Part shown: positions 1 through 64,000 of the stretch, piece after piece
How positions within the stretch are numbered: position 1 is the stretch's first letter
Layout: each line of letters opens with the position of its first letter
Source: an uncultured Lachnospiraceae bacterium
Lineage (GTDB): Bacteria; Bacillota; Clostridia; Lachnospirales; Lachnospiraceae
DNA length: 64,000 bases
NCBI GenBank assembly: GCA_947623905.1
Contig: CANQHX010000002.1
Span: 1-64,000, forward strand
Reading direction: 5' to 3'
The notes under the pieces: model-generated
Seen by the model: the letters and a program-made list of their open reading frames with translations, nothing else
Database searches by the model: none
Told to the model about the DNA's origin: nothing
Made by a program: the position numbers and the translations under genes

Positions 1-1052
1 TCGATGCCGGGAATGCCAAAAGGCCCCAGGGGCGCCATCGTCTCTCCCACCGCGGTGCTCTGGCTCTTTAAGGTCGGCTCCTTGATCATGTGTCCGGTAA
101 GACTCACACCGTGGGCGTCGCACCATTTTCCGATGGTGCCGCTGTAGCTCTCGCAAAACCGTTCGGATACATGGCGGTGATACGTATACCGGATCCGGGA
201 CACTTCCCGTCCCGGCAGTTCCCAGAACAGCTGGGGCAGATGGGCCACGATATCCAGCCCGTACGCTTCCCTGTACGTGTCCGGGAAATCATCCGTCCAT
301 GGCATGATGATATTTTTCCGGGCCTGCGGAACAGACAGAGATTTTTTGTATGTAGTCTTGGGCTCATCGGTGAAGAAGGACGGGATCAGCGTACCGAAGT
401 CTCCTCCCAGACGCTCGCGGTACCGCTCATGGGTCACCTGCACAAACCGCTCTATGGAAGGAGTGTTCAGCGTGTCCACATAGGACTGGTTGTTGAACCA
501 GCTGTCGTCATCCGCAACCCGCAGATATCCGTACCATGTACAGTCGTCGGCAGGTTCCTCCGGAGCCATCCGGTGATACTCCGCCAGGCATCCTTCCTCA
601 TCCAGCGTCACATGGTATCTTCCGATAAGGTAGCTTTCCGTCGCCCGTCCCTCGGGACGGCAGGGCAGCGCCTTCATCTCTTTGGGCGTCCACAGAAGTT
701 CCCGATAGCGGTACTGTCTGTCCTTTGTCACAAGCCCTCCGGCAAACCCGGAAGGAAAGCGGTCTTCATCATACGCCCAGAACAGCATGTCATTTTCCCT
801 GGCGTAATCCGCGCAGTGCTCCGCCATATCCATAAACGCGTCGCTTAAGTAAGGCACATCCAGACCGGTACGGCTGTGGATATGAAACCCGCCGAACCCC
901 ATTTCCTTCAGAGCCCTCATCTGATCGTCCAGCATACGGTTGTCCGGCCTTGTATTCCAGGCCCAGAACGGAGCGCCTCTGTACTCTTTTGTAGGATGTG
1001 CGAACAGTTCGTCCGATAAAGTCTTTTCTTTATTTTTTTCATATAATGCCAT
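1..1052 (-). CDS. GH106-like glycoside hydrolase (alpha-L-rhamnosidase type), 3' end outside window
   Basis: About 350 N-terminal residues are present and the frame is open to the window edge, so the C-terminus is missing. The start is the ATG at 1052, with a weak GGGGAAC site upstream. Landmarks are APFWAWN (residues 27-33), GFGGFHIHSRTGL (52-64), YDEDRFPSG (94-102) and FTDEP (about 227). This pattern matches the TIM-barrel part of GH106 rhamnosidases and related large glycosidases, where acidic residues in these motifs form the active site. No signal peptide is seen, so the enzyme is probably cytoplasmic and acts on imported oligosaccharides. An esterase-like gene lies directly upstream, 47 bp away. 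The fold class is fairly secure; the substrate (rhamnose or another deoxysugar) is inferred. Confidence 0.72.
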   Translation of the reverse strand, partial: MALYEKNKEKTLSDELFAHPTKEYRGAPFWAWNTRPDNRMLDDQMRALKEMGFGGFHIHSRTGLDVPYLSDAFMDMAEHCADYARENDMLFWAYDEDRFPSGFAGGLVTKDRQYRYRELLWTPKEMKALPCRPEGRATESYLIGRYHVTLDEEGCLAEYHRMAPEEPADDCTWYGYLRVADDDSWFNNQSYVDTLNTPSIERFVQVTHERYRERLGGDFGTLIPSFFTDEPKTTYKKSLSVPQARKNIIMPWTDDFPDTYREAYGLDIVAHLPQLFWELPGREVSRIRYTYHRHVSERFCESYSGTIGKWCDAHGVSLTGHMIKEPTLKSQSTAVGETMAPLGPFGIPGI

Positions 1053-1099
1053 AGTGTTCCCCATTCCTGTCTGATGCTGACCGTCGGATAGACCGCGGT

Positions 1100-2131
1100 C
1101 TAAAAATAGAGTTCCAGCCACCGGGAGACCAGATTGAAATTGGCCTCATGTCCTCCGGGAAATGTTTCCCATGTAAATTTATCGCCGGCGTTCCATTTGT
1201 CATAGACTTTTTCCAGATACCCGCACATCTTGCGGAAACCCTCCACAGGGAAGATCTTGTCCCACTCTCCGGACAGGGAGAACAGGGGACGGGGAGCAAA
1301 CGCCGCGCACACCCAGGGCATATCTCCCAGCGTCAGTATTCCCGCGTCATAATTATCCACGCAGTGCTGCCGGGACAGGATGCCGTCGTAATACGTGCTT
1401 GTACAGCTGTTCAGACACATGGTGGCCACCCGCTCATCGTAAATGCCTGTATACATGCATACCAGTCCGCCGCCGGAAATGCCGTGTACCGCATAGCGGC
1501 CGCCAAAACCCATCTGATCCATAAAGTCCATGAGCTTCCGCACCTGCATGACTCTGAGAGCCGTCACGCTGAAGCCCGCCATATTCATGGTCATGGCGTG
1601 TCCGAAGCAATTTCCTCTGGCGCCCTTCACCCTGTGGGTAAAGTCACATTCCGCAAAGCCTGCCAGCTCCAGGGTCACTACCCGATACCCTGCTTTCGCC
1701 AGTTCAATGGGCAGATACCGGTGAAAACGCTGCTTGTCTGTCCGCTCAATGAGAGCGCTCATAATGCCTGCCACATCGTGGCCGTTGATATAGACAACGG
1801 TTTTATCTTTTTTCTCCGCGCCTTCCGGCGGCTGGATCACATAGGCGGGAAACAGCAGCTGATCGATCCCGTCCACGCAGTATTTGTCCACCTGCAGGCC
1901 AAACGTCTCAAAAGTCTCATCCTTACTATAGCTAACTGAATGGCCGAACAGCCCTTCCAGCTGCCGTACCTTCAGAACATTTTCTATATTCTCCAGCAAT
2001 TCTTCCCGGGCAGTTTCCATCTGTTCCGGGGGACAGTTGAGAAAACGTTCCTTTCCTATACAGGTCTCATATACATGATCCAGAAATGCGCCGGTGTCAT
2101 ATTTTTTATCATAAATCAGTTCAAGATCCAT
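1100..2131 (-). CDS. Alpha/beta hydrolase, acetylxylan esterase / dienelactone hydrolase-like
   Basis: 343 residues without a signal peptide. The nucleophile elbow HGISGGG is mid-protein, the acid is probably the Asp of GEWDKIFP, and the catalytic His lies in GGHE near the C-terminus. This is the complete triad order of an alpha/beta hydrolase. The length and long N-terminal lid region resemble cytoplasmic acetylxylan esterase-like hydrolases that de-esterify imported oligosaccharides. The gene sits 47 bp upstream of a GH106-like glycosidase, so the two probably act on the same decorated glycan. A terminator lies just upstream, so it needs its own promoter or read-through; no convincing promoter was seen. 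The exact ester substrate cannot be read from sequence. Confidence 0.75.
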   Translation of the reverse strand: MDLELIYDKKYDTGAFLDHVYETCIGKERFLNCPPEQMETAREELLENIENVLKVRQLEGLFGHSVSYSKDETFETFGLQVDKYCVDGIDQLLFPAYVIQPPEGAEKKDKTVVYINGHDVAGIMSALIERTDKQRFHRYLPIELAKAGYRVVTLELAGFAECDFTHRVKGARGNCFGHAMTMNMAGFSVTALRVMQVRKLMDFMDQMGFGGRYAVHGISGGGLVCMYTGIYDERVATMCLNSCTSTYYDGILSRQHCVDNYDAGILTLGDMPWVCAAFAPRPLFSLSGEWDKIFPVEGFRKMCGYLEKVYDKWNAGDKFTWETFPGGHEANFNLVSRWLELYF

Positions 2132-2152
2132 ACGATTTTTCCTTTTCCTTTT

Positions 2153-2194
2153 TAAAAAAATCTCGGTCAGCCCTGGTAAGCTGGCCGAGATTTA
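2153..2194 (-). terminator. Rho-independent terminator after the solute-binding protein gene
   Basis: Inverted repeat AAATCTCGGYCAG / CTGRCCGAGATTT with one G-T pair and a short loop. On the minus strand it is followed by a run of seven T. It lies 42 bp beyond the stop codon of the solute-binding lipoprotein and before the esterase gene. Confidence 0.8.
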
Positions 2195-2235
2195 GTTTGT
2201 CAGTCAAATACAGTTAAGTTGACAGTCGGATCCGA

Positions 2236-3867
2236 TCAACGGCTCTGCCATGAATTGTAAGCTTCCTGCCAGATTGCTGCGAACTCGTCGCCGCCCAGTC
2301 TCTTAACGTTGGATACATAGGTGTCATAGTTGGTCATAGGCTCTGTGCCCTCGATGAATTTCTGACGCATCTTGGTCACGTAACCCTTCATGTTGGCTGC
2401 CTTCTCATCCACTTCCTCTTCCTGCTTGGTGGTCAGCTGACAAGCTGCAGGCATCTTGTAGGAGGTGTCGCCCTGTGCCCAAACCTTAACGGCTTCTACA
2501 TAAGTATCAGGCTGCTGTGACAGCACGTACTCGGAAACTGTGCCGAAGGTAGGGAATGCGATGGTGATGGGATCCGCATAGGTATTGAACTTCGTAATGT
2601 TGGTGCCGTGGAAGGAAACCTTCTCGTCCATACCCTCTTTCAGCTGCTTCTCGCCGTTTACTACTTCGTAGCTCTCGCCTTCAATACCCCATGTCAGGTA
2701 ATTGGAGCCGTTCTCAGACAGCATGTAGTCGATGATATAGCAGGCTGCTTCTGCGGTGCCGTGCTTTACAGCGTTGCTTGTCACAACAGTCGTATCTCTG
2801 TGGAATGTGTTGATATCAGAGTAGCACCACATCTTGCCATCTGTTGTAAGAGGCCAGGGAACTGCCGTAAATGCAGCAGAGGGAGCCTTCTCACGAAGCA
2901 GTGACAGATAGGAACCGGACTGCTCATAGTTGAAGTGGTCAGCATCTGCTTTCCATGCGCCTGCGAAGTTGCCGGTCACGCGCTCCTGTCTCTTTTCCAG
3001 AGAGGTGCCTTCAAACATGTTGTAGATAAGGCCGTCTGTGTTCCACTTGTTCATCTCTGTCAGATACTGCTTATAAGCGTCTGTCATGAAACCATAGATA
3101 ACGGAACCGTCTTCCTGAACGATAGGATCATCATCGATGCCGTATGCGGTAAGGAAATATTTCCAGCCGGAGGAAGCCATACATACAGGCTCTTCATCCT
3201 GCTCGCCGTTGCCGTTGGGATCCTGCTTCTTGAAAGCGGTCAGTACGTCGTACCACTCAGCCATATTGGTGGGCACTTCCTTGTTTACAGCATCCAGCCA
3301 GTCCTGACGGATAGCCAGGCCATACAGAGAAGATGCTGCGCGGTCGTTTTCATCTTCGATATCGTACAGAGTACTTACGAAGGTGTAGGAGCCGTCATCC
3401 AGCTTCAGGTCACGGGCAATGTTGGGATTGTCCGCAACGATCTTGGAGAAGTTGGGCATGTACTCATCCATGTAGTCATTGAGCTTGATGGATACGCCGT
3501 CGCTGTACATACCGGCCATACGGCCCTTATACTGCTCCAGGTTCTTTGCGGTGATCACATCGGGATAATCCTCAGAAGCCATCATCGGCAGGTAGGATTC
3601 ATAACCGGTAGCCACCTGGAAATCAATGTTGATACCAACGGAATTCTGAATTGCCTGAATACCTTTCATCTCATCCCAGTAATACTGATAGTACTCATCG
3701 GTACCGCCCATGAGCCACCAGGTTACGGTCTTTCCTTCTTCCGGGAACTTTTTGGCATCGGGATCGCCCTTCACATCACTTGTGCTGCCACCGCCGCCGC
3801 CACATCCAGCAAGCATAGCAACTGCCATAACAGCCACTAAACCTATGGATATGAGTCTTTTTTTCAT
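2236..3867 (-). CDS. Extracellular solute-binding lipoprotein of a carbohydrate ABC transporter
   Basis: 543 residues. The lipoprotein signal MKKRLISIG...LAGC places the lipidated cysteine at about residue 22, followed by a Gly/Ser-rich linker. The mature protein, with WWLMGG, ITAKNLEQYK and repeated aromatic residues, resembles the large family 1 (LipO-like, about 540 residues) binding proteins used for oligosaccharides in Lachnospiraceae and Paenibacillus. It would capture a glycan at the outer membrane face and deliver it to the two permeases encoded just upstream. No ATPase is present, as is common because a shared MsmK-type ATPase serves many such systems. The gene has its own promoter and a strong terminator, allowing expression above that of the permeases. 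The ligand is unknown. Confidence 0.88.
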   Translation of the reverse strand: MKKRLISIGLVAVMAVAMLAGCGGGGGSTSDVKGDPDAKKFPEEGKTVTWWLMGGTDEYYQYYWDEMKGIQAIQNSVGINIDFQVATGYESYLPMMASEDYPDVITAKNLEQYKGRMAGMYSDGVSIKLNDYMDEYMPNFSKIVADNPNIARDLKLDDGSYTFVSTLYDIEDENDRAASSLYGLAIRQDWLDAVNKEVPTNMAEWYDVLTAFKKQDPNGNGEQDEEPVCMASSGWKYFLTAYGIDDDPIVQEDGSVIYGFMTDAYKQYLTEMNKWNTDGLIYNMFEGTSLEKRQERVTGNFAGAWKADADHFNYEQSGSYLSLLREKAPSAAFTAVPWPLTTDGKMWCYSDINTFHRDTTVVTSNAVKHGTAEAACYIIDYMLSENGSNYLTWGIEGESYEVVNGEKQLKEGMDEKVSFHGTNITKFNTYADPITIAFPTFGTVSEYVLSQQPDTYVEAVKVWAQGDTSYKMPAACQLTTKQEEEVDEKAANMKGYVTKMRQKFIEGTEPMTNYDTYVSNVKRLGGDEFAAIWQEAYNSWQSR

Positions 3868-3911
3868 AGATCACACCATTCCTTTCTGTAATTGTTTATG
3901 AGTGTCGTGTC

Positions 3912-3961
3912 CGACCAGGACCTGATACTGCTATTGTAACACAGTATCAAGTCCTTGTCGA
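3912..3961 (-). promoter_or_regulatory. Sigma-A promoter overlapped by a 19-bp inverted repeat (possible operator)
   Basis: Minus-strand -35 TCGACA (3961-3956), a 17-bp spacer and -10 TACAAT (3938-3933), about 60 bp before the lipoprotein start. An inverted repeat, arms 3912-3930 and 3942-3960 with two mismatches and an 11-bp gap, brackets the -10 box. That geometry suits a repressor site. The boxes are seen directly; the operator role is inferred. Confidence 0.6.
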
Positions 3962-3986
3962 TTGTTATATCACAAAAATTACCAGC

Positions 3987-4114
3987 CCGAGGATTTTGCC
4001 GCAGGCAAAATCTCTTGCAAAGGAAATTGCCTTGCAATTTCCGATGACTTCTGCCACACCGAGGATTTTGCCGCAGGCAAAATCTCTCGTAAAGGAAATT
4101 GCCTTGCAATTTCC
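3987..4114. repeat. Two 56-bp direct repeats, each holding two small hairpins
   Basis: Copy 1 is 3987-4042 and copy 2 is 4059-4114, with two mismatches between them. Each copy contains GATTTTGCC-gca-GGCAAAATC and GGAAATTGC-ctt-GCAATTTCC inverted repeats. They fill the gap between the permease stop and the solute-binding protein promoter. They may act as a transcript-end or RNA-processing element that sets the permease/binding-protein ratio. They are not coding. Confidence 0.8.
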
Positions 4115-4118
4115 TTTT

Positions 4119-5090
4119 TTACATACCCGTCAGACCGGAACGCTCCACACCTTCCATGAACTGCTTCTGCACGAACATGTAGATCACAAGCAGAGGCAGG
4201 ATAACCAGGAAGGTGGAGGCCATACAGATGGCCTGGTTCACAATAACGTCGGCGCCGATATCCGGCAGGTTCTCAGCCTCGCTGGACAGCTGACCCAGAG
4301 CAGCGTACATGTCAGGCAGCTTGGTGGGCAGCATGGACAGGTTGGGGCTCATATTCAGATAAAGGCTGGGCTCGAAATAATCGTTCCAGTGCCAAACCAC
4401 TGCCAGCACGGCACACACCAGCAAGGAGGACCTTGCCATGGGCAGCATGATCTGCACGAATGTCCGGAAGAATCCGCAGCCGTCGATACGGGCAGCCTCC
4501 TCCATTTCCCAGGGCAGTCCAAGGAAGAACTGTCTGAACAGGAAGATGTAGAAACCGCCTCTCAAGCCGAAGCCGAAGAAACAGGGTACCAGCAGGGGAA
4601 CAAATGTGTTCAGCACCTTTAAGGAAGACCATGTCATGTACTGGGGGAAGATCAATACCTGGGTAGGCACCAGCATGGACAGGATAACACCTGCAAACAT
4701 AATCCCTTTTCCGGGGAATTTGTATCTGGCGAAACCATATCCGATGAAGGCACATATCAAGGTATGTCCGATGGTAGCCACCACAGTCACAAACAGGGAA
4801 TTCCAGATATACTTGCCATAGTTCAGGCCTTCAAAGGCAACCTTGAAATTGCTCCACTCGATACCGGAGGGGATCCACTTTACGGTACGGTTCACCAGAT
4901 CCGCCTCTGACTTACACGCGTCGATTATCATTGTGATAAAGGGATACAGGAACACAAATGCCAGGTCAAACAGCACCAGGTAGATGCCGAGCAGTACGAT
5001 GAAACGTTTTACATGCTTCTTTGTGTACCTGTCTCTGAACGAAAGATTACTTTTATCTGCTTTTTTAGCTTTTGCTTTTGCTTTTGCCAT
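4119..5090 (-). CDS. Carbohydrate ABC transporter permease (MalG/LplC type)
   Basis: 323 residues with a Lys-rich cytoplasmic N-terminus (AKAKAKAKK) and about six membrane segments. The EAA loop, EAARIDGCGFFRTF, sits in the position that contacts the ATPase. This is the second, MalG-like subunit: the C-terminus ends in FMEGVERSGLTGM, which resembles the usual EGLTAGAVKG-type tail. It starts 6 bp after its MalF-like partner, with a GAGAGAGGTGA ribosome site, so the two are translationally linked. Together with the downstream binding protein they form one importer. The substrate is probably an oligosaccharide, judging from the surrounding glycosidases. Confidence 0.9.
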   Translation of the reverse strand: MAKAKAKAKKADKSNLSFRDRYTKKHVKRFIVLLGIYLVLFDLAFVFLYPFITMIIDACKSEADLVNRTVKWIPSGIEWSNFKVAFEGLNYGKYIWNSLFVTVVATIGHTLICAFIGYGFARYKFPGKGIMFAGVILSMLVPTQVLIFPQYMTWSSLKVLNTFVPLLVPCFFGFGLRGGFYIFLFRQFFLGLPWEMEEAARIDGCGFFRTFVQIMLPMARSSLLVCAVLAVVWHWNDYFEPSLYLNMSPNLSMLPTKLPDMYAALGQLSSEAENLPDIGADVIVNQAICMASTFLVILPLLVIYMFVQKQFMEGVERSGLTGM

Positions 5091-5096
5091 TCCCTA

Positions 5097-5963
5097 TCAC
5101 CTCTCTCCCTGGTTAAATGTGAACCTGTTCATGATCAGCAGTGCCAGACCGCAGAGCAGGAACGTAAATGCAAAGTACAGCCAGCCCATCGCGGCGCCCT
5201 GGTTGAAGGAACCAGTGGTGAAACAGTGGGAAATATCCGACATGATCTTGTTGCCGGAATCCGTAAAGGAATCGATCATGGTGTAGATGAAGTTCAACAG
5301 GATAATGGGGGTAACAAGGGGAAGGGTGATCTTCCAGAAGTTCTCCCACTCTGTTGCGCCATCCACTCTGGATGCCTCATACAGGGAACTGGAGATACCT
5401 TGCAGGCCTGCCAGGAACAGAATGATCTGTACGCCTGACTTCCACAGGATCTCGGTGATACGGTTCAAAAACTCTGTTACGATGGCAGCGAAGTCTCCGC
5501 CCAGAGTCATCAGAAGGCCCTCAGGAAGGTCGATCACCTGGTTGGTGCCGGAGCCGAGGAGCTGCTGCATAACGTAACCGGTACCCAACAGCACGGGGAT
5601 AAAGAATACGGTACGGAAGAAGCCCCGGCCCTTGATGTCCTTGTTCACCAGGATAGCGATGATCAGGGAGAACACCAGGGTGATAGGGGTGTTGATCAGC
5701 GTATTGGTTATCTCTGCCAGGAAGTTGGGCATGTAGGTGGTACTTGTCTGGATCAGGTACTTGTAGTTTTCCAGACCCACCCATTTCATCTGGAAACCCT
5801 GAATAGAGATCATTTCACTGAAAGACAGACGGATTGACACGAACAGGGGCCATACGAAGAATGCCAAAGCTCCGATAATCCAGGGGCTTACAAAGATCAG
5901 TCCCTCGAGGCTTTTACGCTGTGCCAAAGTCATTGTCTTTTTCTTAGCATTTTTATCAGCCAT
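5097..5963 (-). CDS. Sugar ABC transporter permease (MalF/LplB type)
   Basis: 288 residues with six predicted membrane helices. The EAA loop EASRVDGATEWENFW is followed by KITLP, diagnostic for the ATPase-contacting loop. The N-terminus, KKKTMTLAQRKSLEGLIFVSPW, is the usual positively charged lead-in. It pairs with the adjacent MalG-like permease. It follows the DUF5696-like lipoprotein gene with a 9-bp gap, so the two permease systems and accessory genes look like one long operon. Family assignment is secure; the transported sugar is not known. Confidence 0.9.
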   Translation of the reverse strand: MADKNAKKKTMTLAQRKSLEGLIFVSPWIIGALAFFVWPLFVSIRLSFSEMISIQGFQMKWVGLENYKYLIQTSTTYMPNFLAEITNTLINTPITLVFSLIIAILVNKDIKGRGFFRTVFFIPVLLGTGYVMQQLLGSGTNQVIDLPEGLLMTLGGDFAAIVTEFLNRITEILWKSGVQIILFLAGLQGISSSLYEASRVDGATEWENFWKITLPLVTPIILLNFIYTMIDSFTDSGNKIMSDISHCFTTGSFNQGAAMGWLYFAFTFLLCGLALLIMNRFTFNQGER

Positions 5964-5972
5964 ATTCTAACC

Positions 5973-8195
5973 TCACTTTACTTCAAAACTTGTCGGATCA
6001 ATGACGATATCGTCTTCTACACTGACCTCGTCGTCTGTATAGTTTACATATACTGTCTTTCCGTTGTCATAGGTTACTGCGAATACATCGTCCTGGATTT
6101 CTTCGTGTTTCACGATCTTAGCATCCCACACAGAAGCCAGCTTCTTATTGAACTCTGTGTAAATACTGATGGCGTCATCCAGCCAGTCCGTGTAAGTAGA
6201 AGAGAACAGGTTGCTGTACTCTGTGTACATCAGAGGCTCGGAACCGTCATGGGTCAGCTCGAAGTAAGGCATGTAGCCATACTCAGCCCACTTCAGGGAC
6301 TCCTGCTTGATGTCACTGGACAGGTTGCCGGCAAGACCGGACATCTCCACAAGACCATGGACAGCGATCTGATAGAAAGGCACGCCCTTGGTAGTGATCT
6401 GGTTACCGGAGTCACTGCTGGGGATGTCGGTTACCTTATCTGCCACGCCCAGTACATAGCTGTTGCCGCCCTGTACCGTTACCTTGCCGAAGGCATCCTT
6501 TGTCTCTCTGAAGATCTGCCTGTAGTCCGCTACTGCCTGTTCCTGGGTCACAGAATCATTTGTATAGTAGTTATACGGCAGATACTGTCCGAGGGAGTAG
6601 TAGCTGAGACCGCTGATGTTGCTGTTCTTGCCGTCGTTGATGGCCTTCCTTGCCAGACGCAGGGATGCGGTGGGCGAAAGAAGAAATTCCGTCTCGTTGT
6701 AGTTTGCGTAGATGGTCTTGTTGCCAAGATAGATCACGTCGTCACGCTCGTTGAAGCCGCCTGCCGCGCTCTTGGCATCCATGAAGTTTACTTCCAGGGA
6801 TACATCTACATTCTTGTCGTTCGCATAATCCGTGAGCTGCTTCAGACCATTCTTGCCGCCTACGGCAGAGTTTACGGGGAAGGCCACGGGATCCATGAAG
6901 TATCCCTTGTTGGTCCAGCCCTTGATCTGCAGGTCGACGTTGTCCACGCCGTTCTCCTCCAGCTGCTGAAGGATCTCCACGCTCTGCTCAAAGGTAGTCA
7001 CTACCTTGAACTCATCGTACAGCAGTCCGTCTTCCTTGATGCCCATGAACAGATCCAGGGAAAGGGGAATGCTGCCCTTCTCCACCTTGGTCTCAACGCC
7101 CAGCTCATTTTCCAGATACTCTCTGTACTTCACGGCCATGTCGCTGTAAGTGGATTTGCCCTTTTCCAGCAGGCGGAAGGAGATGGAACGATCGCCGGGG
7201 ATCATGTCCTGGTCATATGTCAGGGACACGCCGCCGGTAGTCGCAGCGTCGCTGTTGCTGATACGCTCATCGGTAAAGGAACGTCTGTAAGTAAAGTCAC
7301 AGTAAATGGCGTTGACGCCGATCACGGCCGTGGTAGGCGTGATCTTGATCCTTGCTGCTTCCTCGCCCTTCTCGATAATGGCCAGCACGCCGCTGTTGTC
7401 GATATCAGCGCCGAATACGGGAAGCATGATCTCAGGATCGGTAATGTCAAGAACATCCAGCATGTTCTTGTAGTGCATGATGTCTCCGTAGGTTGTCAGA
7501 GCCAGCTCAGCCTCTGTGTAGTGAGAGGAATCCTTGAACTCCATGATGGCGCCGGAGCCGTCGGGATAGAAATAATATCCGTCAGATTTATCCGATGCTG
7601 CCAGGAAGTACGGCAGGACTTTCAGGCTGGTGATCGAGTACTGTCCCTCTTCCTTGATGCAGTCAGCGGGAACATCAACCTTCAGGCCATCATCCAGCAG
7701 GTAATAATCCATAGCGATGGTGATACCTGCGGGGTTCTGCATTTCATATGTAACACGGACGCCGTTATCGATGCCTGCGATGGTTGCCTTGTATTCCATC
7801 TCCAGCAGGGACAGGTTGATGATGGCGCCGTAACCGTTTTTCAGGTCGGTGTAGAACAGTTCAAACGGAGACTGGAGCTTTTTCTGCCAGGTGCCGTTTA
7901 CGTCCTCGATATTGAAGTCTTTGCCGTGGCCTACTGAACTCCACACCTTGTTGGTGGTTTTGTCCAGCACGCGGATCTCCGAACCGTCCTTCTTAACGGA
8001 AAGTACGAAAGAATCGTTTTCGGCAACTTCCGCCATATCCTCACTGTCATAAGTAAGATTGACGCTCTTTGTTGTCTTTGTCACGTCCTGGTCATTGGCT
8101 TCCAGCTCAGGTACCTGCGTTGTGGCACTGCCGCAGCCTACGGCCGCCAATGCCATGACCATCGCAAGGCCAAAAGCTAATATTTTCTTTTTCAT
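5973..8195 (-). CDS. DUF5696-like lipoprotein
   Basis: 740 residues beginning with a lipoprotein signal (LAAVGCGSA, lipid Cys about residue 21). The mature part begins with beta-rich sequence (VNLTYDSEDMAEVAEN) and continues into a region that may be a TIM-barrel-like domain (DLFMGIKEDGLLYDEF, VDNVDLQIKGWTNKGYF). From memory this matches DUF5696 proteins, which recur next to oligosaccharide ABC transporters in Lachnospiraceae and Paenibacillus. The function is not established. A surface glycan-binding or glycan-processing role fits the context, since the gene lies between two permease pairs in the same operon. A good GGGGAGGTGG ribosome site precedes the start. Confidence 0.75.
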   Translation of the reverse strand: MKKKILAFGLAMVMALAAVGCGSATTQVPELEANDQDVTKTTKSVNLTYDSEDMAEVAENDSFVLSVKKDGSEIRVLDKTTNKVWSSVGHGKDFNIEDVNGTWQKKLQSPFELFYTDLKNGYGAIINLSLLEMEYKATIAGIDNGVRVTYEMQNPAGITIAMDYYLLDDGLKVDVPADCIKEEGQYSITSLKVLPYFLAASDKSDGYYFYPDGSGAIMEFKDSSHYTEAELALTTYGDIMHYKNMLDVLDITDPEIMLPVFGADIDNSGVLAIIEKGEEAARIKITPTTAVIGVNAIYCDFTYRRSFTDERISNSDAATTGGVSLTYDQDMIPGDRSISFRLLEKGKSTYSDMAVKYREYLENELGVETKVEKGSIPLSLDLFMGIKEDGLLYDEFKVVTTFEQSVEILQQLEENGVDNVDLQIKGWTNKGYFMDPVAFPVNSAVGGKNGLKQLTDYANDKNVDVSLEVNFMDAKSAAGGFNERDDVIYLGNKTIYANYNETEFLLSPTASLRLARKAINDGKNSNISGLSYYSLGQYLPYNYYTNDSVTQEQAVADYRQIFRETKDAFGKVTVQGGNSYVLGVADKVTDIPSSDSGNQITTKGVPFYQIAVHGLVEMSGLAGNLSSDIKQESLKWAEYGYMPYFELTHDGSEPLMYTEYSNLFSSTYTDWLDDAISIYTEFNKKLASVWDAKIVKHEEIQDDVFAVTYDNGKTVYVNYTDDEVSVEDDIVIDPTSFEVK

Positions 8196-8210
8196 CCTGT
8201 TCCACCTCCC

Positions 8211-8837
8211 CTAGTATATTAGCTTATACTGGACTTCCTCGATTACTTCCGTGACAAAGTTCACGAAACGCATGGTCAGCGCTGCAACCAGAGCAATAGA
8301 GGCCCAGATCAAAAGCATTGCGCAGATGGCGATGACTACCACACCAATGGCCTTGAACATGGTATAGTGGTTCATTTCCTTCAGGTTGACAAACAACAGG
8401 AGCAGTGTCCAGAACAGTGCCAGATTGTTGATGGTGTTGTACATGCCTGCCTGACCGGCGTCCATCGCGTTGGTAGCAATGGTCAGGGGAATATGGATCA
8501 CAATGTAGGGAAGCAGGGAATAACAACAGGCCAGCAGGCACTCGCGGAACATTACCTCACCACTCATGATGGTCGTTACGGCATAGGATGCAACTGCCCA
8601 TGTAACGATAGGCACCACGACCATCAGACACTCCGTCAGCAGATTGGCGTTACGAAGGTTTACGGTACGCAGAGGATAATGAGTCACGTACATGGAAAAG
8701 ATCTTCGTAAATACCATAAGCAGCAGAATGATGATGATGGGGAGATAATTGAACCGTTTTTCGCGGTCCTTCTTCATGTATTCAAATGCTACAAGGGGAT
8801 GAAAGACCATAACCGCAAATAATTTTACATATTTCAT
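8211..8837 (-). CDS. YIP1-family-like integral membrane protein
   Basis: 208 residues with five hydrophobic segments, starting at about residues 30, 65, 95, 130 and 160. The short soluble N-terminus resembles bacterial YIP1-domain proteins. Its start ATGA overlaps the stop of the upstream NHL/TPR gene by 4 bp, showing tight coupling. In this gene cassette the three accessory genes (NHL/TPR, YIP1-like, DUF5696-like) always sit between transporter genes, which suggests a membrane assembly with the solute-binding system; that partnership is inferred. No catalytic motif is visible. Confidence 0.7.
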   Translation of the reverse strand: MKYVKLFAVMVFHPLVAFEYMKKDREKRFNYLPIIIILLLMVFTKIFSMYVTHYPLRTVNLRNANLLTECLMVVVPIVTWAVASYAVTTIMSGEVMFRECLLACCYSLLPYIVIHIPLTIATNAMDAGQAGMYNTINNLALFWTLLLLFVNLKEMNHYTMFKAIGVVVIAICAMLLIWASIALVAALTMRFVNFVTEVIEEVQYKLIY

Positions 8838-10282
8838 TTGTCCATATCTCCTCTCATCTCAATATTGAACGACCATCTGTCAACATTCTTTTTCAGCTTA
8901 CGATAGCCGTATACCCACGCGATGAGCACTGCCAGGATGATCACTACTATAATAAAGAAGTAATCCCGCAGGAAATCGTGACGGTATTCGCTGAAGCTGG
9001 TGGAATATCCTTCCGTGTCGTTTGCAGCAGTATAGTGTTCCATAGACTGCTTGTAATCTCCCTCTTTGTACAGGATCTTGCCGATACCCTTGTGCGCCAG
9101 GGAGTAGTTGGAGTCGATACCCAGCACCTCCTGCCAGTAGGATTTTGCTTCCTCATATTTACCGTCAGCCTGCTGGTTGATGGCTGTATGTACAAGCTGG
9201 ATAAATCCTGTGGGGCTGAATACCTGAATGTTGTTGGTACCATAGTCCAGGATGTACAGAACACCGTTCTCGTCCACTGCGAGGCTGAGGGGCGTGGTGA
9301 ACACGCCGTCACGGTTGCCGATGCCGCCGAAGGTAGCCAGCAGGTTGCCTTCTTTGTCATACTGGTAAACCAGTCCGGTATTTCTGTCCAGCACGGTAAT
9401 GATACCGTCATGGTCAACGGCGATATCGTTGAACGTAGGAAGAGTAGGCGTATACTCGCCCTGCTTGAACACGTTGAAGCCGTATGCCTGTTCCGGATAC
9501 GTATTGGAACCCACGGAGTTCAGACGCCTGATCTGGCCGCTGGTACCCTCGGACAGTACGCCGTAGGTGTTGCCGTCGCTGGCGATCAGGAAGTTATTGT
9601 ACGCGGTAGGCTCCAGCTGCTCGGTAGACTTGATCTGTTCCTTGGTACCGAATGTACGGATCAGGAAACGGGTCAGGCTGAATCCTACAGGCATAGCGCC
9701 CATGTAGTTGAGGAACTCGCCCTTGGAGTTCATCTTCATGATATTTGCACCTTTCAGTGCAAAGATGTTGTTCATGTCGTTCACGTAGATCTTCTCGATA
9801 TCGAAGGTGAAGTCGGCACCCAGAACATCGGAGTCGGGTTTGTGGAATTCCTTCTTATATTTACCGTTCTTGTCTACGATAACGATACGCTGGTTCATGG
9901 TGTCGGCGATCCAGATGTCGCCGTTTTCATCATCTACATAGACACCCTTGGGCTGGCTCAGGCTACCGTTGGCTTCGTCCACTACCAGATCCACATCGCC
10001 GCTCTTTGTCATGCGGAGCACCCGGTTGTTCTGGGTGTCAGCCACATACAGATGCTGGGTAAAATCGCTGTAGAAAATATCCTCCGGTTTGTTAAGGAAG
10101 CCGGCGTCTCCCATGTTCTTGATGGTCCTTGTTACGGTGTAAGCCTCCGGGATAGGGATACGCTCGCCGTCCGTATCAAGGATGAAGCTGTTGCTCGTTG
10201 CAGCAAATGTGCTGATGGCAGACATCAGGACAAGAGTGAGGGCAAGAACAACCGCTGTGATACGCTTTGTTATCTTTTTCAT
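8834..10282 (-). CDS. Membrane-anchored NHL-repeat propeller protein with TPR segment
   Basis: 482 residues. An N-terminal signal peptide ends near AAT/TFAA (residue ~28). Beta-propeller NHL repeats follow, for example LNKPEDIFYSDFTQHLYVAD, LSQPKGVYVDDENGDIWIAD and TTPLSLAVDENGVLYILD. A TPR-like pair comes next (KYEEAKSYWQEVLGIDSNYS, LAHKGIGKILYKEGDYKQS), then one membrane helix (about 440-460) and a short charged tail. It is therefore an extracytoplasmic propeller held by a C-terminal anchor. It is likely a scaffold or binding component of the glycan-uptake system; enzymatic activity (such as lactonase) is not supported because no metal-site pattern stands out. It is preceded by permease genes with a 12-bp gap. 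Confidence 0.78.
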   Translation of the reverse strand: MKKITKRITAVVLALTLVLMSAISTFAATSNSFILDTDGERIPIPEAYTVTRTIKNMGDAGFLNKPEDIFYSDFTQHLYVADTQNNRVLRMTKSGDVDLVVDEANGSLSQPKGVYVDDENGDIWIADTMNQRIVIVDKNGKYKKEFHKPDSDVLGADFTFDIEKIYVNDMNNIFALKGANIMKMNSKGEFLNYMGAMPVGFSLTRFLIRTFGTKEQIKSTEQLEPTAYNNFLIASDGNTYGVLSEGTSGQIRRLNSVGSNTYPEQAYGFNVFKQGEYTPTLPTFNDIAVDHDGIITVLDRNTGLVYQYDKEGNLLATFGGIGNRDGVFTTPLSLAVDENGVLYILDYGTNNIQVFSPTGFIQLVHTAINQQADGKYEEAKSYWQEVLGIDSNYSLAHKGIGKILYKEGDYKQSMEHYTAANDTEGYSTSFSEYRHDFLRDYFFIIVVIILAVLIAWVYGYRKLKKNVDRWSFNIEMRGDMDK

Positions 10283-10293
10283 ATGGTTCCTCC

Positions 10294-11181
10294 TTAGCTC
10301 TTGATGCCTGAATATGCCATGGTATCCATTACACGGCCTTTCATAACCGTATACACGATGATTGTAGGTGCGGTGGTAAGGAATGTTGCTGCGCCTACCG
10401 TACCGGAACGGGCAACCACGCCTGCGCCGCCTGCCATGGTCTGCAGAGCCAGGGGCAGGGTCTTCATGGAGTCAGTCTGAATGTATACCAGCGGGGAGAA
10501 AGAATCGTTCCAGCTGGATACGAAGCTGAACACTGCCAGGGTGCTCCATGCGGATTTCAGCAGCGGCATTGCGATGGTCCAGAAGATACGGAACTCTTTT
10601 GCGCCGTCGATACGGGCTGCTTCCAGCAGGGAGTCGGGCAGCTGCTCACAGAACTGCTTCACCAGGAAGAAGTTGTAAGCGGTTGCGATACTGGGTACGA
10701 TCAGAGCGGCATAAGAGTCGATGAGACCAACGCCACTAACGATCATGTAGTTGGGGATCTTTGTTACGTGGCCGGAGAAGCTCAGGGCCGCGATAACGAT
10801 GGTAAAAATGGTGGCCGCGCCTACAGGTTTATGTTTTACCATACCGTAAGCACCCATGGAACAAACTACAACAGACAGGAACACGGTAACGATGGTCACC
10901 CAAAGGCTGTTGAAGATGTACCGGGTAAAGGGTACGGTGGAGGAACTAAGGGATGAAAGCAGATCCACAAAGTTCTGAAGTGTAGGATGGCGCACAAATA
11001 TACGAGGCGGATAAATAAACAGTTCAGTCATGGGCATGAACGCACGGCAGACCATACAGATCATGGGCAGCACTGTGAAAACAAGCAGTGCGGCAACCAG
11101 GATATACAAGAGGATCTTGGATATCTTGACTTTCTTCCTTATACGAACGCCCTGTGTTTGAATTTTCGGTTTTCTAAACAT
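10294..11181 (-). CDS. Carbohydrate ABC transporter permease (MalG/LplC type)
   Basis: 295 residues, six membrane segments. The EAA loop LEAARIDGAKEFRIFW is near residue 195 and the C-terminus reads RVMDTMAYSGIKS, as usual for this subunit. A strong AAGGAGGG site precedes the start, 15 bp after the paired permease. With the gene at 11196-12146 and the large binding protein at 12159-15260 it makes a second importer in the same operon. Sequence is clearly diverged from the permease at 4119-5090, so the two systems probably recognise different partners. Confidence 0.9.
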   Translation of the reverse strand: MFRKPKIQTQGVRIRKKVKISKILLYILVAALLVFTVLPMICMVCRAFMPMTELFIYPPRIFVRHPTLQNFVDLLSSLSSSTVPFTRYIFNSLWVTIVTVFLSVVVCSMGAYGMVKHKPVGAATIFTIVIAALSFSGHVTKIPNYMIVSGVGLIDSYAALIVPSIATAYNFFLVKQFCEQLPDSLLEAARIDGAKEFRIFWTIAMPLLKSAWSTLAVFSFVSSWNDSFSPLVYIQTDSMKTLPLALQTMAGGAGVVARSGTVGAATFLTTAPTIIVYTVMKGRVMDTMAYSGIKS

Positions 11182-11195
11182 ATGCGTTACCCTCC

Positions 11196-12146
11196 TTAAG
11201 TCTCAGAACGGAACACTCTCATACAGATACGGCTCAGACCGAACGTGATGGCAAACAGGAACATGGCGATGGCCGATGCGTAACCCATCTGGAAACGTGT
11301 GAACGCGTAGTCGTACAAGTGTGCTACAATGGTGTGGGCGGAGTAGTTGGGGCTGGGGAAGCCGGCCACTGCGGTAGCCACATCAAATACTGCAAGGGAA
11401 CTTACGATTGTGTTGATGGAACCGAACAACAACTGGGGTTTCATCAGCGGCAGCGTAATGTAGAACAGCTGCTGCAAAGGATTCTTGATACCATCCACAC
11501 GGCCTGCTTCGTAAAGCTCAGGGTCAATGTTGGACAGGCCTGCCAGGAATACCAGGAAACCGGTACCCATACTCATCCAGGCGGAAATGATAACGATAAC
11601 CGGCAGGATGTAGGTGGCGTCCTTTGTCCAGAGGATGGGATCGGATATCAATCCCACTTTGATCAACAGGTGATTCAGGTATCCGGTACGGTCACCGGCG
11701 AAGATAACCAGCCAGATAACTGACATTGCGGTACCGGAGGTCAGTGACGGTGCATAGAACGCCAGAGCCAGGGCACCACGGCCTCTCTTACAGAGGCTGA
11801 TAAACCATGCCATACCGAAAGACATGATATAACCGGCAGGTCCGATGATGCAGGCGAATACCAGTGTATTCTGCACGGCTATGATAAACACATCGTCTTC
11901 CAGAAGCAGCAGGCGGTAATTGGTCAGGCCCGTAAAGTTGGGAACCTGGATCATATTGTAGTCGGTAACGCTCAGTGCCATTGCCACGAATACCGGGATA
12001 ACTGTAAAGGTCAGGAAGAGAACCATGAAAGGAAGGAGAAATCCCCAACCGGTCTTGTTCACTCTCCAGAAGTGATGCAGTTTTGATTCACCGGGCTTCA
12101 GCATAACGGCGCTTGACTGCGCACCTGCAGTCGTTTTACTGCTCAT
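11196..12146 (-). CDS. Sugar ABC transporter permease (MalF/LplB type)
   Basis: 316 residues with six membrane helices. The EAA loop is YEAGRVDGIKNPLQQLFY. The N-terminal 30 residues are hydrophilic and precede KTGWGFLLPFMVLFLTF, the first helix. A canonical AAGGAGGTGGGC ribosome site supports the ATG at 12146. It follows the 1033-residue binding protein by 12 bp and precedes its MalG-like partner by 14 bp, so the three are one transport unit. No ATP-binding subunit is encoded nearby. Confidence 0.9.
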   Translation of the reverse strand: MSSKTTAGAQSSAVMLKPGESKLHHFWRVNKTGWGFLLPFMVLFLTFTVIPVFVAMALSVTDYNMIQVPNFTGLTNYRLLLLEDDVFIIAVQNTLVFACIIGPAGYIMSFGMAWFISLCKRGRGALALAFYAPSLTSGTAMSVIWLVIFAGDRTGYLNHLLIKVGLISDPILWTKDATYILPVIVIISAWMSMGTGFLVFLAGLSNIDPELYEAGRVDGIKNPLQQLFYITLPLMKPQLLFGSINTIVSSLAVFDVATAVAGFPSPNYSAHTIVAHLYDYAFTRFQMGYASAIAMFLFAITFGLSRICMRVFRSET

Positions 12147-12158
12147 ATGCCCACCTCC

Positions 12159-15100
12159 TTAATCGTTGTATACAAAGCCGTATTCCTCGTGCTTTGTACG
12201 GATCTCTTTATCAACATCCTTGTATGCTTCTTCCAAAGCGTCACGAGGATTCTGATTCTGCAGATATACACGGTTCCATGCATTTACCAGATGTCGGGTC
12301 GTCATGTAACCGCCCAGGATGATGGGCTGCTCTTCTGCGATGGACATCTGATCCTTGATGATCTCCAGATCTTTGGCATCCCAGGGCAGGTTGTCGAATG
12401 CCTGTACGTTGGCTGTATTCCAACGGGCCTCGATACCCATGGTAGCCTCGATCTCACGGCCGAAGCTCTGCTGGGTGTCTGAATCCATCCACCACTTGAT
12501 GAACTCCCATGCCTCATCCTTCTTGTCCTCTGCCTGGCTCATGATCTGGCAGGCGGTGGTAGATACGCCGCCCACGCGGTTATCTACTTCTTCAAGGCCG
12601 TCCTCGCCGATCTTGCCTGTGCCGGTACCGATCATGGGAGCGATGCCCCAGCGGCCGTACAGCTCAGGCGCCTGTGTGAGGATCTGCATGTATGCTGCGT
12701 AGGAACCTACACCGATAGGAAGCGTACCGTTACGGAAACGGGAGAAGAAGGAGGACTCGGCGTCCAGACCGTAGTTTACATACAGGTCGGTCCATCTCTT
12801 GAATGCCTGGTAAGCTTCTGCTGTGTTCAGCGCGCTGTGCATGCCGTCCTCGGTGTAGTAGCTGCCGCCTTCCTGGATCAGGAACATGGTCATACCTTTC
12901 AGGGAAGAAGGCGAGTTAGAGGATGCTGTCGTATCTACCGGGAAGGAGAAACTCATGTTGTTCTCGTACAGTACCGGCAGAGTGGTATAGAACAGATCGT
13001 CCCATGTACGGGGTACAGAGAGGTTCAGGCTGTCCAGCACATCGCTTCTGTACATGAGCACCGTAAAGTCCATGGTCTCGGGGATACCGTACATGCCGGT
13101 ATGTCCGTCCTTGGTATACGCGTAAGGGATCATCATCTGCTCATAGAACTGGCTTGCATAATCTTCATAGTCGCTGAACTGGGTCAGGTCCACAACCGCG
13201 TCACGGAATGCAAACTCTACCGGCTCGGAGTAGGATACGCCAATGGCCGCGTCAGGCGCGGTGCCGGATGTAAGGGAAAGCATCAGAGCGGATACGTTAC
13301 CTGCGTTCAGCTGTCCGGAAGGCAGGATGTTCAGGTTCACTGCGATCTGCTTCTCTTTTGTGAAATCTTCGTCCGCAAGCTCCTTCAGAACTTCGCCCCA
13401 CTCACGGCCACGGGCCATCCAGACGTCAACCACCTGCATGTCGCTGCCGCCGCTGTAGATGCTGCCCACTGCGTCGTAATCCTTCACGAAGGATGCGAAG
13501 AAGTTCTGTACGCTGCCCCACAATCTCTGGAAGAAATTGGAGCTCTTCACTTCAAATGTGTAAGACTTGGGAGCGATCTCAAAATAGTCGAATGTCAGAG
13601 GCAGCTCACCCAGTGTCAGGATGTAATCGCCCAGATTGGTCTGCGCGTCTGTCAGACCGGAGATATCTGAGGAGATCAGGTTGGGATCATTTGCATACTC
13701 CAGCATCGTGTCGGAAATGGAACGATAGTTGTTCTCCATGTCCGTGGTCAGGTTGGACATGTTGTTGAGCATGCTCACGCACTGCTGGATCTTGTCGGAA
13801 ACCTTGCGCAGCTCGTCGGGCAGCTCAGGGAGCTTCTCGTCCAGATTGTACTCGTAGTTTGTATCCGGGTCCGTACCGGTGATCTGTGTCACCTTCAGGT
13901 AGATGTCGGATACATCTCCGATGATATCGTTGGTGGCGTTGATCACCTCACACATGGCGTTGGACTTCACTGTCATGGTGATGGTGTGATCGCCTTCCTC
14001 AAAGTAGAACTCATAAGGATTGTCGTTGGCGTCCTCCAGTCTGTAGGCTGCCCAGTTGTCCTTGTACTCGAACAGGTACCTTACAAACTCCTGGAAGGGG
14101 ATCTCACCGTCGATCATGATCTGACGGTAAGACGGCATACCTGTGCTGAAGTTCTGCTTTGCCCGCATGTTGATCACATACAGTCCGGGCTGGTCCACAT
14201 GGAAGGTCCAGCTGATGGTCTGGTTGCCGTCCTTCCAGCGGGAACCGCCGATACAGTTCAGGCGGCGGTCAACCGCGGATGCGGGGATCGTCATGGGGTC
14301 AGTGTCGGAATCGCGGCGGATGGTGGAGTTGTTCTTCCATGTGGAGTCCTCAGCTTCCAGATGGATCGGTTCAGCGTCAGCCTCTTTGTAACCCTTCTTT
14401 TCATATTCAGCCTTTACCTGCTCATATGTAGGGTATACGGTGGCGCCCTTTAAGGTTATGTCGCCAAGAAGGATATCCTGGTCGATGTACTCAAAGCGGA
14501 AGGTGTGCTGGCCTTTGCTCAGATAGAACTTCAGGGGAGTCTCATAATAACCGTTGTAATCGCTCATACCCTGATTCTGCCAAAGAGCAACTTCCTCATT
14601 TTTCGGCCACACATCATCGTTGATGGCGTTCCGTGTCACCTCGCCGGCTTCCCGGTATACACGGTAAAAATACAGGTTGTTCACTTCATCATAAGGCACC
14701 TCGCCGTCCAGATAAAGTCTTCTCTGGATCTGCAGGCCTTCTGTGATGAGGTTGTAGAAATTGCAGTACATTTCGTACAGGCCTTCTTTATCTACGTTGA
14801 AGGTGTACTCTACATACTCTACGCCTTTGTCCTCGCAGAACTCAACGCCCTTGGCGCCATCTTTTTCTACGACAGACAGTTTGACGGGACCCTTGGCCTG
14901 TTCCGGCTTCAGCACGATCTGTGTATCTTCCGAAACATCCTTGTAGCCCGCTTTTTCCCATTCCTGTAACTTATCATCATAAGTGATGATATTTACGGAA
15001 AGCAGGGATCCGCCGGACTCTTCCTCTTCATCTTCGGGATCCTCAGCAGGAGCCGTGGGTTCGACGGCGTCGGCGTCATCATCCACCTGCTGGGACATCT

Positions 15101-15260
15101 CGTCTGCGGTGGAGGGATCCTCATCCCCGTCCAGCTGCTGCGACATAATGTCAGCTGTGGAAAGATCCTCGTCGTCAGCCTCGGTTGCCCAGAATGCGGT
15201 GGTGGGTGTGATCACCATGCTCACGCACAGCATCAGGGCTAAAAGTCTTTTCTTCATCAT
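12159..15260 (-). CDS. Giant multidomain solute-binding protein of an oligosaccharide ABC transporter
   Basis: 1033 residues, about twice the usual length. Signal peptide MMKKRLLALMLCVSM...AFWA is followed by an acidic, repeated spacer (STADIMSQQLDGDEDP / STADEMSQQVDDDAD, residues ~35-75). Then come two related beta-sandwich segments (about 95-280 and 285-460), each containing a YE/LYVINMRAKQNF-like core with repeated FYLSKGQHTFRFEY / FYFEEGDHTITMTV motifs, resembling carbohydrate-binding modules. A helical linker (about 470-560) leads to a family 1 solute-binding domain (about 610-1020: MQVVDVWMARGREWGEVL, WDDLFYT, EAWEFIKWWM). No lipobox is seen, so the protein would be secreted or held through its partners. 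It most likely grips a polymer with the N-terminal modules and feeds the permeases encoded downstream. Confidence 0.82.
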   Translation of the reverse strand: MMKKRLLALMLCVSMVITPTTAFWATEADDEDLSTADIMSQQLDGDEDPSTADEMSQQVDDDADAVEPTAPAEDPEDEEEESGGSLLSVNIITYDDKLQEWEKAGYKDVSEDTQIVLKPEQAKGPVKLSVVEKDGAKGVEFCEDKGVEYVEYTFNVDKEGLYEMYCNFYNLITEGLQIQRRLYLDGEVPYDEVNNLYFYRVYREAGEVTRNAINDDVWPKNEEVALWQNQGMSDYNGYYETPLKFYLSKGQHTFRFEYIDQDILLGDITLKGATVYPTYEQVKAEYEKKGYKEADAEPIHLEAEDSTWKNNSTIRRDSDTDPMTIPASAVDRRLNCIGGSRWKDGNQTISWTFHVDQPGLYVINMRAKQNFSTGMPSYRQIMIDGEIPFQEFVRYLFEYKDNWAAYRLEDANDNPYEFYFEEGDHTITMTVKSNAMCEVINATNDIIGDVSDIYLKVTQITGTDPDTNYEYNLDEKLPELPDELRKVSDKIQQCVSMLNNMSNLTTDMENNYRSISDTMLEYANDPNLISSDISGLTDAQTNLGDYILTLGELPLTFDYFEIAPKSYTFEVKSSNFFQRLWGSVQNFFASFVKDYDAVGSIYSGGSDMQVVDVWMARGREWGEVLKELADEDFTKEKQIAVNLNILPSGQLNAGNVSALMLSLTSGTAPDAAIGVSYSEPVEFAFRDAVVDLTQFSDYEDYASQFYEQMMIPYAYTKDGHTGMYGIPETMDFTVLMYRSDVLDSLNLSVPRTWDDLFYTTLPVLYENNMSFSFPVDTTASSNSPSSLKGMTMFLIQEGGSYYTEDGMHSALNTAEAYQAFKRWTDLYVNYGLDAESSFFSRFRNGTLPIGVGSYAAYMQILTQAPELYGRWGIAPMIGTGTGKIGEDGLEEVDNRVGGVSTTACQIMSQAEDKKDEAWEFIKWWMDSDTQQSFGREIEATMGIEARWNTANVQAFDNLPWDAKDLEIIKDQMSIAEEQPIILGGYMTTRHLVNAWNRVYLQNQNPRDALEEAYKDVDKEIRTKHEEYGFVYND

Positions 15261-15284
15261 TCTTTCCCTTTCTCCTCTCCTAGT

Positions 15285-16442
15285 TTACTTTAAAAGCTTC
15301 TGATAAACACCTTTGATCTCATCCCGTGTAAGCTTCTTGGGATTTTTCAGCAGCAGCCGCTCCACCTTTACGGCATTATCTGTGAGATAATCCACATCTT
15401 CGGGATGCACGCCGAACTCCTGGAGACTTTGAGGAATGTCCAGAACGTTCATTAAGGTGTAGAGATAATCCACAACGGCCTCAGGCCATTTTTCCTTATC
15501 CGTTGCATCCGCATCAGGAAGCATGTAAGGTGCTATCTCGGTGTAAGCCTCCCTGCAGCAGTCCATGTTCAGATCCATTACATGAGGAAGCAGGATCGCG
15601 TTGGACACGCCGTGGGGAATATGGTACTTACCGCCGAGGGGATATGAAAGTGCGTGAACAGCCACCGTGGAAGAAGTGGTCAGGCAAAGTCCCGCGTAGA
15701 AGGAACCAAGCTGCATGGCTTCTCTGGCGGCGCGATTGCCGCCGTCCCGGTAAACCGTCACGATATTTCCGCATATGAGCCGGATCGCCTCCAGGGCAAG
15801 CATCTTGCAGAAGGGATTGGTCAATGTGGAAATATAAGACTCCATGGCGTGACAGAGGGCGTCGACGCCGGTGGAGGCTGTCAGACCCGCGGGAAGCCCG
15901 CAGGTAAGACTCACATCAAGTATGACACAGTCAGGGATCATTTTCTCGCTGACGATCCCCACTTTCAGGTCTTCTTCCGGATACAGGAAGATGGCGTTGG
16001 CCGTAGCCTCGGCGCCGGTACCGGAAGTGGTGGGCACAGCCACCATGGGAACGGATGGATTGACGATGGCGCCGGGCGCCCGCAGGTCTTTCACCAGATC
16101 GTCATTTGTAAGCGCTACCGAAAGGATCTTCGTCATATCTATGACGCTGCCCCCGCCCACAGCCACCAGCAGGTCCGCCTGCTGCGCCTTCAGCCGGTCA
16201 TAATAATCCTTTACCGCGTAAGCGCTCGGCTCTCTGGGACAGTCGTTGATCACGAAGGGCTCCACACCGGCCTCTTTAATATAAGAAAGAGGTCCGTTAA
16301 GCAGTCCGCATCCGAAGATGCCCTGATCCGTCAGTACGCATACATTTCTGGCGCCGTGATCCTTCACGATGCCGGTCAGCTCCGAAAGGCTGCCGTCACC
16401 GGAGAACACTTTGCCCGGAAACTTAATGCCGTATGTACTCAT
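15285..16442 (-). CDS. Iron-containing alcohol dehydrogenase (group III)
   Basis: 385 residues. The nucleotide loop VAVGGGSVIDMTK (about 94-106) and the TTSGTGAEATANAIF motif are typical. The metal-binding helix carries the Asp/His residues in GVDALCHAMESY, plus SYPLGGKYHIPHG further on. The enzyme reduces an aldehyde with NAD(P)H or the reverse; the family includes lactaldehyde reductase (FucO), butanol and 1,3-propanediol dehydrogenases. It heads the large transporter operon (24 bp before the giant binding protein), so it may process an aldehyde formed from the imported sugar. FucO-type activity would fit the deoxysugar theme of the window but is only inferred. Confidence 0.85.
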   Translation of the reverse strand: MSTYGIKFPGKVFSGDGSLSELTGIVKDHGARNVCVLTDQGIFGCGLLNGPLSYIKEAGVEPFVINDCPREPSAYAVKDYYDRLKAQQADLLVAVGGGSVIDMTKILSVALTNDDLVKDLRAPGAIVNPSVPMVAVPTTSGTGAEATANAIFLYPEEDLKVGIVSEKMIPDCVILDVSLTCGLPAGLTASTGVDALCHAMESYISTLTNPFCKMLALEAIRLICGNIVTVYRDGGNRAAREAMQLGSFYAGLCLTTSSTVAVHALSYPLGGKYHIPHGVSNAILLPHVMDLNMDCCREAYTEIAPYMLPDADATDKEKWPEAVVDYLYTLMNVLDIPQSLQEFGVHPEDVDYLTDNAVKVERLLLKNPKKLTRDEIKGVYQKLLK

Positions 16443-16623
16443 TTCTCTTCACTACCCCCTGTCTGTTCCCGGCCCATTCTGCACGTCACAATTTGTTCAC
16501 TAAATTTTTTGCAGAATACGCCCATTAAAATATTCATTTAATTTTATCATTTTTTCCATGCAAAACATATGTAAAAACATCTAATATCCATGTAATTTTG
16601 TCCTATTATGCCAAATTGACACT

Positions 16624-16651
16624 TTGCTTTCCCTTTGTTCTATTGTATAAT
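16624..16651 (+). promoter_or_regulatory. Candidate promoter for the FGE/sialidase-like fusion gene, in a 401-bp AT-rich divergent gap
   Basis: TTGCTT (16624-16629), 16-bp spacer and TATAAT (16646-16651), with TG just before the -10. The gene starts at 16844, leaving a leader of about 185 nt. The rest of the 16443-16843 gap is AT-rich and holds no gene; the promoter of the minus-strand operon must also lie here but was not identified. Moderate support only. Confidence 0.4.
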
Positions 16652-16843
16652 TCCAATGAGGGAGAAGCGAAATTTTATTGACGTTTTCACGAAAAAACCC
16701 GTTTGTTTTTCCGAAATTTTTGTTGGAAAACACATACTCGGAACATTTTTTCGGTGATTTTTACCTCAGAGTCATAAAATATCCCTTTTCCGGGATTACA
16801 TAACATCAACAGTAATTTTCTGCTTTTTGACAAGGAGGACACT

Positions 16844-19178
16844 ATGAGCAAAAAAACATTTCAGGGTGCATGGAAATGCACAAATTTCGACTGGGGCTCC
16901 TACCCGGCCGCAGACAGGGAGACAGAATTTATCAATTCGGCGGGCATGCGCATGGTGCCGGTAGAGCCTCACGAATACCGCAGAGGCGGAGGCGATCTGG
17001 AAAACCATCCCGACGCCCTGCCCTCCCACAAATGCAAGATGACTTACCGTTATTTCATCGCCGACGAACCGGTCAAACAGGATATATTCGAGACGTTTTA
17101 TCAGGAGCGCTACGGCAGGCCTTCGGATACTACGGGTTACCGGGGCTATGTGCTGGGCATGAGCTGGTATGAAGCGGCGGAATTCTGCAAGTGGCTGTCC
17201 GAAAAAGAAGGGATCTTTTACCGGCTGCCCACCGAAGCGGAGTGGGAGGCCGCCGCGCGCAAATCCACGGAACTGAACATCGACCGCATGTGCGACAGCC
17301 ACATCCGGGAGTGGTGCTTCGACTGGTTCTCCCCCTACACGGATCTGGATCAGTCCGATCCCGCCGGTCCCGAAAACGGCAATATGAAAGTGATCCGGGG
17401 CGGCTATCTGGACAATCCCGGCCGGTACAACGATTATTCCCTGGATCTGTGGTGGAGGAACGCCCTTCCCCCTACCTACCGTCATTACCATGAGGATACG
17501 GAAAATCCTTTCGGACGGCACATCATCGGCCTGCGGGTAGCCTGCGGTCCCATGCCTGTGACCTCCGGCCAGAACCTGACCAACCAGGTGTGCATGAACG
17601 TTCACCAGACGGCGCCGGACTTAAAAAAGGGTCCCGATCCCAATGTGCCCTACTTCCGCAAGCGCGCCCCACAAGGAGATCGTGGCAGCGGGCTTAAGCC
17701 CCAGCTTCCGCCATCATCACCACTCTCCCGCCCTGACGGTGTGCCCCAACGGCGACCTGCTGTACAGTATCTATTCCTCCTATAAGGAATATGACGCGGA
17801 GGTAGGCCTGGCCGGAGCAAGGCTGCGCAAGGGCTGCGACCAGTGGGAGATGCCGGATATCTGGCTCAACGGCGTAGGCGTCAACGACCACGCTCCCAGC
17901 ATGTACACCGATGACGATGGCACCATCTATCATTTCTGGGGCTGGCAGATGCTGGACGACGCGTTCCCCTTCCAGTACGTATATTCCACCGACAACGGCG
18001 AGACATGGAGCGAGGTGCAGTTCCCTCTGTTCACCAACAAGGCGGAACGGGTGGTAAAACAGCCCATCAACTCCTGTATACGGGACAAAAACGACGGCAC
18101 CTTCTACGTGGCCTGCGACGCCGCCTTCACCCCCGGCTCCGTGCTGTGGCGCAGCCATGACAATATGAAGACATGGGAGAACCCCAAGGGCCGCACCGCG
18201 GGAAGACACTCCACCTGCGTACAGCTGGAGGACGGCTCCCTCCTCGCCATGGGCGGCAAGAATTCCGACATTGACGGTTACATGCCCGGCGCCATCTCAA
18301 AGGACGGCGGCGACACATGGGAAGTGTTCAAGACGCCCTTCCCCATGCAGTTCTCCGGCCAGCGTCCCAGCATCATCCGTCTGCAGTCGGGACGGCTGTT
18401 CATGTGCGGCGATTACCAGAACAAGAAGGGCCAGAAGCCCGCAGGCATCACGGAAAGCGGCTGCTACGGCGCCTGGTCCGACGACGACGGCAAGACTTGG
18501 AACATCAAAAAGATGTGGGGTACCCAGCGGCAGAAAAAGAGCCCGCATGAGTTCGGCGGCCAGAGCACCCTGGGCTACAGCGTGTGCCGCCAGACGGAGG
18601 ACGGCATGATCCATCTTATGACGTCCAACAACCGGCCGCTGCTCCACTTTGAGTTCAACGAGGCATGGCTGCTGAACCACGACCCGGAATCCCCTGAGGA
18701 CGATGTACTGATGGCAAGCCACGCCACAGAGTATGTGACGGACATAGAGGAACACAAAGAATATTATGAGGACGGCACGCTGAAATGCCAGTGGTCCGGC
18801 GCCTTTGCCAACGACGGCAGGTTCCTGCTGGAGGGAGACGATATCTTCTACTACCCCGACGGCTCCGTTATGACAAAGGGACAGTTCCATCTGGGACAGC
18901 GCATCGGCGAGTATGTATATTATGACACCGAAGGCCACAAGGTATTCCAGTGGAACCACACGAAAGACGGCTTTGACGTGCTCACCACCTACTGGCCCGG
19001 CTCCGACAACATCAAGTCCCGCAGCCGGTTCAAGGACAAAAAGGCCGAAGGCCTGGCACAGATCTTCGGGCGCAACAAGGGCAACGTCACCGGGGAAGCC
19101 GTATTTAAGGACGGCATCATGATCTCCCAGAAGGATCTGAAGAAGGAGGAGCCTTCCCCCATCGGCGAGATCTTTTAA
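16844..19178 (+). pseudogene. FGE/sulfatase-modifying-like + sialidase-like propeller fusion, interrupted by a single frameshift
   Basis: Two overlapping frames read as one protein. Frame A (from 16844, AAGGAGG site) encodes a formylglycine-generating-enzyme-like fold: FINSAGMRMVPV, GMSWYEAAEFCKWLSEKEG, YRLPTEAEWEAAAR, VIRGGYLDN and GLRVACGPM. Near 17667-17671 (a C run) reading must move by +1; frame B then gives HSPALTVCPNGDLLYSIYSSY, STDNGETWSEV and SKDGGDTWEVF (Asp-box repeats of a sialidase-type propeller). The tail from about 18750 has MORN-like repeats (YYEDGTLKCQW, YYPDGSVMTKGQF, YYDTEGHKVFQW). Removing one C restores about 780 residues. This fusion layout is one I recognise from Lachnospiraceae. 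The break may be a true mutation or a sequencing/assembly error. No signal peptide; the substrate is unknown. Confidence 0.7.
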
Positions 19179-19237
19179 ACTATGACGAAAAGCAGCTGTT
19201 TTGTCTGTTTGTTTTTCAATATGGAATGAGGGACAGG

Positions 19238-19657
19238 ATGAATATATTATTTTTTCTTACACCCAAGAGCGAGCTGACTTACATAGAAGATGATTATTCT
19301 CTGCGGCAGACACTGGAAAAAATGGAATTTCACAAATTTTCCTGCGTGCCCATCCTCAACAAAAAAGGGCGCTACGTGGGCACCATCTCCGAAGGAGACA
19401 TCCTCTGGTATATAAAGGCAAAAGAAAATCTGGATATACGGGAGGCCAGCGATGTGCTGGTCACCCGCATACCCAGAAAACGGGATTACAAAGCGGTGGA
19501 CGTGGACACCTCCATGGAGGAGCTGGTACAGGTAGCCATGCAGCAGAACTTCGTACCGGTAGTGGACGATCAGAAATTTTTTATCGGCATCGTTACCAGA
19601 AAAGAGATCATCGGCTACTGCTACAAACAGATGCAGGCGTTAAATCAAGGTGTATAA
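19238..19657 (+). CDS. CBS-domain pair protein
   Basis: About 139 residues. Two CBS motifs are present: residues ~10-60 (FHKFSCVPILNKKGRYVGTI, SEGDILWYI) and ~75-130 (VDTSMEELVQVAMQQNFVPV, FIGIVTRKEIIGY). Stand-alone CBS pairs bind adenine nucleotides and usually act as energy-sensing regulators of a partner. The start at 19238 follows GAGGGACAGG and gives MNILFFLTPKSELTYI; the upstream in-frame ATG at 19226 lacks a ribosome site. It ends at a bidirectional terminator shared with YjbQ. The partner is not evident from the neighbours. Confidence 0.85.
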   Translation: MNILFFLTPKSELTYIEDDYSLRQTLEKMEFHKFSCVPILNKKGRYVGTISEGDILWYIKAKENLDIREASDVLVTRIPRKRDYKAVDVDTSMEELVQVAMQQNFVPVVDDQKFFIGIVTRKEIIGYCYKQMQALNQGV

Positions 19658-19687
19658 AAAAGTGTCGCCCTCGGGCGACACTTTTTT
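19656..19687. terminator. Bidirectional terminator between convergent genes
   Basis: AAAAAAGTGTCGCC-ctcg-GGCGACACTTTTTT, perfect 14-bp arms with T runs on both strands. It serves the CBS gene (+) and YjbQ (-), whose stop codon is 3 bp away. Confidence 0.92.
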
Positions 19688-19689
19688 AT

Positions 19690-20100
19690 TTATCCCTCTA
19701 TGATCTTCACATAAAAGTTCCTGTACCTGGGACCGTCGTACTCGCAGAAATACACATCCTGCCATCTGCCCAGTATCAGTTCCCCGTCGTGGAGGATCAA
19801 GGTGGCCGACGCTCCCATTGTGGAGGATTTCAAGTGGGAATGGCTGTTCCCCTCAAAATGCCGGTAATTGATATCCTTGGTAGGGAACACCCGTTCCAGC
19901 CCGTAGAGCATATCCCGCACCACGTCCGGATCGGCGTTCTCGTTGATAGTGATGCCCGCCGTAGTGTGGGGACAGTACACCACCACGATCCCGTTCTGGA
20001 TGCCGCTCTCCTTGATGTCCGCATTGATCTTTCCCGTGATCTTGATCATATTCTGCCGTTCCCTGATATCCAGGGAATGTTTAAACGTAGTTCGTGCCAT
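19690..20100 (-). CDS. YjbQ family protein (UPF0047)
   Basis: 136 residues, full length for the family. Signature segments CPHTTAGITINENADPDV (about 43-60), HFEGNSHSHLKSSTMG and GRWQDVYFCEYDGPR are present, including the conserved His cluster. YjbQ proteins are reported to have weak thiamine-phosphate synthase activity in E. coli, but the physiological role is unsettled. The gene is 76 bp downstream of the ABC-transporter module and may be cotranscribed with it. Family assignment is firm; function is left open. Confidence 0.92.
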   Translation of the reverse strand: MARTTFKHSLDIRERQNMIKITGKINADIKESGIQNGIVVVYCPHTTAGITINENADPDVVRDMLYGLERVFPTKDINYRHFEGNSHSHLKSSTMGASATLILHDGELILGRWQDVYFCEYDGPRYRNFYVKIIEG

Positions 20101-20176
20101 CTTTACCGCCTTTCCGGAGCGTCAAAGCTCCCTTTTCTCTCTCCTTCATAACTCCTCCTTCGGCGCTACCTGTGCT

Positions 20177-22360
20177 TTATGTTTCCACCGCCGACATTTC
20201 CAGCTGGGCGGTGACCAGCCCGTAATAAATACCCTTCTGTTTCATCAGTTCCTCATGACTCCCCACTTCCGCGATCTCATGGTCATGGATCACTACAAGA
20301 CGGTCGGCGTCCCGCAGGGTGGACAGACGGTGGGCGATGGCAAAAGTAGTGCAGTTTTTCTGCAGCCGCTCCAGCGCCTTCTGTATGAGAAACTCGCTTT
20401 CTGTATCCAGATTGGACGTAGCCTCGTCCAGTATGAGGATCCGGGGCTTGTTGAGCACCGCCCTGGCAATGGCGATCCGCTGCCGCTCCCCGCCGGACAG
20501 CGTATAGCCCCTGTCCCCGATATACGTATCATATCCGTTCTGCAGGCGGCAGATAAAATCATGGGCGTTCGCCATGCGGGCCGCCATGACAATTTCCTCC
20601 AGAGTGGCGTCTGGCCTGGCGAAGCTGATATTTTCCCGGATGGTGCCGTTAAACAAAAACGTCTCCTGCAGCACCACTCCTACCTGGCCGTGGAGATATT
20701 CCCCGTCAATATCGTTGATATCGGTGCCGTCCAGCAGCAGCTTCCCGCTGTCCACCTTATACAATCCCATGAGCAGGTTGATGAGGGTGGTCTTTCCCGT
20801 ACCGGAAGCGCCCACCAGACCGATCATCTCTCCAGGCTTTACCGACAGGTTCACGTTGTTGAGCACAGGTTCATAAGACTTGTAGCCAAAATACACATGG
20901 GAAAAGTCCACCTGCCCGGTAAGTTCCGGCTTCTCGGTGCCCCGGCAGGCGCTGTCCTCATTTTCCACATCCAGTATATCGTACATGCGCTCCACGCTGA
21001 TGCGCACCTCCGACCACTGTCTGGGGAAGGACGCCAGCTGCTGCAGCGGCCGGTAGATCATCCCGGCGTAGGTGAGCAGCTGCATGAGCACGCCTGGGGT
21101 CATGACGCCGTTCAGCACCTGGATGCCGCCGGTATACACCAGCAGGTACGTGCCCATGCCGATAATGTATACCACTGTGGGAAACAGGATATCCAGGCAT
21201 GTATCCCTGTGGATCACCTGTTTTGTATAATCATCGGACATATCGGCAAAGATGTCCGCTTCCTGCTTCTCCCGCCCGTATGTCTTCACCACGCTGATGC
21301 CGGAGAGCACGTCCTGCAGGCGGCTGTTGAGCCGGTCATTGGCCCGGAACCACCGACGGAACAGGTTGCCCACAAACTCCATGGCCCTGGTGGCCACAAA
21401 AAATCCTATCGGCGCGAACACTACGGCACATAGAGCAAATTTCCAGTTGATGATACACATGTAGACAATGGCCGCCGCCATGGTCATGAACTGGGTAACG
21501 CTGGTGGAAAAGGCCATCTCCATAAACCGCCTCACACTGTTGGTGTCCTGGGAAATGCGGTTCATCAGCTCGCCGGGCTTCCGATCCTCTATGTAGCTCA
21601 AAGAAAGCGTCTGCAGCTTGTAAAACAGTCTCCGCCGCAGGTCCGCCGCGATGGTGGAGCCCAGCCACGTACTGTACCATTTTGACGCCACGCTCAAGAG
21701 AATGTTCAGTATGGTCAGCCCCAGCATCACAAGGACAAACCACAATATCTGCGGGGTCCCCCCGCTGCGGTTCACCAGGGCGCCGTCGATAAACTGCTGC
21801 TGCACCTTCGGATCGATGAGGGAAGACAGCGAGCCCGCCAGCATGAGCAGGATCAGCAGCACGAAGGACTTGATATAGGGCCTGCACAGCACCCACAGCC
21901 GGTAGGAAAACCTTCCGTGACCGCTGCAGTAGGAGCACTCCCTCGTGCCGAACAGTACCCGGCCGCACACCGGGCAGACCGGTTCGTATTCCAGGCTCTC
22001 CACTTTCTCCATGCGCCCTTCCGCCAGCATCTGCGCGCCTCTGGCCAGATAAGAGAACCGCACGAGATGCTTCATGGAAAACCTTACAAGCGTCTCCCAT
22101 CTGCCGCTCTCCTGCCGCAGGGCCAGCAGGCCGTTGTTCACCAGCGTCCGGCACTGCACCTGACATCCGGCCAGCTTTATACGGCGGCGCACCCGGCTGT
22201 CCGCTGTCACAAAAAGCTCCTCTGCCGTTACCACCACGTAGCTGTCCCGGACAAACACGCCCTTTTCCGACAGATCATACGGCACACAGTACCATATATC
22301 CTCCTGGCTGATACCGATATTATGCAGTTGTTCTTCTGTCAGCTGAAACTTTAAATTCAT
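20177..22360 (-). CDS. ABC exporter half-transporter with N-terminal zinc-ribbon-containing extension
   Basis: 727 residues, roughly 150 longer than a normal half-exporter. Residues 1-150 form a soluble domain ending in a CPVCGRVLFGTRECSYCSG zinc-ribbon-like motif (about 131-149). Six membrane helices follow (about 165-440), then an ATPase domain: Walker A VGASGTGKTTLINLL, signature LSGGERQRIAIARA, Walker B RILILDEATSNLD and switch His in AIAHRLS. All catalytic motifs are intact. The N-terminus (EEQLHNIGISQEDIWYCVPYDL) is a PH-like/beta-rich region in my reading. It pairs with the ABC gene at 23118-25604, with a DUF1854-like gene between. Transport direction is probably export; the substrate is unknown. 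Confidence 0.85.
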   Translation of the reverse strand: MNLKFQLTEEQLHNIGISQEDIWYCVPYDLSEKGVFVRDSYVVVTAEELFVTADSRVRRRIKLAGCQVQCRTLVNNGLLALRQESGRWETLVRFSMKHLVRFSYLARGAQMLAEGRMEKVESLEYEPVCPVCGRVLFGTRECSYCSGHGRFSYRLWVLCRPYIKSFVLLILLMLAGSLSSLIDPKVQQQFIDGALVNRSGGTPQILWFVLVMLGLTILNILLSVASKWYSTWLGSTIAADLRRRLFYKLQTLSLSYIEDRKPGELMNRISQDTNSVRRFMEMAFSTSVTQFMTMAAAIVYMCIINWKFALCAVVFAPIGFFVATRAMEFVGNLFRRWFRANDRLNSRLQDVLSGISVVKTYGREKQEADIFADMSDDYTKQVIHRDTCLDILFPTVVYIIGMGTYLLVYTGGIQVLNGVMTPGVLMQLLTYAGMIYRPLQQLASFPRQWSEVRISVERMYDILDVENEDSACRGTEKPELTGQVDFSHVYFGYKSYEPVLNNVNLSVKPGEMIGLVGASGTGKTTLINLLMGLYKVDSGKLLLDGTDINDIDGEYLHGQVGVVLQETFLFNGTIRENISFARPDATLEEIVMAARMANAHDFICRLQNGYDTYIGDRGYTLSGGERQRIAIARAVLNKPRILILDEATSNLDTESEFLIQKALERLQKNCTTFAIAHRLSTLRDADRLVVIHDHEIAEVGSHEELMKQKGIYYGLVTAQLEMSAVET

Positions 22361-22437
22361 ATCTCTTCACTTGATCGATATTCAAAAATCATTTTTTCTA
22401 TGTACAGGCATATGGTTGCAGGACCGGCCAACGCCCT

Positions 22438-23061
22438 TTACGTCAGATACACGTCCAGCTTTTTCTGCTCCCCGGCAGTAAGCTTGCGGATATCCGGTAT
22501 CTCGAAGCAGTTATTGTCCAGATCCTGTATCATCACCCGGCTTTCGCTGATGCGGGTCACCGCGTTGCTGTTGCTGCGAAAGGCAAACTGGCACCTGCCG
22601 TAATCCGTCTCCACGTCAAAGTACACGCAGCCCATCTCCTGACGCACGTTGTAAATCTTCCGGATGGCCGGAAGAAAATACCGGAGAGCCAGCTGGTGAC
22701 GGACTGCTTCTTCTCCCGGTCCGTCAAAATCCCGCGGCAGATTTTCGATCACGCCGATCTCCGCCGCCTGATCCCCGCTCTCCCGTACGGACAGATACTC
22801 GTCCGGCCGGCTGAAGGGAAACATGCGCACCACCTGCACGTCCTCATATACCCTTCCGTTGTAGGACAGATCCAGAAATCCCCCGGAATTTTCCCGGAAT
22901 TCCGCATTATCCCTGTTGAGCATATGAAGCTCCATCATGTCCCGGCTCTGCTGCTCCAGCTTTTCCAGGTCCAGTTCTCCCGCCGGCTCCTCATTTCTCT
23001 GGGGCACAAAATCTCCCGGCCTGCGTCTGCCGGGAGGCGATCCTCCCATTCCCGGTGCCAT
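22438..23061 (-). CDS. DUF1854-like protein
   Basis: 207 residues from the ATG at 23061, chosen because AAGGAGGG lies 7 nt upstream; the ATG two codons earlier abuts that site. The N-terminus is Gly/Pro/Arg-rich (MAPGMGGSPPGRRRPGD). The C-terminal ~110 residues (YNGRVYEDVQVVRMFPFSRP, VYFDVETDYGRCQFAFR, VTRISESRVMIQDLDNN) match what I remember of DUF1854, a small domain found beside paired ABC transporters, including some cyanophycin-associated transporters. No enzyme motif is visible. It lies between the two ABC half-transporters, 50 bp and 77 bp from them, so it is probably an accessory subunit of that heterodimer. Confidence 0.7.
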   Translation of the reverse strand: MAPGMGGSPPGRRRPGDFVPQRNEEPAGELDLEKLEQQSRDMMELHMLNRDNAEFRENSGGFLDLSYNGRVYEDVQVVRMFPFSRPDEYLSVRESGDQAAEIGVIENLPRDFDGPGEEAVRHQLALRYFLPAIRKIYNVRQEMGCVYFDVETDYGRCQFAFRSNSNAVTRISESRVMIQDLDNNCFEIPDIRKLTAGEQKKLDVYLT

Positions 23062-23117
23062 AAGCATCCCTCCTTTTTACACATGCCTTTTCGCGCATAG
23101 GACGGCCCGCCGTCCTT

Positions 23118-25604
23118 TTATTCCAATCCCTTCATGGCAAGGGCTTTCGTCTGCAATTCCTTTAACTGGTAAAAGGTTCCTTTTTTATCCAGCAGTTCCC
23201 TGTGGGTGCCCTCCTCCACGATGCGCCCGTGTTCGATGACGATGAGGCGGTCCGCATCCCGCAGGGTGGACAGCCGGTGGGCGATGGACAACGTGGTCCT
23301 GTTTCTGGACAGCCACGCGAGAGACTGCTGGATCTCCTGTTCTGTCTGTGTGTCCACCGAGGCAGTGGCCTCGTCCAGGATGAGCACGCAGGGATCCGCC
23401 AGGATGGCTCTGGCAATGGACAGCCGCTGGCGTTCTCCGCCGGAGAGGCTGGCGCCGGAGGATCCGATGACCGTATCATATCCCTGGGGAAGCTTACAGA
23501 TAAAATCATGGGCGCTGGCCAGCTTCGCCGCCCGGATGATCTCCTTCATGGAAGCGTCAGGCTTTGCGTACGCGATATTTTCCGCCACTGTACCCATAAA
23601 TATGTATGTCTCCTGGGACACCATGGCCACCTGCCCGTGGAGCTGGGCGGTGCTCAGCTGCCGAATGTCCACCCCGTCGATAAGGATCTCCCCGGACCAC
23701 ACGTCGTACAGCCTTGAGATCAGGTTTACAAGGGTAGATTTCCCGGCGCCGGACCGGCCCACGATGCCCAGGGTCGTGCCGGCAGGCACATCCAGGGACA
23801 GATCCTGAAATACGGGCACGTTGGGAATATAGCCGAATTCCACGTTCCGCAGCTCTATGTGTCCCCGCACCTGCGGCAGGGTCACCGGTTTTTCCGGCTC
23901 CTTTACCTGAGGCACGGCGTCCAGTATCTCAAACATCCTCCCCGCGCTGTTCATACACTCCTCATACCGCCGGAAGGCCCTGGACAGAAATTCCATGGGG
24001 CCGTTAAGCTGCGTCACGTAACTGGCAAAGGTAATGAGCAGACCATAAGGCATGGCGTTCTGTTCCAGCACCAGCCAGGCTCCCATCGCCCATACCAGCA
24101 GCGTTACCAGCCTCTGGGCAAAGGTATACAGCGCGGTAAAACGATTCTGATATCCTACAATATCCATCTCCGACTTCTGCACCTTCTGGTTGCGCATGTC
24201 GAAGCTTTTTTTGACCTGCTCCTCCTGGCCGAAGGCCTTCACCACCCGCACGCCGGTGATAGTATCGTTGAGCAGGCCGGTGAGTCTCCGGTTGGAACGG
24301 TTGCGCTGACCGAACAGGCTGTGCATCCTGGTCTTCAGCTTAATGCTCACCCACGCCACTACCGGCACCGCCACAAGGGACACCAGGGCCAGCTTCCACT
24401 GCAGGCCGAGCATCACTGCCGCCGTGGTGATAAACGTAAATCCCTGTATGAACACGTCGGGGAAATCACTGCTGAAAAAATCCGCCACGGTGTCCGCGTC
24501 CTGCTGCACCCGCACCATCAGGCCGCCGGTCTGGCTGTTCTGAAAAAAGTTCAGCGACAGCTCCTCCAGCTTGCGGAAAATATCCTTCTTCATCTCATTG
24601 GACATGCGATTGACGATGCGGGCTCCCGCAAAGGCTTTCACATGCCGGATAAAAAGCTGAACCAGCTCCGTGACGAACATGGCCACCGCCACAAGGATGA
24701 GCGCATAGGCAAATCCCCCCTGGGGCAGATGCAGCGCCTCCAGGAACGCCGGATCCTTTGCCAGCACCTTGTCATAGAGCACCGTACCGTTCAGGTACGG
24801 CCACACGATGTTCAGTCCCGCGATGAGCAGGTAGCACAGGCCGGACAGCGCTACAAGGGGCAGCTGGCTCCTGAAATAGCTCAGCAGCCGCACCATGTAA
24901 TGCCTGTTGTCCGCCCCGGCAGGCCTCCTGCCGGGCACCTCTTCCCCTTCCGGTTCGCGGCCGGCAGACAGATCCGGTTGCGCAAAGCGCTGTTCCGGCG
25001 TCCCGCCGGGTCTTCTGTCCGGGCGTTTCTCCGGCGTCCCGCCGGGCTTTCTGTCCGGGCGCTCCCCCGGCGTCCCGCCGGGCTTTCTGTCCGGGCGCTT
25101 CTCCTGCATCCCGCCGGGTCTTTCGTCCGGGAGATGGTCCGGCTCCCTCTGCCGCTTCACTGCCTGGACGAGCTGAAGCATGTCCGCCATATAGCCCGCC
25201 GTAAAAAACGCCAGCACTCTGCCGTCCTTTCCCGGCAGGTACAGCTGGCCGATACGGCCCTGCTGCCGCAGAGAAAGTTCTCCCAGATGAGACACCGGCA
25301 CAGCGTCCACCTGCCATGTCTGCTCTCCTTCCTCAACCTTCTCCAGGTCCCGGGCCTGATGGCGGGCCACTTTCATGGCCAGCCGGTCCTCGCCCTTCCG
25401 GGAAAAGAAAAAGGTCTGGTGTCCCGTGTCAAGGCTGCGGCAGATCCAGAGGGTGTCTCCGGCGAGACATACCCAGCCGTGGACAAGTCTTTCCGTCTCA
25501 TCCAGGTCTGTCTCACATACCGCTGATATGGAATTGTCCTGTACACCCTCCCTGGCAAGCTCCTGCCTGAGAGAACCGGGCAGCTGTTTCATATTGCTCT
25601 CCAT
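23118..25604 (-). CDS. ABC exporter half-transporter with long N-terminal extension and 12-residue repeat linker
   Basis: 828 residues. Residues 1-160 are a soluble beta-rich domain (GWVCLAGDTLWICRSLD, QTFFFSRKGEDRLAMKVA). A charged linker (about 155-205) holds four copies of a 12-residue unit of the type RPDRKPGGTPEK. Six membrane helices (about 245-520) and a complete ATPase domain follow: VGRSGAGKSTLVNL, LSGGERQRLSIARA, CVLILDEATASVD and SIAHRLS. The N-terminal domain resembles that of the 727-residue partner, so both halves share a common extra sensor or docking domain. The start is 14 bp after the stop of the sialidase-like gene, showing cotranscription. The substrate is unknown. Confidence 0.85.
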   Translation of the reverse strand: MESNMKQLPGSLRQELAREGVQDNSISAVCETDLDETERLVHGWVCLAGDTLWICRSLDTGHQTFFFSRKGEDRLAMKVARHQARDLEKVEEGEQTWQVDAVPVSHLGELSLRQQGRIGQLYLPGKDGRVLAFFTAGYMADMLQLVQAVKRQREPDHLPDERPGGMQEKRPDRKPGGTPGERPDRKPGGTPEKRPDRRPGGTPEQRFAQPDLSAGREPEGEEVPGRRPAGADNRHYMVRLLSYFRSQLPLVALSGLCYLLIAGLNIVWPYLNGTVLYDKVLAKDPAFLEALHLPQGGFAYALILVAVAMFVTELVQLFIRHVKAFAGARIVNRMSNEMKKDIFRKLEELSLNFFQNSQTGGLMVRVQQDADTVADFFSSDFPDVFIQGFTFITTAAVMLGLQWKLALVSLVAVPVVAWVSIKLKTRMHSLFGQRNRSNRRLTGLLNDTITGVRVVKAFGQEEQVKKSFDMRNQKVQKSEMDIVGYQNRFTALYTFAQRLVTLLVWAMGAWLVLEQNAMPYGLLITFASYVTQLNGPMEFLSRAFRRYEECMNSAGRMFEILDAVPQVKEPEKPVTLPQVRGHIELRNVEFGYIPNVPVFQDLSLDVPAGTTLGIVGRSGAGKSTLVNLISRLYDVWSGEILIDGVDIRQLSTAQLHGQVAMVSQETYIFMGTVAENIAYAKPDASMKEIIRAAKLASAHDFICKLPQGYDTVIGSSGASLSGGERQRLSIARAILADPCVLILDEATASVDTQTEQEIQQSLAWLSRNRTTLSIAHRLSTLRDADRLIVIEHGRIVEEGTHRELLDKKGTFYQLKELQTKALAMKGLE
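24997..25140. repeat. In-frame minisatellite, four 36-bp units inside the ABC transporter gene
   Basis: Units 24997-25032, 25033-25068, 25069-25104 and 25105-25140; units 1-3 are nearly identical and unit 4 is diverged. Being a multiple of three, it encodes a 12-residue Arg/Pro/Gly repeat in the linker between the N-terminal domain and the membrane part. Copy number could vary by slippage without breaking the frame. Confidence 0.9.
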
Positions 25605-25618
25605 CTATAGCGGAATAT

Positions 25619-27442
25619 TCAGTCCATCCGCACGTAATCCACACAGAATGTGCCTTCCTTCAGCTTCGTATCCGCGCCGGGCAGATTGCCCAGATCGCCC
25701 CACTTGCCGCAGTCCTCCAGAGTATTAAAGGGCAGCGTCTTTTTGGAGGTAAACAGGATCCGCTCCAGGCTGCGGACAGAAAGGTTGAAGTGAAACGTTT
25801 TGGAATACTGCTTTCCGTTCTGTTCCACGGCAACGGTGTATGTATTTTCAAACCGGTCGGCCGCAACGCGGATCTGCATCCATTCTCCCTTTTCATACGG
25901 ACAGAACACATCGTACCTGCCGCCGTTCTTTACGACTATATTGCCGTCGTTGGCAAAATACAGGCGGATGGCCCCGCTGCCGTGCCGGTCCTCCACATCT
26001 ATTGTATAGGAGGTCTTTTCATCCTGTCCGTCCGCTTTCACCCGCATGGACATGGCGAAGCGTTCCTTCTCGGGGAATACCCGCATGGCCCGCGCCCTGT
26101 CACAGGGATCCGCGTCGTACAGCGTCAGGCATCTGCCGCCCTCCGGTTTTTCCTCCACCCGCACCCTGCTCCACAGGGGAGAATAGATATTCCAGCCGGG
26201 CACCATGCCGCCTGTATCCATTTGTTCAAAGTCTTCGTCCAGTTCTTTTGTCTCCACGCCCCGCACCGGCACATCGGTGCAGCTGACCCACACATCTTCC
26301 TTGTTCACCGTGTAGGCAAGCCACAGCTTTCCGTCCTCCGGCCGGGGATTGTGCTCCGCGATGCCGCGGATATACTGAGGGCCCAGATTCTTGTACAGAC
26401 CCGCGTATTTGTGGGGAGATACCTCCGGCGTCACCGCCAGCAGCCCGTCATAATCCTGTCCGTTATCCCCGGTGATCACCGCGATGGGCCACCGGTGGGC
26501 ACTGTCCGTGGTAGGATTGTACGCCAGGGCATACCGTCCGTCGCCGGTCTTCTGCCCCCACACCTTTCCCGTGGACGTCTCGATGGAATGATCCGTCTCC
26601 AGAGGGCTCCAGCTCTCTCCCCCGTCCTTTGAGCAGGTGACGAGGGAATTTTTGTACACCCCCAGCACCCTGCCGTCGGGCAGCGTAAAATAAGACAGAG
26701 CCTCGGCTCCCGGCTGGGTGAAAAAATCAGTGTCCAGCCGCTCTTCCTCCCACATCTGCTGGGTCACCAGCCTGTCAGAGAGCAGTTCCCGGCAGGCGGC
26801 GGCAAAGCCCGCGTCCCCGCTGTCCTCAAAAAGAGGGAACAACTGGGTGTTTTCCATAGTATAGCCGGCCTTTTCATTGATCCGCAGGAAATAGATGGGG
26901 GAAAATGTCCCGTCTTCATATATCTCCCGCACCACGCGGCCCACGCCGTAGCCGTTGTTGGGAGCAATGGTGTCGTTGGGAGCGATGCCGTAAAAACCCG
27001 TGGCCAGAAGCCTGTCGTCCGAAGACACAAAAAAACTCATCCGCTGGTGCATGACGCACGCCACAGTATCCCCTGTCAGCAGCTCTTTCAGAGGCCCGCG
27101 ATAGGGCGCGGCGGGAGCCTCCACAGGAGGGAACAGCACGACCGGCCGGGTCCAGTCCACACCGTTGTCCGACCAGGCGATGAGCGTCTGGGAGGGAGGT
27201 ACATGCTCGCTCACCGGATCGGACAGGTAATCGATATAATATCTTCCCCGCCAATAAGCCAGCATGGCCGCGTGATTATAAGACCAGCCGTACCCGTCCG
27301 TGGAGCTTTCTTTCTTCTGAGTGGCCCGCATCACCTGGATACAGTGGGTCCCGACGGCGTGGCGCAGGGCGCCGTCCTGAAACCGCACATCCGCCTTTTC
27401 TTCATTGTGGCAGCGTATGAGATCATTCGCAAAACAGTCCAT
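25619..27442 (-). CDS. Sialidase-like beta-propeller protein with C-terminal lectin-like domain
   Basis: 607 residues with no signal peptide. The N-terminal ~400 residues look like a five- or six-bladed propeller: YGWSYNHAAMLAYWRGRYYIDYLS, TLIAWSDNGVDWTRP and the Asp-box CSKDGGESWSPL. The C-terminal ~190 residues (EDFEQMDTGGMVPGWNIYSP, FAMSMRVKADGQDEKTSYTI, RLYFANDGNIVVKNGG) read as a concanavalin-like jelly roll. This is typical of exo-acting glycosidases of the BNR/sialidase superfamily, but the Arg triad of true sialidases was not identified. It is the first gene of the operon with the DUF1854/ABC module. Specificity is unknown; rhamnosidase-like or uronic-acid enzymes share this fold. Confidence 0.68.
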   Translation of the reverse strand: MDCFANDLIRCHNEEKADVRFQDGALRHAVGTHCIQVMRATQKKESSTDGYGWSYNHAAMLAYWRGRYYIDYLSDPVSEHVPPSQTLIAWSDNGVDWTRPVVLFPPVEAPAAPYRGPLKELLTGDTVACVMHQRMSFFVSSDDRLLATGFYGIAPNDTIAPNNGYGVGRVVREIYEDGTFSPIYFLRINEKAGYTMENTQLFPLFEDSGDAGFAAACRELLSDRLVTQQMWEEERLDTDFFTQPGAEALSYFTLPDGRVLGVYKNSLVTCSKDGGESWSPLETDHSIETSTGKVWGQKTGDGRYALAYNPTTDSAHRWPIAVITGDNGQDYDGLLAVTPEVSPHKYAGLYKNLGPQYIRGIAEHNPRPEDGKLWLAYTVNKEDVWVSCTDVPVRGVETKELDEDFEQMDTGGMVPGWNIYSPLWSRVRVEEKPEGGRCLTLYDADPCDRARAMRVFPEKERFAMSMRVKADGQDEKTSYTIDVEDRHGSGAIRLYFANDGNIVVKNGGRYDVFCPYEKGEWMQIRVAADRFENTYTVAVEQNGKQYSKTFHFNLSVRSLERILFTSKKTLPFNTLEDCGKWGDLGNLPGADTKLKEGTFCVDYVRMD

Positions 27443-27515
27443 ATGTACAAATCCTTTCCGTACCGCTTCCGCCTGTACCGGATCCTGTCCGGTCTGTCAG
27501 CACATAATTATATAC

Positions 27516-27544
27516 ATTATACACTGAAAGAAAAATCGTATCAA
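27516..27544 (-). promoter_or_regulatory. Sigma-A promoter of the sialidase-like/ABC operon
   Basis: Minus strand: TTGATA (27544-27539), 17-bp spacer, TATAAT (27521-27516). It lies about 75 bp before the start codon, with an AAGGA site close to the ATG. Confidence 0.75.
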
Positions 27545-27714
27545 GAAAAGACAAACAAATTACATTTTTTCTGACAACTCTGCCTTCTGTTTTTCGTTTT
27601 TTGACGACGGGTTTGTCAAGAGTTCTCCCGAAAATATGAAAATTTTGTCACAATTCACAAAACAAATATTTCGTTCAGGTAACATAAATTTCATTACTGA
27701 AACCAGGATTTTCC

Positions 27715-27784
27715 TGTGGATAATGTGGATAATTTCGTGTATAACTGAAAATCATTGATTTTGCAGGCTTTTTGTTGTGGATAA
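27715..27784 (+). promoter_or_regulatory. DnaA-box cluster (three perfect TGTGGATAA sites)
   Basis: TGTGGATAA occurs at 27715-27723, 27724-27732 and 27776-27784, with a near match CGTGTATAA at 27736-27744. All face the same way and the first two abut. The flanking sequence (27560-27900) is very AT-rich. This is the rest of the 546-bp gap between the NlpC/P60 gene and the sialidase-like gene. It is a good candidate DnaA-binding cluster; no dnaA or dnaN gene is in the window, so an origin is not claimed. Confidence 0.6.
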
Positions 27785-27918
27785 CTTTTCTTTCAGATTT
27801 AACATTTTTGTCATTGATTTTTTTAATTTTGTGCATTTTTCACACAATTCGATTTTTCCTTCAAAATTCCCCTGTCTGACATATCCATCTGCCTGGCTCG
27901 CGTTTTTTCCTATCGCGC

Positions 27919-27957
27919 AAAAAACCGCGGGCGGATGGTTCCCCATCTGCACCGCGG
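27919..27957 (-). terminator. Rho-independent terminator of the NlpC/P60 gene
   Basis: On the minus strand a GC-rich hairpin (CCGCGGTGCAGATGG / CCATCCGCCCGCGG with a 4-nt loop) is followed by TTTTTT. It begins about 30 bp after the NlpC/P60 stop. Confidence 0.85.
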
Positions 27958-27988
27958 CAATTCTCTTTGTCTGCTGAAATCTTTATGT

Positions 27989-29407
27989 TTAATAATATCT
28001 CACACACTTGTAAGGCGTCTGATAAAAGGCACTGTCTGTCGTGATGCCCCTTCTGGAGTTCGCGGCGTGTACGATGCGGCCATCGCCGATATAGATAGCC
28101 ACGTGTCCGACGCTGCCGCCGTGGGTATAGAAGATCAGATCACCGGGCTGCAGATTATCGGAGGATACCGAAACGCCGCCCTGAGACTGTGCTGCCGCCG
28201 TACGGCCTGCCACGCTGATGCCGCAGTCCGCCATAACAGACATAACGAAACCGGAGCAGTCTGCGCCGTTGGTCAGGCTGGTGCCGCCCCATACGTAAGG
28301 ATTGCCTACAAACTGCAATGCGTAATTGGCGATCTGCTGGCCCTTGGAGGAGTCAGAATAACTTTCCGCGCTGTTATAGCTTTCTTCTTCCGCTTCCGCC
28401 TCGTCTTCTTCTCCGGCATCCGCGTCCTCATCCTCTTCTTCCGCTTCCTCGGCCGCCCTGGTTTCCGCCTCGGCCTCTGCCCGCTCGGCTGCTTCCCTTG
28501 CGGCTTCAGCTTCTGCCTCCGCCCGCTCAGCTTCTTCTCTTGCGGCTTCTTCCTCAGCCTTCTGGGCTGCTTCTGCTTCCTCGGCTGCTGCCTTTGCTGC
28601 GGCTTCGGCAGCCTGCGCAGCCTCTTCGGCCTCCCTTGCGGCCTCCTCAGCTTCCGCGGCAGATGCGGCCGCCTCTGCTTCCTCAGCCAGACGGATCGCT
28701 TCCTCCTCATTGGATTCCGCGTAGCTGTAATCGATACCGGAAAGGAGACAGTCGGAATGTACATATCCTTCCAGATCGCCGTCCGCGTAATAGATCTTCG
28801 ACCATCCGCCGTCATTTTCCAGCACATCTACCACTTCGCCGCTGGAAAGCTGGCAGAGAGCCTCCGCCATATCGTCCGGCGCCGTGCGCACATGCAGGCC
28901 TTCCAGGGTGTTGGTGCCTTTTGCCGTATAATAAAGATCCGTATAATTCTCGGCTTCCTCGCCTACAAATACACAATCCTTGTGCACGTAACCGGTAACG
29001 CTGCCGGAAGTCACATAATAGAAAATGCCTTCTTCGCCTAATACAGTCGCGACATCGCGGTCATACATCTTGCCGATGGACTCGGCCATATCGTCTGCTG
29101 CGGCACGGATATTTACATACTCCAGATCCTCGGCAAGAGCGGCGATCGCCTGGCTGCCTGCCAGACTTTCCTCCTTCGCTGCTTCCGGCTCTGCCGCCGT
29201 ATCCGCAGTTTCCACTGCCTCCGCTGTCTTTTCGGGAACCCGGGCATCCTGCAATGCGGCCGTATTCTCATCGGCCGTTGTATTGCCCGCTCCCGCAGAG
29301 GGAAGCACCAGATTTCCGTCGTCCGCGCCGGCGGCCATGGTCATACCTGCCGCTACCGTTGTACCTACCAGACATGCTGTCGTTGCCCGCAATACTAATT
29401 TCTTCAT
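27989..29407 (-). CDS. Secreted NlpC/P60 peptidoglycan hydrolase with two SH3 domains and coiled-coil
   Basis: 472 residues from the ATG at 29407 (GGAGG 5 nt upstream). Signal peptide to about residue 28. Two bacterial SH3 domains follow (about 80-140 and 150-215; YVNIRAAADDMAESIGKM, LEGLHVRTAPDDMAEALCQL). A long Ala/Glu-rich coiled coil spans about 230-345. The C-terminal NlpC/P60 domain has the catalytic Cys in ADCSGF, His in SVGHVAIYIG and a third polar residue in IVHAAN. It cuts peptide stems in the cell wall, probably in cell separation. A promoter and a terminator bracket it, so it is monocistronic. The coiled coil likely controls positioning or autoinhibition. Confidence 0.92.
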   Translation of the reverse strand: MKKLVLRATTACLVGTTVAAGMTMAAGADDGNLVLPSAGAGNTTADENTAALQDARVPEKTAEAVETADTAAEPEAAKEESLAGSQAIAALAEDLEYVNIRAAADDMAESIGKMYDRDVATVLGEEGIFYYVTSGSVTGYVHKDCVFVGEEAENYTDLYYTAKGTNTLEGLHVRTAPDDMAEALCQLSSGEVVDVLENDGGWSKIYYADGDLEGYVHSDCLLSGIDYSYAESNEEEAIRLAEEAEAAASAAEAEEAAREAEEAAQAAEAAAKAAAEEAEAAQKAEEEAAREEAERAEAEAEAAREAAERAEAEAETRAAEEAEEEDEDADAGEEDEAEAEEESYNSAESYSDSSKGQQIANYALQFVGNPYVWGGTSLTNGADCSGFVMSVMADCGISVAGRTAAAQSQGGVSVSSDNLQPGDLIFYTHGGSVGHVAIYIGDGRIVHAANSRRGITTDSAFYQTPYKCVRYY

Positions 29408-29531
29408 AAGAACCTCCATGTTTTATCCAAAACAGTAATTTTCGTTTCCCCGTTCCGATCTTTTCCGGGTGATCCGTTCTGCTTCGATGCCAAACATTTA
29501 TTACAAGATTGTTAAATCTTTTCCCTTGTGT

Positions 29532-29560
29532 ATCATACCACCGGCCCACTACTATGTCAA
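29532..29560 (-). promoter_or_regulatory. Sigma-A promoter of the NlpC/P60 gene
   Basis: TTGACA (29560-29555), 17-bp spacer, TATGAT (29537-29532) on the minus strand. The leader is about 118 nt. The rest of the 29408-29760 gap is AT-rich with no gene seen. Confidence 0.8.
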
Positions 29561-29760
29561 CCATTTTCTTTACAAAATATTAATTTTTTTACAAAGCTGT
29601 TACGGTTTGACGTGAAAAAACATGGAAATTTCTGTATTATTGTTAACTATCTGTTTCTTTTATCCATTTCCCCCTGATTTACATAATTTATTACGATTAT
29701 TTTGTAGAAAGACGCTATTTGGCGTTTCCACAGGTTTTTTTCGCGTTTCTTTCTTTATTA

Positions 29761-30690
29761 TTACGAAAATGTTAGCAGATATTTTTCCACAGAAGCTACC
29801 GCGTTCGCTCCGTCCGCCGCGGCGGTCACGATCTGCCGCAGCGGTTTGGTCCGCACGTCCCCCGCGGCAAAAATACCCGGACAGCTTGTGACACACGTCT
29901 CGTCCGCTTTGATATATCCCGCCTCGTCGCACTCTGCCAGAGAGCGAAAAGGCTCTGAATTGGGCCGGATGCCCACAGCCACAAAAACGCCGTCTGTGGG
30001 AAGCTGCCTGTCCTCCCCGGTCTTATTGTGATGGAGGGATACGCTCTCCACGCCGTCAGTACCATGAATGGCGGTCACGACCGTATCCCACAGGATCTCC
30101 ACATTATCCAGGCCTTTTACCGTCTCCCGGAGCACGGCGGCTCCCCGCAGAGCGTCCCGCCGATGGATCAGATAGACCTTTCTGCAGGCTCTTGCCAGAA
30201 AGACGGCGTCCTCCAGCGCTACATCGCCGCCGCCCACCACGCACACGGTCCTGTCCCGGAAGAACGCCCCGTCGCACGTGGCACAGTAGGACACGCCTTT
30301 GCCGGTGAACTCCTTTTCTCCCGGCACGTCCAGCAGCCTGTGGACCGCCCCCGTCGCCAGGATCACCGTCTTTGCCGGAAGCTCCCCCTGGTCGGTGACT
30401 ACCCGCCGGCAGGTTCCATCTATCACAATGGAAGAAACGGTGCACTGGCGCAGCTCCGCGCCCAGACGTTTCACGTGCTCTTCCATTTTGCCCGCCAGCT
30501 CCATGCCGGATATGCCCGGCAGGCCGGGGTAATTGTCCACCTCATAGGTGTTGATCACCTGACCGCCCCCAAAGAAATTGGCGTCCACCAGGCACATATC
30601 CAGCCGGGCCCTCCGGGCGTAGACAGCCGCGGACATGCCAGCAGGTCCGCTGCCGATGATAACAGTATCGTAGAGTTTCTCCTTTTCCAT
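29761..30690 (-). CDS. trxB: Thioredoxin reductase-like flavoprotein
   Basis: 309 residues, normal length. FAD-binding motif GSGPAGMSAA (about 13-22), redox-active CATC (about 136-139), NAD(P)-binding VVGGGDVALEDA and the C-terminal GIFAAGDVRTKPLRQIVTAAADG are all intact. It would pass electrons from NADPH to thioredoxin or a related disulfide protein in the cytoplasm. No thioredoxin gene is adjacent. It is divergent from the MFS gene with a 165-bp shared promoter region. A CATC (rather than CAVC) active site is common in clostridial enzymes. Confidence 0.9.
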   Translation of the reverse strand: MEKEKLYDTVIIGSGPAGMSAAVYARRARLDMCLVDANFFGGGQVINTYEVDNYPGLPGISGMELAGKMEEHVKRLGAELRQCTVSSIVIDGTCRRVVTDQGELPAKTVILATGAVHRLLDVPGEKEFTGKGVSYCATCDGAFFRDRTVCVVGGGDVALEDAVFLARACRKVYLIHRRDALRGAAVLRETVKGLDNVEILWDTVVTAIHGTDGVESVSLHHNKTGEDRQLPTDGVFVAVGIRPNSEPFRSLAECDEAGYIKADETCVTSCPGIFAAGDVRTKPLRQIVTAAADGANAVASVEKYLLTFS

Positions 30691-30757
30691 AGACGGCCTC
30701 CGCCTCCCGATTTTCTATCATATTATCACAATTTCCCACATTTGCAAAGGATTCGGC

Positions 30758-30786
30758 TTGAAAGCCGACCTGTAAAGATGTATAAT
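30758..30786 (+). promoter_or_regulatory. Sigma-A promoter of the MFS transporter gene
   Basis: TTGAAA (30758-30763), 17-bp spacer and TATAAT (30781-30786). The leader is about 63 nt and an AAGGAAG site precedes the ATG at 30856. Confidence 0.8.
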
Positions 30787-30855
30787 GTGTGTGGTTTTTC
30801 CGCTTCATATTATTATACCGGAAAACAAATATGATAAACAAAGGAAGTATGAACA

Positions 30856-32195
30856 ATGGAAGCAAACACACAATCATCCAAGGGCTGGCGCTCCAATAAA
30901 TGGATACGGGCGGCCATCCCCGCCCTGCTGCTCCACTGCAGTATCGGTACCGTTTACTGCTGGTCTATCTTCAGCCAGGAGATCGCCGACTACATAGGCT
31001 TTTCCAAGGGCGCCACGGAGTGGGCCTTCAGCTTTGCCATCTTTTTCCTGGGCATGTCTGCCGCTTTTCTGGGCAACGTGGTAGAGAAGGACATTCACAA
31101 ATCCTCTCTTATCGCGGCTATCTGCTTTGCCGCAGGCATGGCAGGCACCGGATTATTCATCTACTACGGCGGCGCCCATCAGGGAAGCATCGTGTCCCTT
31201 CTGGGCATCTACGTATGCTACGGTTTTATCATGGGCGTCGGCCTGGGCACCGGATACCTTTCTCCTGTCAAGACACTGATGCTGTGGTTCCAGGACAGAA
31301 AGGGCCTTGCCACAGGTCTGGCGGTAGCAGGCTTCGGCGCGGCCAAAGCCATTGCCAGCCCGATCATGCAGGCCATGCTGGACCATCTGGGCAAGAACGG
31401 CATCTGGCAGATGTTCCTGATCCTGGCAGTTGTATATTTTATCATGATGTTCGTGGGACATCTGCTGCTGAAAAAGCCGGACGGCTGGCATGAGCCCCAG
31501 ACAAAGGCCGAGGGCGAGAGCATGTTCTCTGTCATCAAGACAAAGCCCATCACCAACTACATCGGCATCTGGATCATGTTCTACATCAACATCACCTGCG
31601 GCCTGGCTCTGATCTCCCAGGAGAAGATGATCGTGGCCTGTACGGCATGGTAGGCATCCTGTCCACCGTCTCCGCCATCTTCAACGCCGGCGGACGTCTG
31701 GGCTTCTCCGCCTGGGCCGACCTGATGAAGGACCGGAATACGATCTACAAGCTGATCTTCATCCTGTCCATCGCCTTTACCGGCGCCGTGATCCTCACAT
31801 CGGGCATTCAGAACGGCAACGGCAACATCCTGCTGACCATCCTTGTGCTGGGCCTGATCTTCGTTGTAAACGCAGGCTACGGCGGCGGCTTCTCCAATGT
31901 ACCCACCCTGCTGTCTGACCATTACGGCATGGGCAATATCAGCGCCATCCACGGCCTGACCCTTTCCGCGTGGGCATTCGCCGGCCTCACCGGCAACCAG
32001 ATGGCCACATGGATCGTAAACCATTTCGGTTCCCAGGTGGAGATCGACGGGCATATGGTAAATCCCACAGGATATCAGTGCGTGCTGTACGCCACCATCG
32101 TGCTGTACATCATCGCCCTGGTGATCTGTCTGTTGTTCGTGCGGCCCACGGAAAAAGCGCTGGCCGCAAAGAAAGCCAAAAAAGAGGCAAAATAA
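30856..32195 (+). pseudogene. OxlT-like MFS carrier (oxalate:formate antiporter family) broken by one frameshift
   Basis: Two frames that join into one 12-helix MFS protein of about 446 residues. The first frame (from 30856) covers helices 1-7 and ends at a TAG at 31651 after LALISQEKMIV. The next frame carries on at GLYGMVGILSTVSAIFNAGGRLGF, exactly where the family sequence continues, and runs to 32195. The shift is equivalent to one missing base near 31633-31640. Features of the oxalate/formate antiporter group are clear (SIGTVYCWSIFSQEI, FMGVGLGTGY). Either a real loss of function or a sequencing error; the rest of the coding sequence is undamaged, which favours a recent event or an error. 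Confidence 0.75.
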
Positions 32196-32229
32196 TACGC
32201 CCCATTCCGGAGCGTTTACGCGATATGAT

Positions 32230-32273
32230 CGGCAGATGATATGGGGTGCTCCCCCTGTCATCTGCCGTATTTT
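32230..32273 (+). terminator. Terminator after the MFS gene
   Basis: CGGCAGATGA (32230-32239) pairs with TCATCTGCCG (32258-32267), with an inner GGGG/CCCC pairing, followed by TATTTTA. It lies between the MFS and SDR genes, so SDR expression is separate or depends on read-through. Confidence 0.7.
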
Positions 32274-32291
32274 ACAAAAAAGGAGATATTT

Positions 32292-33023
32292 ATGACACGC
32301 ACCGCGTTTATCACCGGCGCTTCCAGAGGCATCGGCGCCGCCGTCGCACGGCGGCTGGCAGAGGATGGCTGGAATCTGGCGCTGACCTGTGAAAAAAATA
32401 CCGATCTGCTGGAGCAGCTGGCGGACAGCCTCCGCGCCCGGTACGGCGTTACTATCTGTACCCGGACAATGGACGTGGCAGACCCCCTGCAGTGTGAGCA
32501 GGCGGCGGCAGAAGCAAAAGAATATCTGGGCCCCATTCACGCCCTCATCAACAACGCGGGTGTCTGCCATATGGGTCTGCTGACCGAGCTCTCCGTGGAA
32601 GAATGGGACCGGATCATGAAGGTCAATCTGTACGCCGCCTTTTACATGTGCCGCGCTCTTGTGCCGGACATGGTGCGGCGCCGGGCAGGAGCTGTCGTCA
32701 ACATCTCCTCTGTGTGGGGCAATGTGGGCGCCTCCTGCGAGGCCGCCTATTCCGCCGCCAAGGCGGGTCTGAACGGACTGACCCGTGCCCTTGCGAAAGA
32801 GCTGGCCCCCAGCGGGATCACGGTCAACGCCATTGCCTGCGGCGTCATTGACACAGACATGAACAAGTGCCTGTCACCCGAGGAATTGAAAACCCTTTAC
32901 GCAGAAATACCTGCCGGACGGCCCGGCGCTCCCGAAGAAGCGGCGCAGCTTGTCTGGCAGGTACTCAACAGCCCGGCCTACCTTACCGGGCAGATCATCG
33001 GACTGGATGGGGGATGGACGTGA
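32292..33023 (+). CDS. 3-oxoacyl-ACP reductase-like short-chain dehydrogenase
   Basis: 243 residues starting at 32292 (AAGGAGATATTT site). NAD(P)-binding TGASRGIG (residues 8-15), NNAG (about 89-92), catalytic Ser in VVNISSVWG, and Tyr/Lys in YSAAKAG, then VNAIACGVIDTDMN and the C-terminal GQIIGLDGGW. All classical SDR features are present, and the closest match is FabG (beta-ketoacyl-ACP reductase) or a FabG-like sugar/alcohol reductase. It is alone, not beside fatty-acid genes, so a sole FabG role is unlikely. It converges on the TMEM198-like gene with only 13 bp between stops. Confidence 0.85.
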   Translation: MTRTAFITGASRGIGAAVARRLAEDGWNLALTCEKNTDLLEQLADSLRARYGVTICTRTMDVADPLQCEQAAAEAKEYLGPIHALINNAGVCHMGLLTELSVEEWDRIMKVNLYAAFYMCRALVPDMVRRRAGAVVNISSVWGNVGASCEAAYSAAKAGLNGLTRALAKELAPSGITVNAIACGVIDTDMNKCLSPEELKTLYAEIPAGRPGAPEEAAQLVWQVLNSPAYLTGQIIGLDGGWT

Positions 33024-33036
33024 TCCGGCTTCGCCG

Positions 33037-33693
33037 TCATCCCTTCGTCATCCTGATCTGCACGATCAGTCCCGCGATGAGCAGCACCAGCCCCAAGCCC
33101 AGCACGATGGGCAGGGAGTTGGCCTGATGAAGGAGCACCGAGATGACGATGGCCATGGAAAAGCCGCCGTGGGACGCCGTGGAGACTATCAGCAGGGGCC
33201 GCACGAATTTCACTGCCAGCACGGCAAATATGATCGCCACGACAATGGCGATCCCCATGGCTACTCGGCTGAAATGCTCCGGCGCCGTAGTAACCGCTGT
33301 CACAAACCCGGTGAAGGATGGCATGGTATGTTCCGCAAATAAGTGTGCCGCCAGATTATATACGATCCCGTAAGCCGTAAACATGGCGTAGATGAACACG
33401 CCCACATTGTAAAATCTCCAGGCCAGCAGGGCCAGGCCGATGCCGATCACAAGAGCGCACACCCCCGCGATGAGAGTGATGTATTCCAGTTCCGAGAAAC
33501 ACAGGTAAGCAAAGGCCACGCCGGCCACCACGCCTCCCAGAAAACCTACTATGCTGGCAAAGACCCTACGGGTCTTATAGCCGAAAAAGCAGAGCACGAA
33601 ATAATAAACCGCCATGAGTACGGCAAGTATGGTCATGACGGGCCCGCCGCTCTCAAAATAATCCACCAGTATCCCGTTCAAAAACCCCCACAT
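33037..33693 (-). CDS. Multi-pass membrane protein, TMEM198/DUF4203-like
   Basis: 218 residues from the ATG at 33693 (GGAGG 7 nt upstream), excluding an upstream extension rich in charged residues that lacks a ribosome site. Seven hydrophobic stretches are seen, including ILAVLMAVYYFVLCFFGY, VASIVGFLGGVVAGVAFAYL and VLGLGLVLLIAGLIVQIRM. The pattern resembles the TMEM198/DUF4203 family, whose function is not known. It is 84 bp downstream of the M18 aminopeptidase gene. Confidence 0.7.
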   Translation of the reverse strand: MWGFLNGILVDYFESGGPVMTILAVLMAVYYFVLCFFGYKTRRVFASIVGFLGGVVAGVAFAYLCFSELEYITLIAGVCALVIGIGLALLAWRFYNVGVFIYAMFTAYGIVYNLAAHLFAEHTMPSFTGFVTAVTTAPEHFSRVAMGIAIVVAIIFAVLAVKFVRPLLIVSTASHGGFSMAIVISVLLHQANSLPIVLGLGLVLLIAGLIVQIRMTKG

Positions 33694-33777
33694 ATCTTTT
33701 CCTCCTTCCCGCGCGCAGCCTGCCGCGCTTCCGGATGGCACATCCGTCCGGCCGGACGCTTTCCCGCACGCAGTCTC

Positions 33778-35151
33778 CTACTGTAATGTAAGAAACGCCA
33801 TATATCCTTTGTACGTCTCATAAATATCCGCTTTGCTGGTAGCCTCCCAGGGGCCGTGCATGGACAGAACCGCCACGCCGCTGTCAATGACCTCCATGCC
33901 GTACAGGGCAGCGATATACGCGATCGTACCGCCGCCGCCTGCGTCCACCCTGCCCAGCTCCGCAGTCTGGTAGCGCACCTTATGGGCGTCCAGCACACTG
34001 CGGATGCAGGCCATGTACTCCGCGTTGGCGTCGTTGGACCCGGATTTTCCGCCCCGGCCCGTAAATTTATTAAACACCATTCCTCTGCCCATGTAAGCGC
34101 AGTTTTTCTTTTCAAACACAGAGGCGTAGGCCGGATCAAAGGCGGCGGATACGTCCGAGGACAGCATGCGGCTCCCCGCCAGGCACCGGCGCAGGGACAG
34201 TTCGCTGTATACCCCCAGCACATTCATCAGCTCCGCCGTGGCATTTTCAAAGAAACGGGACTGCATGCCCGTGGCGCCCACGCTGCCAATCTCCTCTTTA
34301 TCCACCAGCAGGCAGCAGCTGGTCTTTTCCGGTCCTTTTGTGTCCAGCATGGCCTTCAGGGAAGTATAGGCGCACACTCTGTCGTCCTGTCCGTAGGCCA
34401 GTACCATGCTGGCGTCCAGCCCCAGGTCCCGTGCCTTTCCCGCGGGCACCACCTCCAGCTCCGCCGACAGGAAATCCTCTTCCTCCATATCATATTTATC
34501 CTTCAGGAGTTTCAGGATGTTGGCTTTTACAGCGTCCTTTTCCTCTCCCTTCAGCGGCTGGCTGCCGATGAGGATATCCAGCGCCTCTCCTTCCACCACC
34601 TTGGAGGCCTTCTTCTCCATCTGCTCCGCGGAGAGATGGATGAGCAGGTCGGACACGCACACCACCGGGTCCGAATCCTCCTCTCCGATGGAGATATCTG
34701 TCACTGTCCCGTCCTTTTTCGCGATAACGCCATGAATAGCCAACGGCAAAGAGGTCCACTGGTATTTTTTGATGCCCCCGTAATAATGGGTATCCAAAAA
34801 AGCCATGTCCCCGTCCTCATAGAGCGGATTCTGCTTAATGTCCAGTCTGGGGGAATCGATGTGAGCGCAAAGGATGTTCATACCCTCCTCCAGAGGCGCC
34901 TTGCCTACATGGTACAGCACGATGGCTTTCCCCATACAATTCACATACAGCTTTTTCCCCGGCTTTTCCTTTCCCCGGATCACGTTTTCCATATTTACAT
35001 AGCCGGCTTTTTCCGCCAGGGCCGCAGCCTGCTTCACACATTCTCTCTCTGTCTTGCCCTTATCCAGAAATGTCCGGTAACCGCCGCACAGCGCCTCCAG
35101 CGCTTTTTTATCTCTGGCAGTATAGCCCTTCCACGCATTCTGACGTTCCAT
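33778..35151 (-). CDS. M18 family aminopeptidase
   Basis: 457 residues from the ATG at 35151 (AGGAAG site 8 nt upstream). Zinc ligands and catalytic residues: His/Asp in CAHIDSPRLD, Asp in DTHYYGG, Glu pair in DKEEIGSVGATG, Asp/His in SSDVSAAFDP and His in MHGPWEATSKAD. This pattern is that of M18 aspartyl/leucine aminopeptidases such as ApeA and LapB, dodecameric cytoplasmic enzymes that release N-terminal residues. It has its own promoter with an operator-like palindrome, and is followed by a TMEM198-like gene. Confidence 0.9.
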   Translation of the reverse strand: MERQNAWKGYTARDKKALEALCGGYRTFLDKGKTERECVKQAAALAEKAGYVNMENVIRGKEKPGKKLYVNCMGKAIVLYHVGKAPLEEGMNILCAHIDSPRLDIKQNPLYEDGDMAFLDTHYYGGIKKYQWTSLPLAIHGVIAKKDGTVTDISIGEEDSDPVVCVSDLLIHLSAEQMEKKASKVVEGEALDILIGSQPLKGEEKDAVKANILKLLKDKYDMEEEDFLSAELEVVPAGKARDLGLDASMVLAYGQDDRVCAYTSLKAMLDTKGPEKTSCCLLVDKEEIGSVGATGMQSRFFENATAELMNVLGVYSELSLRRCLAGSRMLSSDVSAAFDPAYASVFEKKNCAYMGRGMVFNKFTGRGGKSGSNDANAEYMACIRSVLDAHKVRYQTAELGRVDAGGGGTIAYIAALYGMEVIDSGVAVLSMHGPWEATSKADIYETYKGYMAFLTLQ

Positions 35152-35190
35152 CTCACAAGCTTCCTTTCTCACAACGATTTTTTCGGCAAT

Positions 35191-35251
35191 AGTTCCTCTG
35201 CAGGAACTGTTCTGACAGTTCCATTATAATGATTTCTCCCATTTTGCGCAA
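35191..35251 (-). promoter_or_regulatory. Promoter with operator-like palindrome upstream of the M18 aminopeptidase
   Basis: Minus strand: TTGCGC (35251-35246), 17-bp spacer, TATAAT (35228-35223). Right after the -10 box lies GGAACTGT-tctg-ACAGTTCC (35203-35222), a perfect 8-bp dyad, with a third AGTTCC half-site at 35191-35196. Such a position suggests a repressor site; no known motif was recognised. Confidence 0.55.
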
Positions 35252-35373
35252 GCAGAAACAAATTCACCCCTGAGCATTTGACATTTTTCAAAAAATTATC
35301 CAAAACCCTTTACATTTTCTGACATTTTTTGTATACTATTTTTGTATTTCCGACGATTATTTATCCTCCATAT

Positions 35374-35407
35374 AAAAAAACGCAGGCTGCGAAAGCCTGC
35401 GTTTTTT
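35374..35407 (-). terminator. Terminator after the GH127 gene
   Basis: CGCAGGC (35381-35387) pairs with GCCTGCG (35395-35401), flanked by A and T runs. On the minus strand it ends in seven T. It starts 32 bp after the GH127 stop. Confidence 0.88.
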
Positions 35408-35438
35408 ATTTCTGCGTTTTTCGCCCGGATCCGCGCTC

Positions 35439-37433
35439 TTATCTGTACGCCACCGGCATCCAAATGCGCATCTCGTCGTATTCCATGTCGTCGGGGGTGT
35501 CCAGCTTGTCGGCCACGGCCTTGACGATATAACTGCCGTCGTCCTTCACGCCCCGGTTGTCCCAGGCAAAATAGGGGATAAGCCGCACGTCCGTGTGCTC
35601 CAGGCCCTGATAATCCAGCGTCTGGTACAGAGTCCCCTTCTTTTCTCCCTTTTTCACGTACATCTGTCCTTCCAGAGCGGTGACGGTGCGGCCCTCTATG
35701 GTGTAGTCCACCGGTTTCCACTCTGTCTTCAGGTCCAGCATCAGATCATCCAGCGTATCCACATCCGCGTCGGGCGTCTCGATACAATACACCAGCGGGC
35801 CCCGCTCCACGGCGGCCTGGTTGACGCATTCTTCCACAAGGGGATGAGCGGTGGTGTAGCGCACGGGCATGTGGAAGAAAATCTCCACTGTATCCTTTCC
35901 GGGGGTCATCTCCACCTCCAGGATGGAGCCGGCCTGTTCTGCCGTGAGGACCGTCTTTTTGTCCCCCACCGTGACAGAACCTTCCGTCACCCAGCCGGGT
36001 ACCCGAACCATCAGCTTACAGGAGCCTTCTCCCTGCACATCCTCCGCGGACAGCGTGATGGCCCCGTCGTAAGGGTACGCCGTCTTCTGCACAAGGGTGA
36101 AGGAGCAGCCGGGAAGGCTGATCTTCGCGGTGCTCTCCCCGTACAGTCCCAGGTATACCCTGTCGCCGGACACGGTGTAGGCGTACTCGCTTGACTGGGA
36201 AATAGTGCGAGCCAGATTGGGCGGGCAGCAATAGCTGAGGATGTATTTTGCCCTGCGCAGCCGCCAGATGAGGCGGTAATCCAGTTTTTTCGTACGGCGG
36301 AGCATATTTTCGTAGAAGAAATACTGTCCGTCCAGGCTCACCGCCGCCAGGTTCACATTGAGCATGGCCCGCTCCAGAATGTCCATGTACTCCGCTCTGG
36401 GCTCGATGAGATACATACGGTAGGCCCAGAACACAAGGCCCAGGGACGCGCACGTCTCATTGTAGGCTGTCACGTTGGGCAGCTGATATTCGTAGCCGAA
36501 CGCCTGATGGATCAAGCCGTGCTTAAAGAAATAGCCATAGGGGGACGCGCCGTTGTACAGAGCGCCCACGCCGCCGGTAATGTACATTTTCTTGTCTACC
36601 ATATTCCGCCATACACGATGGAGCATCTCCAGATATTCCCCGTCTGCCACGCCGGCGTACAGATAGGTGGCCCGCACCGCATGGCCCACGATCTTCTTGT
36701 GGGTCTTTAAGGGCAGACGGTCCTGATTGTCGTCCAGACCGTTTTGTACCTTATCTCTTGCTTCAATGGCCGTCCGGGCCAGATCCAGATACCGCTTTTC
36801 CCCGGTAGTCCGGTACATCTCGATGAGCCCCATGTAATGGGAAGGACACACCGCCGTCTGCACTTCGTTCTTCTCCAGGGCCTCCTTATACATATTTTCC
36901 AGATAATCTGCCGCTTTTGCCGCGATCTTCAGGAAGGAATCCCTGCCGGTGAGCCGGTAATACACACAGGCCGACGTAAACATGTGGCCCATGTTGTACA
37001 CTTCAAATTCATTGATATCCCCCATGCGCTTGCCGGTGCCGTTGCGCTCGGCAATGATCTGCTTGGTGGACAGATATCCGTCCGGCTGCTGGGCCTTGCC
37101 GATGAGCGTCACATAATCCTCCAGCTTGTCCAGCAGCGCCTGGTCGTTGTTGGCCACCGCCGCGTAGGTAGCGGACTCCATCCACTTGTAGAAGTCGCCG
37201 TCGCCGAACACCGTGCCGTGGTGCTTGCTGTGGTTGTCCGGGTCCGCGCAGATGCGGAAATTTTCCACCACATGGCTGATGGTGGGAGTCTCAAACATTT
37301 TCTGGAGATGGGGCACGGTCTTCGCGTTGCAGCTGTCCGTGGCGTCCTTCCAGAAACCGCCTGTCCACTTCACGTCCCCGCAGGGCAGGGGGTGCAGCTT
37401 GGCATAAGGGGATCTTGTAGTATCTGTCAGCAT
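35439..37433 (-). CDS. GH127 beta-L-arabinofuranosidase
   Basis: 664 residues, normal for the family, cytoplasmic (no signal). The toroidal barrel has the family residues: catalytic/zinc-binding NETC (about 326) and SYCCPPN (about 403), which supply the Glu and Cys ligands described for GH127 (HypBA1-type) enzymes; the C-terminal beta-sandwich begins near residue 470. It would release beta-L-arabinofuranose from plant glycans or glycoprotein oligosaccharides. It follows an ABC exporter-type gene by 52 bp. A terminator follows. Confidence 0.92.
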   Translation of the reverse strand: MLTDTTRSPYAKLHPLPCGDVKWTGGFWKDATDSCNAKTVPHLQKMFETPTISHVVENFRICADPDNHSKHHGTVFGDGDFYKWMESATYAAVANNDQALLDKLEDYVTLIGKAQQPDGYLSTKQIIAERNGTGKRMGDINEFEVYNMGHMFTSACVYYRLTGRDSFLKIAAKAADYLENMYKEALEKNEVQTAVCPSHYMGLIEMYRTTGEKRYLDLARTAIEARDKVQNGLDDNQDRLPLKTHKKIVGHAVRATYLYAGVADGEYLEMLHRVWRNMVDKKMYITGGVGALYNGASPYGYFFKHGLIHQAFGYEYQLPNVTAYNETCASLGLVFWAYRMYLIEPRAEYMDILERAMLNVNLAAVSLDGQYFFYENMLRRTKKLDYRLIWRLRRAKYILSYCCPPNLARTISQSSEYAYTVSGDRVYLGLYGESTAKISLPGCSFTLVQKTAYPYDGAITLSAEDVQGEGSCKLMVRVPGWVTEGSVTVGDKKTVLTAEQAGSILEVEMTPGKDTVEIFFHMPVRYTTAHPLVEECVNQAAVERGPLVYCIETPDADVDTLDDLMLDLKTEWKPVDYTIEGRTVTALEGQMYVKKGEKKGTLYQTLDYQGLEHTDVRLIPYFAWDNRGVKDDGSYIVKAVADKLDTPDDMEYDEMRIWMPVAYR

Positions 37434-37485
37434 GATCTTACCTCCATTCTTGATCTGTTGTCAGCGCTGCCGCGCTATCACCTGG

Positions 37486-39243
37486 TCACTCCATGGCCGC
37501 CGTGCGGTAATACTGGCTGTAAATACCGCCCAGCGCCAACAGCTCCGCGTGAGTGCCCTCCTCGGCAATGCCGTCCTGGGTGAGCACCAGTATGCGGTCC
37601 GCGTTTTTGATGGTGGACAGCCTGTGGGCAATGGTCAGGGTGGTACGGCCCACCGACAGGTCCGCCAGATATTTTGATACAATATATTCGCTCTCATTGT
37701 CCAGAGCGCTGGTGGCCTCGTCCAGAATGATAATGGACGGGTCTTTCAGAAACACTCTGGCAATGCTGATGCGCTGCTTCTGGCCGCCGGACAGCTTTAC
37801 GCCCCGCTCACCCACGTAGGTGTCGTAGCCGTCCTTCAGTTCCCGGATAAATGCATCGGCCCCGGCCTTCCTGGCCGCCTCCGTCACTTCCTCCCGGGAT
37901 GCGCCGGGCCGGCCGTAGGCTATGTTCTCATACACCGTGCCGGAAAACAGATACACGTCCTGCTGGACGATGCCGATGTGCCCCCGCAGGCTTTTCAGCC
38001 GGATATGCCGGATGTCCATACCGTCAATGGTAATGGCGCCTTCCGTTGTATCGTAAAATCTGGGGATCAGATTGCACAGGGTCGTCTTTCCGCCGCCGGA
38101 GGGTCCCACCACGGCAACCTTTTCCCCGGGATGGATGGTCAGGTTCAGATGCCGGAATACCATGTTGTGGTCGTCGGGATATTCAAAGGTCACATCGTGA
38201 AATACGATATCCCCCTTCAGTTCCTTCACTTCCACGGCGTCCGGCTCATCAAAGATCTCAATGTCCGCGTCCATGATCTGCAGGAACCGCTCAATGCCCG
38301 TCATGCCGCGCTGGAACTGCTCCGCGAACTCAATGATCCGGCGAATGGTAGCGATAAGGGTAGTGACGTACAGCAGATAGGCCACCAGATCGCCGGGGGA
38401 GATCCATCCTTTTGACAGGAAAATGCCGCCCGCGAGGATCACCGCCAGATACATGACGCCGTCAAAGAAACGGGTGGTCGTCTGGAAAGCCGCCATGTAA
38501 CGGTACGTTTCCTTTTTAATGCCGAAAAAGTGCAGATTGTCCTTTTTAAACTTTTCCTGCTCCAGATCTTCATTGGTAAAGGCCTTTACTACCTTCTGCC
38601 CCAGAAGGCTGTCCTCGATGCGGGCGTTGAGCTCTCCGATCTGGTTGCGCTGCCTGGCAAAGGCGGACTTCATTTTCCGGTTGAGCCCCATGCAGATCAC
38701 GAGCATCACCGGGACGATGAGGAAAATGATCACCGTCAGCAGCAGATTGATGGTGCCCAGTATGAGGAACCCGCCCACAGCCTTCACAAAGGCAATGAAA
38801 AACTCCTCCGGGCAATGGTGGGCAAATTCCGTCACGTCAAACAGATCGTTGGTGATCCGTCCCATGATCTGGCCCACCTTCGTATTGTTGTAATAGGTAT
38901 TGGACAGCTGCTGCAGATGACCGTAGGCGTCCCGCCGCATGTCCGTCTCGATGCGCGCTCCCATCACGTGGCCCATATCCGCCATATAATAATTGGCGCA
39001 GCAGTCAATGACCCGCAGGCCCAGGTACAGCAGGGATAACAGCCCCACTGTGCGGACGGACAGCGCCGCAGCGTCCGCCAGCGCCTCGTTGGTGATGTAC
39101 CGCATGATCAGCGGCAGCACCAGCTCGCATACGGTGGTCAGGGCAGCGCAGAACAGGTCCAGGATCATAGTCTTCCGATAAGGCTTATAATAAGGGACAA
39201 ACCGGCGCAGCAGTTCCTTTGTAGGATATTCTCTGTTATTCAT
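37486..39243 (-). CDS. ABC transporter, fused membrane and ATPase domains
   Basis: 585 residues, standard half-transporter length. Six helices (about 20-310). ATPase motifs: VGPSGGGKTTLCNLI, LSGGQKQRISIARV, IIILDEATSALD and TIAHRLS. All key residues intact. Probably a homodimeric multidrug or lipid exporter of the MsbA/LmrA type. The link to the adjacent GH127 glycosidase may be only positional, but the two share a promoter. The start codon has no strong ribosome site; a GGATCC sequence precedes it. Confidence 0.9.
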   Translation of the reverse strand: MNNREYPTKELLRRFVPYYKPYRKTMILDLFCAALTTVCELVLPLIMRYITNEALADAAALSVRTVGLLSLLYLGLRVIDCCANYYMADMGHVMGARIETDMRRDAYGHLQQLSNTYYNNTKVGQIMGRITNDLFDVTEFAHHCPEEFFIAFVKAVGGFLILGTINLLLTVIIFLIVPVMLVICMGLNRKMKSAFARQRNQIGELNARIEDSLLGQKVVKAFTNEDLEQEKFKKDNLHFFGIKKETYRYMAAFQTTTRFFDGVMYLAVILAGGIFLSKGWISPGDLVAYLLYVTTLIATIRRIIEFAEQFQRGMTGIERFLQIMDADIEIFDEPDAVEVKELKGDIVFHDVTFEYPDDHNMVFRHLNLTIHPGEKVAVVGPSGGGKTTLCNLIPRFYDTTEGAITIDGMDIRHIRLKSLRGHIGIVQQDVYLFSGTVYENIAYGRPGASREEVTEAARKAGADAFIRELKDGYDTYVGERGVKLSGGQKQRISIARVFLKDPSIIILDEATSALDNESEYIVSKYLADLSVGRTTLTIAHRLSTIKNADRILVLTQDGIAEEGTHAELLALGGIYSQYYRTAAME

Positions 39244-39273
39244 GGATCCATACGCTTTCTATCATATGAAAAC

Positions 39274-39302
39274 ATTATAACAAACCCACGGTTTAAACAC
39301 AA
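39274..39302 (-). promoter_or_regulatory. Sigma-A promoter of the ABC transporter/GH127 operon
   Basis: TTGTGT (39302-39297), 17-bp spacer, TATAAT (39279-39274), about 32 bp before the ABC start. Fair -35, good -10. Confidence 0.6.
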
Positions 39303-39360
39303 GAAAATACTTCTCCCGTCCTTTTCGTTCAATGCGGCCTCATGAGGTTTCCGTGAAAAT

Positions 39361-39389
39361 AAAAGGAAGCCGCTTCCGCAGGGCTTCCT
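39361..39389 (-). terminator. Likely terminator after the PD-(D/E)XK gene
   Basis: AGGAAGCC (39364-39371) pairs with GGCTTCCT (39382-39389). On the minus strand a TTTTATTTT tail follows. It lies about 100 bp beyond the nuclease-like gene. Confidence 0.6.
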
Positions 39390-39488
39390 ACACATCCTGT
39401 TCCATTTTTTCCCGTTTCATACCATGCTCCACTCCGGAGCATTTACGCGACAAGGGCCATGTTTAGGCCACCCTGATCATCCGTATAT

Positions 39489-40283
39489 TTACGCAGGCTG
39501 CAGCTCCGCAAGTCGTTTTACATCTTCCTCAGTCAGCCTTGTCAGTTCCGCAATGGTCTCATAAGACATGTTTCCCAGCCGTATCATATCACGGGCGATA
39601 TCCTCTGATCTTTCTTTTTCTGCATCTCTCCACAGATCCTCCATTATCTTACACAAAACGTCATGTCCTCCTTCTGTTTCCTTGTAATAAGCTACTGTCT
39701 CTGCCAGCAGCGGATCATACATATCTCTGGCATCCGTACATCTGAAATCGTGCATCAATCTTCCCACCGGATCCGTATCATTTCTGTAATCCCCGTTCAC
39801 GTATATGATATGGGAGCCGTCCCCAAAAGAGCTGTCAGTCTCTTTTATCCTGCGGTCTATATGATACAGAGAGATGCCTGCTCCCATTACATCTTTTTCA
39901 GATATGAAAATAACAAAAGAATCCCGCAGCCGCAGATAATCCTGTCCGGCTTTCAGCATCCTCACATCTATCATACTGCTGTAAAACCGCGCCCTCTGGG
40001 GAATTGCCCCTTCCGGGTCCTGCTGTACTTCAATATCATAACACTTTCCGGCGTCATCCTTTGCTTCAATATCAAGGCGAATGGAATGGCCATCCGAAGC
40101 GGGATTTTTATAATATCTTTGTGCGACGGTTTCCGTGACTTTCAGATCTTTACGGTTCAAGATGACCCGCAAAAGCAGCTCTGTTGCTTTTACATTATGA
40201 TCAAACACGATCGTCATAAAGGAATCATCCAAAAGCCGAAATTTTTTCACCGCTTCCAGACTCTTTTTTTGTCGTATATCCAT
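39489..40283 (-). CDS. PD-(D/E)XK nuclease family transposase-like protein (Rpn-like)
   Basis: 264 residues. The N-terminal FRLLDDSFMTIVFDHN and the nuclease core RLDIEAKDDAGKCYDIEVQ (about 73-91; D...E-x-Q) identify the PD-(D/E)XK transposase family (PF12784), followed by RARFYSSMIDVRMLKAGQDY. The C-terminal helical region (ERSEDIARDMIRLGNMSYE, IAELTRLTEEDVKRLAELQ) resembles the variable tail of these proteins. They are abundant in clostridial and Bacteroides genomes and are probably mobile-element-related recombination nucleases. No terminal repeats were found, so it may be a lone, domesticated copy. Confidence 0.85.
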   Translation of the reverse strand: MDIRQKKSLEAVKKFRLLDDSFMTIVFDHNVKATELLLRVILNRKDLKVTETVAQRYYKNPASDGHSIRLDIEAKDDAGKCYDIEVQQDPEGAIPQRARFYSSMIDVRMLKAGQDYLRLRDSFVIFISEKDVMGAGISLYHIDRRIKETDSSFGDGSHIIYVNGDYRNDTDPVGRLMHDFRCTDARDMYDPLLAETVAYYKETEGGHDVLCKIMEDLWRDAEKERSEDIARDMIRLGNMSYETIAELTRLTEEDVKRLAELQPA

Positions 40284-40455
40284 TCTTTTCTCTTTTTAGA
40301 AAGTATGATCCTTTGACATTATCATACACACTGTCTTTTATAAAAAACCTGACCGTTACCTGTATCTTTTATTTTGCTGTTCATAAAAGCATCCGTTTTT
40401 CTTTATTTGAATTTTATCATAACACCATCAGCAAATCAATATATTTTATGTATGT

Positions 40456-41634
40456 TTACTCATTGTGTGTTTTTATGTGACGTGCGGCCTCCTGGAGACT
40501 GTGATACACCGCCGCGCCGGGGAGGATCTCCGGACTGTCTGCCGTGCAGGCAAAAGTGCCCCATATGTACATGTCATAACCGCCGTTATTCTCCACAAAA
40601 CAGGTAGTGCGGGGCGTAACGCGCCTAAGTCCGTACAGCTTTGCCCAGCCCCCGGGCACGTCAATATAAGAGGACGCCAACACCATCCACAGGCATGTGA
40701 GCAAAAACAGCGGCGCCTTCAGCCACCTTACCCGCGGACGCCCATCGCCTATCAGTTCTATCCTTCTCCTCAGTTCCCGGAAATTGCCCCTGTCAAACGC
40801 CGCCCCGAAGAAAAGTCCGTCCTGTCCCCCTGCCGCCGCGGCGCACAGGCATTCCATATACCGTGTCCGCTCCGCCTCCGTCATCCCGGCGGTGATCCTC
40901 CTGTCGTTGTCCAGTTCCGTCAGGCGGAAAAACACTTTTCTGACGTACCACATGACGGGATCCCACCAGTACAGGACACAAAAAAGCTCCATGACTCCTT
41001 TCCGGAAAATATCATGGCTGCGCAGATGCCCCTCCTCGTGAAGCAGAATGTAATAGAGCTGTTCCCGGCTGCAGGATGACGCGGGCAGGATCAGACAGGG
41101 GCGGCGTATCCCTGTGAGAAACGGCGTCCGAAACTGCCGGGACCGGACAAGCCGTACCTTTTCCAAATCTCTGAACGTCTCTTTTTCCAGGCCATGGTTC
41201 GCCAGCAGCTTTTCCCACGGCTCCTCCTCCATGGCCGCTGTCACACGGCGAAATGCCCGATAATTATGAACCTTATGCAAAAGTACCAGGACGGCCCCTA
41301 TGACCCAGACAGCGGTGAGCACATGCCACACCCGGATCACGCCGCCAAAAAGGACGGTCCTTCCGCTGAAAAAAGCCATCTCACGGCCGGAAAAGACAGG
41401 GAACACAAGGAACCGGCGCACCGGCTCCGTCAGAAATGTGAGCCTTTCATCATATACATAGGAAAATCCAAAGGGCAGCGTCTGCCGCAGGATACATGCT
41501 GCCATGAGAAGCATGACGCACCCCGGCCCCGCCAGCCTTACGATCCTGCGGCTGCTGCCATACAGACACAAAAACAGGAGCATGGCGGAACAGAACAGAC
41601 ATCTGGCTACAAGAGCAAAAAACGAACTATCCAC
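40456..41634 (-). CDS. BlaR1/MecR1-type M56 membrane metallopeptidase
   Basis: 392 residues. Four hydrophobic segments at the N-terminus, then the cytoplasmic zinc-protease core with HEEGH (about residue 200; HExxH) and the downstream DNDRR motif (about 248). The usual C-terminal beta-lactam sensor domain is absent: after the last helix (~320) there are only about 70 residues. It overlaps the BlaI-like repressor gene by 8 bp. It would cleave that repressor when stimulated. The inducer is probably not a beta-lactam; antimicrobial peptide or cell-wall stress is possible. Confidence 0.85.
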   Translation of the reverse strand: MDSSFFALVARCLFCSAMLLFLCLYGSSRRIVRLAGPGCVMLLMAACILRQTLPFGFSYVYDERLTFLTEPVRRFLVFPVFSGREMAFFSGRTVLFGGVIRVWHVLTAVWVIGAVLVLLHKVHNYRAFRRVTAAMEEEPWEKLLANHGLEKETFRDLEKVRLVRSRQFRTPFLTGIRRPCLILPASSCSREQLYYILLHEEGHLRSHDIFRKGVMELFCVLYWWDPVMWYVRKVFFRLTELDNDRRITAGMTEAERTRYMECLCAAAAGGQDGLFFGAAFDRGNFRELRRRIELIGDGRPRVRWLKAPLFLLTCLWMVLASSYIDVPGGWAKLYGLRRVTPRTTCFVENNGGYDMYIWGTFACTADSPEILPGAAVYHSLQEAARHIKTHNE

Positions 41635-42046
41635 GGCGCTTCCTTTCCCGGATGAGCCTTTCCAGCTCCTCCACTTCCTCTTCCGTCATGGCCTCCTCCC
41701 CGTCGTCCTCCAGAAGGGCGGCCACCAGCGCCGTCACATTTCTTTTTCCGCTTCCCCACACGCTTTTCTGCAGCCGGGAAAGCTCAGCTCCCAGGTACGT
41801 CTCTCTGTCAAAGCAGGGCCGGAAGGTACGGGCGTACACATTGGACACCAGAACATGCTCATGCACCGCCGCCCCGCCTTTGGCCACCAGACGGTTCATG
41901 GCCTGGGTCACAGAAGCCGGGCTCAGCTTCTCCGCCTTCAAGGCAGCGGAGATCTCCTGTATGGTCACAGGGGCATCCTTCTCCCAGAGAACGCCCATGA
42001 TCTTCAATTCTACGTTAGTCAGCGCGGGAATACCTGTTTTCTTCAT
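41627..42046 (-). CDS. BlaI/MecI/CopY-family transcriptional repressor
   Basis: 139 residues from the ATG at 42046 (GGAGGT 4 nt upstream). Winged-helix domain (LTNVELKIMGVLWEKDAPVTI, SPASVTQAMNRLVAKG) and a C-terminal dimerisation helix (MTEEEVEELERLIRERKR), as in BlaI. It is cotranscribed with a BlaR1-like protease, its presumed inactivator. Likely targets are its own promoter and perhaps the adjacent lipoprotein hydrolase operon. Confidence 0.9.
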   Translation of the reverse strand: MKKTGIPALTNVELKIMGVLWEKDAPVTIQEISAALKAEKLSPASVTQAMNRLVAKGGAAVHEHVLVSNVYARTFRPCFDRETYLGAELSRLQKSVWGSGKRNVTALVAALLEDDGEEAMTEEEVEELERLIRERKRRG

Positions 42047-42130
42047 CACAACCTCCATTCTATAACTGCCATTCCAAAACGTTCATACCGCCGAAGGGCC
42101 TGGAAACCGGACTTTTTCAGGCTTCCCTGT

Positions 42131-43057
42131 TCAGCGGGCCAGCAGTTCGTTGTCTTCCAGAAAATCATACACATAATCGGAGAAAAAACTGAAATAGGTA
42201 TCAAACATGCCGTGTCCTCCGCCATTTACCACGTAAAACACGCCGTTCTTATATCTGCTGAACGCCTTTTTGGAAAGCCGGAAGGAAGCGGTCTGGTCCT
42301 CATTGCCATGGATCATCAGCACCGGACCAATAAAATCATCCATTTCCTCCCACTCGTCTATCTCCCACAGATCGGCGTAAAAATTCTGTCCCACAGCGGT
42401 CTTATCGTCGTTTTTTCCAAAATAGATCACCTCCGGTATCTCTTCCGGGGACGACCATGTCTCTCGCGCATAATCCGGCTTGCCGAAGGCCGGGGCAAAC
42501 AACACAAGGGCCGCCACCTGATCCGGATGCCTGCCGACGGCAATGGCCGCCGCCTCGCCGCCCATACTGAGCCCCATCACCACGATCCTGTCCGGATCCG
42601 CGAAATCCCAGCCGGACGCAGCATCGATCACCGCTTCCAGATCAGCGGCCTCCGTCATCACGGACATTTCCATAATATCACCGCCGCTTGCGCTGGCCAT
42701 ATTTCCGCCCCAGAAATCAAAGCAGTACACGGCTATGCCATGGGACGCCAGCAGTTCTCCGTATCTGCGGCCATCTGTATAGCTGCCGCAGAACCCGGTG
42801 GCATAGATGACCAGGGGCGCGCTGCCGTCTGTCTGGGGCCTGTATATTTCTCCGTACAGCTGCTTGTCGTCATAGGAAACCGGCAGCGGTTCCTTCTCAT
42901 ACGGGCAGACAGGCAGATCCTCGAACTGGCTTCTCCCGTCTGTCTCCTTCGGCAGAGCGATGGACACAGCTTTCTTCCCGCCGCAGCCGGCAAACGCCCC
43001 GGCCAATACGGCCACTGTCAGAACTGCCAGCATGGTTTTTTTCCGTCTGATCTTCAT
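42131..43057 (-). CDS. Lipoprotein alpha/beta hydrolase
   Basis: 308 residues from the ATG at 43057 (GGGAGGGAGC site). Signal with lipobox LAGAFAGC (Cys about residue 24). Alpha/beta hydrolase features: nucleophile GLSMGGEA, Asp probably in IHGNEDQTA and His in GGGHGMFD. The fold resembles dienelactone hydrolase / acyl-peptidase-type esterases anchored to the outer face of the membrane. It is followed by the BlaI/BlaR1 pair (84 bp), which suggests that its expression responds to envelope stress. Substrate unknown. Confidence 0.82.
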   Translation of the reverse strand: MKIRRKKTMLAVLTVAVLAGAFAGCGGKKAVSIALPKETDGRSQFEDLPVCPYEKEPLPVSYDDKQLYGEIYRPQTDGSAPLVIYATGFCGSYTDGRRYGELLASHGIAVYCFDFWGGNMASASGGDIMEMSVMTEAADLEAVIDAASGWDFADPDRIVVMGLSMGGEAAAIAVGRHPDQVAALVLFAPAFGKPDYARETWSSPEEIPEVIYFGKNDDKTAVGQNFYADLWEIDEWEEMDDFIGPVLMIHGNEDQTASFRLSKKAFSRYKNGVFYVVNGGGHGMFDTYFSFFSDYVYDFLEDNELLAR

Positions 43058-43087
43058 GGGCTCCCTCCCTTTTGATCTGTTTAGCAA

Positions 43088-43128
43088 AATATATCACTAT
43101 TTATTATTTATGTCAATATAAATAATAA
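43088..43128 (-). promoter_or_regulatory. Promoter with palindrome over the -35, upstream of the lipoprotein hydrolase
   Basis: Minus strand: TTGACA (43116-43111), 17-bp spacer, TATATT (43093-43088), then a 31-nt leader to the start at 43057. The 11-bp inverted repeat TTATTATTTAT/ATAAATAATAA (43101-43111 and 43118-43128, 6-nt gap) is centred on the -35 box. It is a candidate operator, perhaps for the neighbouring BlaI-like repressor, though BlaI sites usually contain TACA/TGTA. Confidence 0.6.
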
Positions 43129-43209
43129 CGCAAAAAAATCATTTTCTAAAAAATATCCGTGGGCAGCATACGACCCGGTCTCTGCTATGCCCATAATACC
43201 TTCTGTCTA

Positions 43210-43785
43210 TTATGACACGGTTTGTTTTATTTTGTTACACCTTTTTTTAAAATAATGATCCGTCTGGTCTTTTTCCTGCTTATTTCCTTCCTGTTTCGTC
43301 TGCCGGGAAAGCCGCGCCATCCGGACGCAGCTCCACGCCAGCCACACAACGGGAACTGCCACGGCAGGAAGCCCCAGATGCACGCCATCGGTAAATCCGA
43401 AAAGGGGCGCCGCGAAAAACAGCGCTCCGGGAGCAAATATGCCCGGCATGTACGGCAAAATGCCAAACCATACAAGAACGGCAAAGATGCAGAAAAACAG
43501 CGTCAAAGACGCCATGACTATCTGAAATCTCACCAGCCCGCCCATGTCGCGGATCCGCCGGGACAATACCGCCAGAAACACAGCAAACAGCAGAGTGGCG
43601 GCCAGACGCACCACGCCGCCATATCCGCCCGACGCGCTGTTCCACGATAACAGCATCGTGAGATCCGCAAGTATCATCATACAAAAATACAGTACCACAG
43701 CAAGCGGCTTTGTGGTTTCACAGACGAAACGGCAGGCTCCGATACCGGCTGCCATAAGAACTATGATATAGACAACAGACATCAT
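43210..43785 (-). CDS. Uncharacterised membrane protein
   Basis: 191 residues with five hydrophobic stretches (about 5-20, 28-45, 55-75, 85-110, 125-150) and a Lys/Arg/Gln-rich tail. No motif was recognised. It overlaps the stop of the upstream membrane-protein gene by 4 bp (ATGA), so the two are cotranslated and probably form one small membrane system. No function is assigned. Confidence 0.6.
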   Translation of the reverse strand: MMSVVYIIVLMAAGIGACRFVCETTKPLAVVLYFCMMILADLTMLLSWNSASGGYGGVVRLAATLLFAVFLAVLSRRIRDMGGLVRFQIVMASLTLFFCIFAVLVWFGILPYMPGIFAPGALFFAAPLFGFTDGVHLGLPAVAVPVVWLAWSCVRMARLSRQTKQEGNKQEKDQTDHYFKKRCNKIKQTVS

Positions 43786-44294
43786 TTTTCCCTGCTCCCA
43801 AATCTTATTTTTTTAACGAATGTGTTTAGCTTTTTTATCAGAAATAATAACGAAAAGAGCCAGCCCAAAGAAACGATCACACCGATAAATTCCATAGATG
43901 GCTTGTAAATAAATCCTGCAAGGGGTGCAGTGAATGCAAAAATGATCGGCTGGAATAAAATAAACTCCACATTATCGTTCCATATAATAAACAGCTTCCA
44001 TATTTCAGCCACGAAAATGCAGCAGGAAACAACTGCCTGTATTTTAAGTAACAATAAGTTCTCTTTGCTGCAAATTGTAATGTTTATTAAAAATACCAAA
44101 AACAAAGCGGAAATACAAGTTTTCTGAAAAGTCGATCCACTGCCGCTTACGAATTCCCATTGCAGAAAGATCAGATTACTGATCAAAAACATGGAGATCA
44201 ATAAAATAACCGCAAATAGCCTGCGTTTCTCATTAATGATCTCGCATAATAAAATTCCGATTATCATCAGAACTATCGCTGCCAAAAAAGACAT
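43782..44294 (-). CDS. Uncharacterised membrane protein
   Basis: 170 residues from the ATG at 44294, supported by GCAAGGAGGT 6 nt upstream; an in-frame extension further upstream lacks a ribosome site. Five hydrophobic segments and a basic C-terminus (KKLNTFVKKIRFGSREK). No recognisable domain. Base composition is AT-richer than neighbouring genes, which may mean a transferred segment. Coupled by a 4-bp overlap to the next gene. Confidence 0.6.
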   Translation of the reverse strand: MSFLAAIVLMIIGILLCEIINEKRRLFAVILLISMFLISNLIFLQWEFVSGSGSTFQKTCISALFLVFLINITICSKENLLLLKIQAVVSCCIFVAEIWKLFIIWNDNVEFILFQPIIFAFTAPLAGFIYKPSMEFIGVIVSLGWLFSLLFLIKKLNTFVKKIRFGSREK

Positions 44295-44380
44295 GTTTTT
44301 ACCTCCTTGCAAAAATGCCGCCTGACGGCGCAAAAAGTGTCGCCATCCATTCCCTTGGCCCGCGCATTTTTCTATTGGGC

Positions 44381-44426
44381 AAAAAAGGTGTAGAATTACA
44401 CTTTCTAGTGTAATTCTACACCTTTT
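44381..44426 (-). terminator. Strong terminator with a perfect 20-bp stem
   Basis: Arms 44383-44402 and 44407-44426 are perfect reverse complements (AAAAGGTGTAGAATTACACT and its complement) around a TTCT loop. On the minus strand a T run follows. It ends the alarmone-synthetase transcript (stop at 44494). Confidence 0.9.
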
Positions 44427-44493
44427 AAGATCGGGTGTCAATAATTTATTTCTTCAAAATCTCCGGCCTGCCGGACCATTTACACGCTCTCTT

Positions 44494-45219
44494 TTATGCC
44501 GTCTCCCCGCTGTTGTCCGGCACTGCCAGCTTTATCACATCGGTCTCTACAGTGGCGGCTGTCTCCCGCGATCTGTCCGGTACCTCGGCCTGAAGGATCT
44601 TCTGGTTCAGGGACAGCATGCGGCTGTCCAGCTCCCACACGATATCGGCACACTCTTTTAACTGCTCCCACATATAATCGGGGGCGTTGCCCTCAAACTT
44701 GTAATGGATCTTGTGCTCCAGGCTGGCCCAGAAATCCATGGCGATGGTGCGGATCTGTATCTCCACCTTCACATCCACCACGTTGTCGGACGTGAAAATA
44801 GGGATGGAGATGAGCATATGATAGCTCCTGTAGCCGTTTGGCTTGGGATTGCGGATATAATCCTTGATGCCCAGTATCTTCACGTCCGTCTGGGCCTCCA
44901 GCATACTGGCAATGGTGTAGATATCCGTCGTAAAGGAGCAGATGACCCGCAGTCCGGCAATGTCCTTCACGCACTCCACCATATTTTCAATGTTGATCTC
45001 CCTGCCGTAGTGCCGCAGCTTCTTTACAATGCTCTCCGGAGACTTGATCCGGGATGTCACATGTTCGATCGGGTTATATTTATGTAAACTGCTGAATTCG
45101 TCCCGCAGTATTTCTATCTTTGTATTGACCTTTTTCAGTGCCGAGCGGTACAGAAACATGGTGGAATCCCATGCGTCCGCCGGATCCTGATTCATGGCAG
45201 AATCCATCATCCCATTCAT
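44494..45219 (-). CDS. Small alarmone synthetase (GTP pyrophosphokinase, RelQ/RelP type)
   Basis: 241 residues, single RelA/SpoT synthetase domain, no hydrolase, TGS or ACT domain. Motifs KDIAGLRVICSF, IRNPKPNGYRSYHM and VEIQIRTIAMDFWASLEH carry the ATP/GTP-binding and catalytic Glu residues. It makes (p)ppGpp in the cytoplasm. A short repeated tail (RETAATVE, VPDNSGETA) follows the domain. It lies 34 bp downstream of the kinase-like gene at the end of the BMC region. The start could be the ATG at 45210 rather than 45219, because an AGAAGG site abuts the first ATG. Confidence 0.9.
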   Translation of the reverse strand: MNGMMDSAMNQDPADAWDSTMFLYRSALKKVNTKIEILRDEFSSLHKYNPIEHVTSRIKSPESIVKKLRHYGREINIENMVECVKDIAGLRVICSFTTDIYTIASMLEAQTDVKILGIKDYIRNPKPNGYRSYHMLISIPIFTSDNVVDVKVEIQIRTIAMDFWASLEHKIHYKFEGNAPDYMWEQLKECADIVWELDSRMLSLNQKILQAEVPDRSRETAATVETDVIKLAVPDNSGETA

Positions 45220-45252
45220 ACCTTCTTTCTAAATACTTTGTTCTCCCTGTCC

Positions 45253-46056
45253 TCAGTCCTTCTCATGGTCGTACCAGCCCGCGGTATCCTCCATGATCAC
45301 GGTGCCGATGCCGCTCTTGCTGAACAGTTCCAAAAGCAACGCGTTCTTCACGCCTCCGTCAATGACATGGACTCGGTGAACCCCCTTTTTCACCGCTTCC
45401 GTGCCGCAGCGGATACAATCCTGCATATACGGGCTGTAGCTTTCCACCGGCATCTCCCCCAGCTGCTCCAGCGTGAGGAAGGAATACACCTGCGCGCTTT
45501 CTGCCGCGTCCTCCGCATCCTCGCCTGCGCCATAGAAAGGATCTCCGTCCCCGGCGCCCTCCACGGCGTCCTCATGGGGACGGACCGGGATCCCCCGCTC
45601 TCCCGAAAGGAAGATCAGCTTGTCGGCGCCCATGTTCACCGCGATCTCCACCGCGGTATCCCGCTGGTTGATATCCTCATTTTCATTGTCGATGTCGTTG
45701 GGCACCACCACGGGGATATAACCGTTTGCCACCATCATATCCAGCGTCTGGTAATCCACGCCGCAGATACCGATAGCTTTTACGCCGCTCAGCTCGATGA
45801 GCTTCGCGATCCGTTTATTTTCCCGGAATTTGTCCATGCCCATGCGGCACCCGTGAACTACCACAGGTTTCATGCCCACGGATTTTAAGATAACAATATC
45901 CTGCATGAGCTCCCGCTCAGCTACCCCTGACAGTTCTTCCACGCAGTCATATACAATGACCACGATCTTCTGGTTAAAATCCCGGATGTAGGGCAGCGCG
46001 TCAATGAGCACAGACGCCTTCCTCTCCAGAATATTCATATGTTCCTTTTCCAGCAT
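45253..46056 (-). CDS. Acetylglutamate-kinase-like protein with degenerate active site
   Basis: 267 residues. The fold and N-terminal pattern (VLIDALPYIRDFNQKIVVIV) match ArgB acetylglutamate kinase, and the C-terminal DGGVKNALLLELFSKSGIGT matches its nucleotide-binding end. The family catalytic Lys is replaced by Val (IVVIVYDC, residue ~35; family pattern KYGG), and the substrate/phosphate motif HGGGP is changed to HGCRM (about 67-71). The acidic insert EDAVEGAGDGDPFYGAGEDAEDAAE is unusual. It is therefore probably not a normal arginine-biosynthetic kinase; a regulatory or altered-substrate role is plausible. It follows the BMC operon after 134 bp and precedes the alarmone synthetase. Confidence 0.7.
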   Translation of the reverse strand: MLEKEHMNILERKASVLIDALPYIRDFNQKIVVIVYDCVEELSGVAERELMQDIVILKSVGMKPVVVHGCRMGMDKFRENKRIAKLIELSGVKAIGICGVDYQTLDMMVANGYIPVVVPNDIDNENEDINQRDTAVEIAVNMGADKLIFLSGERGIPVRPHEDAVEGAGDGDPFYGAGEDAEDAAESAQVYSFLTLEQLGEMPVESYSPYMQDCIRCGTEAVKKGVHRVHVIDGGVKNALLLELFSKSGIGTVIMEDTAGWYDHEKD

Positions 46057-46109
46057 AATAACCTCACTTCTTCACAAAGAACAGACCGGCCCGCAGGCAA
46101 ACTCAAAAC

Positions 46110-46138
46110 GATGGAGTGGCCAAACACTCCACTCCATC
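46110..46138 (-). terminator. Possible hairpin terminator after the BMC operon
   Basis: GATGGAGTG (46110-46118) and CACTCCATC (46130-46138) form a 9-bp stem; on the minus strand a short T run (GTTTTGAG) follows. It is 53 bp beyond the stop of the PduT-like gene. The weak tail keeps this tentative. Confidence 0.4.
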
Positions 46139-46190
46139 AAAGATATCGCGTTCAAAAATATGATAACTGTAACTGATACCTCAGATCTTC

Positions 46191-46697
46191 CTAGATCAAT
46201 GTCTTTACAAAGTCCCTGGAGGGGTTCGGGATCACTGCCGTGTCCAGGAGCACGCCATCCTCCCCCACTTTTGCCGCCGCGGAGGCAATGGCCTCAGTGA
46301 CTGCCGCCACCGTTCCGGTGAGGAACAGATAGGATTTGCCGCACATGCCCCTTGCCACCCGGATCTCAAACAGCTCCACGTCGGCGGTCTTTGCCGCGTG
46401 ATCCGCCGCCACGATAATGGCCGCCGCGGTGAACGTCTCCAGTACGCCCAGCGCCTTCACATCGCCGATATCACTTGTGCAGGTGAGAGCCCGGAAGATG
46501 GATTCATGCGGCCGCTGCGCGGCGTCCGTTGCCGCCCGCACGGCGCTCAGGTCTCCGGCATACATGACAATGAATTTGCCGGGGCACACAGTCTGGGCCT
46601 GCAAAAGCTCCACATCCGCCGTCTTTACGATAATATCGGCGGCCTTCACACCGGTGGAAACGGTCTTGTACTCTACCATTCCAATGGCTTTTTTCAT
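46191..46697 (-). CDS. pduT: BMC shell trimer with tandem BMC domains and Fe-S site (PduT-like)
   Basis: 168 residues from the ATG at 46697. Two BMC folds: residues 1-~85 (KKAIGMVEYKTVSTGVKAAD) and ~88-168 (KALGVLETFTAAAIIVAAD). Cys38 lies in TVCPGKF, the position and local sequence of the pore 4Fe-4S ligand in PduT. It would form a pseudohexameric tile carrying electrons across the shell to or from PduS. A GTG at 46703 is an alternative start with better ribosome-site spacing; the ATG gives Cys38. The AGGAGG site overlaps the pduS stop, so translation is coupled. Confidence 0.93.
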   Translation of the reverse strand: MKKAIGMVEYKTVSTGVKAADIIVKTADVELLQAQTVCPGKFIVMYAGDLSAVRAATDAAQRPHESIFRALTCTSDIGDVKALGVLETFTAAAIIVAADHAAKTADVELFEIRVARGMCGKSYLFLTGTVAAVTEAIASAAAKVGEDGVLLDTAVIPNPSRDFVKTLI

Positions 46698-46705
46698 CGT
46701 CACGC

Positions 46706-48034
46706 TCACCTCCTGATGATAATTGCCTGATCTGTCACTTCCGCTACGGTGCCGTCAATGCTCCCGTGAAGGCAGACGCCCAGCGCGCCCTCCGGAGGCC
46801 GGCCCACGATCTGACCTGCCGACACCACATCCCCTGCCTTTACACAGGGCACGCAGGGTGCGCCGATGCTCTGGCGAAGGAGCAGCGTCACTTCCGACGC
46901 GTCCTTTCCAGACTGCAGAGGCGCAGGCACGTCAAATCCGGCAAGGCCCAGCCGCTGCACCAGACGGTGCTCCGGCACTTTCCGGTCTTCCCGGTGAAGA
47001 TCCACAGGCTTCATCTCCCTCTCAGGAGGCTGCACGCCCGCGGCTCTCAAGCCCGCCTTATACTCATCCAACAGCTTTCTGGGAGAAAGCCCCTGATGAC
47101 AGGAATACATCTCGCACAGACCGCAGGATACACAGAAAAATGAATTCAGATAGGTGTTGGTCACATCGGAAGAGGTAAGTCCGTTGGCCAGGGCCCGCAT
47201 GAACTCATGGGGCTTGATGGCGCCGCCCAGAAGATTTCTGGGGCACAGCGATGTGCACATAGAGCACTGAGAACACACGCTCATGGCGTTCCGGATATCA
47301 TGGCGGGTGCTGCTGCGCCTGTGAAGAATGGGAGGACAATCCGGAGGCAGTACAAGAACCGCCTTCGTAGTCTTCGTCACCACATCTGACTCCGTACAGA
47401 TCCGCCCGGTCATGGGGCCGCCCATCAGGAGCACGTACTCATCTGTGGAAGTCCCCCCGGCCATCTCCAGGAGAGATCTCACCGTAACGCCTACCGGCAC
47501 TTCCAGCGTCACCGGGCGGTTTACCAGCCCGGCCACCGTGAGGAACTTGTGGATCACATTGGTCCCGTCAGTCACCTTGCGGTACAGATTCAGCACCGTC
47601 TCCACATTGACCACCACGCATCCCACGGTAATGGGGATCTTGCCCTGAGGCACCACTTTCCCGGTGCACTCGTATATGGTCACCACTTCATCTCCGGCAG
47701 GATAAATGTCCGGTAATATATGTAATCTTAATCTGGGATATTCACTGATACAACTGTTGACGGCGTCGATAGCGGCGGTATAAGACTTCTTTACCGCAAG
47801 GATCCCTTCCCCTGCGCCAAGCGTCTCCACCAGCATGTTCATGCCGCCCAGTATTTCTTTCACATATTCCGTCACGAGCTGGCGGTCCACCTTCATCAGC
47901 GGTTCGCATTCCGCGCAGTTCATGATCACCGTCTCTGCCTGATCGGAAAGCTTGGCGTAGGTGGGGAACCCGGCGCCGCCTGCGCCTACTACGCCGCCCT
48001 CCTGCAGAGCGCTCTTCAACTCATTTATGTTCAT
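46706..48034 (-). CDS. pduS: PduS/RnfC-like Fe-S, SLBB-domain electron-transfer protein
   Basis: 442 residues. Flavin/NADH-binding RnfC fold at the N-terminus (GVVGAGGAGFPTYAKL), then an SLBB region (GLVNRPVTLEVPVGV). Two ferredoxin motifs, CSQCSMCTSLCPRN and CVSCGLCEMYSCHQG (about residues 255-315), hold two 4Fe-4S clusters. In propanediol BMCs PduS is a cobalamin reductase. No B12-dependent enzyme is nearby here, so it probably serves as an electron conduit, likely paired with the PduT-like Fe-S shell protein. Family is secure; the electron acceptor is inferred. Confidence 0.9.
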   Translation of the reverse strand: MNINELKSALQEGGVVGAGGAGFPTYAKLSDQAETVIMNCAECEPLMKVDRQLVTEYVKEILGGMNMLVETLGAGEGILAVKKSYTAAIDAVNSCISEYPRLRLHILPDIYPAGDEVVTIYECTGKVVPQGKIPITVGCVVVNVETVLNLYRKVTDGTNVIHKFLTVAGLVNRPVTLEVPVGVTVRSLLEMAGGTSTDEYVLLMGGPMTGRICTESDVVTKTTKAVLVLPPDCPPILHRRSSTRHDIRNAMSVCSQCSMCTSLCPRNLLGGAIKPHEFMRALANGLTSSDVTNTYLNSFFCVSCGLCEMYSCHQGLSPRKLLDEYKAGLRAAGVQPPEREMKPVDLHREDRKVPEHRLVQRLGLAGFDVPAPLQSGKDASEVTLLLRQSIGAPCVPCVKAGDVVSAGQIVGRPPEGALGVCLHGSIDGTVAEVTDQAIIIRR

Positions 48035-48064
48035 CTGATACCATCCCCCACTGATCTGCTTTGG

Positions 48065-48346
48065 TTACTGTTCCACGATCACGATCTTGTTGGGATCGTC
48101 CACGATACCCACGATACAGGCGTCCACGGGAGAAGTGGTCACGTCGCATGCCATCCGCGCGGCGCTGCCTGTGGATACGAGCACAATATCATGAATGCCG
48201 GCGCCCACATCATCCACTGCCACGATGCGGTCGCCCACATACCCTTTCATCTTTTCCATGGGGTCAACGATGAGAAACTTGTTGCCCACCAGTTTGGGAT
48301 TTTTTCTGGTACAGATCACCGTACCTACCACTTTACCGATTATCAT
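48065..48346 (-). CDS. BMC pentameric vertex protein (EutN/CcmL/PduN family)
   Basis: 93 residues from the ATG at 48346 (GGAGGA 4 nt upstream). Core sequence MIIGKVVGTVICTRKNPKLV, LIVDPM, VAVDDVGAGIHDIVLV and GSAARM matches the EutN/CcmL OB-fold family that caps the vertices of the shell. Only one is present in the locus, as is usual for a minimal shell. Confidence 0.95.
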   Translation of the reverse strand: MIIGKVVGTVICTRKNPKLVGNKFLIVDPMEKMKGYVGDRIVAVDDVGAGIHDIVLVSTGSAARMACDVTTSPVDACIVGIVDDPNKIVIVEQ

Positions 48347-48384
48347 ATTCTCCTCCATGTCCCCGGAGGGACACCGAAAAACAG

Positions 48385-49035
48385 TTATTTGATGAGAATA
48401 CCCGTATCCTTGCCTACGTTCAGGCCGTTTGCCTCGTCGGTATCAATGTGCATCTCCAGAGTAAAGGATTTGTCTACCCGGATCTGCACCCCTTCAAACA
48501 CACCGCCCCGGCCGTTGTCAAAGCGCACCTTCACCGTATCCCCGTCCTTCACGCCAAACCTGGCGGCGTCTTCCGGAGACATATGGATGTGCCGCTTCGC
48601 GATGATGCAGCCTTCCTTCAGATACAACACTCCCTGGGGTCCTACCAGGGCAATGGGCGCGGAGCCCGCGATATTGCCGGACTCCCGGATAGGGGGATTC
48701 AGGCCCAGACGAATGGCGTCGGTCTTGGCCACTTCCACCTGGGAAGCCTTCCGCTCCGGTCCTAAAATGCGGACATTCTCAATGGCGCGGAGCTTGGTGC
48801 CCACAAGGGTGACGCACTCTTCCGCCGCGTACTGTCCGCCCATAAGCTCTTTTTTCTTATGTAACTGATACCCTTTGCCAAACAGCGCCTCCACATGCTC
48901 CCTGGTGAGATGCACGTGGCGGGCGGAAACGCCGATGGGGATCCGGTCGCCGGAATCATAGCCGCCAAGGCCGTTCACCTGCTGCACTACCTGCCGGGTG
49001 ATCAGCTCCACCAATTTTTGTTCATCCATAGCCAT
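48385..49035 (-). CDS. pduL: PduL-type phosphotransacylase
   Basis: 216 residues. The two Zn-binding motifs ARHVHLT (about 38-44) and KRHIHMS (about 147-153) of PduL are intact. The N-terminal helix (DEQKLVELITRQVVQQV) is amphipathic, like BMC-targeting peptides. It exchanges the acyl group of acyl-CoA for phosphate to give acyl-phosphate and free CoA inside the compartment, recycling CoA for the aldehyde dehydrogenase. The acyl group (lactyl or propionyl) follows from the aldehyde used. It lies between the shell genes of the same operon. Confidence 0.95.
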   Translation of the reverse strand: MAMDEQKLVELITRQVVQQVNGLGGYDSGDRIPIGVSARHVHLTREHVEALFGKGYQLHKKKELMGGQYAAEECVTLVGTKLRAIENVRILGPERKASQVEVAKTDAIRLGLNPPIRESGNIAGSAPIALVGPQGVLYLKEGCIIAKRHIHMSPEDAARFGVKDGDTVKVRFDNGRGGVFEGVQIRVDKSFTLEMHIDTDEANGLNVGKDTGILIK

Positions 49036-49113
49036 AGCCTTTCCTGTTGCACGATAAAGAACGCAGGAAAAACCCCTGGGGGTCTTTCCTGCCGGTCACT
49101 ATTCAGTACGCTC

Positions 49114-49392
49114 TCAGTTCAGTGTGGGCAGGATCTGCTCCACATCAGAATGGGGCCTGGGGATCACATGTACGGCGATCACTTCGCCAAGCTTTGCCGC
49201 GGATGCGGAACCAGCCTCAACAGCTGCCTTTACGGCGCCTACGTCGCCCCGCACCATAACGCTTACCAGTCCGCTGCCGATCTTCTCCGTGCCGATCAGC
49301 GTTACATTTGCTGCCTTACACATTGCATCGGCTGCCTCGATAGAAGCTACCAGACCACGTGTCTCAACCATACCTAAAGCCTGCAGTTCCAT
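49114..49392 (-). CDS. BMC hexameric shell protein (PduA/EutM-like)
   Basis: 92 residues, single BMC domain: [39 protein letters not shown] and [10 protein letters not shown]. It would form the main facet hexamer. The sequence is close to the gene at 49766-50044, including a 35-nt identical stretch (49139-49173 equals 49791-49825). The two are a recent duplicate pair. AAGGAGG-type site precedes the ATG at 49392. Confidence 0.95.
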
Positions 49393-49429
49393 AGTGTTAC
49401 CTCCTTATAATATTCACTGTTGGATTGGT

Positions 49430-49729
49430 TTAATATGTTATCTTGCCAAAGCCGTTTCTCGCAGCACTCTTCGCCACCAGCTTCATGGTCTCCTCATGAG
49501 GATTGGCGATGACCGCGTGGGCTACGATATTTCCCTTTGCCCTGGCCAGGGCAGTCTCCACAGACGCGTTCACCGCGGAGACCTGACCCTGTATAAAAAT
49601 GGTCACAAGACGTCCGCCGAGCTTCTTTTCCCAGGTGAGAAACCGCACATCCGCTGTCTTGAGCATAATGTCCAGCGCTTCCACCGCGTCTGCCAGATTA
49701 GGTAATTCAATGAGTCCAAGTGCTTTCAT
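49430..49729 (-). CDS. BMC hexameric shell protein, divergent
   Basis: 99 residues from the ATG at 49729. MKALGLIELPNLADAVEALD and DVRFLTWEKKLGGRLVTIFI are a BMC fold, but it differs from the facet pair: 'LPN' replaces 'ETRG' near the pore-lining loop region and the C-terminus is extended (KLVAKSAARNGFGKITY). It is likely a minor tile with a distinct pore. Lies between the duplicated facet genes. Confidence 0.9.
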   Translation of the reverse strand: MKALGLIELPNLADAVEALDIMLKTADVRFLTWEKKLGGRLVTIFIQGQVSAVNASVETALARAKGNIVAHAVIANPHEETMKLVAKSAARNGFGKITY

Positions 49730-49765
49730 GCAAACCTCGTTCCTGTGCTGCGTTACATACATTGA

Positions 49766-50044
49766 TTATTTGATCAGGGGCAGGATCTTCTCCACATCAG
49801 AATGGGGCCTGGGGATCACATGTACTGCCACCAGCTCGCCCAGCTTGCCGGCTGCTGCAGCGCCTGCGTCAGTAGCTGCCTGTACGGCGCCTACATCGCC
49901 CCGCACCATAACGGTCACCAGTCCGCTGCCGATCTTCTCAGTTCCTACCAGCCTTACGTCTGCGGATTTTACCATTGCATCGGCTGCCTCGATAGAAGCC
50001 ACCAGTCCGCGTGTCTCAACCATGCCCAAAGCTTCCTGTGTCAT
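49766..50044 (-). CDS. BMC hexameric shell protein (PduA/EutM-like)
   Basis: 92 residues from the ATG at 50044, chosen because AAGGAGG lies 8 nt upstream; an ATG two codons earlier is too close to it. [41 protein letters not shown] and [10 protein letters not shown] match a typical BMC-H fold. Near-duplicate of 49114-49392. Confidence 0.95.
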
Positions 50045-50148
50045 AATCATATCCTCCTTAAATCTTAAATTCCTAAGTCCTTCATGTTCAACGCCGTGCC
50101 GCCCTGAGACCGCCGGCAAAAAATTTACATACTACCTGAAATTATACC

Positions 50149-50451
50149 TTATATGGCGCTGAGTTTCAACAATTTTTCCGTGTCCTCGGTGGGATTGGCG
50201 ATGATGTATCGGCTCACAACGCCTGTGGTCTTTTTTGCCGCCGCCTCGGCAGCGTCCATGGCCGCCTCCACGGCAGCCACGCTGCCCCTCATCTTCACGA
50301 TCATCACAAGGGGCACCGGCAGTTCGTCTGCATTGGCGGGCTTATTCTTGTCCAGAGCGTCTATGGTCACGTCCGCGGTCTTGCAGGCAGCCTCCGCCGC
50401 CACAAACGCCGCCACGCATCCGTATACCTCCAGCAATCCTGTCGCTTCCAT
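50149..50451 (-). CDS. BMC hexameric shell protein with an insertion
   Basis: 100 residues from the ATG at 50451 (GAGG 7 nt upstream). EATGLLEVYGCVAAFVAAEA and GSVAAVEAAMDAAEAA are typical of BMC-H, but NKPANADELPVP (about residues 36-47) is an insertion between strands that can alter the pore or the concave face. It directly follows the alcohol dehydrogenase gene. Confidence 0.9.
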   Translation of the reverse strand: MEATGLLEVYGCVAAFVAAEAACKTADVTIDALDKNKPANADELPVPLVMIVKMRGSVAAVEAAMDAAEAAAKKTTGVVSRYIIANPTEDTEKLLKLSAI

Positions 50452-50477
50452 ACCCACACCTCAATTCTGCCTTACTG

Positions 50478-51683
50478 TCAGCTGTTGATCACAATGGCGA
50501 TCTTCAGTCCTTCCATGGCCAGGTTGGTCTCCAGGGCCTCGTTGATCTTCTCCAGAGGGAACCGGTGGGTGATCAGCTTGCTCATGGGAAGGCCGATGTC
50601 CTTGGCGCTCTTCAGGAAATCAAACGTAGTGGCGTAATCCCGCAGGGTGTACACCCAGGAACCCACCGTGGTGATCTCCTTGGAGCATATGTCAAAGTGG
50701 GGATTGATGGTAGCGTCCCCGCCGTTGATAAAGAAGCCCAATTCACAAAGACCGCCGCCGTTGCGGATGAATTTGTAAATGTTGGAGTGTGCCACGGGAG
50801 AACCGGTACACTGGAACGCGAAATCTGCCAGATAGCCGCCGAACGCGTTCTTTACCGCTTCCGTCAGGGCCTCGATGCCCTTGTGGTCCTTGAAGTTCAC
50901 CGTATTGCCGGCGCCCATCTCCTTTGCGAAGGAGAGCCGTTTCTCCTCGCCGTCCACAGCCACGATGTTCTGGATGCCCATGGTCTTTAAGATGGCGATG
51001 CAGATAAGGCCGATGGGGCCGCAGCCCTGTACCACTACCCTGCTGTTGAACCGGAGGATCCCGGTGGTCTTCGCCCGCTCCACCGCGTGGATCAGCACGG
51101 CGCAGGGCTCGATGAGGATCCGGCTGTCCAGATCCAGATCGCTTACGTTGAAGATGGTGGAGCCGCCCCGCACAAGGAGATAATCAGCAAACCATCCGTT
51201 CAAATGCACGTCGTCGTCAGGCAGGAGGCCGTACACGTCGGCGCCGCCTACGTTCTGCTTGTTTAAGTCAAACATGGTGATGTCAGGGTTGTCCTTGAAG
51301 ATCATGCAGGTAACTACCTTGTCACCCAGATGCAGATCTTTTCCGGCGGAATCCTTCTTTACATTCTTGCCCATCTTTACGATGGTGCCGGTGCCTTCAT
51401 GTCCCAGCACCACGGGGATGAGGCCGAAGGGATCCCGTTTGAACTCGTGGGCGTCTGTGCCGCACACGCCGCAGCCCTCCACCTTCACCAGCACGTCGTC
51501 ATCCCCCACCTCAGGGATAGCGTACTCCTGGATATCAAAGTGGCCGGTGGATGTGAGCATTGCCACACGGGACTTGGCGGGGATGGGGCCCACAGAAGCG
51601 CCGCCCGCCGAAGGCATGGAGCCGGAGCTGCGCATCTCTGCCAGCACCTGCTGCACGATACTCTCAATATTGTTCATATCCAT
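50478..51683 (-). CDS. Zinc-dependent alcohol dehydrogenase with N-terminal BMC-targeting peptide
   Basis: 401 residues. Residues 1-20 (MNNIESIVQQVLAEMRSS) form an amphipathic helix followed by a Gly/Ser/Pro-rich linker, as in cargo targeting signals. The catalytic domain is a medium-chain zinc dehydrogenase: GCGVCGTDAHEF (Zn Cys), GHEGTGTI (His/Glu), Rossmann motif VQGCGPIGLICIA (about 190-205) and a probable NAD-binding VDGEEKRLS. It would reduce the aldehyde to an alcohol (1,2-propanediol or 1-propanol) and reoxidise NADH made by the aldehyde dehydrogenase inside the shell. Direct sequence support for family and signal; the substrate is inferred. Confidence 0.88.
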   Translation of the reverse strand: MDMNNIESIVQQVLAEMRSSGSMPSAGGASVGPIPAKSRVAMLTSTGHFDIQEYAIPEVGDDDVLVKVEGCGVCGTDAHEFKRDPFGLIPVVLGHEGTGTIVKMGKNVKKDSAGKDLHLGDKVVTCMIFKDNPDITMFDLNKQNVGGADVYGLLPDDDVHLNGWFADYLLVRGGSTIFNVSDLDLDSRILIEPCAVLIHAVERAKTTGILRFNSRVVVQGCGPIGLICIAILKTMGIQNIVAVDGEEKRLSFAKEMGAGNTVNFKDHKGIEALTEAVKNAFGGYLADFAFQCTGSPVAHSNIYKFIRNGGGLCELGFFINGGDATINPHFDICSKEITTVGSWVYTLRDYATTFDFLKSAKDIGLPMSKLITHRFPLEKINEALETNLAMEGLKIAIVINS

Positions 51684-51724
51684 ACTCTGTTCTCCAATCC
51701 GCTGTCTTTACAGCATTTACTTTC

Positions 51725-53134
51725 CTACCGGATGCACAGCGCGTCGCACATGACGCATCTTCTGCTCTTGGTAAAGGTCTTGGCGGAGGTGAGTCCCTCG
51801 CCGGTACGGCTGCAGATGGTAAAGGTAGGATACCCTTCGCCGCCGAAGCCCAACGCCGCGTAGGAAGGGCCGTTCTTCACGAAGATAGCCGTATCCAGCG
51901 CCTTGCCGTATCTGGTAAGGTTCTGTACGTTGGTGGAATGCATGTGAGCGGAATGGCGGTTGCCGTGCTCCAGTTCCACAGCGGTCTCAATGCCCTCGTC
52001 CACATCCTTTACCCGGACGATACCCAGAATAGGCATCATCAGCTCCGTATCGATAAGGGGATGCTTCTTGTCCCCCTCGAAGATGATGCAGCGCACGTCG
52101 GGACCGGCCTCCACGCCGATCATGCCCAAAAGCACCTTTGCGCTCCGGCCCACGCACTTACGGTTTAAGATGCGCTTGCCATTCTTCTCTACCAGCACCG
52201 TCTTCACAAGCCTGTCCACTTCATCGTCGCTGGCATAATAGCAGCCGGTCTGCTTCATGCAGGAGATCAGCTCGTCGGCGATGGAATCCACCGCCACCAC
52301 TTCTTTCTCCGCGATGCAGGGCAGGTTGTTGTCAAATGTACATCCGTTTACGATATCCTCTGCCGCCTTGGGGATGTTGGCCGTCTCATCCACCAGTACG
52401 GGGGGATTGCCGGCGCCGGCGCCCATGGCCCGCTTGCCGGAAGACAGCACCGTGGTCACCACGCCGGGACCGCCGGTAGCCACCAGAAGGCTGATATCTT
52501 TATGTTTGAATATAGTCTGGCTCACCTCGATGCTGGGCTCGGCTACCGCCACCGCCAGATTGGCGGGGCCGCCTACCTCCACGCAGGCCCGGTTCACCAG
52601 GTCAATGGCCATATTGGATACGTTCTTCGCGCCGGGATGGGGCGCGAACACCACCGAGTTTCCGGCGGCCAGCATACCGATGGTATTGCACAGCACCGTC
52701 TCGGAAGGATTGGTGGAAGGGGTCACGGCGCCGATCACGCCGAAGGGTCCCTGCTCCACAAGAGTCAGGCCCCGGTCGCCGGACCACGCCTGTGTGGACA
52801 GATCCTCCGTGCCGGGGGTCTTCTCCGCCACCAGCTGATGCTTCAGGATCTTGTGGCCCACATTTCCCATGCCGGTCTCCTTCACGCCCAGCTCCGCAAA
52901 GGCTCTGGCATTTTCCATGATCTTTTTGCGGATATTGGCGATGATCTTCTCCCTAAACTCCAGGGGCATGGGCTGGATCTCCTTCTGTGCCTTCTTCGCG
53001 GCGGCGATGGCGTCTTCTACATTGTCAAAGATGCCCATGAGCTGCCCGCCGCCCTGTGCGGATCCGGTATTGGCCTGAATGCCGTTTATGACGTCACGAA
53101 CAATTCTCTGAATCTCCTGTTCATTCAAAGCCAT
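51725..53134 (-). CDS. CoA-acylating aldehyde dehydrogenase with BMC-targeting peptide (PduP-like)
   Basis: 469 residues, typical for PduP/EutE. The N-terminal LNEQEIQRIVRDVINGIQ is an amphipathic targeting helix. Core motifs: VGVIGAVTPSTNPSE-like region (GPFGVIGAVTPSTNPSET), the catalytic Cys in FDNNLPCIAEKE (about 270) and the cofactor-binding KSVV-type segments further along. It oxidises an aldehyde to acyl-CoA with NAD+ and CoA, then PduL makes the acyl-phosphate. It follows the aldolase (69 bp) whose product it would use. Confidence 0.93.
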   Translation of the reverse strand: MALNEQEIQRIVRDVINGIQANTGSAQGGGQLMGIFDNVEDAIAAAKKAQKEIQPMPLEFREKIIANIRKKIMENARAFAELGVKETGMGNVGHKILKHQLVAEKTPGTEDLSTQAWSGDRGLTLVEQGPFGVIGAVTPSTNPSETVLCNTIGMLAAGNSVVFAPHPGAKNVSNMAIDLVNRACVEVGGPANLAVAVAEPSIEVSQTIFKHKDISLLVATGGPGVVTTVLSSGKRAMGAGAGNPPVLVDETANIPKAAEDIVNGCTFDNNLPCIAEKEVVAVDSIADELISCMKQTGCYYASDDEVDRLVKTVLVEKNGKRILNRKCVGRSAKVLLGMIGVEAGPDVRCIIFEGDKKHPLIDTELMMPILGIVRVKDVDEGIETAVELEHGNRHSAHMHSTNVQNLTRYGKALDTAIFVKNGPSYAALGFGGEGYPTFTICSRTGEGLTSAKTFTKSRRCVMCDALCIR

Positions 53135-53154
53135 TCATATACCTCCTGTCTTGC

Positions 53155-53179
53155 CGAGTTTGCCGTCAGGCAAATCTCG
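53155..53179 (-). repeat. Small inverted repeat resembling the 4-kb repeat
   Basis: CGAGTTTGCC-gtca-GGCAAATCTCG between the aldolase and ALDH genes. It resembles the GATTTTGCC/GGCAAAATC hairpin of the 3987-4114 repeats. It may be a processing or partial termination site that sets the ratio of aldolase to downstream genes. Confidence 0.55.
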
Positions 53180-53203
53180 CCGAGAATAACGCGCCGCGTT
53201 TTC

Positions 53204-54010
53204 TCATTTCATCTGCGCTAAAATCTTCTTTGTCACTTCCGCAACCAGCTTCTCCACGTCCGCGTCACTTGCGCCTGCAGCGCTCTCGCCGTGGCAGCCG
53301 TGGCAGCCGCCGCCGCACTTGCCACCCAGCTCCGCGCACAGATTTGCGGGATGCTTGCCGGGAAGACCGAACTGACGGCGGATCTCATACAGGCGGAGCA
53401 CCTGCTCATGGGACAGAGCCTTGGGGCCGCCCAGCTGACGTGCCTTGTACAGCAGCTCGGCGTAAAATTCAAGAGACTCCATCTTGTGATATGCGGACAG
53501 CAGATCCACGCTGTAGGACAGCGCGCCGTGGTTCTCCAGCAGCACCGCGTCATAGTAAGGCAGGTACTTCTCTACCGCGTCGGGGATCTCCGTTGTGGAA
53601 GGAGTGCCGTACTCGGCGATGGGTACGCAGCCCAGGGCAATGACTGCCTCCGGCATGATAGGCTCAGTAAGAGGGATGCCTGCAATGGCAAAAGCGGTAG
53701 CAAAGGTAGGATGGGCATGTACCACAGAGCCTACGTCCGGTCTGCACTTGTACACGCGCATATGCATCTTGATCTCTGAAGAAGGCTTGAAATTGCCGTT
53801 TGCCTGGATCACATTGCCCTCCTTGTCCACCTTGCAGATGTACTCAGGGGTCATAAATCCCTTGGACACGCCGGTAGGCGTACATAAAAACTCATTGTCA
53901 TTGAGTTTTACGGAGATGTTGCCGTCATTGGCGGCAACCATGTTTCTGTCGTAGATCCTCTTACCGATCTCGCAGATCTGCTTTTTGATTTCAAATTCGT
54001 TTACTGCCAT
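53204..54010 (-). CDS. Class II fuculose/rhamnulose-1-phosphate aldolase with C-terminal BMC-targeting peptide
   Basis: 268 residues. Class II (Zn) aldolase fold: VVAANDGNISVKL (phosphate-binding start), HAHPT (Zn His pair about 98-100), the catalytic Glu region and ENHGAL. Residues ~220-245 form a Cys/His-rich linker (GGKCGGGCHGCHGES) and residues ~248-268 an amphipathic helix, DADVEKLVAEVTKKILAQMK. The latter resembles BMC-targeting signals but at the C-terminus. The enzyme cleaves L-fuculose-1-P or L-rhamnulose-1-P to DHAP and lactaldehyde. It heads the operon with a sigma-A promoter 55 bp upstream. The sugar preference (fuculose versus rhamnulose) is not decided. Confidence 0.9.
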   Translation of the reverse strand: MAVNEFEIKKQICEIGKRIYDRNMVAANDGNISVKLNDNEFLCTPTGVSKGFMTPEYICKVDKEGNVIQANGNFKPSSEIKMHMRVYKCRPDVGSVVHAHPTFATAFAIAGIPLTEPIMPEAVIALGCVPIAEYGTPSTTEIPDAVEKYLPYYDAVLLENHGALSYSVDLLSAYHKMESLEFYAELLYKARQLGGPKALSHEQVLRLYEIRRQFGLPGKHPANLCAELGGKCGGGCHGCHGESAAGASDADVEKLVAEVTKKILAQMK

Positions 54011-54064
54011 TGAAACTTCCTCCTTATATGTTTGTTTATGTTGTTTTTTTTGTGTTTTGCTAAT

Positions 54065-54093
54065 ATTCTATCATTTTACCGACATTTTTGCAA
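54065..54093 (-). promoter_or_regulatory. Sigma-A promoter of the BMC operon
   Basis: Minus strand: TTGCAA (54093-54088), 17-bp spacer, TAGAAT (54070-54065). The leader is about 48 nt and AAGGAGG is 7 nt from the aldolase start. The 54011-54238 gap has no gene and no cre-like site was recognised. Confidence 0.65.
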
Positions 54094-54238
54094 TAGATTT
54101 CTAAACTTTTTGTTACAAATCATTTTTTTGCGAAAAACGGCCTGTTTTCCTTATTTTAAGGGGATTCCCGCATGTTATGTAACCTCTCTCCCACGGCTTT
54201 TCCAAAAATCAACACAAAGCCACATGACCCAACAGTTT

Positions 54239-55378
54239 TCAGGGGCGATAATGCGATTTCCCATACATTCTTCCCAGCTGGGGCTGCCCCATGGCGAACA
54301 ATGCCCGGTTGATCTGATGGATATCATAGATCCCGTTCTCAAGAAAATACCACAGGATCACGTCAGATCTTCTGGCCGCGCTGAAGGAATATCCCGCGCT
54401 CTGAAGAAGGTCCCGTGTCTCGTCAATAGACAGGCCCAGCCCCACCGCCCAGGCCATCACCTCCTGGATGTCCGGTACCGGAGGCCTGCGCCGGTAATAC
54501 ACCTTTATATCCCCCGGCCTGAGGTTGGCTCCCGCGCAGACCGCTCCGGATGTGGCTCTTTTCTGCTCCATATGCCGCATAAGCTGCCGGGCAAACATGC
54601 TGCCGTCCTTTTTCCGGCTCCCCGCCTCTTCCGACGGCCGTTTCTCCTCTGTTTTCCGGGACTTTCCGCCGCCGGAACGGAGAAACGCGTTCACGTCGAT
54701 CTCCTTTCCCAGCAGGTCCAGACGGGGCTCCTCCCGCAGGGTCGCCACCTGCTCCCTGTCGGCGCTGCGGTACAGTGCCAGCAGCTCCCGGAACTCTCTG
54801 TCCAGGCCGCCGGGCTGCGCTGCCCGGGATGTCCTTTCCGGAGAATGATCCTCGAAATAATATTCCAGATAGAAATCCAGATTTTTTTTGATCTGTTCAT
54901 TTAAAAACACCTGGCCGGCGTCCTCCGCGACAAGCCATATCTCCATGGGAGAATGGGACAGCTGACGGGCCACGCACTGTATCAGCACATCCATGGCCTC
55001 CTCCCCGGGATATCCGTGGATCCCCACAGACAAAAGGGGCAGGGCAACGCTTCTGCACTGTCTGGAACGTGCCGCGCGGAACACCGCGTTGTAGGTGTCC
55101 TCCAGTTCCCGCCGTTCTTCTCTTTTCCCGCCGTGCCACACGGGTCCCACCGCGTGGATCACGTATCTGGCAGGCAGCCGGTAGCCCGGCGTGATCACCG
55201 CATGCCCCGTCCCGCATCGCCCGATACGCCTGCAGGCGGCCTCCATGCGCTCTGCGCCGGCCGCCAGAAAAATATCCTGGCAGATGCCGCCGGTCATTCG
55301 CAGCTTATAATTTGCCATGTTTACAATGGCGTCCGTCTTCATTTTTGTAATATCGGTTTTTACGATCCGAAAGGGCAT
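54239..55378 (-). CDS. Macro-domain protein (ADP-ribose-binding) with helical C-terminal region
   Basis: 379 residues. Residues 1-~165 are a macro domain: DAIVNMANYKLRMTGGI (the family Asn/Gly motif appears as VNMANYKL), GTGHAVITPGYRLPARYVIHAVGP and ALPLLSVGIHGYPGEEA. It binds ADP-ribose or removes it from proteins. The C-terminal ~200 residues have an arginine- and glutamate-rich linker followed by helices (VMAWAVGLGLSIDETRDLLQS, AARRSDVILWYFLENGIYD) that resemble the small helical domain seen in other Firmicutes macro proteins of this type. It is between the SseB-like gene (41 bp upstream) and the BMC operon, and is probably not part of the latter. Confidence 0.85.
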   Translation of the reverse strand: MPFRIVKTDITKMKTDAIVNMANYKLRMTGGICQDIFLAAGAERMEAACRRIGRCGTGHAVITPGYRLPARYVIHAVGPVWHGGKREERRELEDTYNAVFRAARSRQCRSVALPLLSVGIHGYPGEEAMDVLIQCVARQLSHSPMEIWLVAEDAGQVFLNEQIKKNLDFYLEYYFEDHSPERTSRAAQPGGLDREFRELLALYRSADREQVATLREEPRLDLLGKEIDVNAFLRSGGGKSRKTEEKRPSEEAGSRKKDGSMFARQLMRHMEQKRATSGAVCAGANLRPGDIKVYYRRRPPVPDIQEVMAWAVGLGLSIDETRDLLQSAGYSFSAARRSDVILWYFLENGIYDIHQINRALFAMGQPQLGRMYGKSHYRP

Positions 55379-55419
55379 GTATGCTCCGTTCCGCCTCCGG
55401 CACGGACAGCGCGGCCTAC

Positions 55420-56229
55420 TTACGCATTTCCGCGGGCGCCGCTGCCGCCGGGGCTGAAATTTTTCTTTACATGTTCGTACTGAGGCCGCTCCATGAGGAG
55501 ATTGCAGCCCAGAGGATTGATCATATACCCCTTCAGCCTGGAATACATGAACTTATCCAGATCCCAGAACGGCACGATGAGGCACTCCAGCTGTTTCTGC
55601 TGGCTGTACTTTACAAATTCCATGGCATCGGTAAACAGAGGCTGGAACAGGTTGCCCTCTTTGTCCCGTATGGTAAGCATCTCCACCTGCCGTCTGGAAG
55701 GGTCCTGGCTCTGGCTGCCGTTTTGGATCATTTTGTAGGGGATGAGGAAGGACGTCTTTGCCAGGTTTGTCATGACCTCCTCCTCCATAGCCGCCAGACC
55801 GCGCTTTTGCTCCGCCGGAACCGGCCGCCGCACCTCCTGAAGAAAATAAAGCATGGGCAGCTGGAGCCTGGCGTTCTGCAGCTGCATCATGCGGGACGGC
55901 ATGGAAGCATAGTCCGGCTTTTTCGCCAGCTCCGACAGGCTGAAGGTCTTCTCCTCCCCGCCCATATTCAGCAGCACGCCGTCCACGCCGATATAATACA
56001 TACCCGTGAAGAACTGGGTATACTGGGCCTTTTTGCACTCTACGCAGCGCACCGGACGCTTTTCCTCGGCAAACTGCCCGGCGCAGGCGTCGTAGTTTTC
56101 CTTTTTGTCAAATACCAGCAGAAGGTCATAGGCCGTGTCCGGCTGCTGGTATACATAAGGCATGCTGGTGCATGCCGAATACATCACATAGATCTGATCT
56201 GTCTGTTCCAGAGGTTTCAAAAACCCCAC
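55420..56229 (-). CDS. SseB-like protein
   Basis: 269 residues if the GTG at 56229 is used; a TTG at 56220 has better spacing from the AGGAG site and is a likelier start. Sequence LFQPLFTDAMEFVKYSQQKQ, VPFWDLDKFMYSRLKGYMIN near the C-terminus matches the SseB N-terminal domain family. The N-terminal half (IYVMYSACTSMPYVYQQPDT, LLVFDKKENYDACAG) may be a divergent second copy. The function of this family in Firmicutes is unclear. Cotranscribed with the macro-domain gene. Confidence 0.65.
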   Translation of the reverse strand: MGFLKPLEQTDQIYVMYSACTSMPYVYQQPDTAYDLLLVFDKKENYDACAGQFAEEKRPVRCVECKKAQYTQFFTGMYYIGVDGVLLNMGGEEKTFSLSELAKKPDYASMPSRMMQLQNARLQLPMLYFLQEVRRPVPAEQKRGLAAMEEEVMTNLAKTSFLIPYKMIQNGSQSQDPSRRQVEMLTIRDKEGNLFQPLFTDAMEFVKYSQQKQLECLIVPFWDLDKFMYSRLKGYMINPLGCNLLMERPQYEHVKKNFSPGGSGARGNA

Positions 56230-56255
56230 GCTCCTTTACATAATATCTGCCTTTC

Positions 56256-56284
56256 AGTATACATGAAAAACCCTTTTGATACAA
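56256..56284 (-). promoter_or_regulatory. Sigma-A promoter of the SseB/macro-domain operon
   Basis: TTGTAT (56284-56279), 17-bp spacer, TATACT (56261-56256) on the minus strand, about 30 bp before the start. Confidence 0.6.
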
Positions 56285-56292
56285 TACTTTGA

Positions 56293-56412
56293 CAGAAAAT
56301 CCCTCCTGCGGTATCATTAAGCATCGGCCTGAAAACGACATTTCCCTTCCTGATGACCGTCGTCGGCGCGGCGCTGTACTTTATCCTCTCCAACTTCACG
56401 GACTACTGCTGA
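56293..56412 (+). pseudogene. Possible C-terminal remnant of a membrane protein
   Basis: A 39-codon open frame on the plus strand (no start codon) ending TTTPFLMTV-like: LKTTFPFLMTVVGAALYFI then LSNFTDYC and a TGA. It reads as a single hydrophobic helix with a short tail, as at the end of a membrane protein. It could be a decayed gene or chance; treat as tentative. The rest of 56230-56511 holds the SseB promoter and a hairpin. Confidence 0.3.
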
Positions 56413-56416
56413 ATAA

Positions 56417-56473
56417 GGCCGGAAGATCCGCGCGTTCGCCCCACAGGGCTTTAACAGCGCGGATCCTCCGGCC
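56417..56473. repeat. Long imperfect hairpin downstream of the purine permease
   Basis: 17-bp arms GGCCGGAAGATCCGCGC and its near complement (56417-56433 and 56457-56473, one mismatch), 23-nt loop. No T run on either side, so it is not a classic terminator. It follows the permease stop by about 40 bp on the minus strand and may protect the mRNA 3' end. Confidence 0.6.
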
Positions 56474-56511
56474 ATTGTAATTTCTATCGTTACTTTATAC
56501 TGCCGATCCTT

Positions 56512-57873
56512 TTACAGGAAGATATATTTCAGAATGAACAGCACCGCCAGAACATACATGAGAGGCGTTACCTTCTTTGCCTTGCCGCAGATGGCATTGA
56601 GCACTACATAGGAGATAATGCCGATGGAAATACCCTCGGAAATGCTGTAGAACAGCGGCATAGCGATGATGCAGAGGTATGCGGGGATCGCTTCCGTCAT
56701 ATTGTCCTCGGTAAACTTAATATCCGTGATCGCCCCAAACATCAGGAAGCCCACCATGATCAGCGCCGGAGCGGTGGCAAAGGAAGGGATCGCCGTAAAG
56801 ATGGGGGAGAACAGGGTAGCTGCCAAAAACAACAGGCCGGTCACAAGAGCGGTAAGGCCGGTGCGTCCGCCCACTGCCACGCCTGCGGAAGACTCCACAA
56901 ATGTGGTGGTAGTGGAAGTACCCAGCACAGCGCCTGCCGTAGTGGCTATGGCGTCGGACAAAAGAGCAGGCTTGATGCCGGGCAGATGGCCTTCTTCATC
57001 CAGCATATCCGCCTTAGTCGCCACGCCGATGAGAGTGCCCAGTGTATCAAAAATATCCACAAACAGGAAAGAGAATATAACGATGATAAAGTTGATGATG
57101 CCCACGGAACTGAAATCCACATGGAAGCACTGTCCGAAGGTGTTGCCCAGAGCGGAAAAATCAACGCTGACGACACCGGCGGGGAACAGGCTGTAATATC
57201 CCGCGTCGGGAGCCGGTACGTAGATCCCCACCAGCTGACAGAGCATGCCCAGCACCCAGGTAGCCACGATGCCGATAAGGATAGCGCCTTTCACTCTCTT
57301 TATGTACAGAATGGCTGTGATGAACAGTCCGATCACCGCCAGCAGAGCGCAGATACCGGACGTATTAAAATTGTCCACAAAGCTGGTGATGGTCACCAGT
57401 GTGGAGGAGGCCACGGAAAGTCCCGCGTTCTGCAGACCGATAAAGGCGATGAACATGCCGATACCTACCGACACGCCTTTTTTCAGGTTCATGGGAATAG
57501 CGTTGAAGATCGCTTCCCGCACATTGGTCAGAGACAGCAGAACAAAAATGAGGCCTTCCACGAACACGGCCAGCAGCGCAACCTGCCAGGAAGCGATACC
57601 GCCGATGACAACGGTGTAGGCAAGATACGCGTTCAGTCCCATGCCGGCCGACAGGGCAAAGGGCATATTGGCCAGAAACGCCATGCACAGGGTGCCGATA
57701 AAGGACGCCAGAGCCGTGGCGATCAGCACCGCGTTGGGATCCATCCCCGCGTCGCCCAGGATGCTGGGATTCACAGCCAGGATGTACGCCATGGTCATAA
57801 ACGTGGTGATACCGGCCATGATCTCTGTTTTCACATCCGTGTTGTGTGCCTTCAGCTTAAACAGTTTTTCCAT
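56512..57873 (-). CDS. NCS2-family guanine/hypoxanthine permease (PbuG/PbuO, AzgA-like)
   Basis: 453 residues, 12-14 hydrophobic segments. FMTMAYILAVNPSILGDAG near the N-terminus and the TM regions FVDIFDTLGTLIGVA and GTSTTTTFVESSAGVAVGGRTGL are signatures of the AzgA/PbuG (COG2252) group of proton-coupled purine transporters. It follows the adenine phosphoribosyltransferase gene by 56 bp, which makes a purine-salvage pair. No purine riboswitch was seen upstream of the operon. Confidence 0.9.
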   Translation of the reverse strand: MEKLFKLKAHNTDVKTEIMAGITTFMTMAYILAVNPSILGDAGMDPNAVLIATALASFIGTLCMAFLANMPFALSAGMGLNAYLAYTVVIGGIASWQVALLAVFVEGLIFVLLSLTNVREAIFNAIPMNLKKGVSVGIGMFIAFIGLQNAGLSVASSTLVTITSFVDNFNTSGICALLAVIGLFITAILYIKRVKGAILIGIVATWVLGMLCQLVGIYVPAPDAGYYSLFPAGVVSVDFSALGNTFGQCFHVDFSSVGIINFIIVIFSFLFVDIFDTLGTLIGVATKADMLDEEGHLPGIKPALLSDAIATTAGAVLGTSTTTTFVESSAGVAVGGRTGLTALVTGLLFLAATLFSPIFTAIPSFATAPALIMVGFLMFGAITDIKFTEDNMTEAIPAYLCIIAMPLFYSISEGISIGIISYVVLNAICGKAKKVTPLMYVLAVLFILKYIFL

Positions 57874-57929
57874 TTTTTCCTCTTTTCTGCGGCATTTGCG
57901 CCGCTCTCTCTTACGTTTGCTGAGTGCCT

Positions 57930-58454
57930 TTATTTTCCGTCGTATGCGATCACAGTGTCCAGATCATAGCCTTCCAGCAGCTCCCGGCCTTTCAGGCCCC
58001 GAAGCTCCATGAGGCAGACGATCTTTACCACCTGGGCGCCCAGCTCCTCCAGAAGCTCTGCCGCCGCCCTGATGGTGCCGCCGGTGGCGATGAGGTCGTC
58101 TATGAGCACTACCTTCATGCCCGGCGTCACGTCGTCCTTGTGGATCTCGATCACTGCGCTTCCATACTCCAGATCATACTCCTTCTCCACTGTGGCCCGG
58201 GGCAGCTTGCCCTTCTTGCGCACAGGGATGAACGGCTTGTGGAGATTGTAGGCGATGGGCATGCCAAAGAGGAAGCCTCTGGATTCCAGCGCCACCACCG
58301 CGTCAAATTCCACTCCGTCCAGACATGCCTGCATCTCGTCCACAGCCGCCTGCAGTCCGTCAGGATGTCCGATCACCGTCGTAATGTCTCTGAAGATAAT
58401 TCCTTTCTCCGGAAAATCCGGAATGCTTGTCACATACTGTTCCGCCTTGCTCAT
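57930..58454 (-). CDS. apt: Adenine phosphoribosyltransferase
   Basis: 174 residues, normal for Apt. PRPP-binding motif VVLIDDLIATGGT (about 117-129), plus FPEKGIIFRDIT (about 13-24) and ALESRGFLFG, are intact. It converts adenine and PRPP to AMP in the cytoplasm. Followed by a purine permease in the same operon. The promoter is 100 bp upstream. No other salvage gene is present. Confidence 0.95.
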   Translation of the reverse strand: MSKAEQYVTSIPDFPEKGIIFRDITTVIGHPDGLQAAVDEMQACLDGVEFDAVVALESRGFLFGMPIAYNLHKPFIPVRKKGKLPRATVEKEYDLEYGSAVIEIHKDDVTPGMKVVLIDDLIATGGTIRAAAELLEELGAQVVKIVCLMELRGLKGRELLEGYDLDTVIAYDGK

Positions 58455-58554
58455 CTGTTTTCTGTCCTTTCTGTTATTTTTTCAGATTACCGAAAATGCC
58501 CCGGATGAAATCCCGGCTTACTTCCCTGTTCTTTCATCTCTATATTTCGTTCCC

Positions 58555-58583
58555 ATTATATCATTATTTCCATATAATAACAA
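58555..58583 (-). promoter_or_regulatory. Sigma-A promoter of the apt operon
   Basis: TTGTTA (58583-58578), 17-bp spacer, TATAAT (58560-58555) on the minus strand. Leader about 95 nt. Confidence 0.7.
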
Positions 58584-58612
58584 TATTTTTGCGTGAATAA
58601 GTGGAGGGCGGC

Positions 58613-58682
58613 AACAGCGATAGGGCTCCGGGCCGGGGGCTATGCCATGGCATAGCCCCCGGCCCGGAGCCCTATTGCTGTT
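58613..58682. repeat. 70-bp near-perfect palindrome overlapping the MATE stop codon
   Basis: Symmetric about 58647/58648, with arms of 35 bp and a single G-T exception at 58619/58676. The centre GCTATGCCATGGCATAGC is fully palindromic. It covers the last two bases of the MATE gene and lies just upstream of the apt promoter. In RNA it forms a very stable GC-rich hairpin; on the minus strand it could end MATE transcripts, though the T tail is weak. Could also be a cruciform or protein-binding site. Confidence 0.75.
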
Positions 58683-59997
58683 ACCAGTACTTCCATTTCC
58701 CCCGGATGTATCTTCCCACAAAGCACGCGGAGCGGAAGATCCAGTCCATGACCATGGCGGTCCATATACCGATGGCCCCCATGCCCATTCCCTGGCCGAT
58801 GACATAGCTGAAGCCCACGCGGAAAACCACCATGGAAAATACGGAGACCACCATGGTAAATTTTACGTCATTGCACGCCCGGAGCATATTGGGCAGCACA
58901 AAGGCGACCGGCCACAGGATCATGGCGCAGCCGTTGTGGATCATCACCAGTATGTAAGCCAGCCGGGTCGTCTCCCCGCTGAGATGGTATACCTTCAGGA
59001 TCCAAGGCAGGGACAGCAGGATCACGGAGTTGACAACCGCCGTGAACAGGTAAGTCATACCCATGAGCTTTTTCGTGTACAGCCGCACCTGCTTTTCATC
59101 TCCCGCCCCTACACACTGGCCGATGACGGTGATCATAGCCAGGGACATGGCCTGCCCCACGATACAGCCCATGCCGTCCAGGCTGTTGGCCACGCCGTTG
59201 GCGGCGATCTGCACCGTGCCGAAGCCGGCGATGATGCTGACGATGATCACCCGGCCCAGCTGGAAGATACCGTTCTCGATGCCGCTGGGGATGCCGATCT
59301 GCAGGATCCGCCGCACTACCTTCGGTTCAAATTGGAATCTGCCTCCTGAAATATAAATGGTCTGGTCAGGATTTTTCAGCAGCCTGTACAGTACCACCGC
59401 CGCCACGCCGCGGGATACCAGCGACGGGATGGCCACGCCTTCCACGCCCATGCCCAGGCCGAAAATACACACGGCGTTGCCCGCCACGTTGATGACGTTC
59501 ATCAGCACGGATACTTTAAACGTGATCCGGGAATTCCCCATGGACCGAAACAGAGCGGCGCAGGAATTGTACACTGCCAGAAGAGGAAACGACAGCCCGG
59601 TAATGATCAGATAGGTGACGGCATTCGCCATCACGTCATCCTCGATCCTGCCGAAGAGCAGCCGCAGCACCGGCACCCGCAGCGCGATGACGACCACCGT
59701 GACTCCCACGGTGATCAGCGCCGATGTGACGATCAGCTGCCGGGCGGAATGGCACGCGGCGTCCCGTTTCCCGGCGCCGATGAACTGGGAAGTGACCACC
59801 GCGCCGCCGGTAGCCAGCGCTGCCAGCACGCTGATGATCAGGTTGTTGAACATATCGACAAGCGACACCCCGGAAATGGCCGCTTCTCCTACAGAGGACA
59901 CCATCATAGTGTCCGCCATGCCGACGGTGATGGCCAGCGCCTGCTCCAAGATCAGCGGTATGATAAGTTTTTTCAGATCTTCTTTGGAAAATAACAT
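58681..59997 (-). CDS. MATE family multidrug/toxin exporter
   Basis: 438 residues, 12 hydrophobic segments. Sequence LIIPLILEQALAITVGMADTM, VVTSQFIGAGKRDAACHSAR and LFRSMGNSRITFKVSVL match DinF/NorM-type MATE exporters, which use Na+ or H+ gradients. The start at 59997 is near a weak AGATGTC-type site. No regulator is adjacent. Substrates cannot be predicted from sequence. Confidence 0.9.
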   Translation of the reverse strand: MLFSKEDLKKLIIPLILEQALAITVGMADTMMVSSVGEAAISGVSLVDMFNNLIISVLAALATGGAVVTSQFIGAGKRDAACHSARQLIVTSALITVGVTVVVIALRVPVLRLLFGRIEDDVMANAVTYLIITGLSFPLLAVYNSCAALFRSMGNSRITFKVSVLMNVINVAGNAVCIFGLGMGVEGVAIPSLVSRGVAAVVLYRLLKNPDQTIYISGGRFQFEPKVVRRILQIGIPSGIENGIFQLGRVIIVSIIAGFGTVQIAANGVANSLDGMGCIVGQAMSLAMITVIGQCVGAGDEKQVRLYTKKLMGMTYLFTAVVNSVILLSLPWILKVYHLSGETTRLAYILVMIHNGCAMILWPVAFVLPNMLRACNDVKFTMVVSVFSMVVFRVGFSYVIGQGMGMGAIGIWTAMVMDWIFRSACFVGRYIRGKWKYW

Positions 59998-60060
59998 AAG
60001 ACATCTGCCTTTTGACCCGCGGATAAACCGCCTGTTTTTTTACGCATTTTCATCATACAC

Positions 60061-60098
60061 AAAAAATGAGCATCACGCAATGTGATGCTCACTTTTTT
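60061..60098. terminator. Terminator after the SPKTG-anchored protein gene
   Basis: TGAGCATCAC (60067-60076) pairs with GTGATGCTCA (60082-60091), with A and T runs outside. On the minus strand it ends in TTTTTT, about 30 bp after the surface protein stop. Confidence 0.92.
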
Positions 60099-60124
60099 CA
60101 TGTACTTTTGACAAAACCAGCTGT

Positions 60125-60781
60125 TTATGCATTAACCTTCTTAGCGTAAACCATGCCGCCAAGAGCTGCTGCAGCAACAAGAGCCATAACCATCATAGCA
60201 CTTGTCTCACCAGTCTTAGGAGATGTGCTGGAAGTACCTGTGCTTGCTGCACCGGTGGAACCTGTGCCAGCAGAACCTGTGCCAGGTGTGGTTGTAGCAG
60301 GCTTCTGAGTGTCAGCGGGCTTCTGAGTGTCAGCGGGGCCTTCTGCTACTTTCTCAACTACGAAAGCTACGGGAGAAAGAGAATCGAAGGTGGCTGTGAT
60401 GGTGCCTTCACCAGCAGTTGCTTCAACCTTTTCCCATGCACTGCCATTATAGTGAAGAACGAACACCTTGCTGTTGGCATTTACGCCTGCAACATTGAAT
60501 GTGATGGTAACAGGGAATGTAGGGTTACCTTCAACGGTAACATCCTGCACGCCAAGTACCTGCAGGTTCTCGCTGAAATCGCTGCCAAGAGCTGCCTCAA
60601 GGTCTGCCTCAGGTAAAGTCTGATCTGTAGGAGCAACATCAACAACAACGGCAACGCCGTCCTTATCTGTGGCCGTGTCTACAGAAGCAACAGTACCAGA
60701 TGTACTACCTGCTGCGAAAGCAGTAACTGCGGTGCTGACAACCAGCATTGCTGTACAAACAGCTGCAACTATCTTCTTCAT
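60125..60781 (-). CDS. Secreted surface protein with SPKTG sortase signal
   Basis: 218 residues. Signal peptide to AFAA (about residue 24). A beta-rich region (about 25-150) with VTIEGNPTFPVTITFNVAGV-like core follows, then a Thr/Gly/Ser-rich stalk with a short PADTQKPADTQKP repeat. The C-terminus has SPKTGE (about residue 187), a hydrophobic segment (MMVMALVAAAALGGMVY) and AKKVNA, the layout of a sortase-anchored protein. SPKTG is the motif used by class B sortase in C. difficile rather than LPXTG. A class B sortase gene lies 1.1 kb upstream. It is monocistronic with its own promoter and terminator. Confidence 0.85.
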   Translation of the reverse strand: MKKIVAAVCTAMLVVSTAVTAFAAGSTSGTVASVDTATDKDGVAVVVDVAPTDQTLPEADLEAALGSDFSENLQVLGVQDVTVEGNPTFPVTITFNVAGVNANSKVFVLHYNGSAWEKVEATAGEGTITATFDSLSPVAFVVEKVAEGPADTQKPADTQKPATTTPGTGSAGTGSTGAASTGTSSTSPKTGETSAMMVMALVAAAALGGMVYAKKVNA

Positions 60782-60835
60782 GATTGTTTACCCTCCTTAT
60801 AGTATTTTCATGAAAAATAACATGTTGTCTTTGAC

Positions 60836-60864
60836 ATTATAACATCCTGTTTTTTATTTGTAAA
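60836..60864 (-). promoter_or_regulatory. Sigma-A promoter of the SPKTG surface protein gene
   Basis: TTTACA (60864-60859), 17-bp spacer, TATAAT (60841-60836), and an AAGGAGGG site before the ATG. Leader about 48 nt. Confidence 0.75.
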
Positions 60865-60894
60865 TTACTTTTTTACTAAATAGTCAGATTTTTG

Positions 60895-61911
60895 CTATAT
60901 TTTTTTATAAAACATATCCAGAAGCATGATTCTGAGCCCTTCATCATCCACATAATACTGTTCATGGACCTTTCCGTCCCGTCCCTGCCCCAGCTGGATG
61001 TTCCCCGGCACATACCGGACATGATCCGTCTGCAGATGATAATCCGCCATTTCATTCATCTGATCCGCGGTGAGATCCGTTATCATATAAGAAGACATGA
61101 TCGGATAAAAAGCATCGTAGTAATCGCCGCCGGAGCTGCCCACCATCTCCCTGATCTTTGCGATCAGAGCAGGAATGTACTGTACCTGCCGCTGCATGCG
61201 CCCGTTGTTGCTGGCAAACTCCGTAGTATCCCTGTACCGCACATACCGTTCCGCCTGTTCGCCCGTAAGCGTAAGTGTGGCGCCTTTGGCAAACGCCGGG
61301 TCGATCGCCGTATAATCCTCCGGCACGGTAATGGTCACGCCGCCCACCGCATTGTTCATGGTGGAGATACCTTCCAGATTCAAAGCCAGATATCCGTCGA
61401 TCGGCAGTCCGAACAGCAGCTCCCCAACCGTCTTTTTCATAGCCCAGCAGCTTGTTTCCATGCCGTTTCCGTAAGAATACTGATCGGCCAGCTGCTCAAA
61501 CACCGTAGTATAATAATTTCCATTTGTGTCATAGATATCCACGTCCGTCATGCTGTCCCTGGATATCTGCAGTATGTTTGCTTCTTTTGTCTCTTTATTC
61601 AGAGAGAGGATCATAACGCAGTCCGCCTGACCGCCGGTACTGGGATTGGCGTGCTCCTCAAACTCGTCACGCTTGTCCACGCCCATGAACAGGATGTTCA
61701 TCAGCTGGTCATTATACTTGTACTCCTCGCCGTTGTATACTACCGTATCATCGGTCGTCTGGGAAGACTGCATGTCTTCCGGTATGTCCACGCTCCGGCG
61801 CCTCTCCATAAGCTTCTGGTAGAAAAACACGCCCAGGCATACGCACACCGCCAGCACCAGCAGACAGATCACGGCGATCAGTATAGTCTTTTGCTTCTTT
61901 TTACTTTTCAT
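60895..61911 (-). CDS. LCP (LytR-CpsA-Psr) family cell-wall glycopolymer ligase
   Basis: 338 residues. One N-terminal membrane helix (about 10-30), then the extracellular LCP domain: LFMGVDKR (about 73-80), ILQISRDSMTD (about 115-125) and NNGRMQRQ (about 233-240), with the conserved Arg/Asp. It transfers undecaprenyl-linked polymers to peptidoglycan. It overlaps the sortase gene by 11 bp, so it is cotranslated with the sortase in the capsule/surface cluster. Confidence 0.9.
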   Translation of the reverse strand: MKSKKKQKTILIAVICLLVLAVCVCLGVFFYQKLMERRRSVDIPEDMQSSQTTDDTVVYNGEEYKYNDQLMNILFMGVDKRDEFEEHANPSTGGQADCVMILSLNKETKEANILQISRDSMTDVDIYDTNGNYYTTVFEQLADQYSYGNGMETSCWAMKKTVGELLFGLPIDGYLALNLEGISTMNNAVGGVTITVPEDYTAIDPAFAKGATLTLTGEQAERYVRYRDTTEFASNNGRMQRQVQYIPALIAKIREMVGSSGGDYYDAFYPIMSSYMITDLTADQMNEMADYHLQTDHVRYVPGNIQLGQGRDGKVHEQYYVDDEGLRIMLLDMFYKKI

Positions 61912-62683
61912 CGATCAACACTGCCCCTATGAGAAACCGCTGATCCGAATTGCCGTTGCATGTGGACAGCGTGATAATGCGGTCTGCGCCCGTCACCGGC
62001 ACAGCGGAGTTTATGTAGCTGGCCATATTGCGGGTACGGGAAAGGTCGTCCAGAAACGTCTGGAGTCCCAGATCCTGAGTGAAATCATAGGATTTCAGCA
62101 AATGCCGGTTATCATAAGTCACCGCGCAGAAAATACGGTAGGTCCGCACATGATCCGGCGTATAGATGATGATATCCGGATGCGCGTCCATATATGCCTT
62201 GTCCTGATATTTCTTCAGGGAACCGAACATACTGCCGTTTCTCATATTGTGGCCGTAGATAACAGTATTTTTAAATGTAAAGTCCGTTCCGCACATGGAC
62301 TCTGTATAGATGGAGCCGGGCAGGCCCGCCGCCCCCTCAATGGTGTGATCCAGGTAATACGCGTCATCAGACGGCCGCTGAACAATAGGATAATCTATCG
62401 GAGTATCCACGATGCGGATCCATGCGTAGATCTCGGGATTCACCTGTTTCAGCCCTGCAAAATCTACCGGGATCACCACCGGTTCCGGGGTGGCTGTCAC
62501 CGGCTGTAAAGTCGGTTCGGGGCCGGGAGTAGCCGCAGGCGGCACCGTCTCCGTATACTTTTCCGCCACATCATCATACACATTGCCGCGCATCTGCTGG
62601 GACAGGAAATACCATCCTCCAAACCCCACGGCAGCGATAAAGATCACAAAACAGACCCAGAAAATAATCTTATTTCTTTTCAT
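61901..62683 (-). CDS. srtB: Class B sortase
   Basis: 260 residues. N-terminal anchor helix (about 7-28), a Pro/Thr spacer (PPAATPGPEPTLQP) and the sortase domain: VDTPIDYPIVQR, His in VIYGHNM (about 146), Cys in TLSTCNG (about 243) and Arg in SDQRFLIG. The Cys-His-Arg triad is complete. Class B features, including the long N-terminal helices, fit. The likely substrate is the SPKTG protein at 60125-60781. It overlaps Wzz by 14 bp and LCP by 11 bp, so it is encoded within the capsule operon. Confidence 0.9.
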   Translation of the reverse strand: MKRNKIIFWVCFVIFIAAVGFGGWYFLSQQMRGNVYDDVAEKYTETVPPAATPGPEPTLQPVTATPEPVVIPVDFAGLKQVNPEIYAWIRIVDTPIDYPIVQRPSDDAYYLDHTIEGAAGLPGSIYTESMCGTDFTFKNTVIYGHNMRNGSMFGSLKKYQDKAYMDAHPDIIIYTPDHVRTYRIFCAVTYDNRHLLKSYDFTQDLGLQTFLDDLSRTRNMASYINSAVPVTGADRIITLSTCNGNSDQRFLIGAVLIDEK

Positions 62684-63437
62684 GTTGCTCTAACGACTCT
62701 TCTTTCTGCTGTTTCAGTTCTTCTTTCTTGTGCTCCTTGTTCTTGATATAAGGGATCACTGCAAGCGTAGATACGCCCAGATACTTCTCCACATCCTCCT
62801 CGGTGCGGATAGCATCGTTCATCAGGTACCGGATGATCAGCAGGATGCACATGAGCACAAAACCGGCCGCAAAGCCAAGCAGCGTATTTTTAAACAGACT
62901 GGGGCTTACCGGCTCAGTGGCCACCTCCGCGGCCTCCACCGTGGTAGGTGTATCGGACTTCATGATATTTGCCATCTGGGTAGCAGTCTCCTCGCTGACC
63001 GCGTTGGCAACCATACAGGCATCCACGGGATTTTCGCTGGTGGCGACAATGGTCAGGATACGGGTATCTGCCTCATTGGTCACCGTAAGCATGTCCTCGA
63101 TATCTTCTCTTGTAAACTCCTTGTTCTCTTCGGTCTTCAGCTTTTCCACAGCGCCGTCTATAACAGGCTTACTGAGGGCAATGACCTTAAAGTCCTCCGT
63201 CAGGGCGCTGCCGATCTGGATATCTGCCAGCGATGTTACGCTGGTGGTCTTGTTGAGGATGTACAGCATAGCCTTGGACTCATACTTGGGCGCGATGCAC
63301 AGGGCGGTAACGCCCATGGCCAGCACGGCGCCGAGAACGGCCACGATGCCGATAAGCCACCATTTCTTCAGCAGCACATAAAATAATTCAAGCAGATCAA
63401 TTTCCACTTCTTCATCAATTCTCTGATTCTCGTTCAT
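62670..63437 (-). CDS. Wzz/YveK-type polysaccharide chain-length and CpsC-like regulator
   Basis: 255 residues from the ATG at 63437 (GGAG 6 nt upstream), not the in-frame ATG at 63449. Two membrane helices (about 25-45 and 175-200) with a Wzz fold between (IAPKYESKAMLYILNKTTS). CpsC-type proteins tether the tyrosine kinase CpsD and set polymer length. The C-terminus is a charged tail (KEHKKEELKQQKEESLEQHEKK). It follows CpsD by 61 bp. Confidence 0.88.
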   Translation of the reverse strand: MNENQRIDEEVEIDLLELFYVLLKKWWLIGIVAVLGAVLAMGVTALCIAPKYESKAMLYILNKTTSVTSLADIQIGSALTEDFKVIALSKPVIDGAVEKLKTEENKEFTREDIEDMLTVTNEADTRILTIVATSENPVDACMVANAVSEETATQMANIMKSDTPTTVEAAEVATEPVSPSLFKNTLLGFAAGFVLMCILLIIRYLMNDAIRTEEDVEKYLGVSTLAVIPYIKNKEHKKEELKQQKEESLEQHEKK

Positions 63438-63498
63438 TTCAATCTCCATTCACATATTTCTGCAGATCCGGGGGAAACACAGCCAGGCAGCCCGGCCA

Positions 63499-64000
63499 TC
63501 AATAATAGCCGTACCCGTCATAGTAGCCTTTATCCTTGCCATAATAGTAATATCCGTACTTTCTGGCATAATAGCTGCCCATCTTCACATCCACCTTATT
63601 GAGCACTACGCCCAGGAAGTTGGGATTGGCGGTGCGCAGCTGATTCAGTACGCTCCGGGCCTCTGCCTTGGAAGATGTATTGGAGGCGAGCACCATGCAG
63701 GACGCGTCGCAGTGCTTGGCCAATACTGCCGCGTCGATCACGCTGCCCAGAGGAGGGGTATCGATCACTACATAATCAAACGCTTCCCGTACCGCCTCAA
63801 TGGTCCTCTGGAGACGTTTATTGCCCAGCAGCTTGGTAGGGTTGCTGGAGAATACGCCCGCAGGGATCAGGAACAGATTCTTCTTATTCGTAGAATGGAT
63901 CACTTCCTGCAGGTTGGACTGACCGGACAGCAGATGGCTCAGTCCCTTCAGATTGCCGGAAATATTGTAACGCTGGGCAAACACCGACCGGCGCATATCC
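63499..64000 (-). CDS. CpsD/CapB-type BY-kinase, C-terminal part (N-terminus outside window)
   Basis: Frame open to the window edge; 167 residues visible. It begins in the Walker A' region (DMRRS), continues with FDYVVIDTPPLGSVID (Walker B, about 75-90 of the visible part) and ends in a tyrosine cluster (YYARKYGYYYYGKDKGYYDGYGYY; 11 Tyr in the last ~25 residues) that is autophosphorylated in this family. It controls capsular polysaccharide polymerisation with the Wzz-like protein encoded downstream. The N-terminal Walker A is beyond the window. Confidence 0.9.
   Translation of the reverse strand, partial: DMRRSVFAQRYNISGNLKGLSHLLSGQSNLQEVIHSTNKKNLFLIPAGVFSSNPTKLLGNKRLQRTIEAVREAFDYVVIDTPPLGSVIDAAVLAKHCDASCMVLASNTSSKAEARSVLNQLRTANPNFLGVVLNKVDVKMGSYYARKYGYYYYGKDKGYYDGYGYY

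Follow-up and report, generated by a model that had tools for sequence, protein, structure and literature searches.

A putative non-catalytic, arginine-responsive paralogue of N-acetylglutamate kinase in Lachnospiraceae

The window, by which we mean the whole 64,000 nt stretch of Lachnospiraceae DNA that was analysed, harbors on its minus strand a gene (45253..46056, stop codon included) encoding a 267-residue protein that resembles N-acetylglutamate kinase (NAGK, ArgB) and is termed pseudo-NAGK here; the features of this gene given below are all on the minus strand. An aldolase/aldehyde-dehydrogenase microcompartment (BMC) operon (46191..54010, minus strand), which we regard as a neighbour and not as part of the system, lies upstream on the same strand, and pseudo-NAGK begins 134 nt downstream of one of its shell genes. 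The operon contains genes for a class II aldolase, a CoA-dependent aldehyde dehydrogenase, an alcohol dehydrogenase (ADH) and four BMC-domain proteins, and further for PduL, an EutN-like protein, a PduS/RnfC-like protein and a PduT-like shell protein; the names class II aldolase and EutN are our own assignments from reading the translations. Upstream of the aldolase, the N-terminal part of an open reading frame at 54239-55378 reads in translation like a macro domain. The pairing of an aldolase with an aldehyde dehydrogenase is described for PVM-like and MIC BMCs (PMC8156839). Between the last BMC gene and pseudo-NAGK a terminator-like hairpin with a T-rich tail was detected (46111..46132, minus strand; -23.8 kcal/mol, z -5.06). 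A scan of the same interval gave no consensus promoter, which counts against an independent unit, promoter scans being weak (8 found, 8.2 expected). A gene for a RelQ-like small alarmone synthetase (44494..45219, minus strand) follows 33 nt downstream of pseudo-NAGK; its product scored 189.9 of 320 bits against the YjbM model, under the cut-off, and two further RelA_SpoT genes are present in the genome. Adjacent open reading frames at 40456-42058 read in translation like a BlaR1-type M56 peptidase and a BlaI-type repressor.

The window protein matched the amino acid kinase (AAK) family of Pfam (AA_kinase, PF00696; E 2.8e-9, 37.5 bits against a gathering score of 24.9). Its best sequence match in the PDB was T. 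maritima NAGK (2bty, E 6.7e-25). With the argB model TIGR00761 the whole protein scored 49.1 bits against a cut-off of 151.3, and the match to the NAGS model was far under its cut-off. In the PDB search 2bty, 2buf and 2jj4 aligned at both ends of the query, while E. coli NAGK (1gs5) and Thermus LysZ (3u6u, 3wwm) had their best stretch only within approximately residues 100-163. No GNAT acetyltransferase domain was matched by Pfam in the window protein, which ends after the AAK domain.

In a search of 299 genomes of the bacterial family, the window's own included, seven clear relatives were found besides the window protein, with 53-70% identity over about 150 residues and 42-52% over the full length. 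They share the block G-x-DKFRENK, which the window protein carries as GMDKFRENK (45814..45840, residues 73-81; one match in the window, 0 expected). This block was converted into a DNA pattern and a contig collection was scanned with it, yielding 36 loci, 32 of which encode the pseudo-NAGK family; the remaining four (L053, L055, L056 and L063) were discarded as chance matches. The 32 loci carry labels such as Coprococcus, Eubacterium, Claveliimonas, Mordavella, Lachnoclostridium, Lachnospiraceae, Clostridiales, Clostridia and Eubacteriales, one being labelled just 'bacterium'; nearly all are thus labelled as Lachnospiraceae or other Clostridia, and several genera are represented. Patterns seeded from the window protein found no relative in the contig collection, probably because the window copy is divergent. 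Within the bacterial family the DKFRENK-block pattern occurred in 9 of 397 genomes (reversed control: 0), which indicates a patchy distribution, although such scans could miss members without the exact signature. A wider occurrence was considered by searching 157 Clostridia genomes with a profile (E <= 1e-20); the 116 other matching genomes gave one match each, with at most 113.6 bits compared with 364.2 for the window protein, and by score and frame length these matches were taken as ordinary ArgB. The tail Y-x-H-E was rejected as a mark of the family, as several ArgBs of the bacterial family carry the same tail.

A genuine ArgB is present in addition. Exactly one argB over the cut-off (254-267 bits) was found in each of the nine genomes searched, and the window's own genome as well as 7 of 7 other pseudo-NAGK genomes tested hold an intact single copy. 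K-x-G-G, HGGG and the arginine motif are present in the argB of all nine genomes; the search expressions missed the second lysine in three of these ArgBs and the N-helix in one. In a tree of 30 pseudo-NAGKs (the window protein and 29 others), 22 ArgBs and the distant relative L047, the 30 full-length pseudo-NAGKs formed a single clade apart from ArgB (support 100/99). The window protein falls inside this clade on a long branch (1.09), and the ArgB of its own genome groups among the ArgBs. L047 (positions 8805-9602; genome G130), which had shown 31% identity in the search of 299 genomes, appears to be a second, separately degenerate ArgB paralogue. Like pseudo-NAGK it has lost the catalytic lysine and the glycine loop and kept the arginine loop; unlike pseudo-NAGK it retains the lid hairpin and the GGGFLPK lysine and lacks DKFRENK. 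As it did not join the pseudo-NAGK clade it was rejected as a distant member, although its placement is unsure since L047 and the window protein are both long branches.

For structure prediction an alignment of 25 members (A1) was used, comprising the window protein and 24 of the 32 loci, with three partial and five near-identical sequences left out. The AlphaFold2 model (pLDDT 87.7, pTM 0.86) was most similar to NAGKs in Foldseek. In VIA, whose list is limited so that fold families absent from it are still conceivable, the top match was the arginine-bound T. maritima NAGK 2bty (Z 27.8, rmsd 2.0, 223 aligned residues), covering model residues 9-259 with the N-helix included. The match to E. 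coli NAGK 1gs5 (Z 20.4, rmsd 2.7, 199 aligned) spans model residues 28-256, and the N-helix therefore lies outside it. Together the Pfam score and the predicted AAK fold place the protein in PF00696; a common fold with NAGK, as modelled, is no evidence of function. An acidic insert (45505..45579, residues 160-184 by alignment) is specific to the window lineage and missing from all 24 aligned relatives; residues 165-186 of the window protein, and most of the insert in the model, are predicted to be disordered.

The catalytic numbering of E. coli NAGK (EcNAGK; K8, G11, G45, D162, G184, G213 and K217) was taken from PMC3329491. In the window protein the first catalytic motif V-x-K-Y-G-G is replaced by VIVYDC (45943..45960, residues 33-38), with V35 in place of K8 and D37 C38 in place of the two glycines, and the glycine loop HGGGK is replaced by HGCRM (45841..45855, residues 68-72; H68 G69 C70 R71 for HGGG). 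The second catalytic lysine is also lost, C214 standing for K217. The features of EC 2.7.2.8, namely catalytic lysines, glycine loops and substrate-binding Arg, Asn and Asp, are absent from the window protein. The same losses run through the family. All mapped catalytic and substrate residues are present in 22 of 22 ArgBs; the first catalytic lysine and the second and third glycines of the glycine loop occur in 0 of 30 pseudo-NAGKs, which likewise kept G11 in one member and G44, G45, D162 and R66 (deleted) in none. N158 was retained by 4 of 30 and K217 by 6 of 30, the alignment around K217 being uncertain. Relative to ArgB two blocks are deleted, some 30 and 26 alignment columns long, and with them the substrate-binding Arg and the KDG lid hairpin. 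G155, which we take to be probably the ATP-site G184 of EcNAGK, is present in every one of the 30 members; the assignments of G10, G44, R66 and N158 are likewise our own, from counting. The earlier note had given the coordinates of this open reading frame correctly, and its ArgB-likeness, the exchange of the catalytic Lys for Val and of GG for DC, and the acidic insertion were all borne out. Its reading of the glycine loop as HGCRM was accurate; where it gave HGGGP as the consensus, the ArgBs of this bacterial family read HGGGK. It did not mention the lost second catalytic lysine or the two deleted blocks.

The residues of the arginine site have fared differently from those of catalysis. The window protein retains the N-helix core LPYIRDF of hexameric, arginine-inhibited NAGKs (45976..45996, residues 21-27) in a helix predicted for residues 2-27, which aligns structurally with 2bty from residue 9 onwards; in hexameric arginine-sensing AAKs such an N-terminal helix interlaces dimers. 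L21, P22 and Y23 are invariant in 30 of 30 pseudo-NAGKs and 22 of 22 ArgBs. K146 (45619..45621) aligns with what is, by our own counting, K196 of T. maritima NAGK, the arginine-site lysine of the central sheet, and is Lys in all 30 pseudo-NAGKs and all 22 ArgBs. The arginine-site loop reads ELFSKSGIGT (45301..45330, residues 243-252). Across the 30 members the site has kept its Lys (30), Glu (30), both loop glycines (30 and 30), loop Thr (29), H271 (29) and H268 (26), together with the Pro and Tyr of the N-helix (30 and 30); E17 of the N-helix became Asp in 22 of 30 and R24 became Asp in 30 of 30. The PaNAGK numbers used here (H268, H271, E281, G287, E17 and R24) were assigned to alignment columns again by our own counting. 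Of the 88 columns invariant in ArgB, 33 are conserved in 27 or more of the 30 pseudo-NAGKs; 6 of 6 such columns were kept in an arginine-site set (hypergeometric p 0.002) and 9 of 9 were lost in a catalytic and substrate set (p 0.011), both sets having been chosen from literature and motifs. In arginine-sensing AAK domains the published motif is E-(L/I)-(F/M)-(T/S)-x-x-G-x-G-T plus a key Lys and the Glu of the last helix, and the role of the Lys in the central sheet is described in the same source (PMC4490483); further accounts concern the arginine site of NAGK (PMC3329491) and arginine-site mutants of C. glutamicum NAGK (PMC10464499). The window protein, with ELFSKSGIGT, K146 and E243, conforms to this motif, Lys and Glu. 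The strict motif is present in 11 of 30 pseudo-NAGKs, the window protein among them as judged by eye; admitting F or M at position 2 brings the count to 29 of 30.

As read from the alignment, the catalytic lysine, glycine loops and substrate-binding parts have been lost throughout the family, and the N-helix and arginine residues have been kept. Selection on the family is purifying, in genomes that carry an intact ArgB as well. Having lost its catalytic site and retained its arginine-sensing site, pseudo-NAGK is probably a sensor or regulator, and we favour, with a probability of about 0.5, the reading that the window protein is a regulatory paralogue of NAGK that has given up catalysis and responds to arginine. 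This agrees with the repurposed kinase fold proposed in the earlier note, as does the proposed comparison of a predicted structure with ArgB, which returned 2bty first. Of the two findings that the note had named as refuting, neither was made: the searches gave no match to a catalytically active family that relies on a different lysine, and the genome does hold an intact argB. In the simplest scenario, a duplicate of an ArgB would have lost the active site while retaining the half that senses arginine. Arginine would bind between the N-helix and the C-lobe and alter the shape or assembly of pseudo-NAGK, which might regulate a partner as the acetyltransferase of N-acetylglutamate synthase is regulated by its AAK domain. 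As a guess, the likeliest partner would be the genuine NAGK, contacted via the common N-helix so that its arginine feedback is tuned. Several observations count against this reading: the strict motif occurs in 11 of 30 members, E17 is mostly and R24 always replaced by Asp, G155 is kept, no neighbour shared across the family points to a partner, and the window copy lacks H271 (N238 there) and sits on a long branch. The arginine-site residues could also be conserved for folding or assembly alone, and the need for a second sensor is not evident, given that the genuine ArgBs retain an arginine motif themselves.

Considerably less probable, though the strongest competitor, is a neofunctionalised cleft, in which the former active site has been given over to a different ligand or reaction via the newly conserved D75, R78, K85, C98, N120, D121 and E125, arginine being secondary or irrelevant. 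In nineteen columns, many with a charged or polar residue, all 30 pseudo-NAGKs agree where the commonest ArgB residue differs or is a gap, and the blocks DKFRENK and PNDID lie next to, or stand in for, substrate-binding parts. However, no known catalytic signature was recognised, the best structural matches are NAGKs, and the signature is partly inherited, N80 and K81 being invariant in ArgB too. A combination of both ideas is tentative: pseudo-NAGK may be a Lachnospiraceae-specific signalling protein with an arginine sensor and an emptied cleft (DKFRENK, PNDID) as new site for a partner or ligand, relaying the arginine level to a target besides or instead of NAGK. In the window lineage, a candidate for that target is the RelQ-like synthetase, whose gene follows 33 nt downstream.

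The earlier note had suggested a regulatory role from the gene's position after a BMC operon and before an alarmone synthetase; on that view pseudo-NAGK would regulate the BMC or the synthetase. Strand and close spacing to both neighbours speak for this, but the family does not bear it out and we consider it unlikely. When 19 window proteins were compared by tblastn with the 32 pattern loci (8 kb or less each, often lopsided), only pseudo-NAGK itself and one weak ADH match were found, and in 20 kb stretches around eight other loci the RelQ-like and BMC-operon proteins were absent and pseudo-NAGK alone was matched. RelA_SpoT genes occur in 9 of 9 genomes searched, but among the loci examined one adjoins pseudo-NAGK only in the window lineage, where it is the RelQ-like gene. 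BMC domains are lacking in 6 of 7 relative genomes, and the window genome and one other have them among the nine searched. Two further BMC-domain matches lie on another contig of the window genome (G000:C122:1040-1653). In addition, the terminator-like hairpin separates the operon from the gene. No conserved linkage to BMCs, by which a BMC-associated protein would be recognised, was seen among the members examined, nor any family-wide neighbour naming a partner; small subclades have neighbours of their own: several carry a GreA-like gene upstream, and in the Coprococcus comes group the gene is followed by a UMP-kinase-like cluster, both names being our own readings of the translations. A BMC or alarmone partnership was therefore rejected as a feature of the family, the place beside the microcompartment seems accidental, and such a partnership is possible within the window lineage only.

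It is similarly improbable that the window copy is a decaying duplicate argB without function. The long branch, the lineage-only acidic insert and the absence of both H271 and the Arg of DGR would fit decay, but the frame is open, the signature block and arginine loop are intact, and the family, found in several genera, is elsewhere under strong purifying selection as judged by substitution ratios: the median dN/dS was 0.19 (21 pairs within the dS range used) and 0.017-0.118 in ten pairs with dN < 0.1, these pairs excluding the window copy, which is without a close enough relative. Least probable of all is an active kinase with other catalytic residues, for although the AAK fold is retained and some annotated pseudoenzymes prove active (PMC10211241, PMC12037411), the catalytic lysines, glycine loops, bridging Asp and substrate Arg have disappeared from most or all members, and a deletion has removed the lid hairpin.

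To our knowledge, AAK folds turned pure sensors are known mainly as domains within larger enzymes. Returning to pseudo-NAGK as an arginine-responsive paralogue, it is alike to the arginine-inhibited hexameric NAGKs of T. maritima (2bty) and P. aeruginosa (2buf) in fold, N-helix, arginine-site Lys and Glu and the G-x-G-T loop, and differs from them in lacking catalytic and substrate-binding features. With the AAK domain of NAGS (ArgA) it would share service in assembly and arginine sensing while activity resides elsewhere (PMC4490483 for NAGS), and the model matches NAGS 2r8v (Z 25.1, 220 aligned, rmsd 2.4). Unlike bacterial NAGS, it stands alone without an acetyltransferase domain, and ArgBs were closer in the PDB sequence search. 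The prozyme of trypanosome AdoMetDC is a catalytically dead paralogue that regulates the live enzyme (PMC5201418) and resembles pseudo-NAGK as a dead paralogue beside a live enzyme in the same genome; the enzyme is a different one, and the partner and effect of pseudo-NAGK are putative. Titles and the beginnings of abstracts, a coverage that leaves out most subscription journals, did not describe a dead NAGK standing alone. Recognising pseudo-NAGK would stop the annotation of such genes as a second argB, and if its arginine site is functional, the family would represent a free-standing, compact arginine sensor in gut bacteria.
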